Notes: a model not told the origin generated them from the letters alone. DNA of 39,474 nucleotides from Bacteroidota bacterium (GCA_027490225.1 JAIXYK010000014.1:1-39474), one strand, 5' to 3'; shown: positions 1 to 39,474, counted from the first letter of the stretch. Program-made: numbers and translations.

Positions 1-591
1 CCAGAATATTCAGCAAGGGCCTTTTCAAAATTTAGAGATGGATTTGTTGTGGGAGAAGGCGCTGCAGCCATGGTAATTGGATTAGAAAGAGAAACAAAAA
101 CGCATTCAATGACTACTATTGCCAAACTCAGTGGCTGTTCTAGTGCCAATGATGCGCATCATTTTGTGCATCCTAATGAAAATGGCATTAGTATCAACAT
201 TCAACATTGTTTAAAAAATGCACAATTAAGTTATAAAGAAATTGATGCTATTTTTCCGCATGCAACATCAACTCAACTTGGAGATAATGCCGAATATCTT
301 GCCTTAAAAAGCACTTTTCAAGGGAAATTAAAAGATGTTTATTTAATGTGCATTAAAAATTCAATCGGTCATTTACTTGGTGCTTCTGGAGCAATAGCTG
401 CTGTAATGGCTGTAAAATCGATAAAAGAGCAAAATGTAATACCCAATAGAATAGAAAAAGATGAAATCGAATTCAGCGACTTAAATCTCAGCTATGAAAA
501 CGAACGAGCAGAACTTATTCATGTATTGTGCAATACTTCAGGATTTGGAGGACATCAAGCAGCATGTATATTTTCAAAAATATTGAATTAA
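1..591 (+). CDS. beta-ketoacyl-[ACP] synthase, KAS II family (3' part, 5' end outside window)
   Basis: The reading frame is open from base 1, so only the C-terminal 196 residues are present. It starts in the conserved RDGFVVGEGAA stretch typical of FabF-type condensing enzymes. The two catalytic histidines are visible: one in HATSTQLGD (fragment residue about 87, usually HGTST) and one in NSIGHLLGASGA (about 124). The closing motif NTSGFGGHQA matches the NSFGFGGTNA block of the family. The active-site cysteine would lie upstream, outside the window. The enzyme would condense malonyl-ACP with an acyl-ACP in the cytoplasm. Whether it serves general fatty-acid synthesis (FabF) or a specialised pathway such as an aryl-polyene/flexirubin cluster cannot be decided without the upstream genes. 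The GH in place of GT in the last motif and HA in place of HG hint at a divergent KAS. Confidence 0.9.
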   Translation, partial: PEYSARAFSKFRDGFVVGEGAAAMVIGLERETKTHSMTTIAKLSGCSSANDAHHFVHPNENGISINIQHCLKNAQLSYKEIDAIFPHATSTQLGDNAEYLALKSTFQGKLKDVYLMCIKNSIGHLLGASGAIAAVMAVKSIKEQNVIPNRIEKDEIEFSDLNLSYENERAELIHVLCNTSGFGGHQAACIFSKILN

Positions 592-607
592 TTTATTAGA
601 AAAAAAG

Positions 608-1486
608 ATGGAATACGAAATTAAAGACCTGAATACAATGCAGGTGCAACAAATTCTACAAAACTCAATTGGACCTAGGCCAATCGCTTTTGCAAGTACA
701 ATAGATAAGGACGGAATTCCGAATTTGAGTCCTTTTAGTTTTTTTAACGTTTTTAGTGCAGCGCCCCCAATTTTAATTTTTTCTCCGGCAAGACGTGTAA
801 GAGATAACACCACAAAACATACTTTAGAGAATGTACTTGAAGTACCTGAGGTTGTAATTAATGTGGTTAACTTTTCAATGGTTGAGCAAACTTCACTTTC
901 GAGCACTGAATATCCAAAACAAGTAAACGAGTTTGAAAAGGCTGGATTTACTGCCATTGAGAGTGATTTGATACGACCATTCAGGGTAAAAGAATCGCCA
1001 GTGCAGTTTGAATGTAAAGTAAATAATGTAATGGCATTAGGTAGTGAAGGCGGAGCAGGTAATTTAATTTTCTGTGAAGTATTAAAGGTGCACATTCATG
1101 ACAATATACTCAATGAAAATAAGCAGATTGACCCGTTTAAACTTGACCTTGTTGCAAGAATGGGAGGAAATTGGTACTGCAGGGCAAATGGAACTGCACT
1201 TTTTGAAGTTGAAAAGCCGTTAACAACTATGGGTATTGGGGTGGACGCTTTGCCGCATTCAATAAGGTATTCACCCATTTTAACAGGAAATGATTTGGGG
1301 AAATTGGGAAATATTCAGACATTGCCAAATAAAGAAGAATTACAGTACTTTAAAGATTCAGAAGAATATGAAATTAGCTTGGAATCTGAAGTTAACTCTG
1401 ATTTTGCGAGCCACCGTGTTGCTAAACAGCTAATTACAGAAGGAAAGACAATTGAAGCACTGAAGTATTTGTTGATAAATGGATGA
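608..1486 (+). CDS. flavin reductase-like domain protein
   Basis: A 292-residue protein with the flavin reductase-like (DIM6/NTAB, flavoredoxin-type) fold. The FMN-binding signature IGPRPIAFAST near residue 21, followed by GIPNLSPFSFFNVFSAAPP, is characteristic, and the domain continues to about residue 190. The C-terminal 100 residues are not recognisable and may be a lineage-specific extension. Such proteins bind FMN and transfer electrons between NAD(P)H, flavin and partner oxidoreductases in the cytoplasm; the substrate cannot be read from sequence. The ATG lies 16 nt after the upstream synthase stop, so the two may be cotranscribed. Confidence 0.85.
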   Translation: MEYEIKDLNTMQVQQILQNSIGPRPIAFASTIDKDGIPNLSPFSFFNVFSAAPPILIFSPARRVRDNTTKHTLENVLEVPEVVINVVNFSMVEQTSLSSTEYPKQVNEFEKAGFTAIESDLIRPFRVKESPVQFECKVNNVMALGSEGGAGNLIFCEVLKVHIHDNILNENKQIDPFKLDLVARMGGNWYCRANGTALFEVEKPLTTMGIGVDALPHSIRYSPILTGNDLGKLGNIQTLPNKEELQYFKDSEEYEISLESEVNSDFASHRVAKQLITEGKTIEALKYLLING

Positions 1487-1525
1487 GATTTTATAGAATG
1501 TTATGCAAATTAGAATAAATTAAGA

Positions 1526-1533
1526 TATATTTG
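1526..1533 (+). promoter_or_regulatory. TAnnTTTG -7 box upstream of the PUR-type gene
   Basis: TATATTTG matches the Bacteroidetes -7 consensus and lies 39 nt before the chosen ATG at 1573. No TTG is present at the expected -33 spacing, so only half of the promoter is supported. The position fits transcription start between the box and the ATG at 1573, arguing against the upstream TTG start at 1531. Confidence 0.4.
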
Positions 1534-1572
1534 GGCGCTACAATTTATCAAACTATCACTCAAAATAAGTAT

Positions 1573-1935
1573 ATGGAGTATAATGAACAGGGAGAACGAG
1601 AAGAAATTTATTCTCGTCCAGTAAGAGCAGGAAAACGGACTTACTTTTTCGATGTAAAAAGCACAAAAGGTGAAGATTTGTATTTAACAATTACGGAAAG
1701 TAAGAAAAGATTTAGAGACGACGGAACTTTCTTTTATGAGAAACATAAAGTGTTTTTGTATAAAGAAGATTTCGAGAAATTTACTGAAGGATTAAATGAT
1801 GCTTTAGATTTTATTTCAACAAATAATAAATCTGAGGTAAAAAAACCTGAATCATTTGAAGAAAATTCTGAAACAGTTGCTTCTGAAAAAGATTCTTGGT
1901 CGAATATAGAATTCGAAGACTTAGGAAATATTTAA
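1573..1935 (+). CDS. DUF3276 / PUR-alpha-like DNA/RNA-binding protein
   Basis: A 120-residue protein matching the Bacteroidetes DUF3276 family, which has a PUR (purine-rich single-strand binding) fold. The core is EEIYSRPVRAGKRTYFFDVK, then DLYLTITESKKRF and YEKHKVFLYKEDFEKF, exactly the family pattern, in residues about 8-85. The remaining acidic tail (rich in Glu, Ser, Asn) is variable in relatives. The frame is open back to a TTG at 1531, but the ATG at 1573 places the conserved block at the usual distance from the N terminus and follows a -7 box. Members are thought to bind purine-rich single-stranded nucleic acid; the physiological role is poorly known. The gene converges on the DoxX-like gene with only 2 nt between stops. 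Confidence 0.88.
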   Translation: MEYNEQGEREEIYSRPVRAGKRTYFFDVKSTKGEDLYLTITESKKRFRDDGTFFYEKHKVFLYKEDFEKFTEGLNDALDFISTNNKSEVKKPESFEENSETVASEKDSWSNIEFEDLGNI

Positions 1936-1937
1936 TT

Positions 1938-2351
1938 CTAGGAAAGTAATAAAATTCCGATTATGCTGGCAGTAAAGTAAGTCACAAGGCTGCCTGCGCC
2001 AGCATAATCTTTGGCAATTCGTTGTCCAAAGAAAAGGAATATTAATGATAACGCCGAAAGTTCCAGTCCCAGCAAGGCAATGTTCGTTGTTTTGTGGATG
2101 TAAATATCAATCGCACCATAAGCTGAAATTATACCGGCAGCTGTTTCGCTTATTGTAATAACTAAGAAGATAACTGGAACTACACCGCTCATGAAGGTAT
2201 CTTTAAAGTGAGTTACCAACCAGGAAAGATTTTCTCTGAAGTTGAATACTTTATCAAGACCTGATTGAATAAACAAAATCCCAAAAAATACGGCAATTGC
2301 GATTCTTGCTATTTGAAGCGATTCTGCGGAAAAAGTAATTGTTTGATCCAT
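1938..2351 (-). CDS. DoxX-like family membrane protein
   Basis: A 137-residue protein with four predicted hydrophobic segments (about 13-32, 55-75, 88-107, 118-136), the size and topology of the DoxX/DoxD-like family. The first helix carries FFGILFIQSGLDKVFNF, like the SGLxKL motif near the first helix of DoxX proteins. It should sit in the inner membrane. Related proteins are linked to thiosulfate oxidation or redox defence, but most bacterial DoxX-like proteins have no proven role. Convergent with the PUR-type gene; the FMN reductase gene lies upstream on the same strand with a TATATTTG box in between, so it probably has its own promoter. Confidence 0.75.
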   Translation of the reverse strand: MDQTITFSAESLQIARIAIAVFFGILFIQSGLDKVFNFRENLSWLVTHFKDTFMSGVVPVIFLVITISETAAGIISAYGAIDIYIHKTTNIALLGLELSALSLIFLFFGQRIAKDYAGAGSLVTYFTASIIGILLLS

Positions 2352-2370
2352 AAAACGTTTGTATACGGGT

Positions 2371-2378
2371 CAAATATA
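2371..2378 (-). promoter_or_regulatory. TAnnTTTG -7 box for the DoxX-like gene
   Basis: On the minus strand the box reads TATATTTG and ends 19 nt before the ATG at 2351. No TTG at the -33 distance was found. Confidence 0.4.
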
Positions 2379-2414
2379 CTTTAAATTTAATATTTAGGGT
2401 AAATATTTATTGGT

Positions 2415-2945
2415 TTACTTAATAAAATTTAAAAACCCTTTTATTTGATTATCAATCATTTGCAAAGAGTTCTCATCATTTAAATCTTGATTAGCATCTA
2501 GTAATCCTCTAATTTGGGAAAATGGTTGTTTAACTGAGTAAACCTCTGCTTGAAAGTAGTGTAAAACAGCAGTAAAATGATCCATTCCTCTCAAATTGCC
2601 AGCTCTGCCTGAAGCTACACCTGCTAAAGCAAATCTTTTATTTTTAAAAATATTAGGGTCACAAGCGTCAACAACTAATTTTAGAATACCAGGAAAACTT
2701 CCATTATACTCTGGAATTACCAAAATAAAGTAATCGGAAGATAGGAATATATCGTGTCCGAAATCTCTTAATGGATGTGCTGGTTTTCTATACATTCCAT
2801 CATTTAATGCTTCCGAAGGAACATTTGTAAGGTCTTTATAATCAACTTCAAATCCCTTTGAACTCAAATTTTCTGCATACTTTAAAGCAACTTTTTCAGT
2901 TAAATTCCCTAGGCGATTTGTGGCTGATAATATTGTAAATTTCAT
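2415..2945 (-). CDS. NAD(P)H-dependent FMN reductase (NADPH_dep_FMN_red family)
   Basis: A 176-residue flavodoxin-fold protein. The start at MKFTILSATNR is preferred over a TTG 21 nt upstream because the first beta strand and phosphate-binding loop (SATNRLGNLTEKVA) normally begin at residue 2-4. The second FMN-contacting motif PEYNGSFPGILK is at about residue 90, followed by the conserved KRFALAGVASGRAGN segment. Relatives (chromate/quinone/azo reductases such as ChrR and YieF types) reduce quinones or other acceptors with NAD(P)H using bound FMN in the cytoplasm; the physiological acceptor cannot be read from sequence. Confidence 0.85.
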   Translation of the reverse strand: MKFTILSATNRLGNLTEKVALKYAENLSSKGFEVDYKDLTNVPSEALNDGMYRKPAHPLRDFGHDIFLSSDYFILVIPEYNGSFPGILKLVVDACDPNIFKNKRFALAGVASGRAGNLRGMDHFTAVLHYFQAEVYSVKQPFSQIRGLLDANQDLNDENSLQMIDNQIKGFLNFIK

Positions 2946-3004
2946 TCTTAATGTAATATGTTGCAAAGAACATAAATAAAATCAAATTGTTTAGCGGATA
3001 TGTT

Positions 3005-3631
3005 TTAGTAATGAATATAATAATAAAATAGCTTCACATATTCATTATTCACCATTAATAAACCAGCTTCTTCAGCCCACCAATTGTCTTCTTTATAACC
3101 ACTACTTGGCGCACCTCTTAAAATTACTTCAATTCCACCTTTTTCAAAAATGGAGCGAAAAGCATAATTTATTCTGTTTGTGTGAAATTTATCTGAAACA
3201 ACAATTATTTTCTTCAATCCATTTTGCTTGCAATACCTCAAAATTACATGACTTTCTTCACGCGTGCTTGTTCCTTCATGTATTACTTCAATTTTGTTGC
3301 TGTCAACTTTTTCCTTTTTTAGTGCAATTTCACTTAAAGTAGCTTCATCCATTTTAACATTTATGACTTCAAAAAGTGTAGGAACAGATTCTCCTGTACA
3401 AATAATCATGGGGGCAAATCCTGAAGTAAATAACTTTGCTGCTTCTTTTGCTCTATCACCTGGATTTCCGCTTAAAACAAAAATTGCATCTGCTTTTCTC
3501 AATTGATCTTCATCTATGAGATAATTGCCAACGCATCTCATTATCGGCCTTCGAAAGGAAACCATTAGCAAAATAAAAAGCAAGAATATTCCAACTATTT
3601 TAAGTAATTTTTTAACAAGAGGTGATTTCAT
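3005..3631 (-). CDS. DUF218 (YdcF/SanA-like) membrane-anchored protein
   Basis: A 208-residue protein with one N-terminal transmembrane segment (about 8-28, LLKIVGIFLLFILLMVSF) followed by a DUF218 domain. Family marks are KADAIFVLSGNPGDRAKEAA, the GTSTREESHVILRY block and KKIIVVSDKFHTNR. The Met at 3631 starts MKSPLVKK and is preferred over the upstream alternative at 3649 because it places a short basic stretch before the helix. Members such as SanA and ElyC are tied to envelope integrity; the biochemical activity is not settled. It is divergent from the secreted-protein gene at 3734, sharing a 102-nt intergenic region. Confidence 0.85.
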   Translation of the reverse strand: MKSPLVKKLLKIVGIFLLFILLMVSFRRPIMRCVGNYLIDEDQLRKADAIFVLSGNPGDRAKEAAKLFTSGFAPMIICTGESVPTLFEVINVKMDEATLSEIALKKEKVDSNKIEVIHEGTSTREESHVILRYCKQNGLKKIIVVSDKFHTNRINYAFRSIFEKGGIEVILRGAPSSGYKEDNWWAEEAGLLMVNNEYVKLFYYYIHY

Positions 3632-3717
3632 GACTGCGAACCTATGCAAAATGATTGATTGTGTGTAAAAAAGTTAATTGAAAAACAATAAAACAACATT
3701 AAAGCCCTTATTTCTTT

Positions 3718-3725
3718 TACATTTG
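3718..3725 (+). promoter_or_regulatory. TAnnTTTG -7 box close to the start at 3734
   Basis: TACATTTG ends 8 nt before the ATG, implying a very short leader of a few nucleotides. No TTG at the usual -33 spacing. Confidence 0.45.
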
Positions 3726-3733
3726 CTTTACAT

Positions 3734-4372
3734 ATGCAAAAGATTTCTTCTCTTATTATATTGTTGATTTGCTTCATTCAATTGAGTAATGCTCAGATAG
3801 ACAAAAAAGTAATACAATTTTCAGGAGTTGTGGTAAATGGTGATAGTTTACAACCAGTTCCATATACAAATATCTCTCTCAAGGGTTCTAATCATGGCAC
3901 TATGAGTGATTATTTTGGTTTCTTTTCGGTGGTTGCAGAATCATACGACACAATAGTTTTCTCATCTATGGGTTTTAGACGTTCACAATATATTATTCCG
4001 GGTGATTTAAAAGAAAATCATTATTCCATTATTCAAATGCTTCAAAAAGATACAATTCTTTTAAGAGAAACAGTAATTTTTCCTTGGCCTACAAAAGAGC
4101 AATTTGAAATTGCATTTGTGGAACTGCAAGTTCCCGATGATGATTTAGAAAGAGCTAGAAAAAATTTATCGCAAGACAAGATTATTTCAATATCGTCTAC
4201 AATGCCTATGGATGCTAGTATGAACTACAAGAATTCAACACAACAATTTAATACAAAATTGTACAATGCGGGACAAATTCCTATGAACAATTTGCTCAAT
4301 CCTATTGCTTGGGCTAAATTTGTTCAGGCTTGGAAAAATGGCGATTTTAAAAGAAAATCAACAGATAAATAA
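3734..4372 (+). CDS. secreted carboxypeptidase-regulatory-like domain protein
   Basis: A 212-residue protein with a signal peptide (cleavage near SNA|Q at residue 20) and a carboxypeptidase-regulatory-like beta-sandwich at about 28-108. The pattern is FSGVVVNGDSLQPVPYTNI, then GTMSDYFGFFSV and DTIVFSSMGFRRS, the usual form of these domains in Bacteroidetes exported proteins. The C-terminal half has no recognisable domain; it is Asn/Gln rich and ends in a basic tail. There is no T9SS sorting domain, so it is probably periplasmic or outer-membrane associated. It lies 31 nt upstream of the TonB-dependent receptor and reads in the same direction, so the two are probably cotranscribed and may act in the same outer-membrane process. 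Confidence 0.75.
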   Translation: MQKISSLIILLICFIQLSNAQIDKKVIQFSGVVVNGDSLQPVPYTNISLKGSNHGTMSDYFGFFSVVAESYDTIVFSSMGFRRSQYIIPGDLKENHYSIIQMLQKDTILLRETVIFPWPTKEQFEIAFVELQVPDDDLERARKNLSQDKIISISSTMPMDASMNYKNSTQQFNTKLYNAGQIPMNNLLNPIAWAKFVQAWKNGDFKRKSTDK

Positions 4373-4403
4373 TTAAAAACACACTTACAACCAAAATATC
4401 TTA

Positions 4404-6902
4404 ATGAGGTTTCTTTTTGCGCTATTGTTTTCATTTTGCCTTTATCCATCAATATTTTTTGGCCAAAAAGCCATAATTCAAGGAAAAGTTACTGGAGAAC
4501 AAGGAAATTTGCTTTCAGGTGTTGCAGTTTTCTTACTAAACGATACCAGAACCGCTAACAATACAGATGCAGATGGCGTTTATAAATTGAGCATTCCATC
4601 TGGAAAACCAGTGAAAGTAGTGTATTACTTATTTGGATACATATCTGACACCATTACAGTGAATGTAAATGATGATGAAAAAAGAACCATCAATAAATTT
4701 TTGAGTCAAAGAACCTACGACAGGTCTACATTTGAAGTTGTTGACCGTAGTGAAAGGGAGAGTTTTATGAGTAGGTTAGATCCAATGATTGCCTCCTCAA
4801 TTACAGGTCCTGGTGGCGGTATTGAGATGGTTTTAAAAACATTACCCGGAGTCTATTCTAACAATGAATTAAGTTCGCAATATTCGGTAAGAGGAGGAAA
4901 CTATGATGAAAACTTAGTTTATGTGAATGATGTTGAAATATATCGTCCATTTTTGGTTCGTGCTGGCCAACAGGAAGGTTTAAGTTTTGCAAATCCTTCG
5001 ATGGTAGAGAGTTTGAAATTCTCGGCTGGTGGTTTTGAAGCTAAATATGGAGATAAGTTATCTTCTGTTTTGGATATAACTTATAAAAGACCAAAGAAAT
5101 TCGCAGGTTCTGCTTCAGCAAGTATTTTAGGTGGTTCACTTCAATTAGAAAGTGCAACCAAAAACTACCGACTTTCGGGAATGATTGGCGCAAGATACAG
5201 AACGACACAGTATTTATTGAATAGTTTAGATGTTCAAGGTGAATACAGACCAGCATTTACAGATATTCAGGCGTATGTTTTATACAATATAACTGATAAA
5301 TGGGATGTTGATTTCTTGAGTAATTACGCTGTAAATAACTATAGGATTTTTCCATCCAATCAAACTACCGAATTTGGAAGTATTAATCAAGCATTGCAAT
5401 TAAGGGTATTTTTTGATGGCAAAGAACAAACAAGATTCGCTACCTCAATGGGCGCAATTACAAGCACATACAGATTCAATGATAAATTCAAATTAAAACT
5501 CATTGCCTCAGCATTTAACAGCGATGAATCTGAAAAGTCTGACGTTCAAGGTCAGTATTTTATAAACGAATTAGAGAGAGATTTAAGTAAGGAAAATTTT
5601 GGAGATGTAGCGTTTAACAGAGGTGTGGGGTCTTATCAAACTTATTTAAGAAACCAACTTAACTACCAAGTTTATAATGTTGAATTAAAAGGTTTTTTAG
5701 AAAAAGGAAATCATTTCTACCAATGGGGAGCACGTGCACAACACGAAGCTATTCAAGACCGATTGAACGAATGGAAAATGATAGATTCGGCCGGATATTC
5801 TATGCCATTAAACGGCGATTCAATTGTTTTGAATGACGTGGTTCGTTCAGAAACAACTTTAAGCTCAAACCGTTTCCAGGGGTATTTTCAAGACAATTAC
5901 AGATGGCGAAAAGATAGCATAGAATACTCAATAACTGGTGGTATTAGAGCTAATTACTGGACATTAAACGAACAATTTATTGTAAGCCCAAGGTTAGTCC
6001 TTTCTATGCGTCCGTTACATTGGAACAGAGATGTAACTTTTAGAGCAGCAGCAGGAAGGTATGTGCAACCTCCATTTTACCGAGAATTAAGAAATTTAAA
6101 AGGTGTAATTAATACCGATTTAAAAGCCCAGGAAAGTATACATTTTATTTCGGGAGTTGATTTTACCTTCAAAGCCTGGAACAGGCCATTTAGTTTTTAT
6201 GCTGAAACGTATTTTAAAATTTTGAAAAATCTGGTTCCTTATGAAATTGACAATGTAAGAGTGCGATATTATGCCGAGAACATTAGTGATGGATATGCTG
6301 CAGGAATAGATATGAAAGTGAATGGTGAGTTTGTAAAAGGCGTTCAAAGTTGGGCTTCCATGAGCATTATGCAAACAAAAGAAGACATCAGAAATGATTT
6401 TTATTACAACTATTTTAATGCAAAAGGAGAAAAAATAATTGCTGGATATACAAATAATAATGAAGTTGTGGATTCTCAAAGAGTTGAACCAGGCTATATT
6501 CCAAGACCAACAGATCAGCGATTCAATTTTAGTTTATTCTTCCAAGATTATTTGCCAAAAAATCCAAGTTTAAGTATGCAAATTACCTTGGTATTTGGTT
6601 CAAGACTTCCAATTGGTCCACCAGATTTTAACAGATACAGAGATACCTTGAGAATACCTCCATATAGAAGAGTGGACATAGGATTTTCAAAGCATTTTAT
6701 ATCAGCAGATAAACCTGCGAAAAAGACTTCTCCATTTAGAAATTTCAAAACTTTTTCTTTGAGTTTGGAAGTGTTTAATTTGTTAGGCGTAAATAACACA
6801 GTTTCTTATCTTTGGATAAAAGATGTTACCAACAGGCAATATGGAATTCCAAATTACCTAACAAATAGGCTACTTAATTTACGATTGCAGGCTACATTTT
6901 AA
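4404..6902 (+). CDS. TonB-dependent outer-membrane receptor with N-terminal carboxypeptidase-regulatory domain
   Basis: An 832-residue protein: signal peptide (to about residue 20), carboxypeptidase-regulatory-like domain (about 25-100, IIQGKVTGEQGNLLSGVAV), plug domain (about 120-230) with IEMVLKTLPGV and YSVRGGNYDENLVYVNDVEI, then a beta-barrel ending in a C-terminal phenylalanine (LRLQATF), as expected for recognition by the BAM machinery. It resembles the transporter class that works without an adjacent SusD; no SusD gene is present here. The ligand is unknown. Only 1 nt separates its stop from the ATG of the CPBP protease gene, so they form an operon. Confidence 0.92.
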   Translation: MRFLFALLFSFCLYPSIFFGQKAIIQGKVTGEQGNLLSGVAVFLLNDTRTANNTDADGVYKLSIPSGKPVKVVYYLFGYISDTITVNVNDDEKRTINKFLSQRTYDRSTFEVVDRSERESFMSRLDPMIASSITGPGGGIEMVLKTLPGVYSNNELSSQYSVRGGNYDENLVYVNDVEIYRPFLVRAGQQEGLSFANPSMVESLKFSAGGFEAKYGDKLSSVLDITYKRPKKFAGSASASILGGSLQLESATKNYRLSGMIGARYRTTQYLLNSLDVQGEYRPAFTDIQAYVLYNITDKWDVDFLSNYAVNNYRIFPSNQTTEFGSINQALQLRVFFDGKEQTRFATSMGAITSTYRFNDKFKLKLIASAFNSDESEKSDVQGQYFINELERDLSKENFGDVAFNRGVGSYQTYLRNQLNYQVYNVELKGFLEKGNHFYQWGARAQHEAIQDRLNEWKMIDSAGYSMPLNGDSIVLNDVVRSETTLSSNRFQGYFQDNYRWRKDSIEYSITGGIRANYWTLNEQFIVSPRLVLSMRPLHWNRDVTFRAAAGRYVQPPFYRELRNLKGVINTDLKAQESIHFISGVDFTFKAWNRPFSFYAETYFKILKNLVPYEIDNVRVRYYAENISDGYAAGIDMKVNGEFVKGVQSWASMSIMQTKEDIRNDFYYNYFNAKGEKIIAGYTNNNEVVDSQRVEPGYIPRPTDQRFNFSLFFQDYLPKNPSLSMQITLVFGSRLPIGPPDFNRYRDTLRIPPYRRVDIGFSKHFISADKPAKKTSPFRNFKTFSLSLEVFNLLGVNNTVSYLWIKDVTNRQYGIPNYLTNRLLNLRLQATF

Positions 6903-6903
6903 A

Positions 6904-7809
6904 ATGAATAAAATATTTCAACTATCAAATAGGCCATTATTGGCGTATTTTTTAATCTCATTTTCTATTGTTTGGTTAGCAACTGGAATTATTTATGTTT
7001 CGAATATTGAATATGGATCATTGCCTTCCACATTAATAGTTGCTTTTATCTGTATGCCAGCTCCTGCATTTGCAACATTTATAGTTCAGAAATACATCAA
7101 AAATGAATCTTTTAAAAGTTTAGAAATTACTTATTTAAATGCAAATAAAAGAGAATTAGCAATGAATCTTTTGTGGATTACTCTTTTTATTACTTTTTTC
7201 TTTTTATGGGTATTTATTGGCGGTAATTTATTGCAATGGGAATTAATGGGAAATGTAGATTTAAGTTACGCTGGAATGATAGAAAAACTTGAAGGTTTGA
7301 CAGTTTACACCATTGATTTTTCTGATATTAAATTACCCCAACCTATAATAATCATTGGTATTGTTATCATTATAGGATTCATTAGTGGTTGCACTTTTAA
7401 TTTACTATTTACATTGGGTGAGGAAATTGGTTGGAGAGGATTTCTTTATAATCAATGGCAGCATTGGGGCTTTCATTTACGAGTAATTGTTACAGGAACT
7501 ATTTGGGGTTTTTGGCACGCACCTTTAATTTTATTAGGACACAATTACATGAATTACCCAATAATAGGAATTGGAATGATGGTTCTATTTTGTGTTGCTT
7601 TAGCTTATCCGATGGATTGGATTCGTCAGCAAAGTAAATCGGTTTTAGGTCCATCCATTTTTCATGGATGTATTAATGCTGTTGCAAGTTTAAGCATACT
7701 ATTTTGTTCAAATGGAAATGAATTGATTGGAAGTATTCCAGGTTTGGCAGGTGTTTTATCTGGCTTAAGCCTATTTGGAGTAATGTTTTTGATAAAAAAG
7801 CCTGCGTAG
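6904..7809 (+). CDS. CPBP family intramembrane glutamic endopeptidase
   Basis: A 301-residue polytopic membrane protein with the three motifs of the CPBP (Abi/CAAX-protease-like) family: EExxxR in GEEIGWRGFLY (E173, E174, R178), FxxxH-like WGFWHAPLIL (H205), and a third histidine in SIFHGCINA (H254). These residues form the intramembrane active site of Rce1-type proteases. About eight hydrophobic segments are visible. In bacteria such proteins act in peptide processing, immunity to bacteriocins or signalling; the substrate here is unknown. The start directly follows the receptor stop by 1 nt, indicating translational coupling. Confidence 0.9.
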   Translation: MNKIFQLSNRPLLAYFLISFSIVWLATGIIYVSNIEYGSLPSTLIVAFICMPAPAFATFIVQKYIKNESFKSLEITYLNANKRELAMNLLWITLFITFFFLWVFIGGNLLQWELMGNVDLSYAGMIEKLEGLTVYTIDFSDIKLPQPIIIIGIVIIIGFISGCTFNLLFTLGEEIGWRGFLYNQWQHWGFHLRVIVTGTIWGFWHAPLILLGHNYMNYPIIGIGMMVLFCVALAYPMDWIRQQSKSVLGPSIFHGCINAVASLSILFCSNGNELIGSIPGLAGVLSGLSLFGVMFLIKKPA

Positions 7810-7825
7810 TATTCGACAATTGAAT

Positions 7826-7833
7826 TAGTTTTG
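7826..7833 (+). promoter_or_regulatory. TAnnTTTG -7 box abutting the start at 7838
   Basis: TAGTTTTG ends 4 nt before the ATG, so transcription would start at or almost at the start codon. It suggests the lipoprotein/peptidase pair has its own promoter, separate from the receptor operon. No -33 TTG was found. Confidence 0.4.
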
Positions 7834-7837
7834 CAGC

Positions 7838-8887
7838 ATGAAATTTTACTCATTTTTAATTCTATTTACTGCATTTGGATGCTCGGTAAATGGACAAGAT
7901 ACCTTACCTGAGCCACATTTAGAAAATATTAAGCAGTTAACTTTTGGAGGAGATAATGCAGAGGCTTACTTTAGTTTTGATAACAATTATCTTACATTAC
8001 AAATTACAAATCCAGCTTGGAAAGTCCCATGCGATCAGATTTATCTTTTAGATTTAAATCAGGAAGTTAACAAATCCGAACTTCCAAGAATAAGCAATGG
8101 AAAAGGACGTACAACTTGTTCTTATTTTTTACCCGGAAACAAAGAAATACTTTATGCTTCTACACATGCAGCTTCTGAAGCTTGTCCGCCCCCACCCGCA
8201 CCTCGTAAAGATGGGAAATATCTTTGGCCAGTTTATAGTAGTTTCGACATTTTTGTTGCCGATTTAAAAGGAAATATTGTAAGACAATTAACAAATTCTC
8301 CGGGCTATGATGCGGAAGCAACGGTTTCTCCTGATGGAAAAATGATAGTGTTTACCTCGGACCGTTCAGGCGATATGGAATTATACACAATGGATTTGAA
8401 AGGTGAAAATGTTAAACAAATTACAAATGGTTTGGGTTATGACGGTGGAGCTTTCTTTTCTCCAGATTCAAAGAAATTGGTTTTCAGGGCTTCTCGTCCT
8501 CAAACAAAAGAAGCGATTGATGAATATACAACATTGCTAAAAGAAGGTCTGGTTGCTCCCACAAATATGGAATTGTATACTTGTAATGTTGATGGAAGTG
8601 ACTTACAGCAAATTACCAAATTAGGAAAAGCTAATTGGGCGCCATTTTTCACTCCAGACGGTAAAAGAATCATTTTTGCAAGTAATCATTTTTCAACTAA
8701 AGGTTATGATTTCCAGTTATTTACAATTGAAATAGATGGTAAAAACCTAGAACAAATAACAAGAAAAAGTAAGTTCAATGCATTTCCAATGTTTTCTTTT
8801 GATGGCAAAAAGTTAGTCTTTTCATCAAACAGAAACAATGGAGGAACTAGAGACACCAATGTATTTATAGCAGACTGGAAACCATGA
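7838..8887 (+). CDS. TolB-like/PD40 beta-propeller lipoprotein
   Basis: A 349-residue protein. The N terminus MKFYSFLILFTAFGCSVNG looks like a signal peptide with a lipobox around AFG|C (Cys15), so it is probably lipid-anchored. The rest consists of WD40-like PD40 blades, for example ATVSPDGKMIVFTSDRSGDM (about 163-182), AFFSPDSKKLVFRAS, PFFTPDGKRIIFASN and PMFSFDGKKLVFSSN, spaced as in TolB and DPP-IV propellers. No peptidase domain follows in the same chain. Its stop overlaps the start of the M28 peptidase gene by 4 nt (ATGA), so the two are translationally coupled and may act together, the propeller perhaps binding peptides or the peptidase. That partnership is an inference. Confidence 0.85.
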   Translation: MKFYSFLILFTAFGCSVNGQDTLPEPHLENIKQLTFGGDNAEAYFSFDNNYLTLQITNPAWKVPCDQIYLLDLNQEVNKSELPRISNGKGRTTCSYFLPGNKEILYASTHAASEACPPPPAPRKDGKYLWPVYSSFDIFVADLKGNIVRQLTNSPGYDAEATVSPDGKMIVFTSDRSGDMELYTMDLKGENVKQITNGLGYDGGAFFSPDSKKLVFRASRPQTKEAIDEYTTLLKEGLVAPTNMELYTCNVDGSDLQQITKLGKANWAPFFTPDGKRIIFASNHFSTKGYDFQLFTIEIDGKNLEQITRKSKFNAFPMFSFDGKKLVFSSNRNNGGTRDTNVFIADWKP

Positions 8888-10110
8888 AATTAAAAAGCAC
8901 CATTTTATTTACAATCCTGATTAGCAGTAGCACATTTGCTCAAGATTGGTTCTCGGCTCAAAAAGTAACTCAGCATATTTCAATTCTAGCTGCCGATAGT
9001 TTAGGTGGAAGAGCTACAGGTTCAAAGTTTGAAGAAAAAGCTGCGAACTATATTATCAAACAATTGAAATCTAATGGAATTCAGCCCAAAGGCGAAAATG
9101 GAACATGGTTGCAACAATTTGACTTTTCGGCAGGTTTGCATGGTACAGGTGGGCGCACAGGAAAAGCTAACAATGTTATTGGGTTTCTGGATAACAAAGC
9201 AAAATATACAATTGTAATTGGTGCACATTACGACCATTTAGGTGATGGTGCTGACGGGCATTCTTTAGATGGACATCCCGAAGGAAAAATTCATAATGGA
9301 GCAGATGACAATGCAAGTGGCGTAGCAGGAGTGATTGAATTGGCGAGGTATTTTTCTCAAAACAATGAAAAAGAAGCGTTTAATTTTTTATTTATTTGTT
9401 TCTCTGGCGAAGAACTAGGGCTTTTAGGTTCTGTTTATTTCTGCGAGCACCCAACCATTGATATTTCCAATATAAACTGCATGATTAACATGGATATGAT
9501 TGGAAGATTGCCAAAAGAAAATGCAAGTTTAGCCGTTTCGGGAACTGGCACAGCTGCACCTTTCGAAAAATTGGTAAAAAGTTTTGAAAATGGGGCTTTA
9601 AAAATTACTACAGATTCTGCTGGAGTCGGTCCATCTGACCACACCTCATTTTATAACAAAGGAATTCCGGTATTGCATTTCTTTTCAGGCACACATGCCG
9701 ATTACCATAAACCAAGTGACGATATTGAAAAAATAAATGCACAAGGTGAAGAAGTTATTTTATTGATAATTGCGGGATTGATTGAGCAATTGCCAAAAGA
9801 TGAAAAGCTGGCATTTCTAAAAACACGCAATCCTTCAATGGGAACTTCTGCTAAGTTTAAAGTCACCCTTGGAATTATGCCTTCCTACGCCAACACAGAT
9901 AATGGATTGAAGGTTGAAGCCGTTTTAGATGGAAAAGCAGCCATGAAAGCAGGAATGAAAGACGGAGACATCATCACACAAATTGGAGATTATCCTGTTA
10001 AAGAAATTCAAACTTATATGGAAGCTTTGGGGAAATTCAATAAAGGGGATAAAACCAAAGTGAAGCTGATTAGAGATAAAGAAGTGATGGTTCTGGAGGT
10101 TGAGTTTTAA
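8884..10110 (+). CDS. M28 family zinc metallopeptidase with C-terminal PDZ domain
   Basis: A 408-residue exported protein: signal peptide (cleavage near TFA|Q, residue 19), M28 aminopeptidase domain (about 25-300) and a PDZ domain (about 320-405, including AAMKAGMKDGDIITQIGDYP). The metal and catalytic residues are present: H115 (GAHYDHLG), the aspartates at 141-142 (GADDNASG), E176/E177 (SGEELGLLG), D204 (NMDMIGR) and H275 (HADYHKPSDD). This is the bacterial co-catalytic two-zinc aminopeptidase layout. It probably trims peptides in the periplasm or at the cell surface; the PDZ domain may recognise C termini. It is coupled to the upstream propeller lipoprotein by a 4-nt overlap. Confidence 0.93.
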   Translation: MKLKSTILFTILISSSTFAQDWFSAQKVTQHISILAADSLGGRATGSKFEEKAANYIIKQLKSNGIQPKGENGTWLQQFDFSAGLHGTGGRTGKANNVIGFLDNKAKYTIVIGAHYDHLGDGADGHSLDGHPEGKIHNGADDNASGVAGVIELARYFSQNNEKEAFNFLFICFSGEELGLLGSVYFCEHPTIDISNINCMINMDMIGRLPKENASLAVSGTGTAAPFEKLVKSFENGALKITTDSAGVGPSDHTSFYNKGIPVLHFFSGTHADYHKPSDDIEKINAQGEEVILLIIAGLIEQLPKDEKLAFLKTRNPSMGTSAKFKVTLGIMPSYANTDNGLKVEAVLDGKAAMKAGMKDGDIITQIGDYPVKEIQTYMEALGKFNKGDKTKVKLIRDKEVMVLEVEF

Positions 10111-10151
10111 ATTAGTAAGCATAAGAGATTTTTGCTGGTAATATCTGATAG

Positions 10152-10345
10152 CTTCGCTGAGCTCAATGTTTATTTCACGGAGCTCACGGAGGTTGTTGCA
10201 CGGAGGTCGCAGAGGTTTTGCTGTTAATTGCTGTTGACTTCGCTGCGCTCAATGTTTATTTCACAGAGCTCACGGAGATTGTTGCACGGAGGTCGCAGAG
10301 TTTTGCTGTTAATTGCTATTGACTTCGCAGCGCTCAATTTTATAA
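10152..10345 (+). repeat. tandem 85-86 bp repeat, two full units plus a partial third
   Basis: Unit 1 spans 10152-10237 and unit 2 10238-10322; they differ by a few substitutions and one base. A third unit starts at 10323 and decays after about 20 bases. Each begins CTTCGCTG(A/C)GCTCAA and contains the phrase GCACGGAGGTCGCAGAG. The sequence belongs to the type of ACGGAG/CACAGAG intergenic repeat often seen in Bacteroidetes. An inverted relative lies at 10498-10541. Together with the terminator further right, this accounts for most of the 808-base gap between 10110 and 10919; no gene is seen there. Confidence 0.85.
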
Positions 10346-10497
10346 AAACAGAGTTCTCTGCGGTTACTGAGCTTGTAGAAGTGAGTTTATGGCACTGAGT
10401 GCACAGAAAAACTCTTTTTTATGCTTTTGCAATTATGTTTTCTTTACTTAAAAATTTAACATGGAGTTTTAGGAAGTTGTTTTACGGAGGGCATTGA

Positions 10498-10541
10498 AAA
10501 AACTCAGTGTACTTCGTGCATCAACCTCTGTGTTCTCTGTG
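10498..10541 (-). repeat. inverted copy of the core of the 86-bp repeat
   Basis: Read on the minus strand this stretch (CACAGAGAACACAGAGG, then TTGATGCACGAAGTACACTGAG) aligns along its length with 10176-10219 and 10262-10304 (CACGGAGCTCACGGAGG, then TTGTTGCACGGAGGTCGCAGAG). The island therefore has an inverted-repeat layout with about 200-280 bases between arms. A short open frame across it has the low-complexity translation typical of such repeats and is not a gene. Confidence 0.7.
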
Positions 10542-10624
10542 CCAAAAAAACTTAGCATAAAGAGAACTAAAAAATCTACTTCTTTGAAAAACAACCTTTG
10601 TGTCCTCTCCGCACGAAAAGGCAT

Positions 10625-10658
10625 AAAAAAACCAATCCCCACCATAGGCGAGGATTGG
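10625..10658 (-). terminator. intrinsic terminator of the beta-oxidation operon
   Basis: Reading leftward, a 7-bp stem CCAATCC/GGATTGG (10632-10638 with 10652-10658) with a 13-nt loop is followed directly by seven T residues. It is the only strong intrinsic terminator pointing this way near the operon and lies about 260 bases past the acyl-CoA dehydrogenase stop. The AT-rich stretch 10659-10918 between them would be 3' untranslated sequence; nothing else was recognised in it. Confidence 0.75.
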
Positions 10659-10918
10659 AGAAACAATAAAATTAACCTAACCTTAACTTTCTATTGTTTT
10701 TTTCACCATAAGGTGAAGGAAACAAGTTCCTAATGCAACATTACTAACAATTAAAACTTAAACAAATGTAAATAAAACAATTTACTTACATCGCAGTTTT
10801 TTATATTAACATGTACCTGTTGAAAATTAACTAGTTATGTAAAAAATGTAACTTAATTAACCGTTTATCTACTTACAAAAAAGGAGAATTAAACCTTATT
10901 TTTAGGTATTAATACCCA

Positions 10919-12709
10919 TTAGAACGCATAGCTATTTTTTTCAATCAGTTTTAAAGCAATACGCTGGCGTGCATTTTTTGAATTCAGAGGTAACACTTTA
11001 GTAAATCTTCTCATTCCCATGAGCATCATTTTTTGTTCATCACCTTCAGTAAATGCATTAATAGCATTTTTACCAGACACAAGTATTCTATCTGCAGCAT
11101 CATTGATATAAACCTGCATCATATCATATTGTAAAGCCGTTTCAGCTTCTCCTTTAAGGTTTCTTAATTTCTCAACGCGCAACTGAACAGATTCACAGAT
11201 ATATAACTCAATCAACATATCTGCAATGTCCATGAGTATTTCTTGTTCCTTGGAAAGTGTAAGCATTAGTTTCTGAACTGCAGCTCCAGCAACCATTAAA
11301 ACTGCTTTTTTAAATCCAGCAATGGCTCTTTTCTCTGCTGCAAAAGGACTTTCATCTAATTCGCCAAATTCAGGAATTGCCATTAATTCAGAAGCAACAT
11401 CCATAGCTGGTCCCATCAAATCTAATTCACCTTTCATGGCGCGTTTCAACATCATGTCAATGGTTAACATTCTGTTAATCTCATTGGTACCTTCAAATAT
11501 TCTGTTAATACGCGCATCACGGTAAGCTCTGTCCATTGGTGCCTCGGCTGAATAACCCATTCCTCCGAAAATCTGTACACCTTCATCTACTACATAATCT
11601 AATACTTCCGAACCATGTACCTTCATAATGGCACATTCAACCGCAAATTGCTCCACACTTTTCAATTTAGCTTTGGCTGTGTCCATGCCATTAGCCACTA
11701 AATCGGCATAAGCATCGTCTATATTCTGACCAATTCTGTACAAAGCCGATTCACATGCAAAAGTGCGAATGGATTGCTCAGCGAGTTTATAACGAATCGC
11801 GCCATATTTAGAAATCGGTCTGCCAAACTGCTCGCGCTCATTTGCATAATTTACAGAGGTAGTTATTGATTGTTTACAACCACCCACCGCAGCAGCGGCT
11901 AATTTTATTCTTCCGATATTCAAGATATTTACAGCTATCTTGAATCCGCTCTGTCTTTCGGAAAGTAAATTTTCAACTGGAACCTGACAATCATTAAAGA
12001 AAACCTGTACAGTTGAAGAACCTTTAATTCCCATTTTCTTCTCTTCTTCATTGAATGAAATACCTGGAAAGTCTCTTTCTACAATGAATGCACTTAGATT
12101 TTCGTCATCATCAATCTTAGCAAAAACTGTAAAAACATGGGCAAATCCACCATTGGTAATCCACATTTTTTGACCTGTAATGGAATAAAATTTACCATCA
12201 GCACTTAAAACTGCTTTTGTTTTTCCACTGTTAGCGTCTGAACCAGAACCAGGTTCAGTTAAACAATAAGATGCTTTCCATTCTCCTGTTGTTAATTTGG
12301 GAATGTATTTTTGTTTTTGAGCTTCGTTACCATAATACAATATTGGTAAAGTACCAATACCAGTATGCGCCGAAAGGGCAACCGCAAAGGAAAATCCAGC
12401 ACCAGCTACCTCAGCAACAAGCATAGATGTATTAAAATCTTTACCAAATCCGCCAAATTCTTCAGGAACAGAAACACCCATCAAGCCTAATTCTCCAGCT
12501 TTTGTCATGATATCATTCATTAAACCTGGCTCCATTTTATCAATTCTATCGAGGTTTGGATAGACTTCCGCCAGTAAAAAATCTCTGCAAGATTGAGCAA
12601 TCATTAATTGCTCTTCTGTCCATTCTTCAGGAATAAAAATATCATTTGCTTCGGTGGTTTTGATTAAAAATTCACCTCCTTTAATTGCGATTTTATTGCT
12701 AGTTTCCAT
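10919..12709 (-). CDS. acyl-CoA dehydrogenase
   Basis: A 596-residue FAD enzyme, longer than the usual ~380-residue members because of a C-terminal extension of about 170 residues, as in the FadE-like proteins common in Bacteroidetes. Visible blocks are SYCLTEPGSGSDANSGKTKA and the FAD-binding KMWITNGGFA, the middle beta domain, NYANEREQFGRPISK, and INRIFEGTNEINRML with the catalytic-base glutamate of the FEGTNEI motif. It performs the first oxidation of beta-oxidation, acyl-CoA to trans-2-enoyl-CoA, passing electrons to ETF. The Met at 12709 is preferred: the longer frame would overlap the thiolase end, and METSNKIAIKGGEFLI matches the normal N terminus. It is the last gene of the operon, 25 nt after the thiolase. 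Confidence 0.94.
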   Translation of the reverse strand: METSNKIAIKGGEFLIKTTEANDIFIPEEWTEEQLMIAQSCRDFLLAEVYPNLDRIDKMEPGLMNDIMTKAGELGLMGVSVPEEFGGFGKDFNTSMLVAEVAGAGFSFAVALSAHTGIGTLPILYYGNEAQKQKYIPKLTTGEWKASYCLTEPGSGSDANSGKTKAVLSADGKFYSITGQKMWITNGGFAHVFTVFAKIDDDENLSAFIVERDFPGISFNEEEKKMGIKGSSTVQVFFNDCQVPVENLLSERQSGFKIAVNILNIGRIKLAAAAVGGCKQSITTSVNYANEREQFGRPISKYGAIRYKLAEQSIRTFACESALYRIGQNIDDAYADLVANGMDTAKAKLKSVEQFAVECAIMKVHGSEVLDYVVDEGVQIFGGMGYSAEAPMDRAYRDARINRIFEGTNEINRMLTIDMMLKRAMKGELDLMGPAMDVASELMAIPEFGELDESPFAAEKRAIAGFKKAVLMVAGAAVQKLMLTLSKEQEILMDIADMLIELYICESVQLRVEKLRNLKGEAETALQYDMMQVYINDAADRILVSGKNAINAFTEGDEQKMMLMGMRRFTKVLPLNSKNARQRIALKLIEKNSYAF

Positions 12710-12734
12710 GATTATATTGAGTTTAATGCTGTTT

Positions 12735-13913
12735 TTAAAATATTTCGAAAATTCCTGCTGCGCCTTGTCCCGTTCCAACACACATGGTAACCATGCCGTA
12801 TTTTTGGTTTCGGGTTTTCATTTCATTCATCAGTTGCACAGTTAATTTTGCACCTGTGCAACCTAATGGATGTCCTAATGCGATAGCTCCACCATTTACA
12901 TTTACAATTTCAGGATTGATGTCTAATGTTCTTAAAATGGCCAATGACTGAGAAGCAAATGCCTCATTTAATTCTATTTGTTGAATGTCGCTTAATTTCA
13001 TTCCTGCGCGTTCTAGTGCTTTGGGAATGGCGTAAATAGGTCCAACACCCATAATTCTTGGTGGCAATCCAGCTACACCATAACTAACCATTCTTGCAAT
13101 GGGTTTTAGGCCTAATTCATTCACCATTTTTTCTGACATTACCAGCACAAATGCTGCTCCATCAGATGTTTGAGAAGAATTGCCTGCAGTAATAACACCG
13201 TCGGCAGCAAAAACAGGTTTCAACTTTGCGAGTTTATCCACTGTAGTATCTGCTCTAGGACCTTCATCTTTTTTTACAAAGTTTACCCGGGTTTTGCGCT
13301 TTTCCTTTTCATCTAAATAAACTTCTTCCACATTAATTGGGACAATTCCAGAAGCAAACTTACCATCGGAAATTGCTGCTGCTGCTTTCATATGTGAATG
13401 GAAGGAGAATTCATCCTGGTCAGCGCGGCTCACATTGTATTCTTTGGCCACAGCTTCTGCTGTTAAACCCATTCCCCAGTAATAATCGGGATTGTTTTTT
13501 GCTACTTCGTAATTGGGAACTACTCGCCAGCCTCCAAAAGGAATGGGCGACATGCATTCAACACCACCTGCAATGATGCAATCTGCCATTCCTGCTTGAA
13601 TTTTAGCAGTTGCTATGGATATTGTTTCCAAACCAGATGCGCAGTAACGATTCACGGTCATTCCAGGAACCTTATCGGTTTTTAATCCCATCAATGATAT
13701 CATTCTGGCAATGTTTAATCCTTGCTCTGCCTCAGGTGTAGCGTTCCCAACTATCACGTCATCTACCCTGTCTTTATCCAAACCGGGCACAGATTTCATT
13801 AAATGTTGAATAACTGCAGCTCCCAAATCGTCGGGGCGCATAAAACGAAAAACGCCTCTTGGAGCTTTTCCTACGGGTGATCTAAATCCTGCTACTATAT
13901 ATGCTGTTGTCAT
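12735..13913 (-). CDS. fadA: acetyl-CoA C-acyltransferase (3-ketoacyl-CoA thiolase)
   Basis: A 392-residue thiolase with all three catalytic positions: nucleophile C91 (NRYCASGLETI), H348 (ALGHPLGCTGA) and C378 (MCVGTGQGAA). The length and the GLNIARM and NEAFASQSLAILR blocks fit FadA/AcaA-type degradative thiolases. It cleaves 3-ketoacyl-CoA with CoA to acetyl-CoA and a shortened acyl-CoA in the cytoplasm. It sits between the FadN-type gene (24 nt upstream) and the acyl-CoA dehydrogenase (25 nt downstream), which supports a beta-oxidation rather than biosynthetic role. Confidence 0.95.
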   Translation of the reverse strand: MTTAYIVAGFRSPVGKAPRGVFRFMRPDDLGAAVIQHLMKSVPGLDKDRVDDVIVGNATPEAEQGLNIARMISLMGLKTDKVPGMTVNRYCASGLETISIATAKIQAGMADCIIAGGVECMSPIPFGGWRVVPNYEVAKNNPDYYWGMGLTAEAVAKEYNVSRADQDEFSFHSHMKAAAAISDGKFASGIVPINVEEVYLDEKEKRKTRVNFVKKDEGPRADTTVDKLAKLKPVFAADGVITAGNSSQTSDGAAFVLVMSEKMVNELGLKPIARMVSYGVAGLPPRIMGVGPIYAIPKALERAGMKLSDIQQIELNEAFASQSLAILRTLDINPEIVNVNGGAIALGHPLGCTGAKLTVQLMNEMKTRNQKYGMVTMCVGTGQGAAGIFEIF

Positions 13914-13937
13914 CGTATAAGTGAATAAGGTTAATAA

Positions 13938-16346
13938 TCAGTTTCTGAGAACTTTACCAGACGTTAAGATACTTTGAATGCGTTCCAAGGTTTTCTTTTC
14001 ACCGCAAAGGCTTAAAAATGCTTCTCTTTCTAAATCGAGTAAATATTGCTCGGAAACTTCTGTTGGAGCTGATAAATCTCCTCCGCAAAGCACGTATCCT
14101 AATTTTTCTGAAATCTTTTTGTCGTGTTCAGAAATGTAGTGTCCACTGAACATGGTATTTGCACCTGCGTAAACCATTCCCAAACCAGATCTACCTAGCA
14201 CTTTCACATCTTTGCGCATTACAGGTTTTGTATAACCTGCATCTGCAATTTCGAGCACGGCACGTTTTGCTTCTGCTATCAATCTGTTCTGATTTAAAAC
14301 TACCACATCGTGACCTTTTCTAAGGATGCCAAGGTCGAAAGCTTCGGCAGCTGAAGTGCTCACCTTTGCCTGACCTATTGTTAAGAATTTTTCTCTTAAG
14401 GAAGGAAGTAAAATTTCTCCATCTTTAAAATTATCGGACAGGCGCAATGCAAATTCTTTAGAACCGCCGCCAGCTGGAATTAATCCAACACCAAATTCAA
14501 CCAAACCAATATAAGTTTCAGCAGCGGCAACGACTTTATCGGCGTGTAAATTCATTTCGCAACCACCACCTAAAGTTAATCCATGTGGAGCTGTTACCAC
14601 TGGAATTCCTGAGTAACGTATGCGCATTACCGTATTTTGAAAAGCACGAATAGAAAAATCAATTTCTTCCCATTCTTGCTCAACAGCCATCATGAAAACC
14701 ATTGCCAGATTTGCTCCGGCAGAGAAATTGGGTCCATCATTTCCTATTACCAAACCACGAAAATCCTTCTCACCTATTTCAATTGCTTTTTGAATGCCTT
14801 GTAAGACCTCTGTGCCGATGGAATTCATTTTAGTATGAAATTCCAAGTTCAAAACACCATCACCTAAATCGAAAACCGTAGCACCTGCATTTTTCCATAC
14901 AGTTTTAGAACTTCTGATATTATCTAGAATGATAAAATCTTCATAACCAGGAATTGATTTATAAGTTTTGGATGCGATATCGTAACACAATTTCTTTCCA
15001 TTTTCAATTTTATAGAAACTTTGATTTCCAGCAGCTTGCATTTCTTTTAACCAAACTGGTAATGACGCATTTTCCGTTTCCATGGCAGAAATTGCTTCAT
15101 TAAAACCTATAAAATCCCAGCTTTCAAAAGGACCAGCTTCCCAACCAAAACCAGCTTTCATGGCTTCGTCTATTTGATAAATATTATCAGAAATTTCAGG
15201 GATTCTGTTTGCTACATAAGCGAAAAGTCCATAAAACATTTCCCTGTAAAATTCTCCTGCTTTGTCTTTTCCTTTGATTAGAACTTTATACCGTTCGCTT
15301 AGTTTTTCAATGGGTTTAGCAGCTTCTAAGGTCGCGAATTTTGCTTTTTGTTGCGTTCTGTATTCCAGTGTATTTAAATCGAGGGCTAAAATTTCACTTT
15401 TCCCATTTTCGAGTTTTACTTTTTTGTAAAAGCCTTGACCTGTCTTATCTCCCAGCCATTTATTTTCATTGATTTTACTTACATAATCTGGCAAATCGAA
15501 TAATTCTTTTCTTTCATCGTTCAAACAATTGGCTTTCAATCCTTTTGCAACATTTACCAGGGTATCTAAACCAACCACATCTGTAGTTCTGAAAGTGGCA
15601 GATTTTGGTCGACCAAGTGCTGGGCCTGTCAACTTATCAACTTCTTCAACAGTAAAGTTCATTTTCTTTACGGCGTGAAACAATGCAAGAATGCTGAACA
15701 CACCGATCCTATTGGCAATAAATGCAGGCGTATCTTTACACAAAACAGTTGTTTTACCTAAGTACAAATCCCCGTAATGCATTAAGAAATCAATTACTTC
15801 CGAATTGGTTTTTGGTGTTGGGATTATTTCTAATAAGCGCAAATATCTTGGCGGATTAAAAAAGTGTGTTCCACAGAAATGCGCTGCAAAATCTTCACTT
15901 CGGCCTTCAGTCATTAAATGAATTGGAATTCCACTGGTATTAGATGTGATAAGCGTTCCGGGCTTTCTAAACTTTTCTACTTGCTCGAAAATTTGTTGCT
16001 TAATGTCGACCCTTTCTACCACAACTTCAATTATCCAATCTACAGCTGCAATTTTAGGCATATCATCAGTAAAATTGCCTGTTTTAATCAATTTTGCAAC
16101 ATTTACATGGTATACTGGTGAAGGTGAAGATTTCAACGCAAATGCTAATGCATCATTTACAATTCTATTCTTTACTTCAGGAGAATCGAGCAATAACTTT
16201 TTTGCAGTTTCGGCTTCATTTAGCTGGTTTGGAGCAATATCGAGTAAAAGCACTTCCACACCAATATTAGCGAAATGGCAGGCAATACGGGAACCCATCA
16301 CACCTGAGCCGAGCACAGCAACTTTACGAATGGTTCGCTTTATCAT
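13938..16346 (-). CDS. fadN: 3-hydroxyacyl-CoA dehydrogenase / enoyl-CoA hydratase fusion (FadN type)
   Basis: An 802-residue bifunctional enzyme. The dehydrogenase comes first: NAD-binding GSGVMG at residues 13-18, then GTHFFNPPRYLRLLEIIPTP and a second dehydrogenase C-terminal region. The crotonase domain is C-terminal, with GPNFSAGANLAM (oxyanion loop), GGGCEM and GLVEFGVGLIPAGGG carrying the two expected glutamates. This order is that of Bacillus FadN, opposite to E. coli FadB/FadJ. It hydrates enoyl-CoA and oxidises the 3-hydroxyacyl-CoA. The Met at 16346 is chosen because MIKRTIRKVAVLGSGVMG gives the standard N terminus and it starts 4 nt after the MarR stop; the frame is open for a further 54 nt upstream into the MarR gene. 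Confidence 0.95.
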   Translation of the reverse strand: MIKRTIRKVAVLGSGVMGSRIACHFANIGVEVLLLDIAPNQLNEAETAKKLLLDSPEVKNRIVNDALAFALKSSPSPVYHVNVAKLIKTGNFTDDMPKIAAVDWIIEVVVERVDIKQQIFEQVEKFRKPGTLITSNTSGIPIHLMTEGRSEDFAAHFCGTHFFNPPRYLRLLEIIPTPKTNSEVIDFLMHYGDLYLGKTTVLCKDTPAFIANRIGVFSILALFHAVKKMNFTVEEVDKLTGPALGRPKSATFRTTDVVGLDTLVNVAKGLKANCLNDERKELFDLPDYVSKINENKWLGDKTGQGFYKKVKLENGKSEILALDLNTLEYRTQQKAKFATLEAAKPIEKLSERYKVLIKGKDKAGEFYREMFYGLFAYVANRIPEISDNIYQIDEAMKAGFGWEAGPFESWDFIGFNEAISAMETENASLPVWLKEMQAAGNQSFYKIENGKKLCYDIASKTYKSIPGYEDFIILDNIRSSKTVWKNAGATVFDLGDGVLNLEFHTKMNSIGTEVLQGIQKAIEIGEKDFRGLVIGNDGPNFSAGANLAMVFMMAVEQEWEEIDFSIRAFQNTVMRIRYSGIPVVTAPHGLTLGGGCEMNLHADKVVAAAETYIGLVEFGVGLIPAGGGSKEFALRLSDNFKDGEILLPSLREKFLTIGQAKVSTSAAEAFDLGILRKGHDVVVLNQNRLIAEAKRAVLEIADAGYTKPVMRKDVKVLGRSGLGMVYAGANTMFSGHYISEHDKKISEKLGYVLCGGDLSAPTEVSEQYLLDLEREAFLSLCGEKKTLERIQSILTSGKVLRN

Positions 16347-16350
16347 ATAA

Positions 16351-16782
16351 TTAGGGTTTATTAACATCTGTTGTTTGTTGAATGATGGCCGCAACTTCAA
16401 AGAAAATGGCCAATTTCTCAGAACTTACTTTATCGAATACAAGGTTGTTAAATTTCTTCACACTTTGACGAGCAATCTCTCTTTTTTCTTTGCCTTTTTC
16501 GGTTAAAAAAATCCGAACAGAGCGTTTATCAGCAGTGTCGGCTTCTCTGTAAATCAATTTTGTTTCTTCTAATGATTTTAACATTCGGGTAAGACTTCTT
16601 GCTTCCAGGCCAATGAGCGGAGCTATTTTGGTAGCTGGCGTTCCTTCTTTTGCATCTATGTTGAGCAATACGTAACCGATTGATGTAGTAATACCTTCTG
16701 TTGCAGCAATGTTGTTATACATTCTATTGATGGCATGCCATGCAGTTTTAATGGTATAACAAATTGTTTCTGCTCTTTTCAT
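16351..16782 (-). CDS. MarR family transcriptional regulator of the beta-oxidation operon
   Basis: A 143-residue winged-helix protein. The DNA-recognition part is visible in IGLEARSLTRMLKSLEE, and the wing in ADKRSVRIFLTEKGKEKRE, matching MarR. It is the first gene of the operon, 4 nt before the FadN-type gene, an arrangement common in Bacteroidetes, so it probably controls fatty-acid degradation in response to an acyl-CoA or similar ligand. That is inferred from context. The Met at 16782 (MKRAETICY) is chosen over a start 33 nt upstream because it leaves the operator-like palindrome outside the coding region. Confidence 0.88.
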   Translation of the reverse strand: MKRAETICYTIKTAWHAINRMYNNIAATEGITTSIGYVLLNIDAKEGTPATKIAPLIGLEARSLTRMLKSLEETKLIYREADTADKRSVRIFLTEKGKEKREIARQSVKKFNNLVFDKVSSEKLAIFFEVAAIIQQTTDVNKP

Positions 16783-16808
16783 CGGGGTAAATCTATAAAA
16801 ATATTTGT

Positions 16809-16820
16809 TATGCATGCATA
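16809..16820. promoter_or_regulatory. candidate MarR operator palindrome
   Basis: TATGCATGCATA is a perfect 12-bp palindrome in the 83-bp divergent region between the MarR gene and recF. It lies about 10 bases upstream of a TAGATTTA element (near-match to the -7 box, minus strand) and so near the -33 region of the MarR promoter. Autoregulated MarR repressors usually bind such inverted repeats. Function is inferred from position only. Confidence 0.35.
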
Positions 16821-16854
16821 CTAATTAACTTATTTTAACAGAAAATAAATCAGC

Positions 16855-16862
16855 TATCTTTG
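16855..16862 (+). promoter_or_regulatory. TAnnTTTG -7 box abutting the recF start
   Basis: TATCTTTG ends 3 nt before the ATG at 16866, predicting a leaderless or nearly leaderless recF transcript. No -33 TTG was found. Confidence 0.4.
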
Positions 16863-16865
16863 CGC

Positions 16866-17963
16866 ATGCATTTGAAAGAGCTCCAACTCATAAACTTTAA
16901 GAATTATGAATCAGCTACCATGCATTTTGATGAATCTGTTGTAGTTTTTACAGGTAAAAATGGTTCAGGAAAAACCAATTTATTAGATGCCATCCACTAT
17001 TTATGTGCTTGCAAAAGTTTTATCAATCCTATTGACACCCAAAACATTTTACATGAAGCGCCATTTTTTGTGGTTCAAGGAAGTTTTGAAAACAACGATA
17101 AAACCGAGGCCATTTATTGCGGATTAAAAAGAGGTCAAAAGAAGATTTTCAAGAAAAATGGAAAAGATTATGAGCGATTGGCGGAGCACATAGGACAATT
17201 TCCTCAAGTAATTATTTCACCTTCCGATGCCACCATTATATTAGAAGGAAGCGAAGAACGCAGGCGCTGGATGGATAGTGTAATTGCACAGTACAACAGA
17301 AATTACCTTGATAAACTTATACAATATAACCGCATTGTTGCGCAAAGAAACGCAGGATTAAAACAGGGCAATTTAACCGATGAATTGCTGGATATTTTAG
17401 ACATGCAATTGCCAGATAAAGGAAATTATATTCATGCACAGCGCATTGCTTTTATAGAACAAATTCAACCTTTGTTTCACCATTATTATGAATGGATTAG
17501 CGGAAATGCGGAGGCAGTGAAACTGGAATACGATAGCCAGCTGAACAACCAAAAGTTTGAAGATGCCTTGTTGCAAGCAAGACAAAAAGACCGCATGATG
17601 CAATATTCAACTTTAGGTGTTCATAAAGATGAATTACAAATGAAAATGAATGGTTTTCCTTTGAAGAAGTATGCGAGTCAAGGTCAACAAAAGTCGTTTA
17701 TGATTGCATTAAAATTGGCTCAGTTCGATATTCTTGCTAAAGAAAAAGGGTTGAAACCATTGTTATTGCTCGATGATATTTTTGATAAGCTTGATGAGCA
17801 GCGAACTACCGCCTTGATGAAACTGGTAAGTCAGCAACATTTTGGACAAATATTCATAACTGATGCACATGTTGAAAGAGTTGCCGAAATCCTTCGGGGA
17901 ATTAACTGTAGCTTTGCGCACTTTTTAGTAGAACAAGGAAGTATTACCAGAAATGAAGCGTAA
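16866..17963 (+). CDS. recF: DNA replication/repair protein RecF
   Basis: A 365-residue SMC-like ATPase. The Walker A motif is FTGKNGSGKTNLLDAIHYL (about 29-47), the ABC signature region ASQGQQKSFMIALKLAQF is near residue 270, and the Walker B motif PLLLLDDIFDKLD near 300, all as in RecF. The ATG at 16866 (MHLKELQLINFKNYE) is preferred over a TTG 6 nt upstream, since RecF proteins begin with the first strand of the ATPase domain. RecF loads RecA at single-strand gaps with RecO and RecR. The start of the DUF721 gene overlaps the recF end by 11 nt, as often seen in Bacteroidetes. Confidence 0.96.
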   Translation: MHLKELQLINFKNYESATMHFDESVVVFTGKNGSGKTNLLDAIHYLCACKSFINPIDTQNILHEAPFFVVQGSFENNDKTEAIYCGLKRGQKKIFKKNGKDYERLAEHIGQFPQVIISPSDATIILEGSEERRRWMDSVIAQYNRNYLDKLIQYNRIVAQRNAGLKQGNLTDELLDILDMQLPDKGNYIHAQRIAFIEQIQPLFHHYYEWISGNAEAVKLEYDSQLNNQKFEDALLQARQKDRMMQYSTLGVHKDELQMKMNGFPLKKYASQGQQKSFMIALKLAQFDILAKEKGLKPLLLLDDIFDKLDEQRTTALMKLVSQQHFGQIFITDAHVERVAEILRGINCSFAHFLVEQGSITRNEA

Positions 17964-18246
17964 AAGCAACGAGAACAGCGTGTCGGAACTCATAGAACTA
18001 TTCATGAATCAATATGGATTGGGCAAGAAATATGGGGAATTTAAGTTGCTGCAAGCCTGGTCGCAAATGATGGGACCCATGATAGCCAACAGAACTACAG
18101 ATTTGAGAATTGTGAATGATGTATTGATTGTTCAATTGAACTCTGCTTCGCTGAAAAGTGAATTGAGTTATGCCAAAACGAAGATTGTAGAGCGCTTGAA
18201 CGAAGCTGCGGGTAAAGTTGTAATACAAGACATTATTTTTCAATAA
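17953..18246 (+). CDS. DUF721 / DciA-like protein
   Basis: A 97-residue protein of the DUF721 family, which includes the replicative helicase loader DciA of bacteria lacking DnaC/DnaI. The family pattern is seen: WSQMMGPMIANRTTDLRIVN, then VLIVQLNSASLKSELSYAKTKIVERLN, the KH-like core. It overlaps the end of recF by 11 nt, and pairing of DUF721 with recF is widespread. A replication-initiation role fits but has not been shown for this short form. Its TAA stop is directly followed by the ATG of the transporter gene. Confidence 0.85.
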   Translation: MKRKSNENSVSELIELFMNQYGLGKKYGEFKLLQAWSQMMGPMIANRTTDLRIVNDVLIVQLNSASLKSELSYAKTKIVERLNEAAGKVVIQDIIFQ

Positions 18247-19176
18247 ATGACAGATTTCAAAAAACCTGCAGAAGCGCCCATTTGGAAGGTTATTCTGGCA
18301 TTTGGCATTATTTACATTGTTTGGGGAAGCACTTATTATTACATTCAGGAAGCTGTAAAAGGATTTCCACCATTTATTTTGGGAATGTTGCGCTTTTTAA
18401 TTGCTGGTGGATTAATGATGAGTTGGGCTATTTACAGAAAAGAAAAGCCTTTTCAGTTGTCGTATATACTTCCTGCTGCGGTTTGTGGATTTTTATTGTT
18501 GAATGTAGGGAATGGTTCTGTTATTTGGATTGAACAAAGTGTAGCCAGCGGAATTGTGGCTGTGATGCTATCATCTGGTCCTTTGTGGTTTGTGTTGTTT
18601 GATTACCCGAAATGGAAAAGCAATTTCACAAACGGATACATCATTACAGGCTTGCTGATTGGTTTCGCGGGAATTGTATTGCTTTTCTGGGAGCATATTC
18701 AACAGCAACAAGCACTTTCACAGGAAATACCCATTTTAACTTTATTTCTGCTCCTCCTCGCCCCTGCTTCATGGTCGATGGGTTCTTTATATTCAAAATA
18801 CAAAACTGGAAAAACGCCTGCAACGGTTAATATCAGTTGGCAAATGATTGTTGCTGGACTTATTTTTGTGCCCGCAACATTTATTCACAACGAATGGACA
18901 GGATTTAACTGGAGCACCATTTCGGGAGCTTCTTGGTTTGCACTTTGGTACTTGGTAATAATGGGTTCTATCATAGGTTTCAGCGCCTTTGTATGGTTGC
19001 TGAGCGTAAGGCCTGCAGCACAAGTGAGCACGAATGCTTATGTAAATCCTGTAGTTGCGGTTTTAATTGGAGTTTTTATTGGAAACGAGCATGTTTCGGC
19101 CACACAGATTATTGGTTTGTTGGTAGTATTGGGAAGTGTGGCTTTGATAAATGTGGGGAGCAATCGGGGGAAGTGA
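18247..19176 (+). CDS. EamA family (DMT superfamily) transporter
   Basis: A 309-residue protein with ten predicted membrane helices in two EamA repeats. The first repeat carries IYIVWGSTYYYIQEAVKGFPPF, typical of YedA/RhtA-like exporters, and the second ends in the VNPVVAVLIGVFIGNE pattern, a family hallmark. It is likely an inner-membrane exporter of amino acids or other metabolites; the substrate is unknown. The ATG follows the DUF721 stop with no gap, so it may be cotranscribed with recF. The stop is immediately followed by a purine-rich repeat tract. Confidence 0.9.
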   Translation: MTDFKKPAEAPIWKVILAFGIIYIVWGSTYYYIQEAVKGFPPFILGMLRFLIAGGLMMSWAIYRKEKPFQLSYILPAAVCGFLLLNVGNGSVIWIEQSVASGIVAVMLSSGPLWFVLFDYPKWKSNFTNGYIITGLLIGFAGIVLLFWEHIQQQQALSQEIPILTLFLLLLAPASWSMGSLYSKYKTGKTPATVNISWQMIVAGLIFVPATFIHNEWTGFNWSTISGASWFALWYLVIMGSIIGFSAFVWLLSVRPAAQVSTNAYVNPVVAVLIGVFIGNEHVSATQIIGLLVVLGSVALINVGSNRGK

Positions 19177-19241
19177 AAAGTTGAAAGTTAAAAGTATAAA
19201 GGGGAAAGTTGTCAATGCCTAAATAACGTTGACTGTTTTTT
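19174..19241 (+). repeat. AAGTT/AAGTAT purine tract followed by a TTGTCAATGC element
   Basis: After the transporter stop come repeated AAAGTTGAAAGTTAAAAGTATAAAG-like words, then a 33-base element (19209-19241) beginning TTGTCAATGCCTAAATAACG and ending in six T residues. A close relative of the second element is at 37826-37856. The GTCAA/TTGAC arms with the T-run could act as a weak terminator for the plus-strand operon. Confidence 0.55.
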
Positions 19242-19268
19242 CACTTCACTTTTTACATTTAACTTCAT

Positions 19269-21389
19269 TTAATCTTTAATGCAACGAATTGAAATTCCAT
19301 TTCGTTTATTATAGTCGACTCTGGTTACATTTCCATTAAGATAATTCATGGATCTTAACCATGCATTATCTGTTAAGAGAAAATATTCTGTAGAGCTCCA
19401 AAAGTTACCAAAGTAACCAGCATTTATGAAATTAGCATCGATGTTACTAAAGATACCACCAGGGAGTGCTGAAAAACCACTTTCATTGGTGGCTAAACTA
19501 TTTGATAAACCCCAACCATTAACAGTCTTCATCTTTACTCCTTGTCCAATTGCACCTAAATAATCTCTAAGAATTATCCATTCAGCATCAGTTGGTACAT
19601 GCCATCCTGTAGGGCAAACATTTCTTGAATCAACAGTTGTAAACCAATTGTACAATTTACCATAAATTGAATCATTAGTCACACTATTATTGTAATTGCA
19701 CCATGCAGGTGTAGTTAATTGGTTCCATGCTAAGTTAGTAGTAACATTGGGAATCTCCGAACCGTCAGTAAAATGAGCTGTTTTTAAATTTTCAGCCATC
19801 CACCATTGATCTCCGATTAATACAGTTTCGTAAATATTTCCATCTACATCTGCAACCGCACCAAACATAGTTGAGCAGGTAGTAATATTTTCAGCATTTG
19901 CTCCCGTGCTATCGACTTGTAATGTTATCATTTCACTCACTTTGATAGAATCAAGATTGGTGATATTATAACCACGAATAACATACTCGCCCAATGAACA
20001 AGTTTGAATGTTAAATGAACCGTATTGAGTAATAAAAATCTGAGGTCCCATTTTAACATAGCCTGAATCAACTGGTTGTCCAACGCAGTTTAAAACAGTT
20101 CCTGCAATTGGATATCGCCCACTTAAACTTGCTGTAATTAAATTGTTGAGAGGTTGTGTTGAACTAGCAATTGTTTCGGTATGTGCCAATGCCCAATCAT
20201 TTGTCGAGCTACAAGTTAGATTTACATTTAATGTTAAATTTTGGTTTTTAGGAACTCTGCAGGTAAATGTACCTTCTGCATTTGTATAAATAACTCCTGT
20301 ACCTAAAGTTGGAGAAATCACATTTATCTGCGCATCTGAAACTGGAGTTCCGCCAACAGTATTTACAGCACCATGAAAATCGTTGAAATTTTCTGGTCTA
20401 TCACAATTCCACCAAGAAAAGTGACTTGCTGCGCCAATGTATTGTGTTCCTTGTTTTTGAGCTTCGCCTTCGTGTTTCCAATAACCGAGGAGTTCGTCGA
20501 AGCTCCACCAGTCGATAGTTGCTGGAGCTTCGGCTTGCAAGTCCGTTGGAATGTTGAAGGTCAAAGTAGCGGAAACACCGTTTGCCAAATGGAGTTCATT
20601 CATGTTGTCATCTCTGAGTTCTATGGATGCCATACCAAATGAGCGCAATAATCTTAAAGAATCATTCATTCCACCCAATAATTCACCTGGCATTTGGTCG
20701 TACATAATAGGTGAAGTTGGGTCTAAGGCGGCTGCAAATACACGAACAGTTCCAGAGTATGGTTGTCCGTTAAGTTGAATGGCATTGGCAGGAAAAGTAA
20801 GTTGTAACAATCCTGAAGTTACCGTACCGCCTGCCATAGCGCTAAATGTACCCGATTGGGTCATGGTTAAGAGTTGCACATTTACGCGGTTGCTGCCACT
20901 TTCTAAAGGTAAAAAGCTGCGAGAAGCTTGGTGGAAACCCGGTTTGGTGATGCTGATGTACCCAAGTTTGTCGTACACCATAATGTTGTTGAGGAAGAAT
21001 ACGCCATTTGGGTCTGTGCGGGTTTCTTCGCCGCCGTATGGAGAACGCACAATGGCATTCATTTCAGGAGCGCCGGTTGGTCCTCGCACCACGCCCATTA
21101 CACTGGCAGTGCGCAGGTTGCCTAATTGTGAAGGATCGAGCGCAGTTCCATCGGTATGGGTAATGCTATCAATTTGCACAACAGGAATTTGACTCACAAA
21201 ACCGTTGAACTGAATTACCCGCATAGTGCGCTGCCCATCGATTTCGGCAGTTTCTACCTTATCAATTAAAGCAGTAGGAATGCGCAATACAGGTAAGTTG
21301 TGGCGATAGATGTTTTTGAGGGTTTGGGCGGGGAGCTGTGTAAATAATGCCAAGCCAATAAGAACGAGAAAGTGTAATTTTTTCAGCAT
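19269..21389 (-). CDS. secreted FISUMP-domain protein, array paralogue 1
   Basis: A 706-residue exported protein with a signal peptide (cleavage near LPA|Q, residue 21). Domains in order: a constant N-terminal module (about 22-95, ending in PVVQIDSITHTDGTALDP), a carboxypeptidase-regulatory-like sandwich (about 100-165), a CILP/ZU5-like region (about 175-320, with DQMPGELLGGMNDSLRLL and ASHFSWWNCD), further regulatory-like sandwiches (about 325-480), and a FISUMP domain (about 510-706) with the motifs WWMAENLKTA, YGKLYNWF, CPTGWHVPTDAEW and FWSSTE, ending SIRCIKD. FISUMP (Fibrobacter succinogenes major paralogous domain) is a C-lectin-like fold of unknown ligand. No T9SS sorting domain is present. 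The Met at 21389 is preferred over a TTG 6 nt upstream. Confidence 0.9.
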   Translation of the reverse strand: MLKKLHFLVLIGLALFTQLPAQTLKNIYRHNLPVLRIPTALIDKVETAEIDGQRTMRVIQFNGFVSQIPVVQIDSITHTDGTALDPSQLGNLRTASVMGVVRGPTGAPEMNAIVRSPYGGEETRTDPNGVFFLNNIMVYDKLGYISITKPGFHQASRSFLPLESGSNRVNVQLLTMTQSGTFSAMAGGTVTSGLLQLTFPANAIQLNGQPYSGTVRVFAAALDPTSPIMYDQMPGELLGGMNDSLRLLRSFGMASIELRDDNMNELHLANGVSATLTFNIPTDLQAEAPATIDWWSFDELLGYWKHEGEAQKQGTQYIGAASHFSWWNCDRPENFNDFHGAVNTVGGTPVSDAQINVISPTLGTGVIYTNAEGTFTCRVPKNQNLTLNVNLTCSSTNDWALAHTETIASSTQPLNNLITASLSGRYPIAGTVLNCVGQPVDSGYVKMGPQIFITQYGSFNIQTCSLGEYVIRGYNITNLDSIKVSEMITLQVDSTGANAENITTCSTMFGAVADVDGNIYETVLIGDQWWMAENLKTAHFTDGSEIPNVTTNLAWNQLTTPAWCNYNNSVTNDSIYGKLYNWFTTVDSRNVCPTGWHVPTDAEWIILRDYLGAIGQGVKMKTVNGWGLSNSLATNESGFSALPGGIFSNIDANFINAGYFGNFWSSTEYFLLTDNAWLRSMNYLNGNVTRVDYNKRNGISIRCIKD

Positions 21390-21453
21390 TATCAAGATAT
21401 TTTTAAAATTATTTTTTAAGCTAAAAGTAGAATAAATTCCTTTTAAATTGTGG

Positions 21454-21756
21454 TTATCGTTTCCATTTTGCAGGATTGAGCGATGTATGAAGAACCGCTC
21501 TTACAACAAAATTAAAATTTGGCTCATTTAAGGTATAATGTATCATATAAGGGAATTTCTTCATTGGTAAACATAATACTTCATCGTATCTAACTGCATA
21601 AAATGGAGATTTTTCTAAAGATAAAAATAGCTTGTTTAAAGCTTGTTCGAATTTTATTCCCAAACCAGATTGTTCATTTTCATAATAATCAATAGCATCT
21701 TGAATATCAATCAATGCATCTGGCTCTAATATAATTTCAAACTTATGCTCACTCAT
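21454..21756 (-). CDS. RelE/ParE family toxin
   Basis: A 100-residue protein with the RelE/ParE pattern: strand 1 FEIILEPDALIDIQDAIDYY, helices, then the C-terminal sheet with KFPYMIHYTLNE and VVRAVLHTSLNPAKW. The family includes ribosome-dependent mRNA endonucleases (RelE) and gyrase inhibitors (ParE); the VVRAVLHTSLNP ending resembles the ParE-like plasmid stabilisation group, but the target cannot be fixed from sequence. Its ATG overlaps the end of the antitoxin gene by 8 nt, the usual layout of a type II module. It lies between paralogue 1 and a truncated relic of the same family. Confidence 0.88.
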   Translation of the reverse strand: MSEHKFEIILEPDALIDIQDAIDYYENEQSGLGIKFEQALNKLFLSLEKSPFYAVRYDEVLCLPMKKFPYMIHYTLNEPNFNFVVRAVLHTSLNPAKWKR

Positions 21757-21955
21757 TTTTAAAATGAAGCTGTTTTCTTGCTGCTTTCCATGAAATTAGT
21801 TCTTCAGGCTTACTTTTTTTTATTCGCTCTCTTACTAAGTCTTTATGATCTTCAGGAATATTCTGCTCTTCCTCAATTGAAAAGCCAAGCTTCTCAACTA
21901 ATTGTTTAAAAAAAACCAATTGTTCATTTGGAAGCTTGATTGTAATTTGTTTCAT
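21749..21955 (-). CDS. antitoxin of the RelE/ParE module
   Basis: A 68-residue protein directly upstream of the toxin, overlapping it by 8 nt. The N terminus MKQITIKLPNEQLVFFKQLV looks like a ribbon-helix-helix strand-helix start, followed by an acidic then Lys/Arg-rich tail (SKPEELISWKAARKQLHF) of the kind that wraps the toxin. The module would be autoregulated by the antitoxin through DNA binding. It is identified mainly by size, position and pattern, not by a strong family match. Confidence 0.8.
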   Translation of the reverse strand: MKQITIKLPNEQLVFFKQLVEKLGFSIEEEQNIPEDHKDLVRERIKKSKPEELISWKAARKQLHFKNE

Positions 21956-22006
21956 AGAAAAAGATTAATCTTCAAATTTAAAAAATTATTGATGTCTTTA
22001 TTTCAA

Positions 22007-22216
22007 TTATAGTAAATTTTGATTAGTCTTTAAATATTGAATTACCTGCAAGGTGCGCTGACCGTCAATTTCGGCAGTTTCGACTTTATCAATAAAAGAA
22101 GTAGGAATGCGCAAAACCGGCAGGTTGTGGCGGTAGATGTTCTTAAGAGTTTGGGCGTCAACCTGCAGCCCCATGATTATCATGATAAATCCAAGAAAAA
22201 GTATGTGTTTTTTCAA
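22007..22216 (-). pseudogene. truncated 5' stub of a FISUMP-array paralogue (relic A)
   Basis: This stretch encodes a signal peptide and the first part of the constant module, with AQTLKNIYRHNLPVLRIP and IDKVETAEIDGQ matching all four full-length paralogues, then loses homology after about residue 61 (QVIQ) and stops within nine codons. The ATG expected at the start is TTG, unlike relic B where the same position is ATG. Both facts argue for a dead remnant. Its downstream end faces the toxin-antitoxin pair, so the break may mark an insertion or deletion event. Confidence 0.8.
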
Positions 22217-22265
22217 GTTTAATTTGATTTGAAAATACCTTTCAACTTTTCACTTTCATCTAAAC

Positions 22266-24416
22266 TCAATTCCTCACGCAACGAACTGAAAATCCGGCTC
22301 GCTTATTCATATCATCCCGATAAATATCTCCAGAAGTGTGATTCAGGAAGCGGGTATAAACCCAATCTGCATCGATTTCTGTAGATGTCCAAAATAAAGC
22401 AGCAGTATTCAAATTGTAAGAGTATTGATTCCAATAGTTGCGGTAGCCTCCTGGCAAAGCAGAAAATCCCGTCTCGTTGGTTGCATCCGTGTTTGGCGCA
22501 CTCCAGCCAGTTACAGATTTCAATTTACCGCCGACAATGTGGCTTTGCACTTCGCCAAGCGTATCGGGAAAATACAAAGGGTCTATAAAACCAATCATGG
22601 TATTCCACTCTGCGTCAGAAGGCACATGCCATCCAGCTGGACATAAATTTCGGGTATCAACCGTAGCGTACCACTTGTAAAGCTTTCCGTATACTTGGCC
22701 TGAGTTAATACTGTTGTTATAATAGCACCAGGCACCAGAGGTCGATGCCATCCAAGCGGTATTGTCGGTTAAATTTGGAATTGAGTCGCCATTGGCATAA
22801 AATGCAGTTCTCAGATTTTGGGCCATCCACTCTTGATTACCGATGAGCACCGTGGTGTAATTATTTCCTTCGATATCTGCAACAGCTCCCAGAAAAAGAG
22901 AACACGCTTGTAAGGCTCCTGCCTCTGCTCCTGAAGGACCTACTTGAATTGAATACAAAGCACTGGATCTAACAGAATCAGGAATGGAAGTGTCGTAACC
23001 TTGAAGAAAAAAATCTCCTTGCGTGCAACTTGGAATGAGAAAATCAGCCCCATCGGTTAAGAAAATTTGGAAGCCTCGTTTCACATAACCAGATTCAACA
23101 GGTTGTCCTGCACAATTCACCACTTGGCCCGTTATTGGAAAATATCCAGTTAATTGAACCGTGAATGTGTCTAAAATTGAATCGACTCCACTTGCAATGT
23201 TTTCTGTATATACAACTGCCCATGCATTTATTGTATCGCAAACAAGGTGAATATTCATGGTCAACAATTGGTTTTTAGGCACTCTGCCACTGAACTCTCC
23301 TGCGGAATTGGTGTAGGTAATTGAGGTACCTAATGTTGGGGAAAACACTTCGATCATCGCCTCCGAAACAGGATTTCCTTGGGTTGAATAAACCGTGCCG
23401 TGAAATTCATTGAACGTTGATGGTAAATCAAGGTTCCACCAAGAAAAGTGACTGGCTAAGCCAACGTAATCATTATTTTGTTTCTGGGCTACACCTTCAT
23501 GAATCCAATAACCTAAATTTTCATCAAAGCTCCACCAGTCGATGCTTGCAGGGGCCTCGGCTTGAAGTTCTGAAGGAATATCGAAAATGAGCGTTGCCGA
23601 AAAACCCGGACGTAATTGCAATTCATTCATATTGGCATCGCGCAATTCGATACTTGCCATTCCGAAGGAGCGCAAGAAACGAATAGAATCGTTTATGCCA
23701 CCCAAAAGCTCTCCTGGCATTTGGTCGAACATCGAAGTGGAGCTGGGATTTAAAGCCTGGGCAAACACCCGAACAGAGCCTGTATATGGTTGTCCGTTGA
23801 GTTGGATGGCATTGGAAGGAAAGTTCAATTGAAGCAATCCTGAAAAAACCGTTCCGCCTGTTTTTGCGTTGAAAGTGCCTGACTGCGTCATCGGCAAGAG
23901 TTGCACATTTACGCGATTACTACCAGTATCTAAAGGCAAAAAGCTGCGAGAACCTTTGTGGAAACCAGGGCGTTCTATTGTTACAAACCCTTGTTTTTCG
24001 TAAACCAAAATATCGTTCAGCAAAAATACCCCATTAGGGTCCGTGCGGGTTTCTTCTCCACCAAAAGGAGAACGCACCAAGGCATTGAAAACCGGAGCAT
24101 TGTTTTGATCTCGCACCACACCAACTAAACTTGCTGTTCTCAATTGCCCAAGTTGTGCAGGATTGATTGCTGTTCCATCTGTATGGGTGATGCTGTCTAT
24201 CTGAGAAACTGGCACTTCATTAACAAAACCATCAAACTGTAAAACATGCATTACTTTTTGTCCATCTAAATCAATAGTTTCAACTTTGTCGATTAAGGCA
24301 ATAGGAATGCGCAATACCGGCTGATTATGACGGTAAATGTTTTTAAGGGTTTGGGCTTGAAACTGAAACCCCAACGCCATGAATAAAAACCCAAGAAGGA
24401 ATAAACTCTTTTTCAT
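22266..24416 (-). CDS. secreted FISUMP-domain protein, array paralogue 2
   Basis: A 716-residue member of the array with the same domain order as paralogue 1: signal peptide (cleavage near FQA|Q), constant N-terminal module, regulatory-like sandwich (RTDPNGVFLLNDI), CILP/ZU5-like region, second sandwich (AGEFSGRVPKNQ) and a C-terminal FISUMP domain (EWMAQNLRTAFYANGD, CPAGWHVPSDAEW, LFWTSTE, ending SVRCVRN). It is the most divergent copy in its constant region, with changes such as GQKVMHVLQFDGFVNEVPV. The FISUMP domain carries a longer insertion after WHVPSDAEW than paralogue 1. It has no T9SS domain; the location is probably periplasmic or outer surface. Function unknown. Confidence 0.9.
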   Translation of the reverse strand: MKKSLFLLGFLFMALGFQFQAQTLKNIYRHNQPVLRIPIALIDKVETIDLDGQKVMHVLQFDGFVNEVPVSQIDSITHTDGTAINPAQLGQLRTASLVGVVRDQNNAPVFNALVRSPFGGEETRTDPNGVFLLNDILVYEKQGFVTIERPGFHKGSRSFLPLDTGSNRVNVQLLPMTQSGTFNAKTGGTVFSGLLQLNFPSNAIQLNGQPYTGSVRVFAQALNPSSTSMFDQMPGELLGGINDSIRFLRSFGMASIELRDANMNELQLRPGFSATLIFDIPSELQAEAPASIDWWSFDENLGYWIHEGVAQKQNNDYVGLASHFSWWNLDLPSTFNEFHGTVYSTQGNPVSEAMIEVFSPTLGTSITYTNSAGEFSGRVPKNQLLTMNIHLVCDTINAWAVVYTENIASGVDSILDTFTVQLTGYFPITGQVVNCAGQPVESGYVKRGFQIFLTDGADFLIPSCTQGDFFLQGYDTSIPDSVRSSALYSIQVGPSGAEAGALQACSLFLGAVADIEGNNYTTVLIGNQEWMAQNLRTAFYANGDSIPNLTDNTAWMASTSGAWCYYNNSINSGQVYGKLYKWYATVDTRNLCPAGWHVPSDAEWNTMIGFIDPLYFPDTLGEVQSHIVGGKLKSVTGWSAPNTDATNETGFSALPGGYRNYWNQYSYNLNTAALFWTSTEIDADWVYTRFLNHTSGDIYRDDMNKRAGFSVRCVRN

Positions 24417-24450
24417 TTATAGTTAGATTTATACTTGCAAACAAAATTCA

Positions 24451-24504
24451 CTTTTAACTCAATACTTTCCCTTTTTTACTTTTAACTTTATACTTTATAC
24501 TCCC
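24451..24504. repeat. pyrimidine-rich ACTTT tract left of paralogue 3
   Basis: Between paralogues 2 and 3 the plus strand reads a run of CTTTTAACTC, CTTTATAC and ACTTTATACTCCCC-like words up to the stop codon of paralogue 3. It is the reverse complement in kind of the AAGT tract at 26640-26738, which lies just upstream of the same gene. The two therefore bracket paralogue 3 as inverted repeats. Confidence 0.6.
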
Positions 24505-26622
24505 CTAATCCTTCATACAACGAACAGACGCCCCTGAATTGACACTAAAATTTGTCATTCTATTAATTGCTCCACTATTGTAATTAATGAGTCTAAACCA
24601 AGGAGCTGCTGGACCGTTTAGCGTGGAACTCCACCAATTACCGTTGTTGTTTATTAAATAAAATGTACCATACCCATCACGGTGTCCTCCAGGTTTACCT
24701 GTGAATCCGCTTTCATTGGTTGCCAATGCATTTGGAGGAGTCCATCCAGTTAAGGCCTTCATTTTACCTCCAGCAATGGTTTGTCCGCCCAATGAATCAG
24801 CTAAAGCTGTCCATTCAGCATCCGTAGGGACATGCCAACCGGCAGGACACAAACCACTGGTGTCTGAAACGCAATACCAGTTATACAATTTTCCAAAAGT
24901 ATTCTCATAGGTTGGATTATGCTGAAAGTGGCACCAAGCAGGAATTGTATCTGTCCAAGAAGCGTTAGCAACTAAGTTAGAAATCACCGAACCATTTCTA
25001 AAATGAGCAGTTTTTAAATTTTCGGCCATAATCCAGCGCCCACCAATAAGCACTGTAGAATAGATGTTTCCATCTATATCGCTTACAGTTCCATAAACTT
25101 CTTCGCACACCTCTATACTTCCAGCATTGGCTCCAGTATTTTCAACGTTTATTGATAAATACTCGCTAACACGAACCGAATCAGGATTTGATGCATCGAA
25201 ACCGCGAATGTTATTTTCACCTAATGTGCATGTGAGATAAGAAAAAGCTCCTGATGAATCAGCCGAATAAATTTGGCTTCCCATTCTTACATAACCAGCT
25301 GTAACAGGTTGGCCTTGACAGTTTAACAGTGTTCCCGAAATGGGATAGTAACCAGTTAGACTGGCAGTATACGTTTCAATAATTGGGTCAATGCCACTTG
25401 AAATAGTTTGGGAATAAGCCAAAGTCCAATCGCTAGCTGTATAGCAAGTTAGATAAATTTCAAGATTTAGACTTTCATTCTTTGGAACCCTGCAGTTAAA
25501 CTCACCAAATGCATTGGTATAAACAACACCAGTACCCATGGTAGGTGAAATAAACCTTATTTGCGCATTTGAAATAGGGTTTCCATCTTCTGAATTTACT
25601 GTTCCACTGTAATTTACAAAATCAGCCGGCACATCGCAATTCCACCAAGAAAAGTGACTTGCTGAACCGATGTACTGTGTGCCTTGTTTTTGCGCTTGTC
25701 CTTCGAGTTTCCAATATCCAAGTACTTCGTCAAAACTCCATAAATCAATCACATCAGGAGAATTGGCTTGTAAGGAAGTTGGAATCGTAAAACGCATGGT
25801 TGCTGAAACGCCCGTAGCCAATTGAAGTTGCTGCAAATCATACGTACGCAGTTCAATAGCTGCCATTCCAAAAGAGCGCAACAAACGCAAAGAATCGTTC
25901 ATACCACCGAGTAATTCGCCGGGCATTTGGTTAAACATCCTATTGGACGTAACATCCAGCGCTTTTGCATACACTATAACTTGTCCTGTATACGACTGAC
26001 CATTTAGCTGGATGGAATTTGGCGGGAATGTCAATTGCAAAGAACCTGCATTCACAACTCCACCATTAGCATTTACAAAGAATCCTGCAGAAACCATTGG
26101 CATTAACTCAACATTAACCTGATTTAGAGATTCTTCATTTGGCAAAAAACTTCGCGAACCTTGGTAATATCCGGGCTTTTCTATGGTGATATACCCTAAA
26201 TTATCGTAAACAACAATATTGTTAAGGTAAAAAACACCATTGGCATCGGTGCGGGTTTCTTCTCCTCCGTAAGGTGAACGCACAATAGCCATGTTAATGG
26301 GTGCATTGCCTGTATCACGCACCACGCCCATCACACTCGCTGTGCGTAGGTTTCCCAATTGTGCTGGATCGAGCGCAGTTCCGTCGGTATGGGTAATGCT
26401 ATCTATTTGCGCAACCGGAATCTGGCTCACAAAACCATTTAACTGAATTACCCGCAAAGTCCGCTGACCGTCGATTTCGGCAGTTTCTACCTTATCAATT
26501 AAAGCAGTGGGAATGCGTAATACTGGCAGGTTGTGGCGGTAGATGTTTTTGAGGGTTTGGGCGGGGAGTTCTGCGAAAATACTCAAACAGATTAGGAGTA
26601 TTGTGGCGGTGAGGTTTTTCAT
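24505..26622 (-). CDS. secreted FISUMP-domain protein, array paralogue 3
   Basis: A 705-residue member. The signal peptide MKNLTATILLICLSIFAELP is almost identical to that of paralogue 4. The constant module and first sandwich are close to paralogues 1 and 4, then similarity falls steadily towards the C terminus. The FISUMP domain shows WIMAENLKTAHFRNGSVI, CPAGWHVPTDAEW, WWSSTLNG and an ending ASVRCMKD that lacks the usual basic NKR segment. The Met at 26622 is preferred: the frame is open for 48 nt more, but that part translates the repeat tract and is not homologous to the other copies. Function unknown. Confidence 0.9.
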   Translation of the reverse strand: MKNLTATILLICLSIFAELPAQTLKNIYRHNLPVLRIPTALIDKVETAEIDGQRTLRVIQLNGFVSQIPVAQIDSITHTDGTALDPAQLGNLRTASVMGVVRDTGNAPINMAIVRSPYGGEETRTDANGVFYLNNIVVYDNLGYITIEKPGYYQGSRSFLPNEESLNQVNVELMPMVSAGFFVNANGGVVNAGSLQLTFPPNSIQLNGQSYTGQVIVYAKALDVTSNRMFNQMPGELLGGMNDSLRLLRSFGMAAIELRTYDLQQLQLATGVSATMRFTIPTSLQANSPDVIDLWSFDEVLGYWKLEGQAQKQGTQYIGSASHFSWWNCDVPADFVNYSGTVNSEDGNPISNAQIRFISPTMGTGVVYTNAFGEFNCRVPKNESLNLEIYLTCYTASDWTLAYSQTISSGIDPIIETYTASLTGYYPISGTLLNCQGQPVTAGYVRMGSQIYSADSSGAFSYLTCTLGENNIRGFDASNPDSVRVSEYLSINVENTGANAGSIEVCEEVYGTVSDIDGNIYSTVLIGGRWIMAENLKTAHFRNGSVISNLVANASWTDTIPAWCHFQHNPTYENTFGKLYNWYCVSDTSGLCPAGWHVPTDAEWTALADSLGGQTIAGGKMKALTGWTPPNALATNESGFTGKPGGHRDGYGTFYLINNNGNWWSSTLNGPAAPWFRLINYNSGAINRMTNFSVNSGASVRCMKD

Positions 26623-26639
26623 GGGCTTTATGTTAGTAT

Positions 26640-26738
26640 AAAGTTGAAAGTAGAAAGTAGAAAGGGGCAAGTTGGGAGTATAAAGTTAAAAGTATAAAGT
26701 TAAAAGGAGGAGATCTTTGGGAAGTTGAAAGTGTTGAT
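26640..26738. repeat. purine-rich AAGTT/AAGTAT tract right of paralogue 3
   Basis: Repeated GAAAGTAGAAAGTAG and AGTATAAAGTTAAAAGTATA words lie upstream of paralogue 3, starting about 17 bases before its ATG. They are inverted relative to the tract at 24451-24504 and the same in orientation as the tract upstream of paralogue 4. Confidence 0.6.
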
Positions 26739-26756
26739 TTCAATTAAGTGTATAGT

Positions 26757-26855
26757 TTATCTTGTCTTACAAAACTGCTTGTTTAGCGTTTGCGGGTCTA
26801 ATCTCAAATCCAGGATCATCAATAGAAACCAAAGAAATAGTATGTGTTTTTTCAT
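26757..26855 (-). pseudogene. 32-codon stub of a FISUMP-array paralogue (relic B)
   Basis: An ATG-led frame encodes MKKHILFLWFLLMILDLRL, then DPQTLN and a stop after 32 residues. It matches the signal peptide of relic A (MKKHILFLGFIMIIMGLQV, AQTLKN), and the 30 or so bases upstream of the start are also nearly the same in the two relics (TTTAATTTGATTTGAAA on the plus strand). It is therefore the 5' end of a former paralogue, cut even shorter than relic A. The rest of the 345-base gap between paralogues 3 and 4 is low-complexity repeat. Confidence 0.75.
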
Positions 26856-26873
26856 GTTTAATTTGATTTGAAA

Positions 26874-26966
26874 CTCACTTTCAACTTTTTACTTTATTCT
26901 TTTCACTTGATATTTTTTACTTTCAACTTTATACTTTGAACTCAATACCGTTTACTTTTTACTCCA
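26874..26966. repeat. pyrimidine-rich ACTTT tract left of paralogue 4
   Basis: The plus strand reads CTTTCAACTTTTTACTTTAT, then TTTACTTTCAACTTTATACT and more up to the stop of paralogue 4. It mirrors the purine tract at 29131-29252 on the other side of that gene. Confidence 0.6.
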
Positions 26967-26967
26967 T

Positions 26968-29118
26968 TTAATCCATGATACAACGGACAGAATAACCACT
27001 ATTCTTATAATTTGAAGACCTACTTGATGCTGGAGTTGATATAAACAGAGAGCGAAACCAAGCTTTTGTAGTAACACTAGACTCTGTAGAGCTCCACCAG
27101 TAGCCTTCGCTACCAACTCCGTAAAATAGTCCATTTTGATGGCTTCGAGTACCACCAGGGAGACCTGAAAAACCAGTTTCGTTATTAGCCCCAAAATTTT
27201 CCGAACCCCAGCCTGTAATCGATTTCATTTTCCCTCCTGCAATGTTACTTTGGACACCACTATTTGATGGATTGTAAGCAGGATGAATAAAGCCAATTAG
27301 GGTATTCCATTCCTCATCTGTCGGAACATGCCAATTCGTAGGGCAAACATTGCGCGGATCAGCTACAGCAAACCAATTATACAACTTGCCATATAAGGTA
27401 TCATTAATTGTATTGTTTGAATAGTTAGACCATGCCGGAGTAGTTATCTGAGTCCAACCGCTATTAATTGTTACATTTTGAATTTGTGAACCCTCGGAAA
27501 ATGTTTCTGTTTTAAGGTTCTCTGCCATCCATTTTTGGCTCCCTATTATAACTGTTGTATAAATGTTACCATCAATGTCCGCAACAATCCCATAAATTTC
27601 TGAACAAGCTTCAATATTTCCTATTTCAATACCATCATTATCTACAAAAACAGAATTTAAAGTACTTACTTTAACTGAATCTGGAATAGAGGTATCAAAA
27701 CCTTGAATTTGGTAATTACCTGTAGAGCAAGTTTGAATAGTAAACTCTCCATTTTCAGTAATAAATATCTGAGACCCAATTTTTACATATCCAATTGCAA
27801 CAGGCTGTCCTGAACAATTTACAACAGTTCCCGAAATAGGATAATAATTACTTATTTCGGCCGTATAAGATCCGACTATTGAATCTTGTTCGCTGGTAAT
27901 TGTTTCAGAATGCGCTAAAACCCAATCATTAGTGCTGTTACATGTGAGATTTACATTTAAAGTTAAACTTTGGTCTTGAGGAACTCTGCAAGTGAATGTT
28001 CCATCGGAATTGGTATAAATAGTTCCTGAGCCCAATGTTTGAGAAATAATTTTAATCTGTGCATCTGAAATTGGGCTGCCGCTAGAAGTGTTTACTACAC
28101 CTTGAAAATTATTGTAGTATTGAGGTATATCCCAATTCCACCAAGAAAAATGACTTGCTAAGCCAACATATTTATTTCCTTGTCGTTGCGCTACCCCTTC
28201 GTGTTTCCAATAGCCAAGCGTTTCGTCAAAGCTCCACCAGTCGATAGTTGCTGGCGCATCGGCTTGCAAAGTGGTTGGAATGTTAAATTTAAGTGTAGCG
28301 GATTGTCCATTTGCCAATTGCAATTCGTTCATGCTGGCATCACGAAGTTCTATAGACGCCATTCCAAATGAGCGGAGTAAACGCAAAGAATCGTTCATAC
28401 CTCCTAACAATTCACCAGGCATTTGGTCGAACATTTCGGGTGCTGTTGGGTCTAAAGCTTGGGCATAAACATTTACAGTTCCTGTGTAAGGTTGTCCGTT
28501 AAGTTGAATGGAATTTGCAGGAAATGTAAGTTGCAATGATCCTGAAGTAACCGTTCCACCTGCTGTTGCTATGAATGTACCCGATTGGGTCATAGTTAAG
28601 AGTTGCACATTTACCCGATTGCTGCCTGTTTCGAGTGGTAAAAAGCTGCGCGAACCTTGGTGGAATCCCGGTTTGGTAATGGTGATGTAACCAAGTTTGT
28701 CGTACACCAAAATGTTATTCAAGAAAAATACACCATTTGCGTCGGTGTGGGTTTCTTCTCCACCGTAAAGAGAACGTACTATTGCATTCATTACTAAAGC
28801 GCCGGTTGGACCACGCACCACGCCCATAACACTTGCTGTGCGCAGGTTGCCCAATTGTGCTGGATCGAGCGCGGTTCCATCAGTATGAGTAATGCTATCA
28901 ATCAGTGCAACTGGAATTTGACTCACAAAACCGTTGAACTGAATTACCCGCAAAGTGCGCTGACCGTCGATATCGGCAGTTTCTACTTTATCAATTAAAG
29001 CGGTAGGAATGCGCAATACCGGCAGGTTGTGGCGGTAGATGTTTTTGATGGTTTGGGCGGGGAGCTCTGCGAAAATGCTCAAACAGATTAGGAGTATTGT
29101 GGCGGAAAGGTTTTTCAT
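26968..29118 (-). CDS. secreted FISUMP-domain protein, array paralogue 4
   Basis: A 716-residue member with a signal peptide cleaved near LPA|Q (residue 22). By eye the first 114 mature residues differ from paralogue 1 at only about 11 positions, and the nucleotide sequence there is also nearly the same. The middle CILP/ZU5-like region (DQMPGELLGGMNDSLRLL, ASHFSWWNWD) is likewise close. The FISUMP domain (WMAENLKTETFSEGSQI, CPTNWHVPTDEEW, YWWSSTESS, ending SVRCIMD) is much more different, including a longer insertion after WHVPTDEEW shared in style with paralogue 2. It is the first gene of the array in transcription order. The Met at 29118 is preferred over an earlier start 9 nt upstream. Confidence 0.9.
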   Translation of the reverse strand: MKNLSATILLICLSIFAELPAQTIKNIYRHNLPVLRIPTALIDKVETADIDGQRTLRVIQFNGFVSQIPVALIDSITHTDGTALDPAQLGNLRTASVMGVVRGPTGALVMNAIVRSLYGGEETHTDANGVFFLNNILVYDKLGYITITKPGFHQGSRSFLPLETGSNRVNVQLLTMTQSGTFIATAGGTVTSGSLQLTFPANSIQLNGQPYTGTVNVYAQALDPTAPEMFDQMPGELLGGMNDSLRLLRSFGMASIELRDASMNELQLANGQSATLKFNIPTTLQADAPATIDWWSFDETLGYWKHEGVAQRQGNKYVGLASHFSWWNWDIPQYYNNFQGVVNTSSGSPISDAQIKIISQTLGSGTIYTNSDGTFTCRVPQDQSLTLNVNLTCNSTNDWVLAHSETITSEQDSIVGSYTAEISNYYPISGTVVNCSGQPVAIGYVKIGSQIFITENGEFTIQTCSTGNYQIQGFDTSIPDSVKVSTLNSVFVDNDGIEIGNIEACSEIYGIVADIDGNIYTTVIIGSQKWMAENLKTETFSEGSQIQNVTINSGWTQITTPAWSNYSNNTINDTLYGKLYNWFAVADPRNVCPTNWHVPTDEEWNTLIGFIHPAYNPSNSGVQSNIAGGKMKSITGWGSENFGANNETGFSGLPGGTRSHQNGLFYGVGSEGYWWSSTESSVTTKAWFRSLFISTPASSRSSNYKNSGYSVRCIMD

Positions 29119-29130
29119 GGGCTTCACTTT

Positions 29131-29252
29131 AGTAGAAAGTTAAAAGTAGAAAGTATAAAGGGGAAAGGGGAAAGGGAAAAGGAGAAAGGAGAAAGGGGCA
29201 AGTTGAAAGTATAAAGTTAAAAGTATAAAGTTGAAAGGAGGAGAGTTAAAGG
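29131..29252. repeat. purine-rich tract between paralogue 4 and the four-helix-bundle gene
   Basis: About 120 bases of almost pure A/G with interspersed T: GTAGAAAGTTAAAAGTAGAA, then GGGGAAAGGGAAAAGGAGAA, then AAGTATAAAGTTAAAAGTAT. It overlaps the last codons of the four-helix-bundle gene. It is the longest and most G-rich of the tracts. Confidence 0.7.
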
Positions 29253-29632
29253 GAAGTTTTTAGGTTTTTAAGGGAGATTTTTGGGGGTGATATTGATTTG
29301 ATTAGGCCGGAGATTATTTTGGAGACTTCTTCTGCTAAAGCGATTAGCTCTTTTTGTTTTTCGTCAGAGATTTTGTTGAGTTCTTTGGCTAAAATTAACA
29401 TGGAACGTACTTCTCCGCAGGAGCCTTTGGATACGTAGAGAAAATATGCAAATTCTTTGATACCTTTTCTTTCAAAACCCTCAGCAATATTGTTCATTAT
29501 GGAAACTGCAGCTCTTGAAATTTGATCTTTAAAACCTAAGTCCTTGCTACTTTCAAAAACCTTATAAATCTCCACACACAAGAGTTTCGCCTTTTGCCAC
29601 GCAATTGCATCCTCAAATCTTTCTATCCGCAT
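29246..29632 (-). CDS. four-helix-bundle protein (23S rRNA intervening-sequence protein family)
   Basis: A 128-residue protein of the four-helix-bundle family originally described from 23S rRNA intervening sequences. Family marks are RFEDAIAWQKAKLLCVEIYK near the N terminus, FKDQISRAAVSIMNNIAEGF in helix 2, and FAYFLYVSKGSCGEVRSMLI in helix 3. No rRNA is present here; stand-alone copies are common in Bacteroidetes and behave like small mobile or cassette genes. Its C terminus (SPPKISLKNLKTSL) runs into the repeat tract and may be partly encoded by it. It is bracketed by the tracts at 29131-29252 and 29677-29709. Cellular role unknown. Confidence 0.88.
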   Translation of the reverse strand: MRIERFEDAIAWQKAKLLCVEIYKVFESSKDLGFKDQISRAAVSIMNNIAEGFERKGIKEFAYFLYVSKGSCGEVRSMLILAKELNKISDEKQKELIALAEEVSKIISGLIKSISPPKISLKNLKTSL

Positions 29633-29676
29633 AAGATTTCTAAATGTTAAATAATGCCTTTTCCTTTACACCGAAA

Positions 29677-29709
29677 GTACTTTCAACTTTATACTTTCAA
29701 CTTTTAACT
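29677..29709. repeat. pyrimidine-rich ACTTT tract right of the four-helix-bundle gene
   Basis: A short ACTTTCAACTTTATACTTTC-type run just downstream of the small T9SS protein gene. It is inverted relative to 29131-29252 on the other side of the four-helix-bundle gene. A perfect palindrome GAAAGTACTTTC (29673-29684) sits at its edge. Confidence 0.55.
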
Positions 29710-29712
29710 AGC

Positions 29713-30219
29713 TTATCGTTTCATAAAAGCCTTCGAAATCACCATATCACCCGCCATAAGCGTACAGAAATATTGACCTGTTGCAAGGTTGTTTAATGCC
29801 AAAGTTACTTTGCCTTCTTTGCTTGGTGTTAGTTGTTTTACCAATACTTTTTCGCCTTTTAAATTGTGAATGGTTACGCTTAGGTTTTGCGTAGCATAAG
29901 GCAAGTCATATTTTAAATTAAGTTCTTGCTCGGCAGGATTTGGGTAAAAAGTAAGTGTTGGACGATTGTTAAGCTCAGCAACATTGGTAACGTCTTCTGC
30001 AAAATAACGGTAATAGTTCAATGTATTGAGCTCGAAGGTAACAATGCTTTCATCAATTAAATGCAGGGTTAAATTGGTAGCATCTACATTCATTCTGCGC
30101 ACTTCTGCAATGGAATACATTTGCACGGAAGCATCGTTAAAATAAAAGAACAATTGTTGTGAGTTTGCTTTGATGGCAACTGTAGCAAAAAACAGGATAG
30201 AAAGGAAACGTAGAAGCAT
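29713..30219 (-). CDS. small T9SS type A sorting-domain protein
   Basis: A 168-residue protein: signal peptide (cleavage near ANS|Q, residue 20), a short beta-rich module (about 21-75, VQMYSIAEVRRMNVDATN and LTLHLIDESIVTFELNTL) of the kind seen at the start of many exported Bacteroidetes proteins, and a T9SS type A sorting domain (about 88-168). The latter shows LTFYPNPAEQELNLKYDL, VTIHNLKGEKV, LATGQYFCTLMAG and a basic end SKAFMKR. It should be exported by the Sec system and then secreted or surface-attached through T9SS. There is no catalytic domain, so it may be a structural or decoy surface protein; function unknown. Confidence 0.88.
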   Translation of the reverse strand: MLLRFLSILFFATVAIKANSQQLFFYFNDASVQMYSIAEVRRMNVDATNLTLHLIDESIVTFELNTLNYYRYFAEDVTNVAELNNRPTLTFYPNPAEQELNLKYDLPYATQNLSVTIHNLKGEKVLVKQLTPSKEGKVTLALNNLATGQYFCTLMAGDMVISKAFMKR

Positions 30220-30304
30220 AGTATAAACTTTTTAACTTTTTAGGCTATAAATATATAAAATAAACTTAATGACGGGTAATTTGAAAATTTATTTTTGAAA
30301 CGTG

Positions 30305-30412
30305 CAGCCCGCGCCCGGGATGGAGCGGCCTGTTTGAGCTCTTTTAAATTGCCTTGGGTTTTTATCCAAGGTAATTTAAAAAGCGAGTAGCGACAGCCCG
30401 TAAGGCGCCCAA
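30305..30412 (+). ncRNA. GC-rich structured intergenic element (possible Flavo-1-like RNA)
   Basis: This GC-rich block stands out in an AT-rich gap of 322 bases. It contains a 15-bp stem (TTTAAATTGCCTTGG with CCAAGGTAATTTAAA, one G-U pair, 8-nt loop) between conserved-looking flanks CCCGGGATGGAGCGG and AGCGACAGCCCGTAAGGCGCC. The layout resembles a widespread Bacteroidetes intergenic element, possibly the Flavo-1 RNA motif, but the match is from memory and unverified. The 3' half recurs at 33842-33882. The strand is assigned by the orientation of the AGCCCGnAAGGCGC end. Confidence 0.45.
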
Positions 30413-30492
30413 AAAATATAAATGCTTCAAAAAAGAGGATTTATCTGAGTGGATTCTTAAAAAAATCTTTTGAAAAAAGTATATAAAAAACC

Positions 30493-30523
30493 TTTGAAAG
30501 ACAATTATAAATCCTTAGGTTTG
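30493..30523 (+). promoter_or_regulatory. complete Bacteroidetes promoter for the 1067-aa T9SS gene
   Basis: TTTG at 30493-30496, 19 bases, then TAGGTTTG at 30516-30523 matches the TTTG-N19-TAnnTTTG consensus exactly. The start codon at 30542 lies 18 nt after the box. This decides the start: the upstream in-frame TTG at 30470 would place the promoter inside the gene. Confidence 0.7.
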
Positions 30524-30541
30524 ATTTATAAATCTAACGCT

Positions 30542-33500
30542 ATGCATTCTATTCTACGTTTCTCCATTTTTAGTATGTGTTTGATGTTTCTAAACATTTT
30601 GTCGGTAAAGGCACAATGGGAACAAATTACTTCGTTTCAGGGCGGTAATCCTACTGTTTCAATTACTGAGTCTGCGAATAAGCTGATTGGCATAGGCCAA
30701 AAAGGGCTTTATCTGGCTGATAAAACTACGCGGATCTGGCAAGAAGTTCCGCTGTTTAATCAAATAACGATGTATTCTGTTGCGGCTAAGAATGACACCT
30801 TGTTTGTGGTTCACCAAGGCTTTGATATTTTTGCAAGACTCTATTTAAGTGCCAGTTATGACGAAGGAAATACTTGGGAAACACCTTGGTTTCTTGCTAA
30901 CGGTTGGGGAGCTAGCCCTAAAGTGGCTTTCGTAAACCAACAAATAATTGTAGCTGGGTACATGGACAACCTCGATTGCCTAAGAAAATCGTCAGATTAT
31001 GGTCAAACATGGATTACTGAGGTTTACCCTCCGGGATTTGAAGTTATACCGAAAGTGCTGGATGTAAATGAAACGCATATTCTTTACCATGTTGCAAATT
31101 CAATAGATACCAGCGATGTATACAGTTACGATGTTGCTTCGGGAAGCTGGCATGCAATTCCAAATACATCAGAAACGTATAATGAACCTGGTGCTCAAAT
31201 TTTTAACAACCGGATTTACGCAAAGGCAGAAACGAGCAGTTCATTTACTATTTATTCAACTGCATTGGATGGAAGCGATGTTCAAATGTTATATTCAGAT
31301 ACTAATGTTTATGGAAACTACGGTTTTTTTGAAAGCAATGGACAAATGGTCTTGATTTTTGATGATCCTTTAACGCCATTTGGTGCGGTTGATTTTTACA
31401 TTTCAACAGACACTGCCCAAACGTTTACGTATCAAAATACATTTACAATACCCTACACAATGGATATTTTCTTGGGGATTTGGCCTTTGGAATCGGGAGA
31501 ATTGATTGTTGGAGGAGAAAGGTTACACATATTACCAAGCGATTACCAATCGTATGAGGAAATTACAGATGGATTTATTGTAAAAAATGTGGTTTGTGTT
31601 ACTTCTGTTAACAATACCCTCTATGCTTCTGCAAATGTTACTGCATTTGGAAAATCGGAGGACAATGGTTTGAGTTTCGAAGATATTTCTGCGGAGAATA
31701 AATATCCCATGGGAGGTATACTCCATCAGGGAGATACTATCTTTTATGAATCGGGTGATAATCAAACGTATTACAGGTTTTACAGGTCATATGATAATGG
31801 GCTAACGTATGAGAGCTTCCCGTTTGGTGGGCCAGATTTATCATATAGCCTTAGTAATCAAAAATCTGCTTTTTTGAATAATAAGATATATACCATTTTT
31901 GGAGAATCTATTGATATTCCTGTTCTCTTGATGAGTGATGATTTTGGAGAAACATGGTCAACCATTCAGTGTCCAACAGTATGGCCGGGAATACTGCATG
32001 TTGCAAATGGCTCTCTTTATTTATACGCGGAAGATCTTTACCGATTTAATGAACAAAATAACACCTGGACAAACCTTAATTCGCCACTAGAGAATAGCCT
32101 AATTACGAGTAATTATGATAGGAAATTGCGCACTATTGGAAATAATCTTTGGATGGTGAACAACGAAAATGAAAGTGTAATTTTACTTTCGGATGGAGTA
32201 ACATGGATAAATACTGGAATTCCATTATACGATGTGGCTCAGGTTGGAAACATTGTTTACGGGTTGAGTGATACCATGATGTATGCTTCTGCAGATTATG
32301 GCGAAACTTGGCAATCAACCGGTGTTCCAGTTCCTCCGGGCATGAATACAAAAATGGTCAATCACCTATCTGAACTCTTTGTTTATGGTGGATATAACAC
32401 ATCGATTTGGAAAATTGCAGCACCTCAATTTGTTTCAGGCTTGGTTTATTACGACAACAATGGAAATGGCAATTACGACAACGGTGAACCGGGTGTTCCT
32501 GAGATATTGATTCATTCAGAAAATTCTGAAACCTATGCTATGTCAGGACCAACAGGCAGTTTTATCTTGAGTTACTCTGGCGAAGAAGACCAGATTACTG
32601 TTGAAGTAAACAATGTAAATTATATGGCAGATCCTTCGAGCATTACAGTAAATGGCATTGAAGAAATATTCATTGGTATAAAAATTATTGGAACCGTTTC
32701 TGATTTAACAACAGACGCTGTTTTGAATACTCCATTCAGACCAGGTTTTTCTACCGGTGTTTCGCTGATGGTGAGAAATTTAGGGAATGTTGAACAAGGC
32801 GGAGAATTAACTTTTACGTTACCAGAAAACGTTAGTTTTACAACTGCTTCGGTTGCTCCAACAAGCCAAACAGCAAATGTTTTAAGCTGGACGATTGGCG
32901 AATTAGCTACTTTTGAAATGCAGCATATTCAAGTAGAATTGCTTACAAATGTTTCGGCTGTTTTAGGAGATACAGCAACCTTTGTAGTAAATATTAATTC
33001 TACTGTAACGGATGATAACTTGGCGAATAACTCGGTTACAAACGAATCGATTATTGTGGGTTCTTACGACCCGAACGATAAGGCTTGTTCGCGTGGAGAG
33101 ATCCTCACTCCTACTCAACTCAGCATCTCTAACGAATTTGAATACCTGATTAGGTTCCAAAATACTGGAACTTATTACGCCGAAAATGTGGTGATTAAAG
33201 ATACGATTAGTTCATATTTTGATTTAGCGACTTTGCGGATTATTGGTGCAAGCGATACGATGCATGTTACATTTGATGACGGCCAATTGGTGAATTTTAA
33301 TTTCCCGAATATTTTCCTGCTTGATTCTACCACGAATGAACCTCTTAGTCATGGATTTGTGAAATATGCCATTCGCTTAAAACCGGGTTTAGAATTGGGA
33401 AGCGTAATTCAAAATACTGCTTATATTTATTTTGATTTTAATGCACCAATTATAACAAATACTGCAGAAACGGTATTTGACTTACCAAGCGGTTTGGATT

Positions 33501-33745
33501 TGAATAATACAGACATGCATGTATTGGTTTATCCAAATCCAACCAATGCAACTTTGAAACTGATAGAATATGCGAATCAAACTGTATCGGTTACACTGAC
33601 CGATTTGAGTGGAAAAGTTGTTGCAAGGCAAATGTGTGTGAATGGAGAATTGGATTTAAGTTCTTTTCGTTCGGCAGTTTACTTTGGAGTGATAAAAGGA
33701 GAAAACGGACAAGCAACCCGACGATTTAAAGTGGTGAAGATTTAA
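30542..33745 (+). CDS. T9SS-secreted beta-propeller protein with DUF7619-type repeat domain
   Basis: A 1067-residue exported protein. The signal peptide ends near VKA|Q (about residue 24). Residues about 25-640 hold repeated DNGxxW-type blades (SSDYGQTW, SEDNGLSF, SYDNGLTY, SDDFGETW, SADYGETW) as in sialidase/VPS10-like propellers. An SdrD-B-like segment (YYDNNGNGNYDNGEPGVPEI) follows at about 645-700, then DUF11-like and DUF7619-type sandwiches (SYDPNDKACSRGEI, YLIRFQNTGTYYAENVVIKD, NTAYIYFDFNAPIITN) at about 730-985. It ends with a T9SS type A sorting domain (VYPNPTNATLKL, VTLTDLSGKVVARQ). The protein should be displayed or released at the cell surface. The ligand is unknown; no hydrolase residues are evident. 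Confidence 0.9.
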   Translation: MHSILRFSIFSMCLMFLNILSVKAQWEQITSFQGGNPTVSITESANKLIGIGQKGLYLADKTTRIWQEVPLFNQITMYSVAAKNDTLFVVHQGFDIFARLYLSASYDEGNTWETPWFLANGWGASPKVAFVNQQIIVAGYMDNLDCLRKSSDYGQTWITEVYPPGFEVIPKVLDVNETHILYHVANSIDTSDVYSYDVASGSWHAIPNTSETYNEPGAQIFNNRIYAKAETSSSFTIYSTALDGSDVQMLYSDTNVYGNYGFFESNGQMVLIFDDPLTPFGAVDFYISTDTAQTFTYQNTFTIPYTMDIFLGIWPLESGELIVGGERLHILPSDYQSYEEITDGFIVKNVVCVTSVNNTLYASANVTAFGKSEDNGLSFEDISAENKYPMGGILHQGDTIFYESGDNQTYYRFYRSYDNGLTYESFPFGGPDLSYSLSNQKSAFLNNKIYTIFGESIDIPVLLMSDDFGETWSTIQCPTVWPGILHVANGSLYLYAEDLYRFNEQNNTWTNLNSPLENSLITSNYDRKLRTIGNNLWMVNNENESVILLSDGVTWINTGIPLYDVAQVGNIVYGLSDTMMYASADYGETWQSTGVPVPPGMNTKMVNHLSELFVYGGYNTSIWKIAAPQFVSGLVYYDNNGNGNYDNGEPGVPEILIHSENSETYAMSGPTGSFILSYSGEEDQITVEVNNVNYMADPSSITVNGIEEIFIGIKIIGTVSDLTTDAVLNTPFRPGFSTGVSLMVRNLGNVEQGGELTFTLPENVSFTTASVAPTSQTANVLSWTIGELATFEMQHIQVELLTNVSAVLGDTATFVVNINSTVTDDNLANNSVTNESIIVGSYDPNDKACSRGEILTPTQLSISNEFEYLIRFQNTGTYYAENVVIKDTISSYFDLATLRIIGASDTMHVTFDDGQLVNFNFPNIFLLDSTTNEPLSHGFVKYAIRLKPGLELGSVIQNTAYIYFDFNAPIITNTAETVFDLPSGLDLNNTDMHVLVYPNPTNATLKLIEYANQTVSVTLTDLSGKVVARQMCVNGELDLSSFRSAVYFGVIKGENGQATRRFKVVKI

Positions 33746-33764
33746 AAGAAATTTAAAGCAGTAG

Positions 33765-33814
33765 AAAAGCTGGGCATGATTTGTTTCGCAATGAACAAAT
33801 GATATTCAGCTTTT
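33765..33814 (+). terminator. candidate intrinsic terminator after the T9SS propeller gene
   Basis: Outer stem AAAAGCTG/CAGCTTTT (33765-33772 with 33807-33814), inner stem ATTTGTT/AACAAAT (33779-33785 with 33794-33800), followed by a T-rich run TTTTTGTTTT. It lies 20-70 bases past the stop codon. The internal bulges make it less certain than a plain hairpin. Confidence 0.55.
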
Positions 33815-33841
33815 TGTTTTGGAGAAATTAACGGAACACAA

Positions 33842-33882
33842 TTTTAAAAAGCGAGCGGCGATAGCCCGAAAGGCGCTCAAAA
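33842..33882 (+). repeat. 3' half-copy of the GC-rich structured element
   Basis: The phrase TTTAAAAAGCGAG, GCGATAGCCCGAAAGGCGC repeats the 3' half of the 30305-30412 element with few changes. No matching 5' half is visible before it. The two copies lie on either side of the T9SS propeller gene in the same orientation. Confidence 0.65.
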
Positions 33883-33896
33883 TTTTCAATTTATAT

Positions 33897-33928
33897 ATTC
33901 GCAATGATTTTAATATATATTTGCGAAT
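33897..33928. promoter_or_regulatory. inverted repeat overlapping the amt promoter
   Basis: ATTCGCAA (33897-33904) and TTGCGAAT (33921-33928) are perfect 8-bp arms with a 16-base spacer. The right arm overlaps the TATATTTG -7 box (33916-33923). Arm centres are about 24 bases apart, close to two helical turns, as for a dimeric regulator. Candidate operator only. Confidence 0.4.
33916..33923 (+). promoter_or_regulatory. TAnnTTTG -7 box for amt
   Basis: TATATTTG, 32 nt before the ATG. No TTG at -33; the region at that distance is part of the inverted repeat, which would fit an activator-dependent promoter. Confidence 0.45.
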
Positions 33929-33955
33929 TGATTCACTTAAATAGACTATTGCTGC

Positions 33956-35287
33956 ATGTTTGATAAAAAATGGCTCATTCCTTTGCTAATTGTAATCGTA
34001 ATAAGTATTGTTGCTTTATTTGCTCCAAGTGTTTCGGTGGTGCAAGAAAGTGCGGCATTTAATCCAGCAGATGTGGCTTGGATGCTCACCGCCACAGGTT
34101 TGGTATTGCTTATGACTCCTGGACTTTCGTTCTTTTATGGTGGAATGGTTTCCAGGAAAAATGTGATATCGACGATGTTACAAAGTTTTATCTCGATGGG
34201 TGTGATTTCTTTACTTTGGGTGGTGGTTGGTTTTAGTCTGGCATTTGGAGAAAGTTTAGGTGCCGAAAAGTATGGCATTATTGGAAATCCACTGACGTTT
34301 GCATTTTTTAAGGATGTAAGCACACAAACGCATCCCGCATTGTCGCCAACTGTGCCATTTGTGTTATTTGCTTTGTTTCAATTGAAGTTTGCCATTATTA
34401 CTCCTGCTTTGATTACTGGTTCATTTGCAGAACGTGTGCGTTTCAGTAGTTACTTGCTGTTTATGGTGCTTTTTTGCCTGCTTATTTATTGTCCTTTGGC
34501 GCATTGGACCTGGCACCCAAATGGATTTTTAAGAAACTGGGGCGTATTAGATTTTGCAGGAGGAACAGTAGTGCACATGGCTGCAGGTTTTGCTGCATTA
34601 GCCGGAGCCATGGTTTTAGGAAGAAGGGAGCAACACATTAATAAACAAGCGCATGCGCCTGCAAATATTCCATTTGTAATGCTGGGCACAGGCATGCTTT
34701 GGTTTGGCTGGTTCGGATTTAATGCTGGTTCGGCATTTGGTGCGAATGATATTGCTGCGCAGGCATTTTTAACAACGAATACCGCATCTGCGGCGGCAAT
34801 GATTACTTGGATTTTCTTTGATGGATTTGTAGGCCGCAAACCATCAGCCTTGGGCGCTTGCATTGGTGCCGTGGTTGGCTTAGTAGCTATAACTCCAGGG
34901 GCAGGTTTTGTTTCTGTAGGCTCGAGTATTTTTATTGGAACGGTAGCAGCACTTTGCTCTAATTTGGCGGTGCATTTTAAATCGAAATCCAACTTAGATG
35001 ATACGCTAGATGTGTTTCCTTGCCATGGCGTTGGAGGAATTGTAGGAATGTTGCTAACAGGTGTGTTGGCCTCTAAAACAATAAATCCGGCTGGTGCAGA
35101 TGGACTGTTATTTGGAGGAACCTCACTGTTCAATTATCATTTGTTGACCTTATTGATTGTTGGTGTTTTTACTTTTGGTGGAAGTTGGCTCTTGTACAAA
35201 TTAGTGGACGCAGTTTTACCTATGCGTGTAACTGCAGAACAAGAACAAATGGGCCTTGATTTAAGCCAGCATGGTGAGAAGCTTTAG
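33956..35287 (+). CDS. amt: ammonium transporter (Amt family)
   Basis: A 443-residue membrane protein with about 11-12 hydrophobic segments. Family marks are SFFYGGMVSRKNVIS (first helices), ITGSFAERVRF, the pore-region LAHWTWHPNGFL and FPCHGVGGIVGMLLTGV; the histidines in the last two correspond to the twin-histidine pore. WFGWFGFNAGSA is also characteristic. It moves ammonium/ammonia across the inner membrane. A PII (GlnK) gene usually neighbours amt, but none is adjacent here. The stop codon overlaps the converging CotH-family gene by 4 nt. Confidence 0.95.
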   Translation: MFDKKWLIPLLIVIVISIVALFAPSVSVVQESAAFNPADVAWMLTATGLVLLMTPGLSFFYGGMVSRKNVISTMLQSFISMGVISLLWVVVGFSLAFGESLGAEKYGIIGNPLTFAFFKDVSTQTHPALSPTVPFVLFALFQLKFAIITPALITGSFAERVRFSSYLLFMVLFCLLIYCPLAHWTWHPNGFLRNWGVLDFAGGTVVHMAAGFAALAGAMVLGRREQHINKQAHAPANIPFVMLGTGMLWFGWFGFNAGSAFGANDIAAQAFLTTNTASAAAMITWIFFDGFVGRKPSALGACIGAVVGLVAITPGAGFVSVGSSIFIGTVAALCSNLAVHFKSKSNLDDTLDVFPCHGVGGIVGMLLTGVLASKTINPAGADGLLFGGTSLFNYHLLTLLIVGVFTFGGSWLLYKLVDAVLPMRVTAEQEQMGLDLSQHGEKL

Positions 35288-37533
35288 AGTTTTATGATTC
35301 TAAAAACTTTTCCATCTATATCTACAAAATAAACAGCATTAGCTAATTGAGAAAGGTCAATAGCGCTGCAGTTAACTTTGGTTTCAATCACTTTTCCTGT
35401 TATATCCATCACCTTTACCAATTCAACATTTTGCTTAAAATTTAGTAACGCATTGGTGGGATTAGGAAAAGGCAACCATTTTTGCATTGCAACATCTTCA
35501 AAACCAGTTTCCTGATTACTTGCATTGGGTGTTGATGCTGCAAAATAAATCCATGATGTGCTACCATCCTGTATTCTTCCATAAGAAACATCAGCATTCA
35601 TAGCAGGTAAATCTATGTAATTCACCATTTTGAAACCTCTAGTAACAGCTTTAATTAACCAAAGAGCTTCTCCATTGGCACTGATGTTAAAGTTGCAATG
35701 ATTGCGACCAAATTCCTCATCGCTATCGGCCCAAAAAAGCTTAAAACCATCAGGAGAAATGTTTACTGAAGGTAATGGAAACTTAAATGGTTCATCTGCA
35801 TCGTCGGTTAAGTAATAGCCTGATAACGATTGAGAAACAGTATTGGAATTATACAGTTCGAGCCAATCACCAAATCCTCCATTTTCATCGGCTATGGTAG
35901 TTTGGTTGCTGCTCATGGCTTCGTTTATAACTATTCCATCGGGATAAAAAGCCAAGTTAGCTGCCAATGGCTCACATGGCCAGTTGTAGGTAACATTGTT
36001 AGTGATTGAGAAAAACCGAAATTGAAATTCTGTGCCTGTAAGCGCGCTGTTAACAGGTGCGGAATAGATATCATCACCAAAAACTACATCGGGTGAAGCT
36101 CCATTGTCTTGCAAGGCACTTCCTAATTGCCAGTTTGTGCCATCGACGCTGTACTCCCAGCCCAGTGAATCGGCCGTACAATCTTTGCAATAAGCACGAA
36201 TTACAGGATTTGTATCTAATATTCCATCAATCCAACCAGCTATTTTGCTTGCAGGTTGTGAAGCCTCATCGGCCTGCGCAATAGCTGAAGCGTTACGCGC
36301 TGTAATATAGGGAATTATGGCATCTTCTATTTGATTTCCCCAGGCAATAGTCCCTGAATTTTGAAAATCCTGTAGGGTAAATCCGTAATCGTAAGTTCGG
36401 TAAACATCATCTGTGGCTGCAGGTGTTATTAAAGTAAGCAGTTGGTTTACCCTTGTTGCAATTGTGTTTTCTTGCAGAGTGCTCGTTGCATATTGCTTAA
36501 TGTAGTAACTGAATCGTACTTTGTATTCTGGCACTGACAACAATCTAGTATATAGCGGTCGTGGCTCTCCATCGAACGACCAATTGTAAATTTCTCTTGA
36601 AGTCCATGTTTGGTTTACCCAATCAACGCCCCAGGTATTATCAACATCGTAAGGTATGTATTCAAAAAGTCCGGTAAGTTGATTGTGGTATAGATAATAG
36701 TTATTTTGATTGTAGGCGTAGTTGTCCCAATTGCCCATTAATATATCTAAGGCCAGATATTTTAAATAATTGTCTACATTAAAAATCTGTTCTAATGCGC
36801 AAGGCAAAGCAGCAATGTCAGTTTGGTTTAATACTTTTATAAAATTGGCCAAATCGCTGTAATCGTCTACATAATTATTAGTTTTTAATTCGTATGCGCG
36901 TCTTCCTCCTGCATCAAACTTATAACTATCTGGATTATTACTTAAGAATTTTAAGCTTGCCGGATATAAGCATTTGTATAGATTTCCAGTTCCAGTACCA
37001 TCAAAATATGCTGCGGCAAAAATTTCATCAATATGTTCAATATTGCTGTACAATCCGCGGTATTCATCATTTATATACAATTTCACAAACGAAGAGCGGC
37101 TTCCCGCTAAGTCATTGTTATTAAATGTTTCCCAAGAAAGCTTTGCACGAATCATAGAGGGGTCGTTATGGCTTCCGTTGAGATTCATTTTCTCAAGCCC
37201 TTGAAAAATACCGTTGTTGGTGAAAGTATTGAAAGATATTTTGAATGATTTCTTCTGGGCATATAAACTTGTATTTCCGCGCATTCTAAAACCAACAATA
37301 GGAATGGTTTGATTGAATACAGAACTTTGATATTGAAACTGCGCCTGGTATTCTTTTTCTTCGTTGAATGCACCTAAAGATAGCAGTTGTTCTAAGGTAT
37401 CAGGATTTATAATAATGCGTACCGTTGCTACTTCATTTTGCAAGAATGCAGCATTGTTAGCAGGAAAAGTATGTTGGGAAAATGAAAGACTTTGGTAAAA
37501 AACGAAAGCGATTAAAAACAGGTTTTTAAGCAT
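35284..37533 (-). CDS. CotH kinase-fold protein with lamin-tail domain and T9SS sorting signal
   Basis: A 749-residue exported protein. Signal peptide to about residue 20 (SFS|Q). The CotH kinase-like domain (about 25-400) shows KKSFKISFN, MNLNGSHNDPSMIRAKLSWE, LYINDEYRGLYSNIEHID and the YIPYDVDNTWG motif with the acidic metal/catalytic pair. A lamin-tail (LTD) domain follows at about 535-640 (VINEAMSSNQTTIADENGGF, GDWLELYNSN), then a T9SS type A sorting domain (FPNPTNALLNFKQN, VMDITGKVIETK, LANAVYFVDIDGK). CotH-family proteins can phosphorylate proteins at the cell surface; activity here is untested. The Met at 37533 is preferred over a TTG 6 nt upstream, 3 nt after a -7 box. Confidence 0.92.
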   Translation of the reverse strand: MLKNLFLIAFVFYQSLSFSQHTFPANNAAFLQNEVATVRIIINPDTLEQLLSLGAFNEEKEYQAQFQYQSSVFNQTIPIVGFRMRGNTSLYAQKKSFKISFNTFTNNGIFQGLEKMNLNGSHNDPSMIRAKLSWETFNNNDLAGSRSSFVKLYINDEYRGLYSNIEHIDEIFAAAYFDGTGTGNLYKCLYPASLKFLSNNPDSYKFDAGGRRAYELKTNNYVDDYSDLANFIKVLNQTDIAALPCALEQIFNVDNYLKYLALDILMGNWDNYAYNQNNYYLYHNQLTGLFEYIPYDVDNTWGVDWVNQTWTSREIYNWSFDGEPRPLYTRLLSVPEYKVRFSYYIKQYATSTLQENTIATRVNQLLTLITPAATDDVYRTYDYGFTLQDFQNSGTIAWGNQIEDAIIPYITARNASAIAQADEASQPASKIAGWIDGILDTNPVIRAYCKDCTADSLGWEYSVDGTNWQLGSALQDNGASPDVVFGDDIYSAPVNSALTGTEFQFRFFSITNNVTYNWPCEPLAANLAFYPDGIVINEAMSSNQTTIADENGGFGDWLELYNSNTVSQSLSGYYLTDDADEPFKFPLPSVNISPDGFKLFWADSDEEFGRNHCNFNISANGEALWLIKAVTRGFKMVNYIDLPAMNADVSYGRIQDGSTSWIYFAASTPNASNQETGFEDVAMQKWLPFPNPTNALLNFKQNVELVKVMDITGKVIETKVNCSAIDLSQLANAVYFVDIDGKVFRIIKL

Positions 37534-37536
37534 ATT

Positions 37537-37544
37537 CAAAGGTA
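37537..37544 (-). promoter_or_regulatory. TAnnTTTG -7 box abutting the CotH-family gene start
   Basis: On the minus strand TACCTTTG ends 3 nt before the ATG at 37533, predicting a leaderless transcript. No -33 TTG was found. Confidence 0.4.
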
Positions 37545-37570
37545 GGAATATATTTCTATTGGCAGTTAAA

Positions 37571-37711
37571 TTAAATTTTATCCAAATTTCTAATTCTTTC
37601 TTTTAGCAGCCATTTGGCTTTCATTATATTTTTTAAACTATAAAGCTCTTCATTTTTTGGGGCTTCCCACAGCGGTCCTATGGCAATTAAAAATAGTTCA
37701 ACATTTTGCAC
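37571..37711 (-). pseudogene. possible small ORF or 3' remnant of a lost gene
   Basis: A 46-codon frame from a GTG, containing AIGPLWEAPKNEELYSLKNI and KAKWLLKERIRNLDKI, reads like genuine protein (amphipathic, Lys/Glu-rich), not like repeat translation. Upstream of it the frame runs into the GC-rich hairpin block at 37711-37785, where it looks artificial. It may be the 3' end of a gene destroyed by insertion of that block. No family was recognised. Confidence 0.3.
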
Positions 37712-37785
37712 ACCGCTGCGGTCAGGCCTTCGCCCATACTGCCCTCCTGCTGTCGGGCGGTATTTGGCTCAGTCCTTAAGCCGGG
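37711..37785. repeat. GC-rich hairpin-forming block
   Basis: A GC-rich island in an AT-rich gap. It contains ACCGCTGCGGT, and ACTGCCC paired with GGGCGGT across CTCCTGCTGT, then a CCGGGC end. It looks like a dispersed intergenic repeat. The whole 581-base gap between the CotH-family and helicase genes consists of this block, the possible ORF remnant, a TTGTCAATGC element and low-complexity repeats. Confidence 0.5.
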
Positions 37786-37825
37786 CATTTGTTTAATGAA
37801 TAATGTATCGCTAAGAATGAATAAA

Positions 37826-37856
37826 TTGTCAATGCTTAAAAACGTTAGCTGTTTTA
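37826..37856 (+). repeat. second copy of the TTGTCAATGC element
   Basis: TTGTCAATGCTTAAAAACGT and the following AGCTGTTTT align with 19209-19239 with one gap and a few changes. As at 19 kb, it lies beside an AAGT/ACTTT low-complexity tract, so the two are probably parts of one dispersed repeat family. Confidence 0.6.
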
Positions 37857-37871
37857 AACTTTTATAATTTC

Positions 37872-38011
37872 ACTTTTATAATGTCACCACTTCGTGGTTT
37901 TCTTTTCGTTGTTTATACTTATAATGCTTCTCAAATTTCCCCTTTCAACTTTATACTTTCCACTTTTAACTTTTATAATGTCACCACTTCGTGGTTTTCT
38001 TTTCGTTGTTT
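37872..38011 (+). repeat. pair of perfect 43-bp direct repeats with internal hairpin
   Basis: Copies at 37872-37914 and 37969-38011 are identical by eye. Each contains ACCACTTCGTGGT, a 5-bp stem with a 3-nt loop, and ends TCTTTTCGTTGTTT. They are 97 bases apart start to start and lie in a pyrimidine-rich tract. Similar ACCACGAAGTGGT words are common in Bacteroidetes intergenic DNA as far as I recall. Confidence 0.85.
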
Positions 38012-38114
38012 CGCCTTTCCCTTTTCAAACTTTACACTTTACACTTTGTACTTTACACTTTGTACTTTATACTTTTAACTTTCCACTTTGTACTTTCTAC
38101 TTTATACTTTCTAC
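38012..38114. repeat. ACTTT low-complexity tract after the helicase gene
   Basis: About 100 bases of repeated TTTACACTTTGTACT, CTTTATACTTTTAACTTT and CTTTCTACT words reaching the helicase stop codon. On the coding strand it is purine-rich, like the tracts downstream of the EamA, paralogue 3, paralogue 4 and small T9SS genes. Confidence 0.65.
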
Positions 38115-39434
38115 TCAATTACTCTTCCTTCTCGGCTTTCCATATTTTTCCCGCATTTGTTGTCCACGGGTTTTGCGCACATTTACTTTTTGGTTTTTTT
38201 CGCTTTTTTCGTGAAATGCTGGACCAGATTCGTGTTTCTTAATTTTCACTTTGCTGGTTGGCATATTGATGTGCGGCAACTCGGCGGGAGTTAAAACAGT
38301 TGAGATTTCAACATCTTCTGGCATTGCTTCAATTGGTATAGATTTCTGCATGAGTTCTTCGACAGAAGCAATCATATTGGCATCTTTTTCCAAAATAAAT
38401 GTAATGGCAATTCCTTTAGCATCTGCCCTACCCGTTCGGCCAATGCGGTGAATGTAATTTTCGGTTTTATCGGGAACATCGAAATTTATAACATGCGAAA
38501 CGCCAGAAATATCAATGCCTCGCGATAATAAATCGGTAGTTATTAAAATGCGGTGCTTGCCTTCCGAAAAATTTTCCAAGGCCCTGAAACGGGTGTTTTG
38601 TGCTTTATTGGAGTGAATTACACCAGCTTCACCGGGTAATTCATTCTCGAGGTGTGTATATAATCTATCGGCTAATGCGCGACTACCTGTAAACAATAAC
38701 ACTCGTTCCATTTCGGGCTGAGAAAGCAAATGGTTCAGCAAGTTTAACTTGGTGTTGATGTTGGGCACTTGGTAACCAATTTGTTGAATATTTTCTAATG
38801 GACTGCCCACAGGAGCTGCTTCAACACGAATGGGCGCTCTGAAAAAAGTATCAATAATGGCATCTACATCATCAGAAAGCGTTGCAGAAAACATCAAGGT
38901 TTGACGCTTGGGTGGCATTAAATCGAAAATGCGCTCTAATTGCGGACGAAAACCTAGGCTCAACATTTCATCTACTTCATCAATTACCAAGCGTTTGATG
39001 CTTTTCATTTTAATGGTTGTATCGAGCGCCAAATCGAGCAAACGGCCCGGCGTTGCAACAACTATATCGGCACCGCCCATTAAAGTCTCTCTTTGCGTAC
39101 GAATATTAGCACCGCCGTACACGCCAACAGCAGTAAAACTCATGTAAGTGGTTAATTTATTAATCTCTTCTTCCACTTGCACCACCAATTCGCGTGTAGG
39201 AACAATTACCAAAATTTGTGGGATTTTCTCTTTCGAAAAAGTCCATAATCGCAGGCAAGGCAATAAGTAAGCAATGGTTTTTCCTGTCCCGGTTTGGGCA
39301 ATTCCAACAACATCATTTCCTGCCATCATAGCCGAAAATGCGCGCTCCTGAATAGGTGTTGGTTGCGTAAAACCTAAATCGCTCAATGCATTGAGTAATG
39401 GTTTATTGAGGTTAAGGTCTTGGAAGGTGCTCAT
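38115..39434 (-). CDS. DEAD-box ATP-dependent RNA helicase
   Basis: A 439-residue helicase with the full motif set: Q motif FTQPTPIQ, motif I AQTGTGKT, Ia PTRELVVQ, TPGRLLDLA, motif II DEVDEML, motif III SATL, then HSNKAQNTR, motif V TTDLLSRGIDI and motif VI HRIGRTGRA. Motif II reads DEVD instead of DEAD, a known variant that keeps the metal-binding residues. The C-terminal tail (about 380-439) is Lys/Arg-rich and probably binds RNA, as in RhlE/CsdA-like enzymes that act in ribosome assembly or cold response. The Met at 39434 (MSTFQDLNLN) is preferred over a start 15 nt upstream because it gives the standard N terminus and lies just after a -7 box. Confidence 0.94.
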   Translation of the reverse strand: MSTFQDLNLNKPLLNALSDLGFTQPTPIQERAFSAMMAGNDVVGIAQTGTGKTIAYLLPCLRLWTFSKEKIPQILVIVPTRELVVQVEEEINKLTTYMSFTAVGVYGGANIRTQRETLMGGADIVVATPGRLLDLALDTTIKMKSIKRLVIDEVDEMLSLGFRPQLERIFDLMPPKRQTLMFSATLSDDVDAIIDTFFRAPIRVEAAPVGSPLENIQQIGYQVPNINTKLNLLNHLLSQPEMERVLLFTGSRALADRLYTHLENELPGEAGVIHSNKAQNTRFRALENFSEGKHRILITTDLLSRGIDISGVSHVINFDVPDKTENYIHRIGRTGRADAKGIAITFILEKDANMIASVEELMQKSIPIEAMPEDVEISTVLTPAELPHINMPTSKVKIKKHESGPAFHEKSEKNQKVNVRKTRGQQMREKYGKPRRKSN

Positions 39435-39446
39435 GTTGTAAAACGG

Positions 39447-39454
39447 CAAAGGTA
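39447..39454 (-). promoter_or_regulatory. TAnnTTTG -7 box for the helicase gene
   Basis: On the minus strand TACCTTTG lies 12 nt before the ATG at 39434. The -33 region falls at the window edge and cannot be judged. Confidence 0.45.
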
Positions 39455-39474
39455 GGGGTTATAATGAATAATGA

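Follow-up and report, generated by a model that had tools for sequence, protein, structure and literature searches.

The closest described counterparts of the proteins reported here are the FISUMP proteins (PF09603, TIGR02145), including those of 'Candidatus Ornithobacterium hominis', which like ours are secreted, carry the FISUMP (Fib_succ_major) domain at the C terminus, and occur many to a genome, and for which no two O. hominis samples had a completely identical set (PMC6421346). Unlike that repertoire, the copies described here stand in one syntenic tandem array, have a conserved common front, and demonstrably exchange segments. A second point of comparison is the diversity-generating retroelement (DGR), for which Fib_succ_major is a reported target domain; HHsearch finds FISUMP similar to DUF1566, and DUF1566 in turn may have variable regions structured like the C-type-lectin-like TvpA (PMC4159848). 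As in DGR variable proteins (e.g., Mtd, TvpA, and the Fib_succ_major targets), variability is focused in a C-terminal lectin-like domain, but no reverse transcriptase accompanies the array, which varies by duplication, point change, and recombination. Third, in the ZU5/GAIN(GPS)/Nup98 superfamily, PIDD cuts itself at HF/S just behind each of its ZU5 domains, and SF/S is the cut site of CARD8 and NLRP1, where the serine is indispensable (PMC3210808). Zhang et al. (2012, PMC3482391) proposed autoproteolytic ZU5 domains for surface proteins of bacteria that otherwise carry a variety of adhesive or enzymatic modules. The array proteins resemble this superfamily in that their predicted ZU5-like beta sandwich ends in HF-S, with S or T as possible nucleophile and the motif placed by the model between its final two strands. 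They differ from PIDD and the CARD8/NLRP1 FIIND in being bacterial and secreted, in having no death domain and no match to Pfam ZU5, and in that their cleavage is only predicted; they differ from the proteins of Zhang et al. (mostly RHS repeats and toxin domains) in that their family has FISUMP, LRR, or propeller-like tails and no toxin domain.

The locus lies within a 39,474-nucleotide stretch of a Bacteroidota bacterium genome (GCA_027490225.1, JAIXYK010000014.1:1-39474), called the window here. Four genes of 705-716 codons stand head to tail on the minus strand, transcribed in the order F1, F2, F3, F4 (Table 1), and share one domain order, i.e., signal peptide, short N-module, CarboxypepD_reg, ZU5-like region, second CarboxypepD_reg-like domain, and C-terminal FISUMP. 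The last was identified in all four by Pfam PF09603 (E 1e-39 to 1e-43; 136-149 bits, cut-off 33.9) and by TIGR02145 (102-125, cut-off 41.65). An earlier reading made from the sequence alone had listed the four genes and had missed two 5' relics, psi1 and psi2; counting these, the array has comprised six or more whole or partial copies. Repeats within 18900-31000 consist of paralogue copies and heptads only. Since F1-F4 carry neither a lipobox nor a C-terminal sorting domain (Por_Secre_tail, T9SS; Pfam and NCBIfam), their surface display is putative; 11 of 12 relatives across the phylum have, by eye, a lipobox-like cysteine, unlike the window's proteins.

Table 1. Features of the array and its surroundings (positions counted from the first letter of the window)
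Feature	Position	Strand	Description
F4	19269..21389	-	706 aa
FISUMP domain of F4	19275..19823	-	
HFSWWN motif of F4	20406..20423	-	
ParE/RelE-like toxin ORF	21454..21756	-	weak match
Antitoxin-like ORF	about 21749-21955		upstream of the ParE/RelE-like ORF
psi2	22034..22213	-	truncated extra copy, signal peptide and start of front, about 60 codons; followed by ParE-like toxin-antitoxin module
F3	22266..24416	-	716 aa; its front is the most divergent of the four, with synonymous sites close to saturation along the whole gene
FISUMP domain of F3	22272..22850	-	
HFSWWN motif of F3	23433..23450	-	
F2	24505..26622	-	705 aa; mosaic, F1-type in the 5' leader and up to about residue 97, of a divergent lineage thereafter
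FISUMP domain of F2	24511..25053	-	
HFSWWN motif of F2	25639..25656	-	
psi1	about 26784..26855	-	24 codons remaining from the signal peptide of a further copy
F1	26968..29118	-	716 aa, first array gene
FISUMP (Fib_succ_major) domain of F1	26977..27552	-	
HFSWWN motif of F1	28135..28152	-	aa 323-328, predicted HF/S self-cleavage site, end of ZU5-like domain
IVP-family ORF	29246..29632	-	four-helix bundle (23S IVP family), between T9SS-tail protein and F1
T9SS-tail protein	29713..30219	-	small secreted protein ending in a T9SS sorting domain, upstream of array

Divergence is steeply graded along the genes. Sliding amino-acid identity between F1 and F4 is 0.82-0.92 from residue 30 to about 240 and 0.34-0.38 past residue 660, while F1 and F2 are 0.95 identical over the first 90 residues, then ~0.6-0.7, and finally ~0.4; variability is highest in the C-terminal ~60 residues. 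A single change point for F1 and F4 lies at residue 329 (95% interval 305-350) and explains 0.121 of the variance (permutation maximum 0.025), with the best change point at residue 337 in six genes of relatives and at residue 329 (321-344) in a mixed core set of array genes and relatives (n = 6). The sequence-only reading had described fronts far more alike than the FISUMP tails, and this stands (F1 against F4, ~90% falling to ~36%); divergence is not uniform, and the gradient holds even at synonymous sites. Its "nearly fixed" front does not describe F3, whose front is the exception at about 73% identity to those of the other copies, nor F2 beyond its first ~97 residues.

The structure model of F4, mostly confident at residues about 90-510, contains a transthyretin-like domain (95-178) and a ZU5-like domain (about 175-333), the latter (aa 175-333) a moderate match to ankyrin ZU5 (Z 9.6, rmsd 3.4 over 129 residues). 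HFS at 323-325 sits between the last two strands of this domain (316-321 and 326-333). New here is that the constant/variable step (residue 329) falls directly behind this motif at the domain's end, although the step is also an ordinary domain boundary and the coincidence alone is no proof of a role for cleavage. Across 198 genomes of the phylum, H-F-[S/T]-x-W-N was present in 21/21 distinct matches with E below 1e-30, found with a query profile that stops before the motif and so does not include it; these come from 14 genomes (six from the array's own genome, 15 from 13 others), have H and F invariant, and have no residue but serine or threonine where the putative nucleophile lies. Weaker, more distant matches are without HF[S/T]xWN. 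By analogy with PIDD, we infer that the ZU5-like domain probably self-cleaves at HF/S.

With moderate confidence, we propose that the locus is an old tandem array evolving by birth-death and recombination, whose products would combine a self-cleaving constant base with exchangeable recognition heads, both cleavage and binding being predictions. The base comprises the N-module, the transthyretin/CarboxypepD_reg-like domain, and the ZU5-like domain, and is kept by purifying selection and passed among copies via gene conversion or unequal exchange. The fast-changing distal part comprises the second CarboxypepD_reg-like domain, an Ig-like domain, and the C-terminal FISUMP head; it diverges fast and can be swapped as segments. 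Self-cleavage at HF/S would leave base and head as two non-covalently held chains, with the heads acting as extracellular binding modules of differing specificity. The recognition role suggested by the sequence-only reading is plausible, and the demonstrated exchange of pieces among the genes suggests a family for surface recognition in bacteria, with a fixed base and a varying binding end. If HF/S is cut, a specific and testable chemistry would be tied to the constant/variable boundary, and a cleavage module best known from animal signalling proteins would prove to be in wide use among free-living Bacteroidota, as the invariant base to which binding heads are joined.

The proteins might instead be stalk-and-head adhesins or other extracellular binding proteins (e.g., of polysaccharide) with no self-cleavage, the HFS turn being structural only, which we regard as quite possible though short of probable. 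The beta-sandwich stalk does resemble pilin and adhesin shafts, and in one published listing TIGR02145 is given as putatively cellulose-binding or cohesin-like (PMC4704652); yet the exchange of S for T only, with H and F invariant phylum-wide, matches what self-cleavage would require and is harder to obtain via packing alone.

Beyond the array, tail type changes across the phylum on the same front. Among the relatives are proteins with LRR tails (L144, L162, L153), with weak beta-propeller matches in the tail (L145, L146, L147), and with Ig-like regions there. The gradient recurs in two tandem pairs, one with LRR tails in G142 (front 83%, tail 43%) and one in G214 (front 84%, tail 66%), and is absent from a non-tandem pair from two genomes (L150/L151, 86% and 86%). 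Extending the self-cleaving base with exchangeable heads to this wider set, we tentatively envisage a phylum-wide secreted or lipid-anchored family in which a self-cleaving ZU5-like base (HF/S or HF/T) would be the common socket for FISUMP, LRR, and propeller-like heads, a bacterial counterpart in layout of GAIN/ZU5 receptors, with recombination in this array reshuffling which head goes with which base, close to the cleavage boundary.

What maintains the gradient can be approached through comparisons between genera. Among F1, F4, G002b, G006a, G007a, G008a, and G008c, segment B (residues 98-180) is 86-96% identical and FISUMP mostly 45-59%, and since the same gradient thus separates copies of different genera, much of it is purifying constraint on the front. 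The pair G006a-G007a has a pN/pS of 0.02/0.42 for segment A and of 0.17/0.47 for FISUMP, the head being several-fold less constrained than the front. dN/dS climbs along the gene, and no comparison gave a sign of positive selection; in most comparisons of tails dS nears saturation, which puts tail age and positive selection beyond measurement.

It is unlikely, however, that domain-specific constraint alone, following old duplications with no exchange, made the gradient. Such an account would fit a gradient equally present between genera, and also F3, which is near synonymous saturation against all other copies in every segment, but synonymous steps, conflict among trees, and the PHI test speak against it. 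The synonymous difference (third positions at codons whose amino acid is unchanged) between F1 and F4 rises from 0.27 over the front (A+B) to 0.47 over the tail (D+E; p = 0.001), and between F1 and F2 it is 0.29 in segment A and 0.54 elsewhere (p = 0.0006). DNA trees group F1 with F2 in segment A (92/91), a grouping rejected in BC (AU p = 0.009); likewise, the sister pairing of G006a with G007a seen in segment A is rejected in D (AU p = 0.005), where G007a groups with G008a (100/100). Sliding identity between G006a and G007a switches near residues 330 and 530, and G007a and G008a reach up to 99% identity mid-way in the exchanged segment. The relatives within the family are MAGs, in which chimeric assembly is possible, and the array's own species is represented by one genome; the 74-85% identity in the other parts of the exchanged G007a/G008a segment is unlike a simple assembly chimera. 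The PHI test gave p = 0.003 for the window's four genes and p < 0.001 for ten genes. A Sawyer-type run test was significant for F1-F2 over all sites (p = 0.0002) and, on silent sites alone, mostly not (only F1-F4, p = 0.019), and the case for exchange is built on the synonymous contrasts, PHI, and AU tests, not on these runs. At the protein level, AU tests mostly did not decide between groupings, and the FISUMP tree is unresolved.

These comparisons thus show two causes of the gradient, stronger purifying constraint on the front and recombination. The sequence-only reading had invoked duplication or gene conversion in the 5' halves combined with faster change, or replacement, of the 3' module. 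Exchange among copies is indeed statistically detectable, and per-domain trees disagree (AU p = 0.005-0.009), but constraint explains much of the pattern. In relatives, segment D in the middle of the gene has been replaced (G007a against G006a and G008a), with no FISUMP tail of the window among the demonstrated cases. The array tails are 45-54% identical among themselves and 33-55% identical to FISUMP domains outside arrays; they may have diverged to the family's identity floor instead of being replaced. Capture of tails from other loci found no support, as none of the array tails is nearer to particular FISUMP domains from outside than to the other array tails. The FISUMP model is of low confidence (pLDDT 53.5), and PDB searches by fold and by sequence gave nothing significant for the domain, so that its lectin-like fold is taken from the literature.

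A constant delivery front with a variable C-terminal effector, as in polymorphic toxins, would also give constant fronts and variable tails, and ZU5-family processing is known there (PMC3482391). We consider this improbable, as no toxin domain was found in the tails by Pfam and NCBIfam (FISUMP only in F1-F4; LRR or propeller-like elsewhere) and no immunity gene is recognisable between the copies. Least credible is that the tails are DGR targets rewritten from a template repeat, for although Fib_succ_major is a reported target (PMC4159848) and variability peaks in the C-terminal ~60 residues, the variation includes indels and extends over the whole distal half, and the array's own genome (estimated 100% complete) has no RVT_1 match and so no local DGR, with one reverse transcriptase in ten family genomes. 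A lectin-like domain known as a DGR target here varies without one, via duplication and segment exchange.

The locus is an old tandem array, syntenic in related genera, where the number of copies varies and some are pseudogenes, the marks of birth-and-death evolution; neither uniform divergence nor a set of identical orthologues in all relatives with concordant per-domain trees, the two patterns named as refuting by the sequence-only reading, was seen. Copy numbers there are lower bounds, as several contigs end within arrays; of the seven copies on the G002 contig C11, two are fully intact, a third has an open frame only from about residue 240 onward, and stops and frameshifts break the rest. 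A mobile unit made of the IVP ORF and inverted heptads was considered and discarded, with only two IVP genes in the genome and no general association. The IVP-family ORF is itself syntenic in G006 and G007, and the T9SS-tail protein upstream of the array recurs in four relatives (G002, G006, G007, and G008).

Almost all of the array's intergenic gaps are filled with degenerate seven-base tandem repeats, (AAAGTNN)n. Genome-wide, a 25-base heptad pattern gave 147 matches vs. 0 for the reversed control, with several located at contig ends, and such repeats could promote slippage or recombination. Heptads also form inverted arms (30 nt, 90% complementary) on both sides of the IVP-family ORF, whose gene is syntenic in two relatives (73-79% identical there) and is one of only two IVP genes in the window's own genome.

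The truncated array copy psi2 is directly followed by a putative toxin-antitoxin module (a ParE/RelE-like toxin and an antitoxin-like ORF), and this position right after psi2 suggests that the module inserted into, or replaced, that copy. The single reverse transcriptase found in the host's family, in the relative G008, lies on a different contig from those bearing arrays.

The Pfam model FAM171A1-2-B_N was matched by the bacterial front in 24 of the 27 members of set A2 (best E 1e-7), and some members matched a teneurin TTR model; together, these profile matches hint that animal FAM171 proteins have an ectodomain with the same layout as the bacterial front.

Locations of the features discussed (L, loci from relatives)
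Feature	Location	Positions
ParE/RelE-like toxin (weak match) and antitoxin-like ORF	window	21454-21955
(AAAGTNN)n heptad tracts	window	19166-19209, 24447-24502, 26626-26727, 26874-26971, 29118-29260, 29679-29715, 37940-38100
Four-helix-bundle (23S IVP family) ORF with flanking inverted heptad arms	window	29208-29709
Reverse transcriptase	L117 (G008:C105)	1105-2310
FAM171/teneurin-type matches	L142, L146, L147, L167
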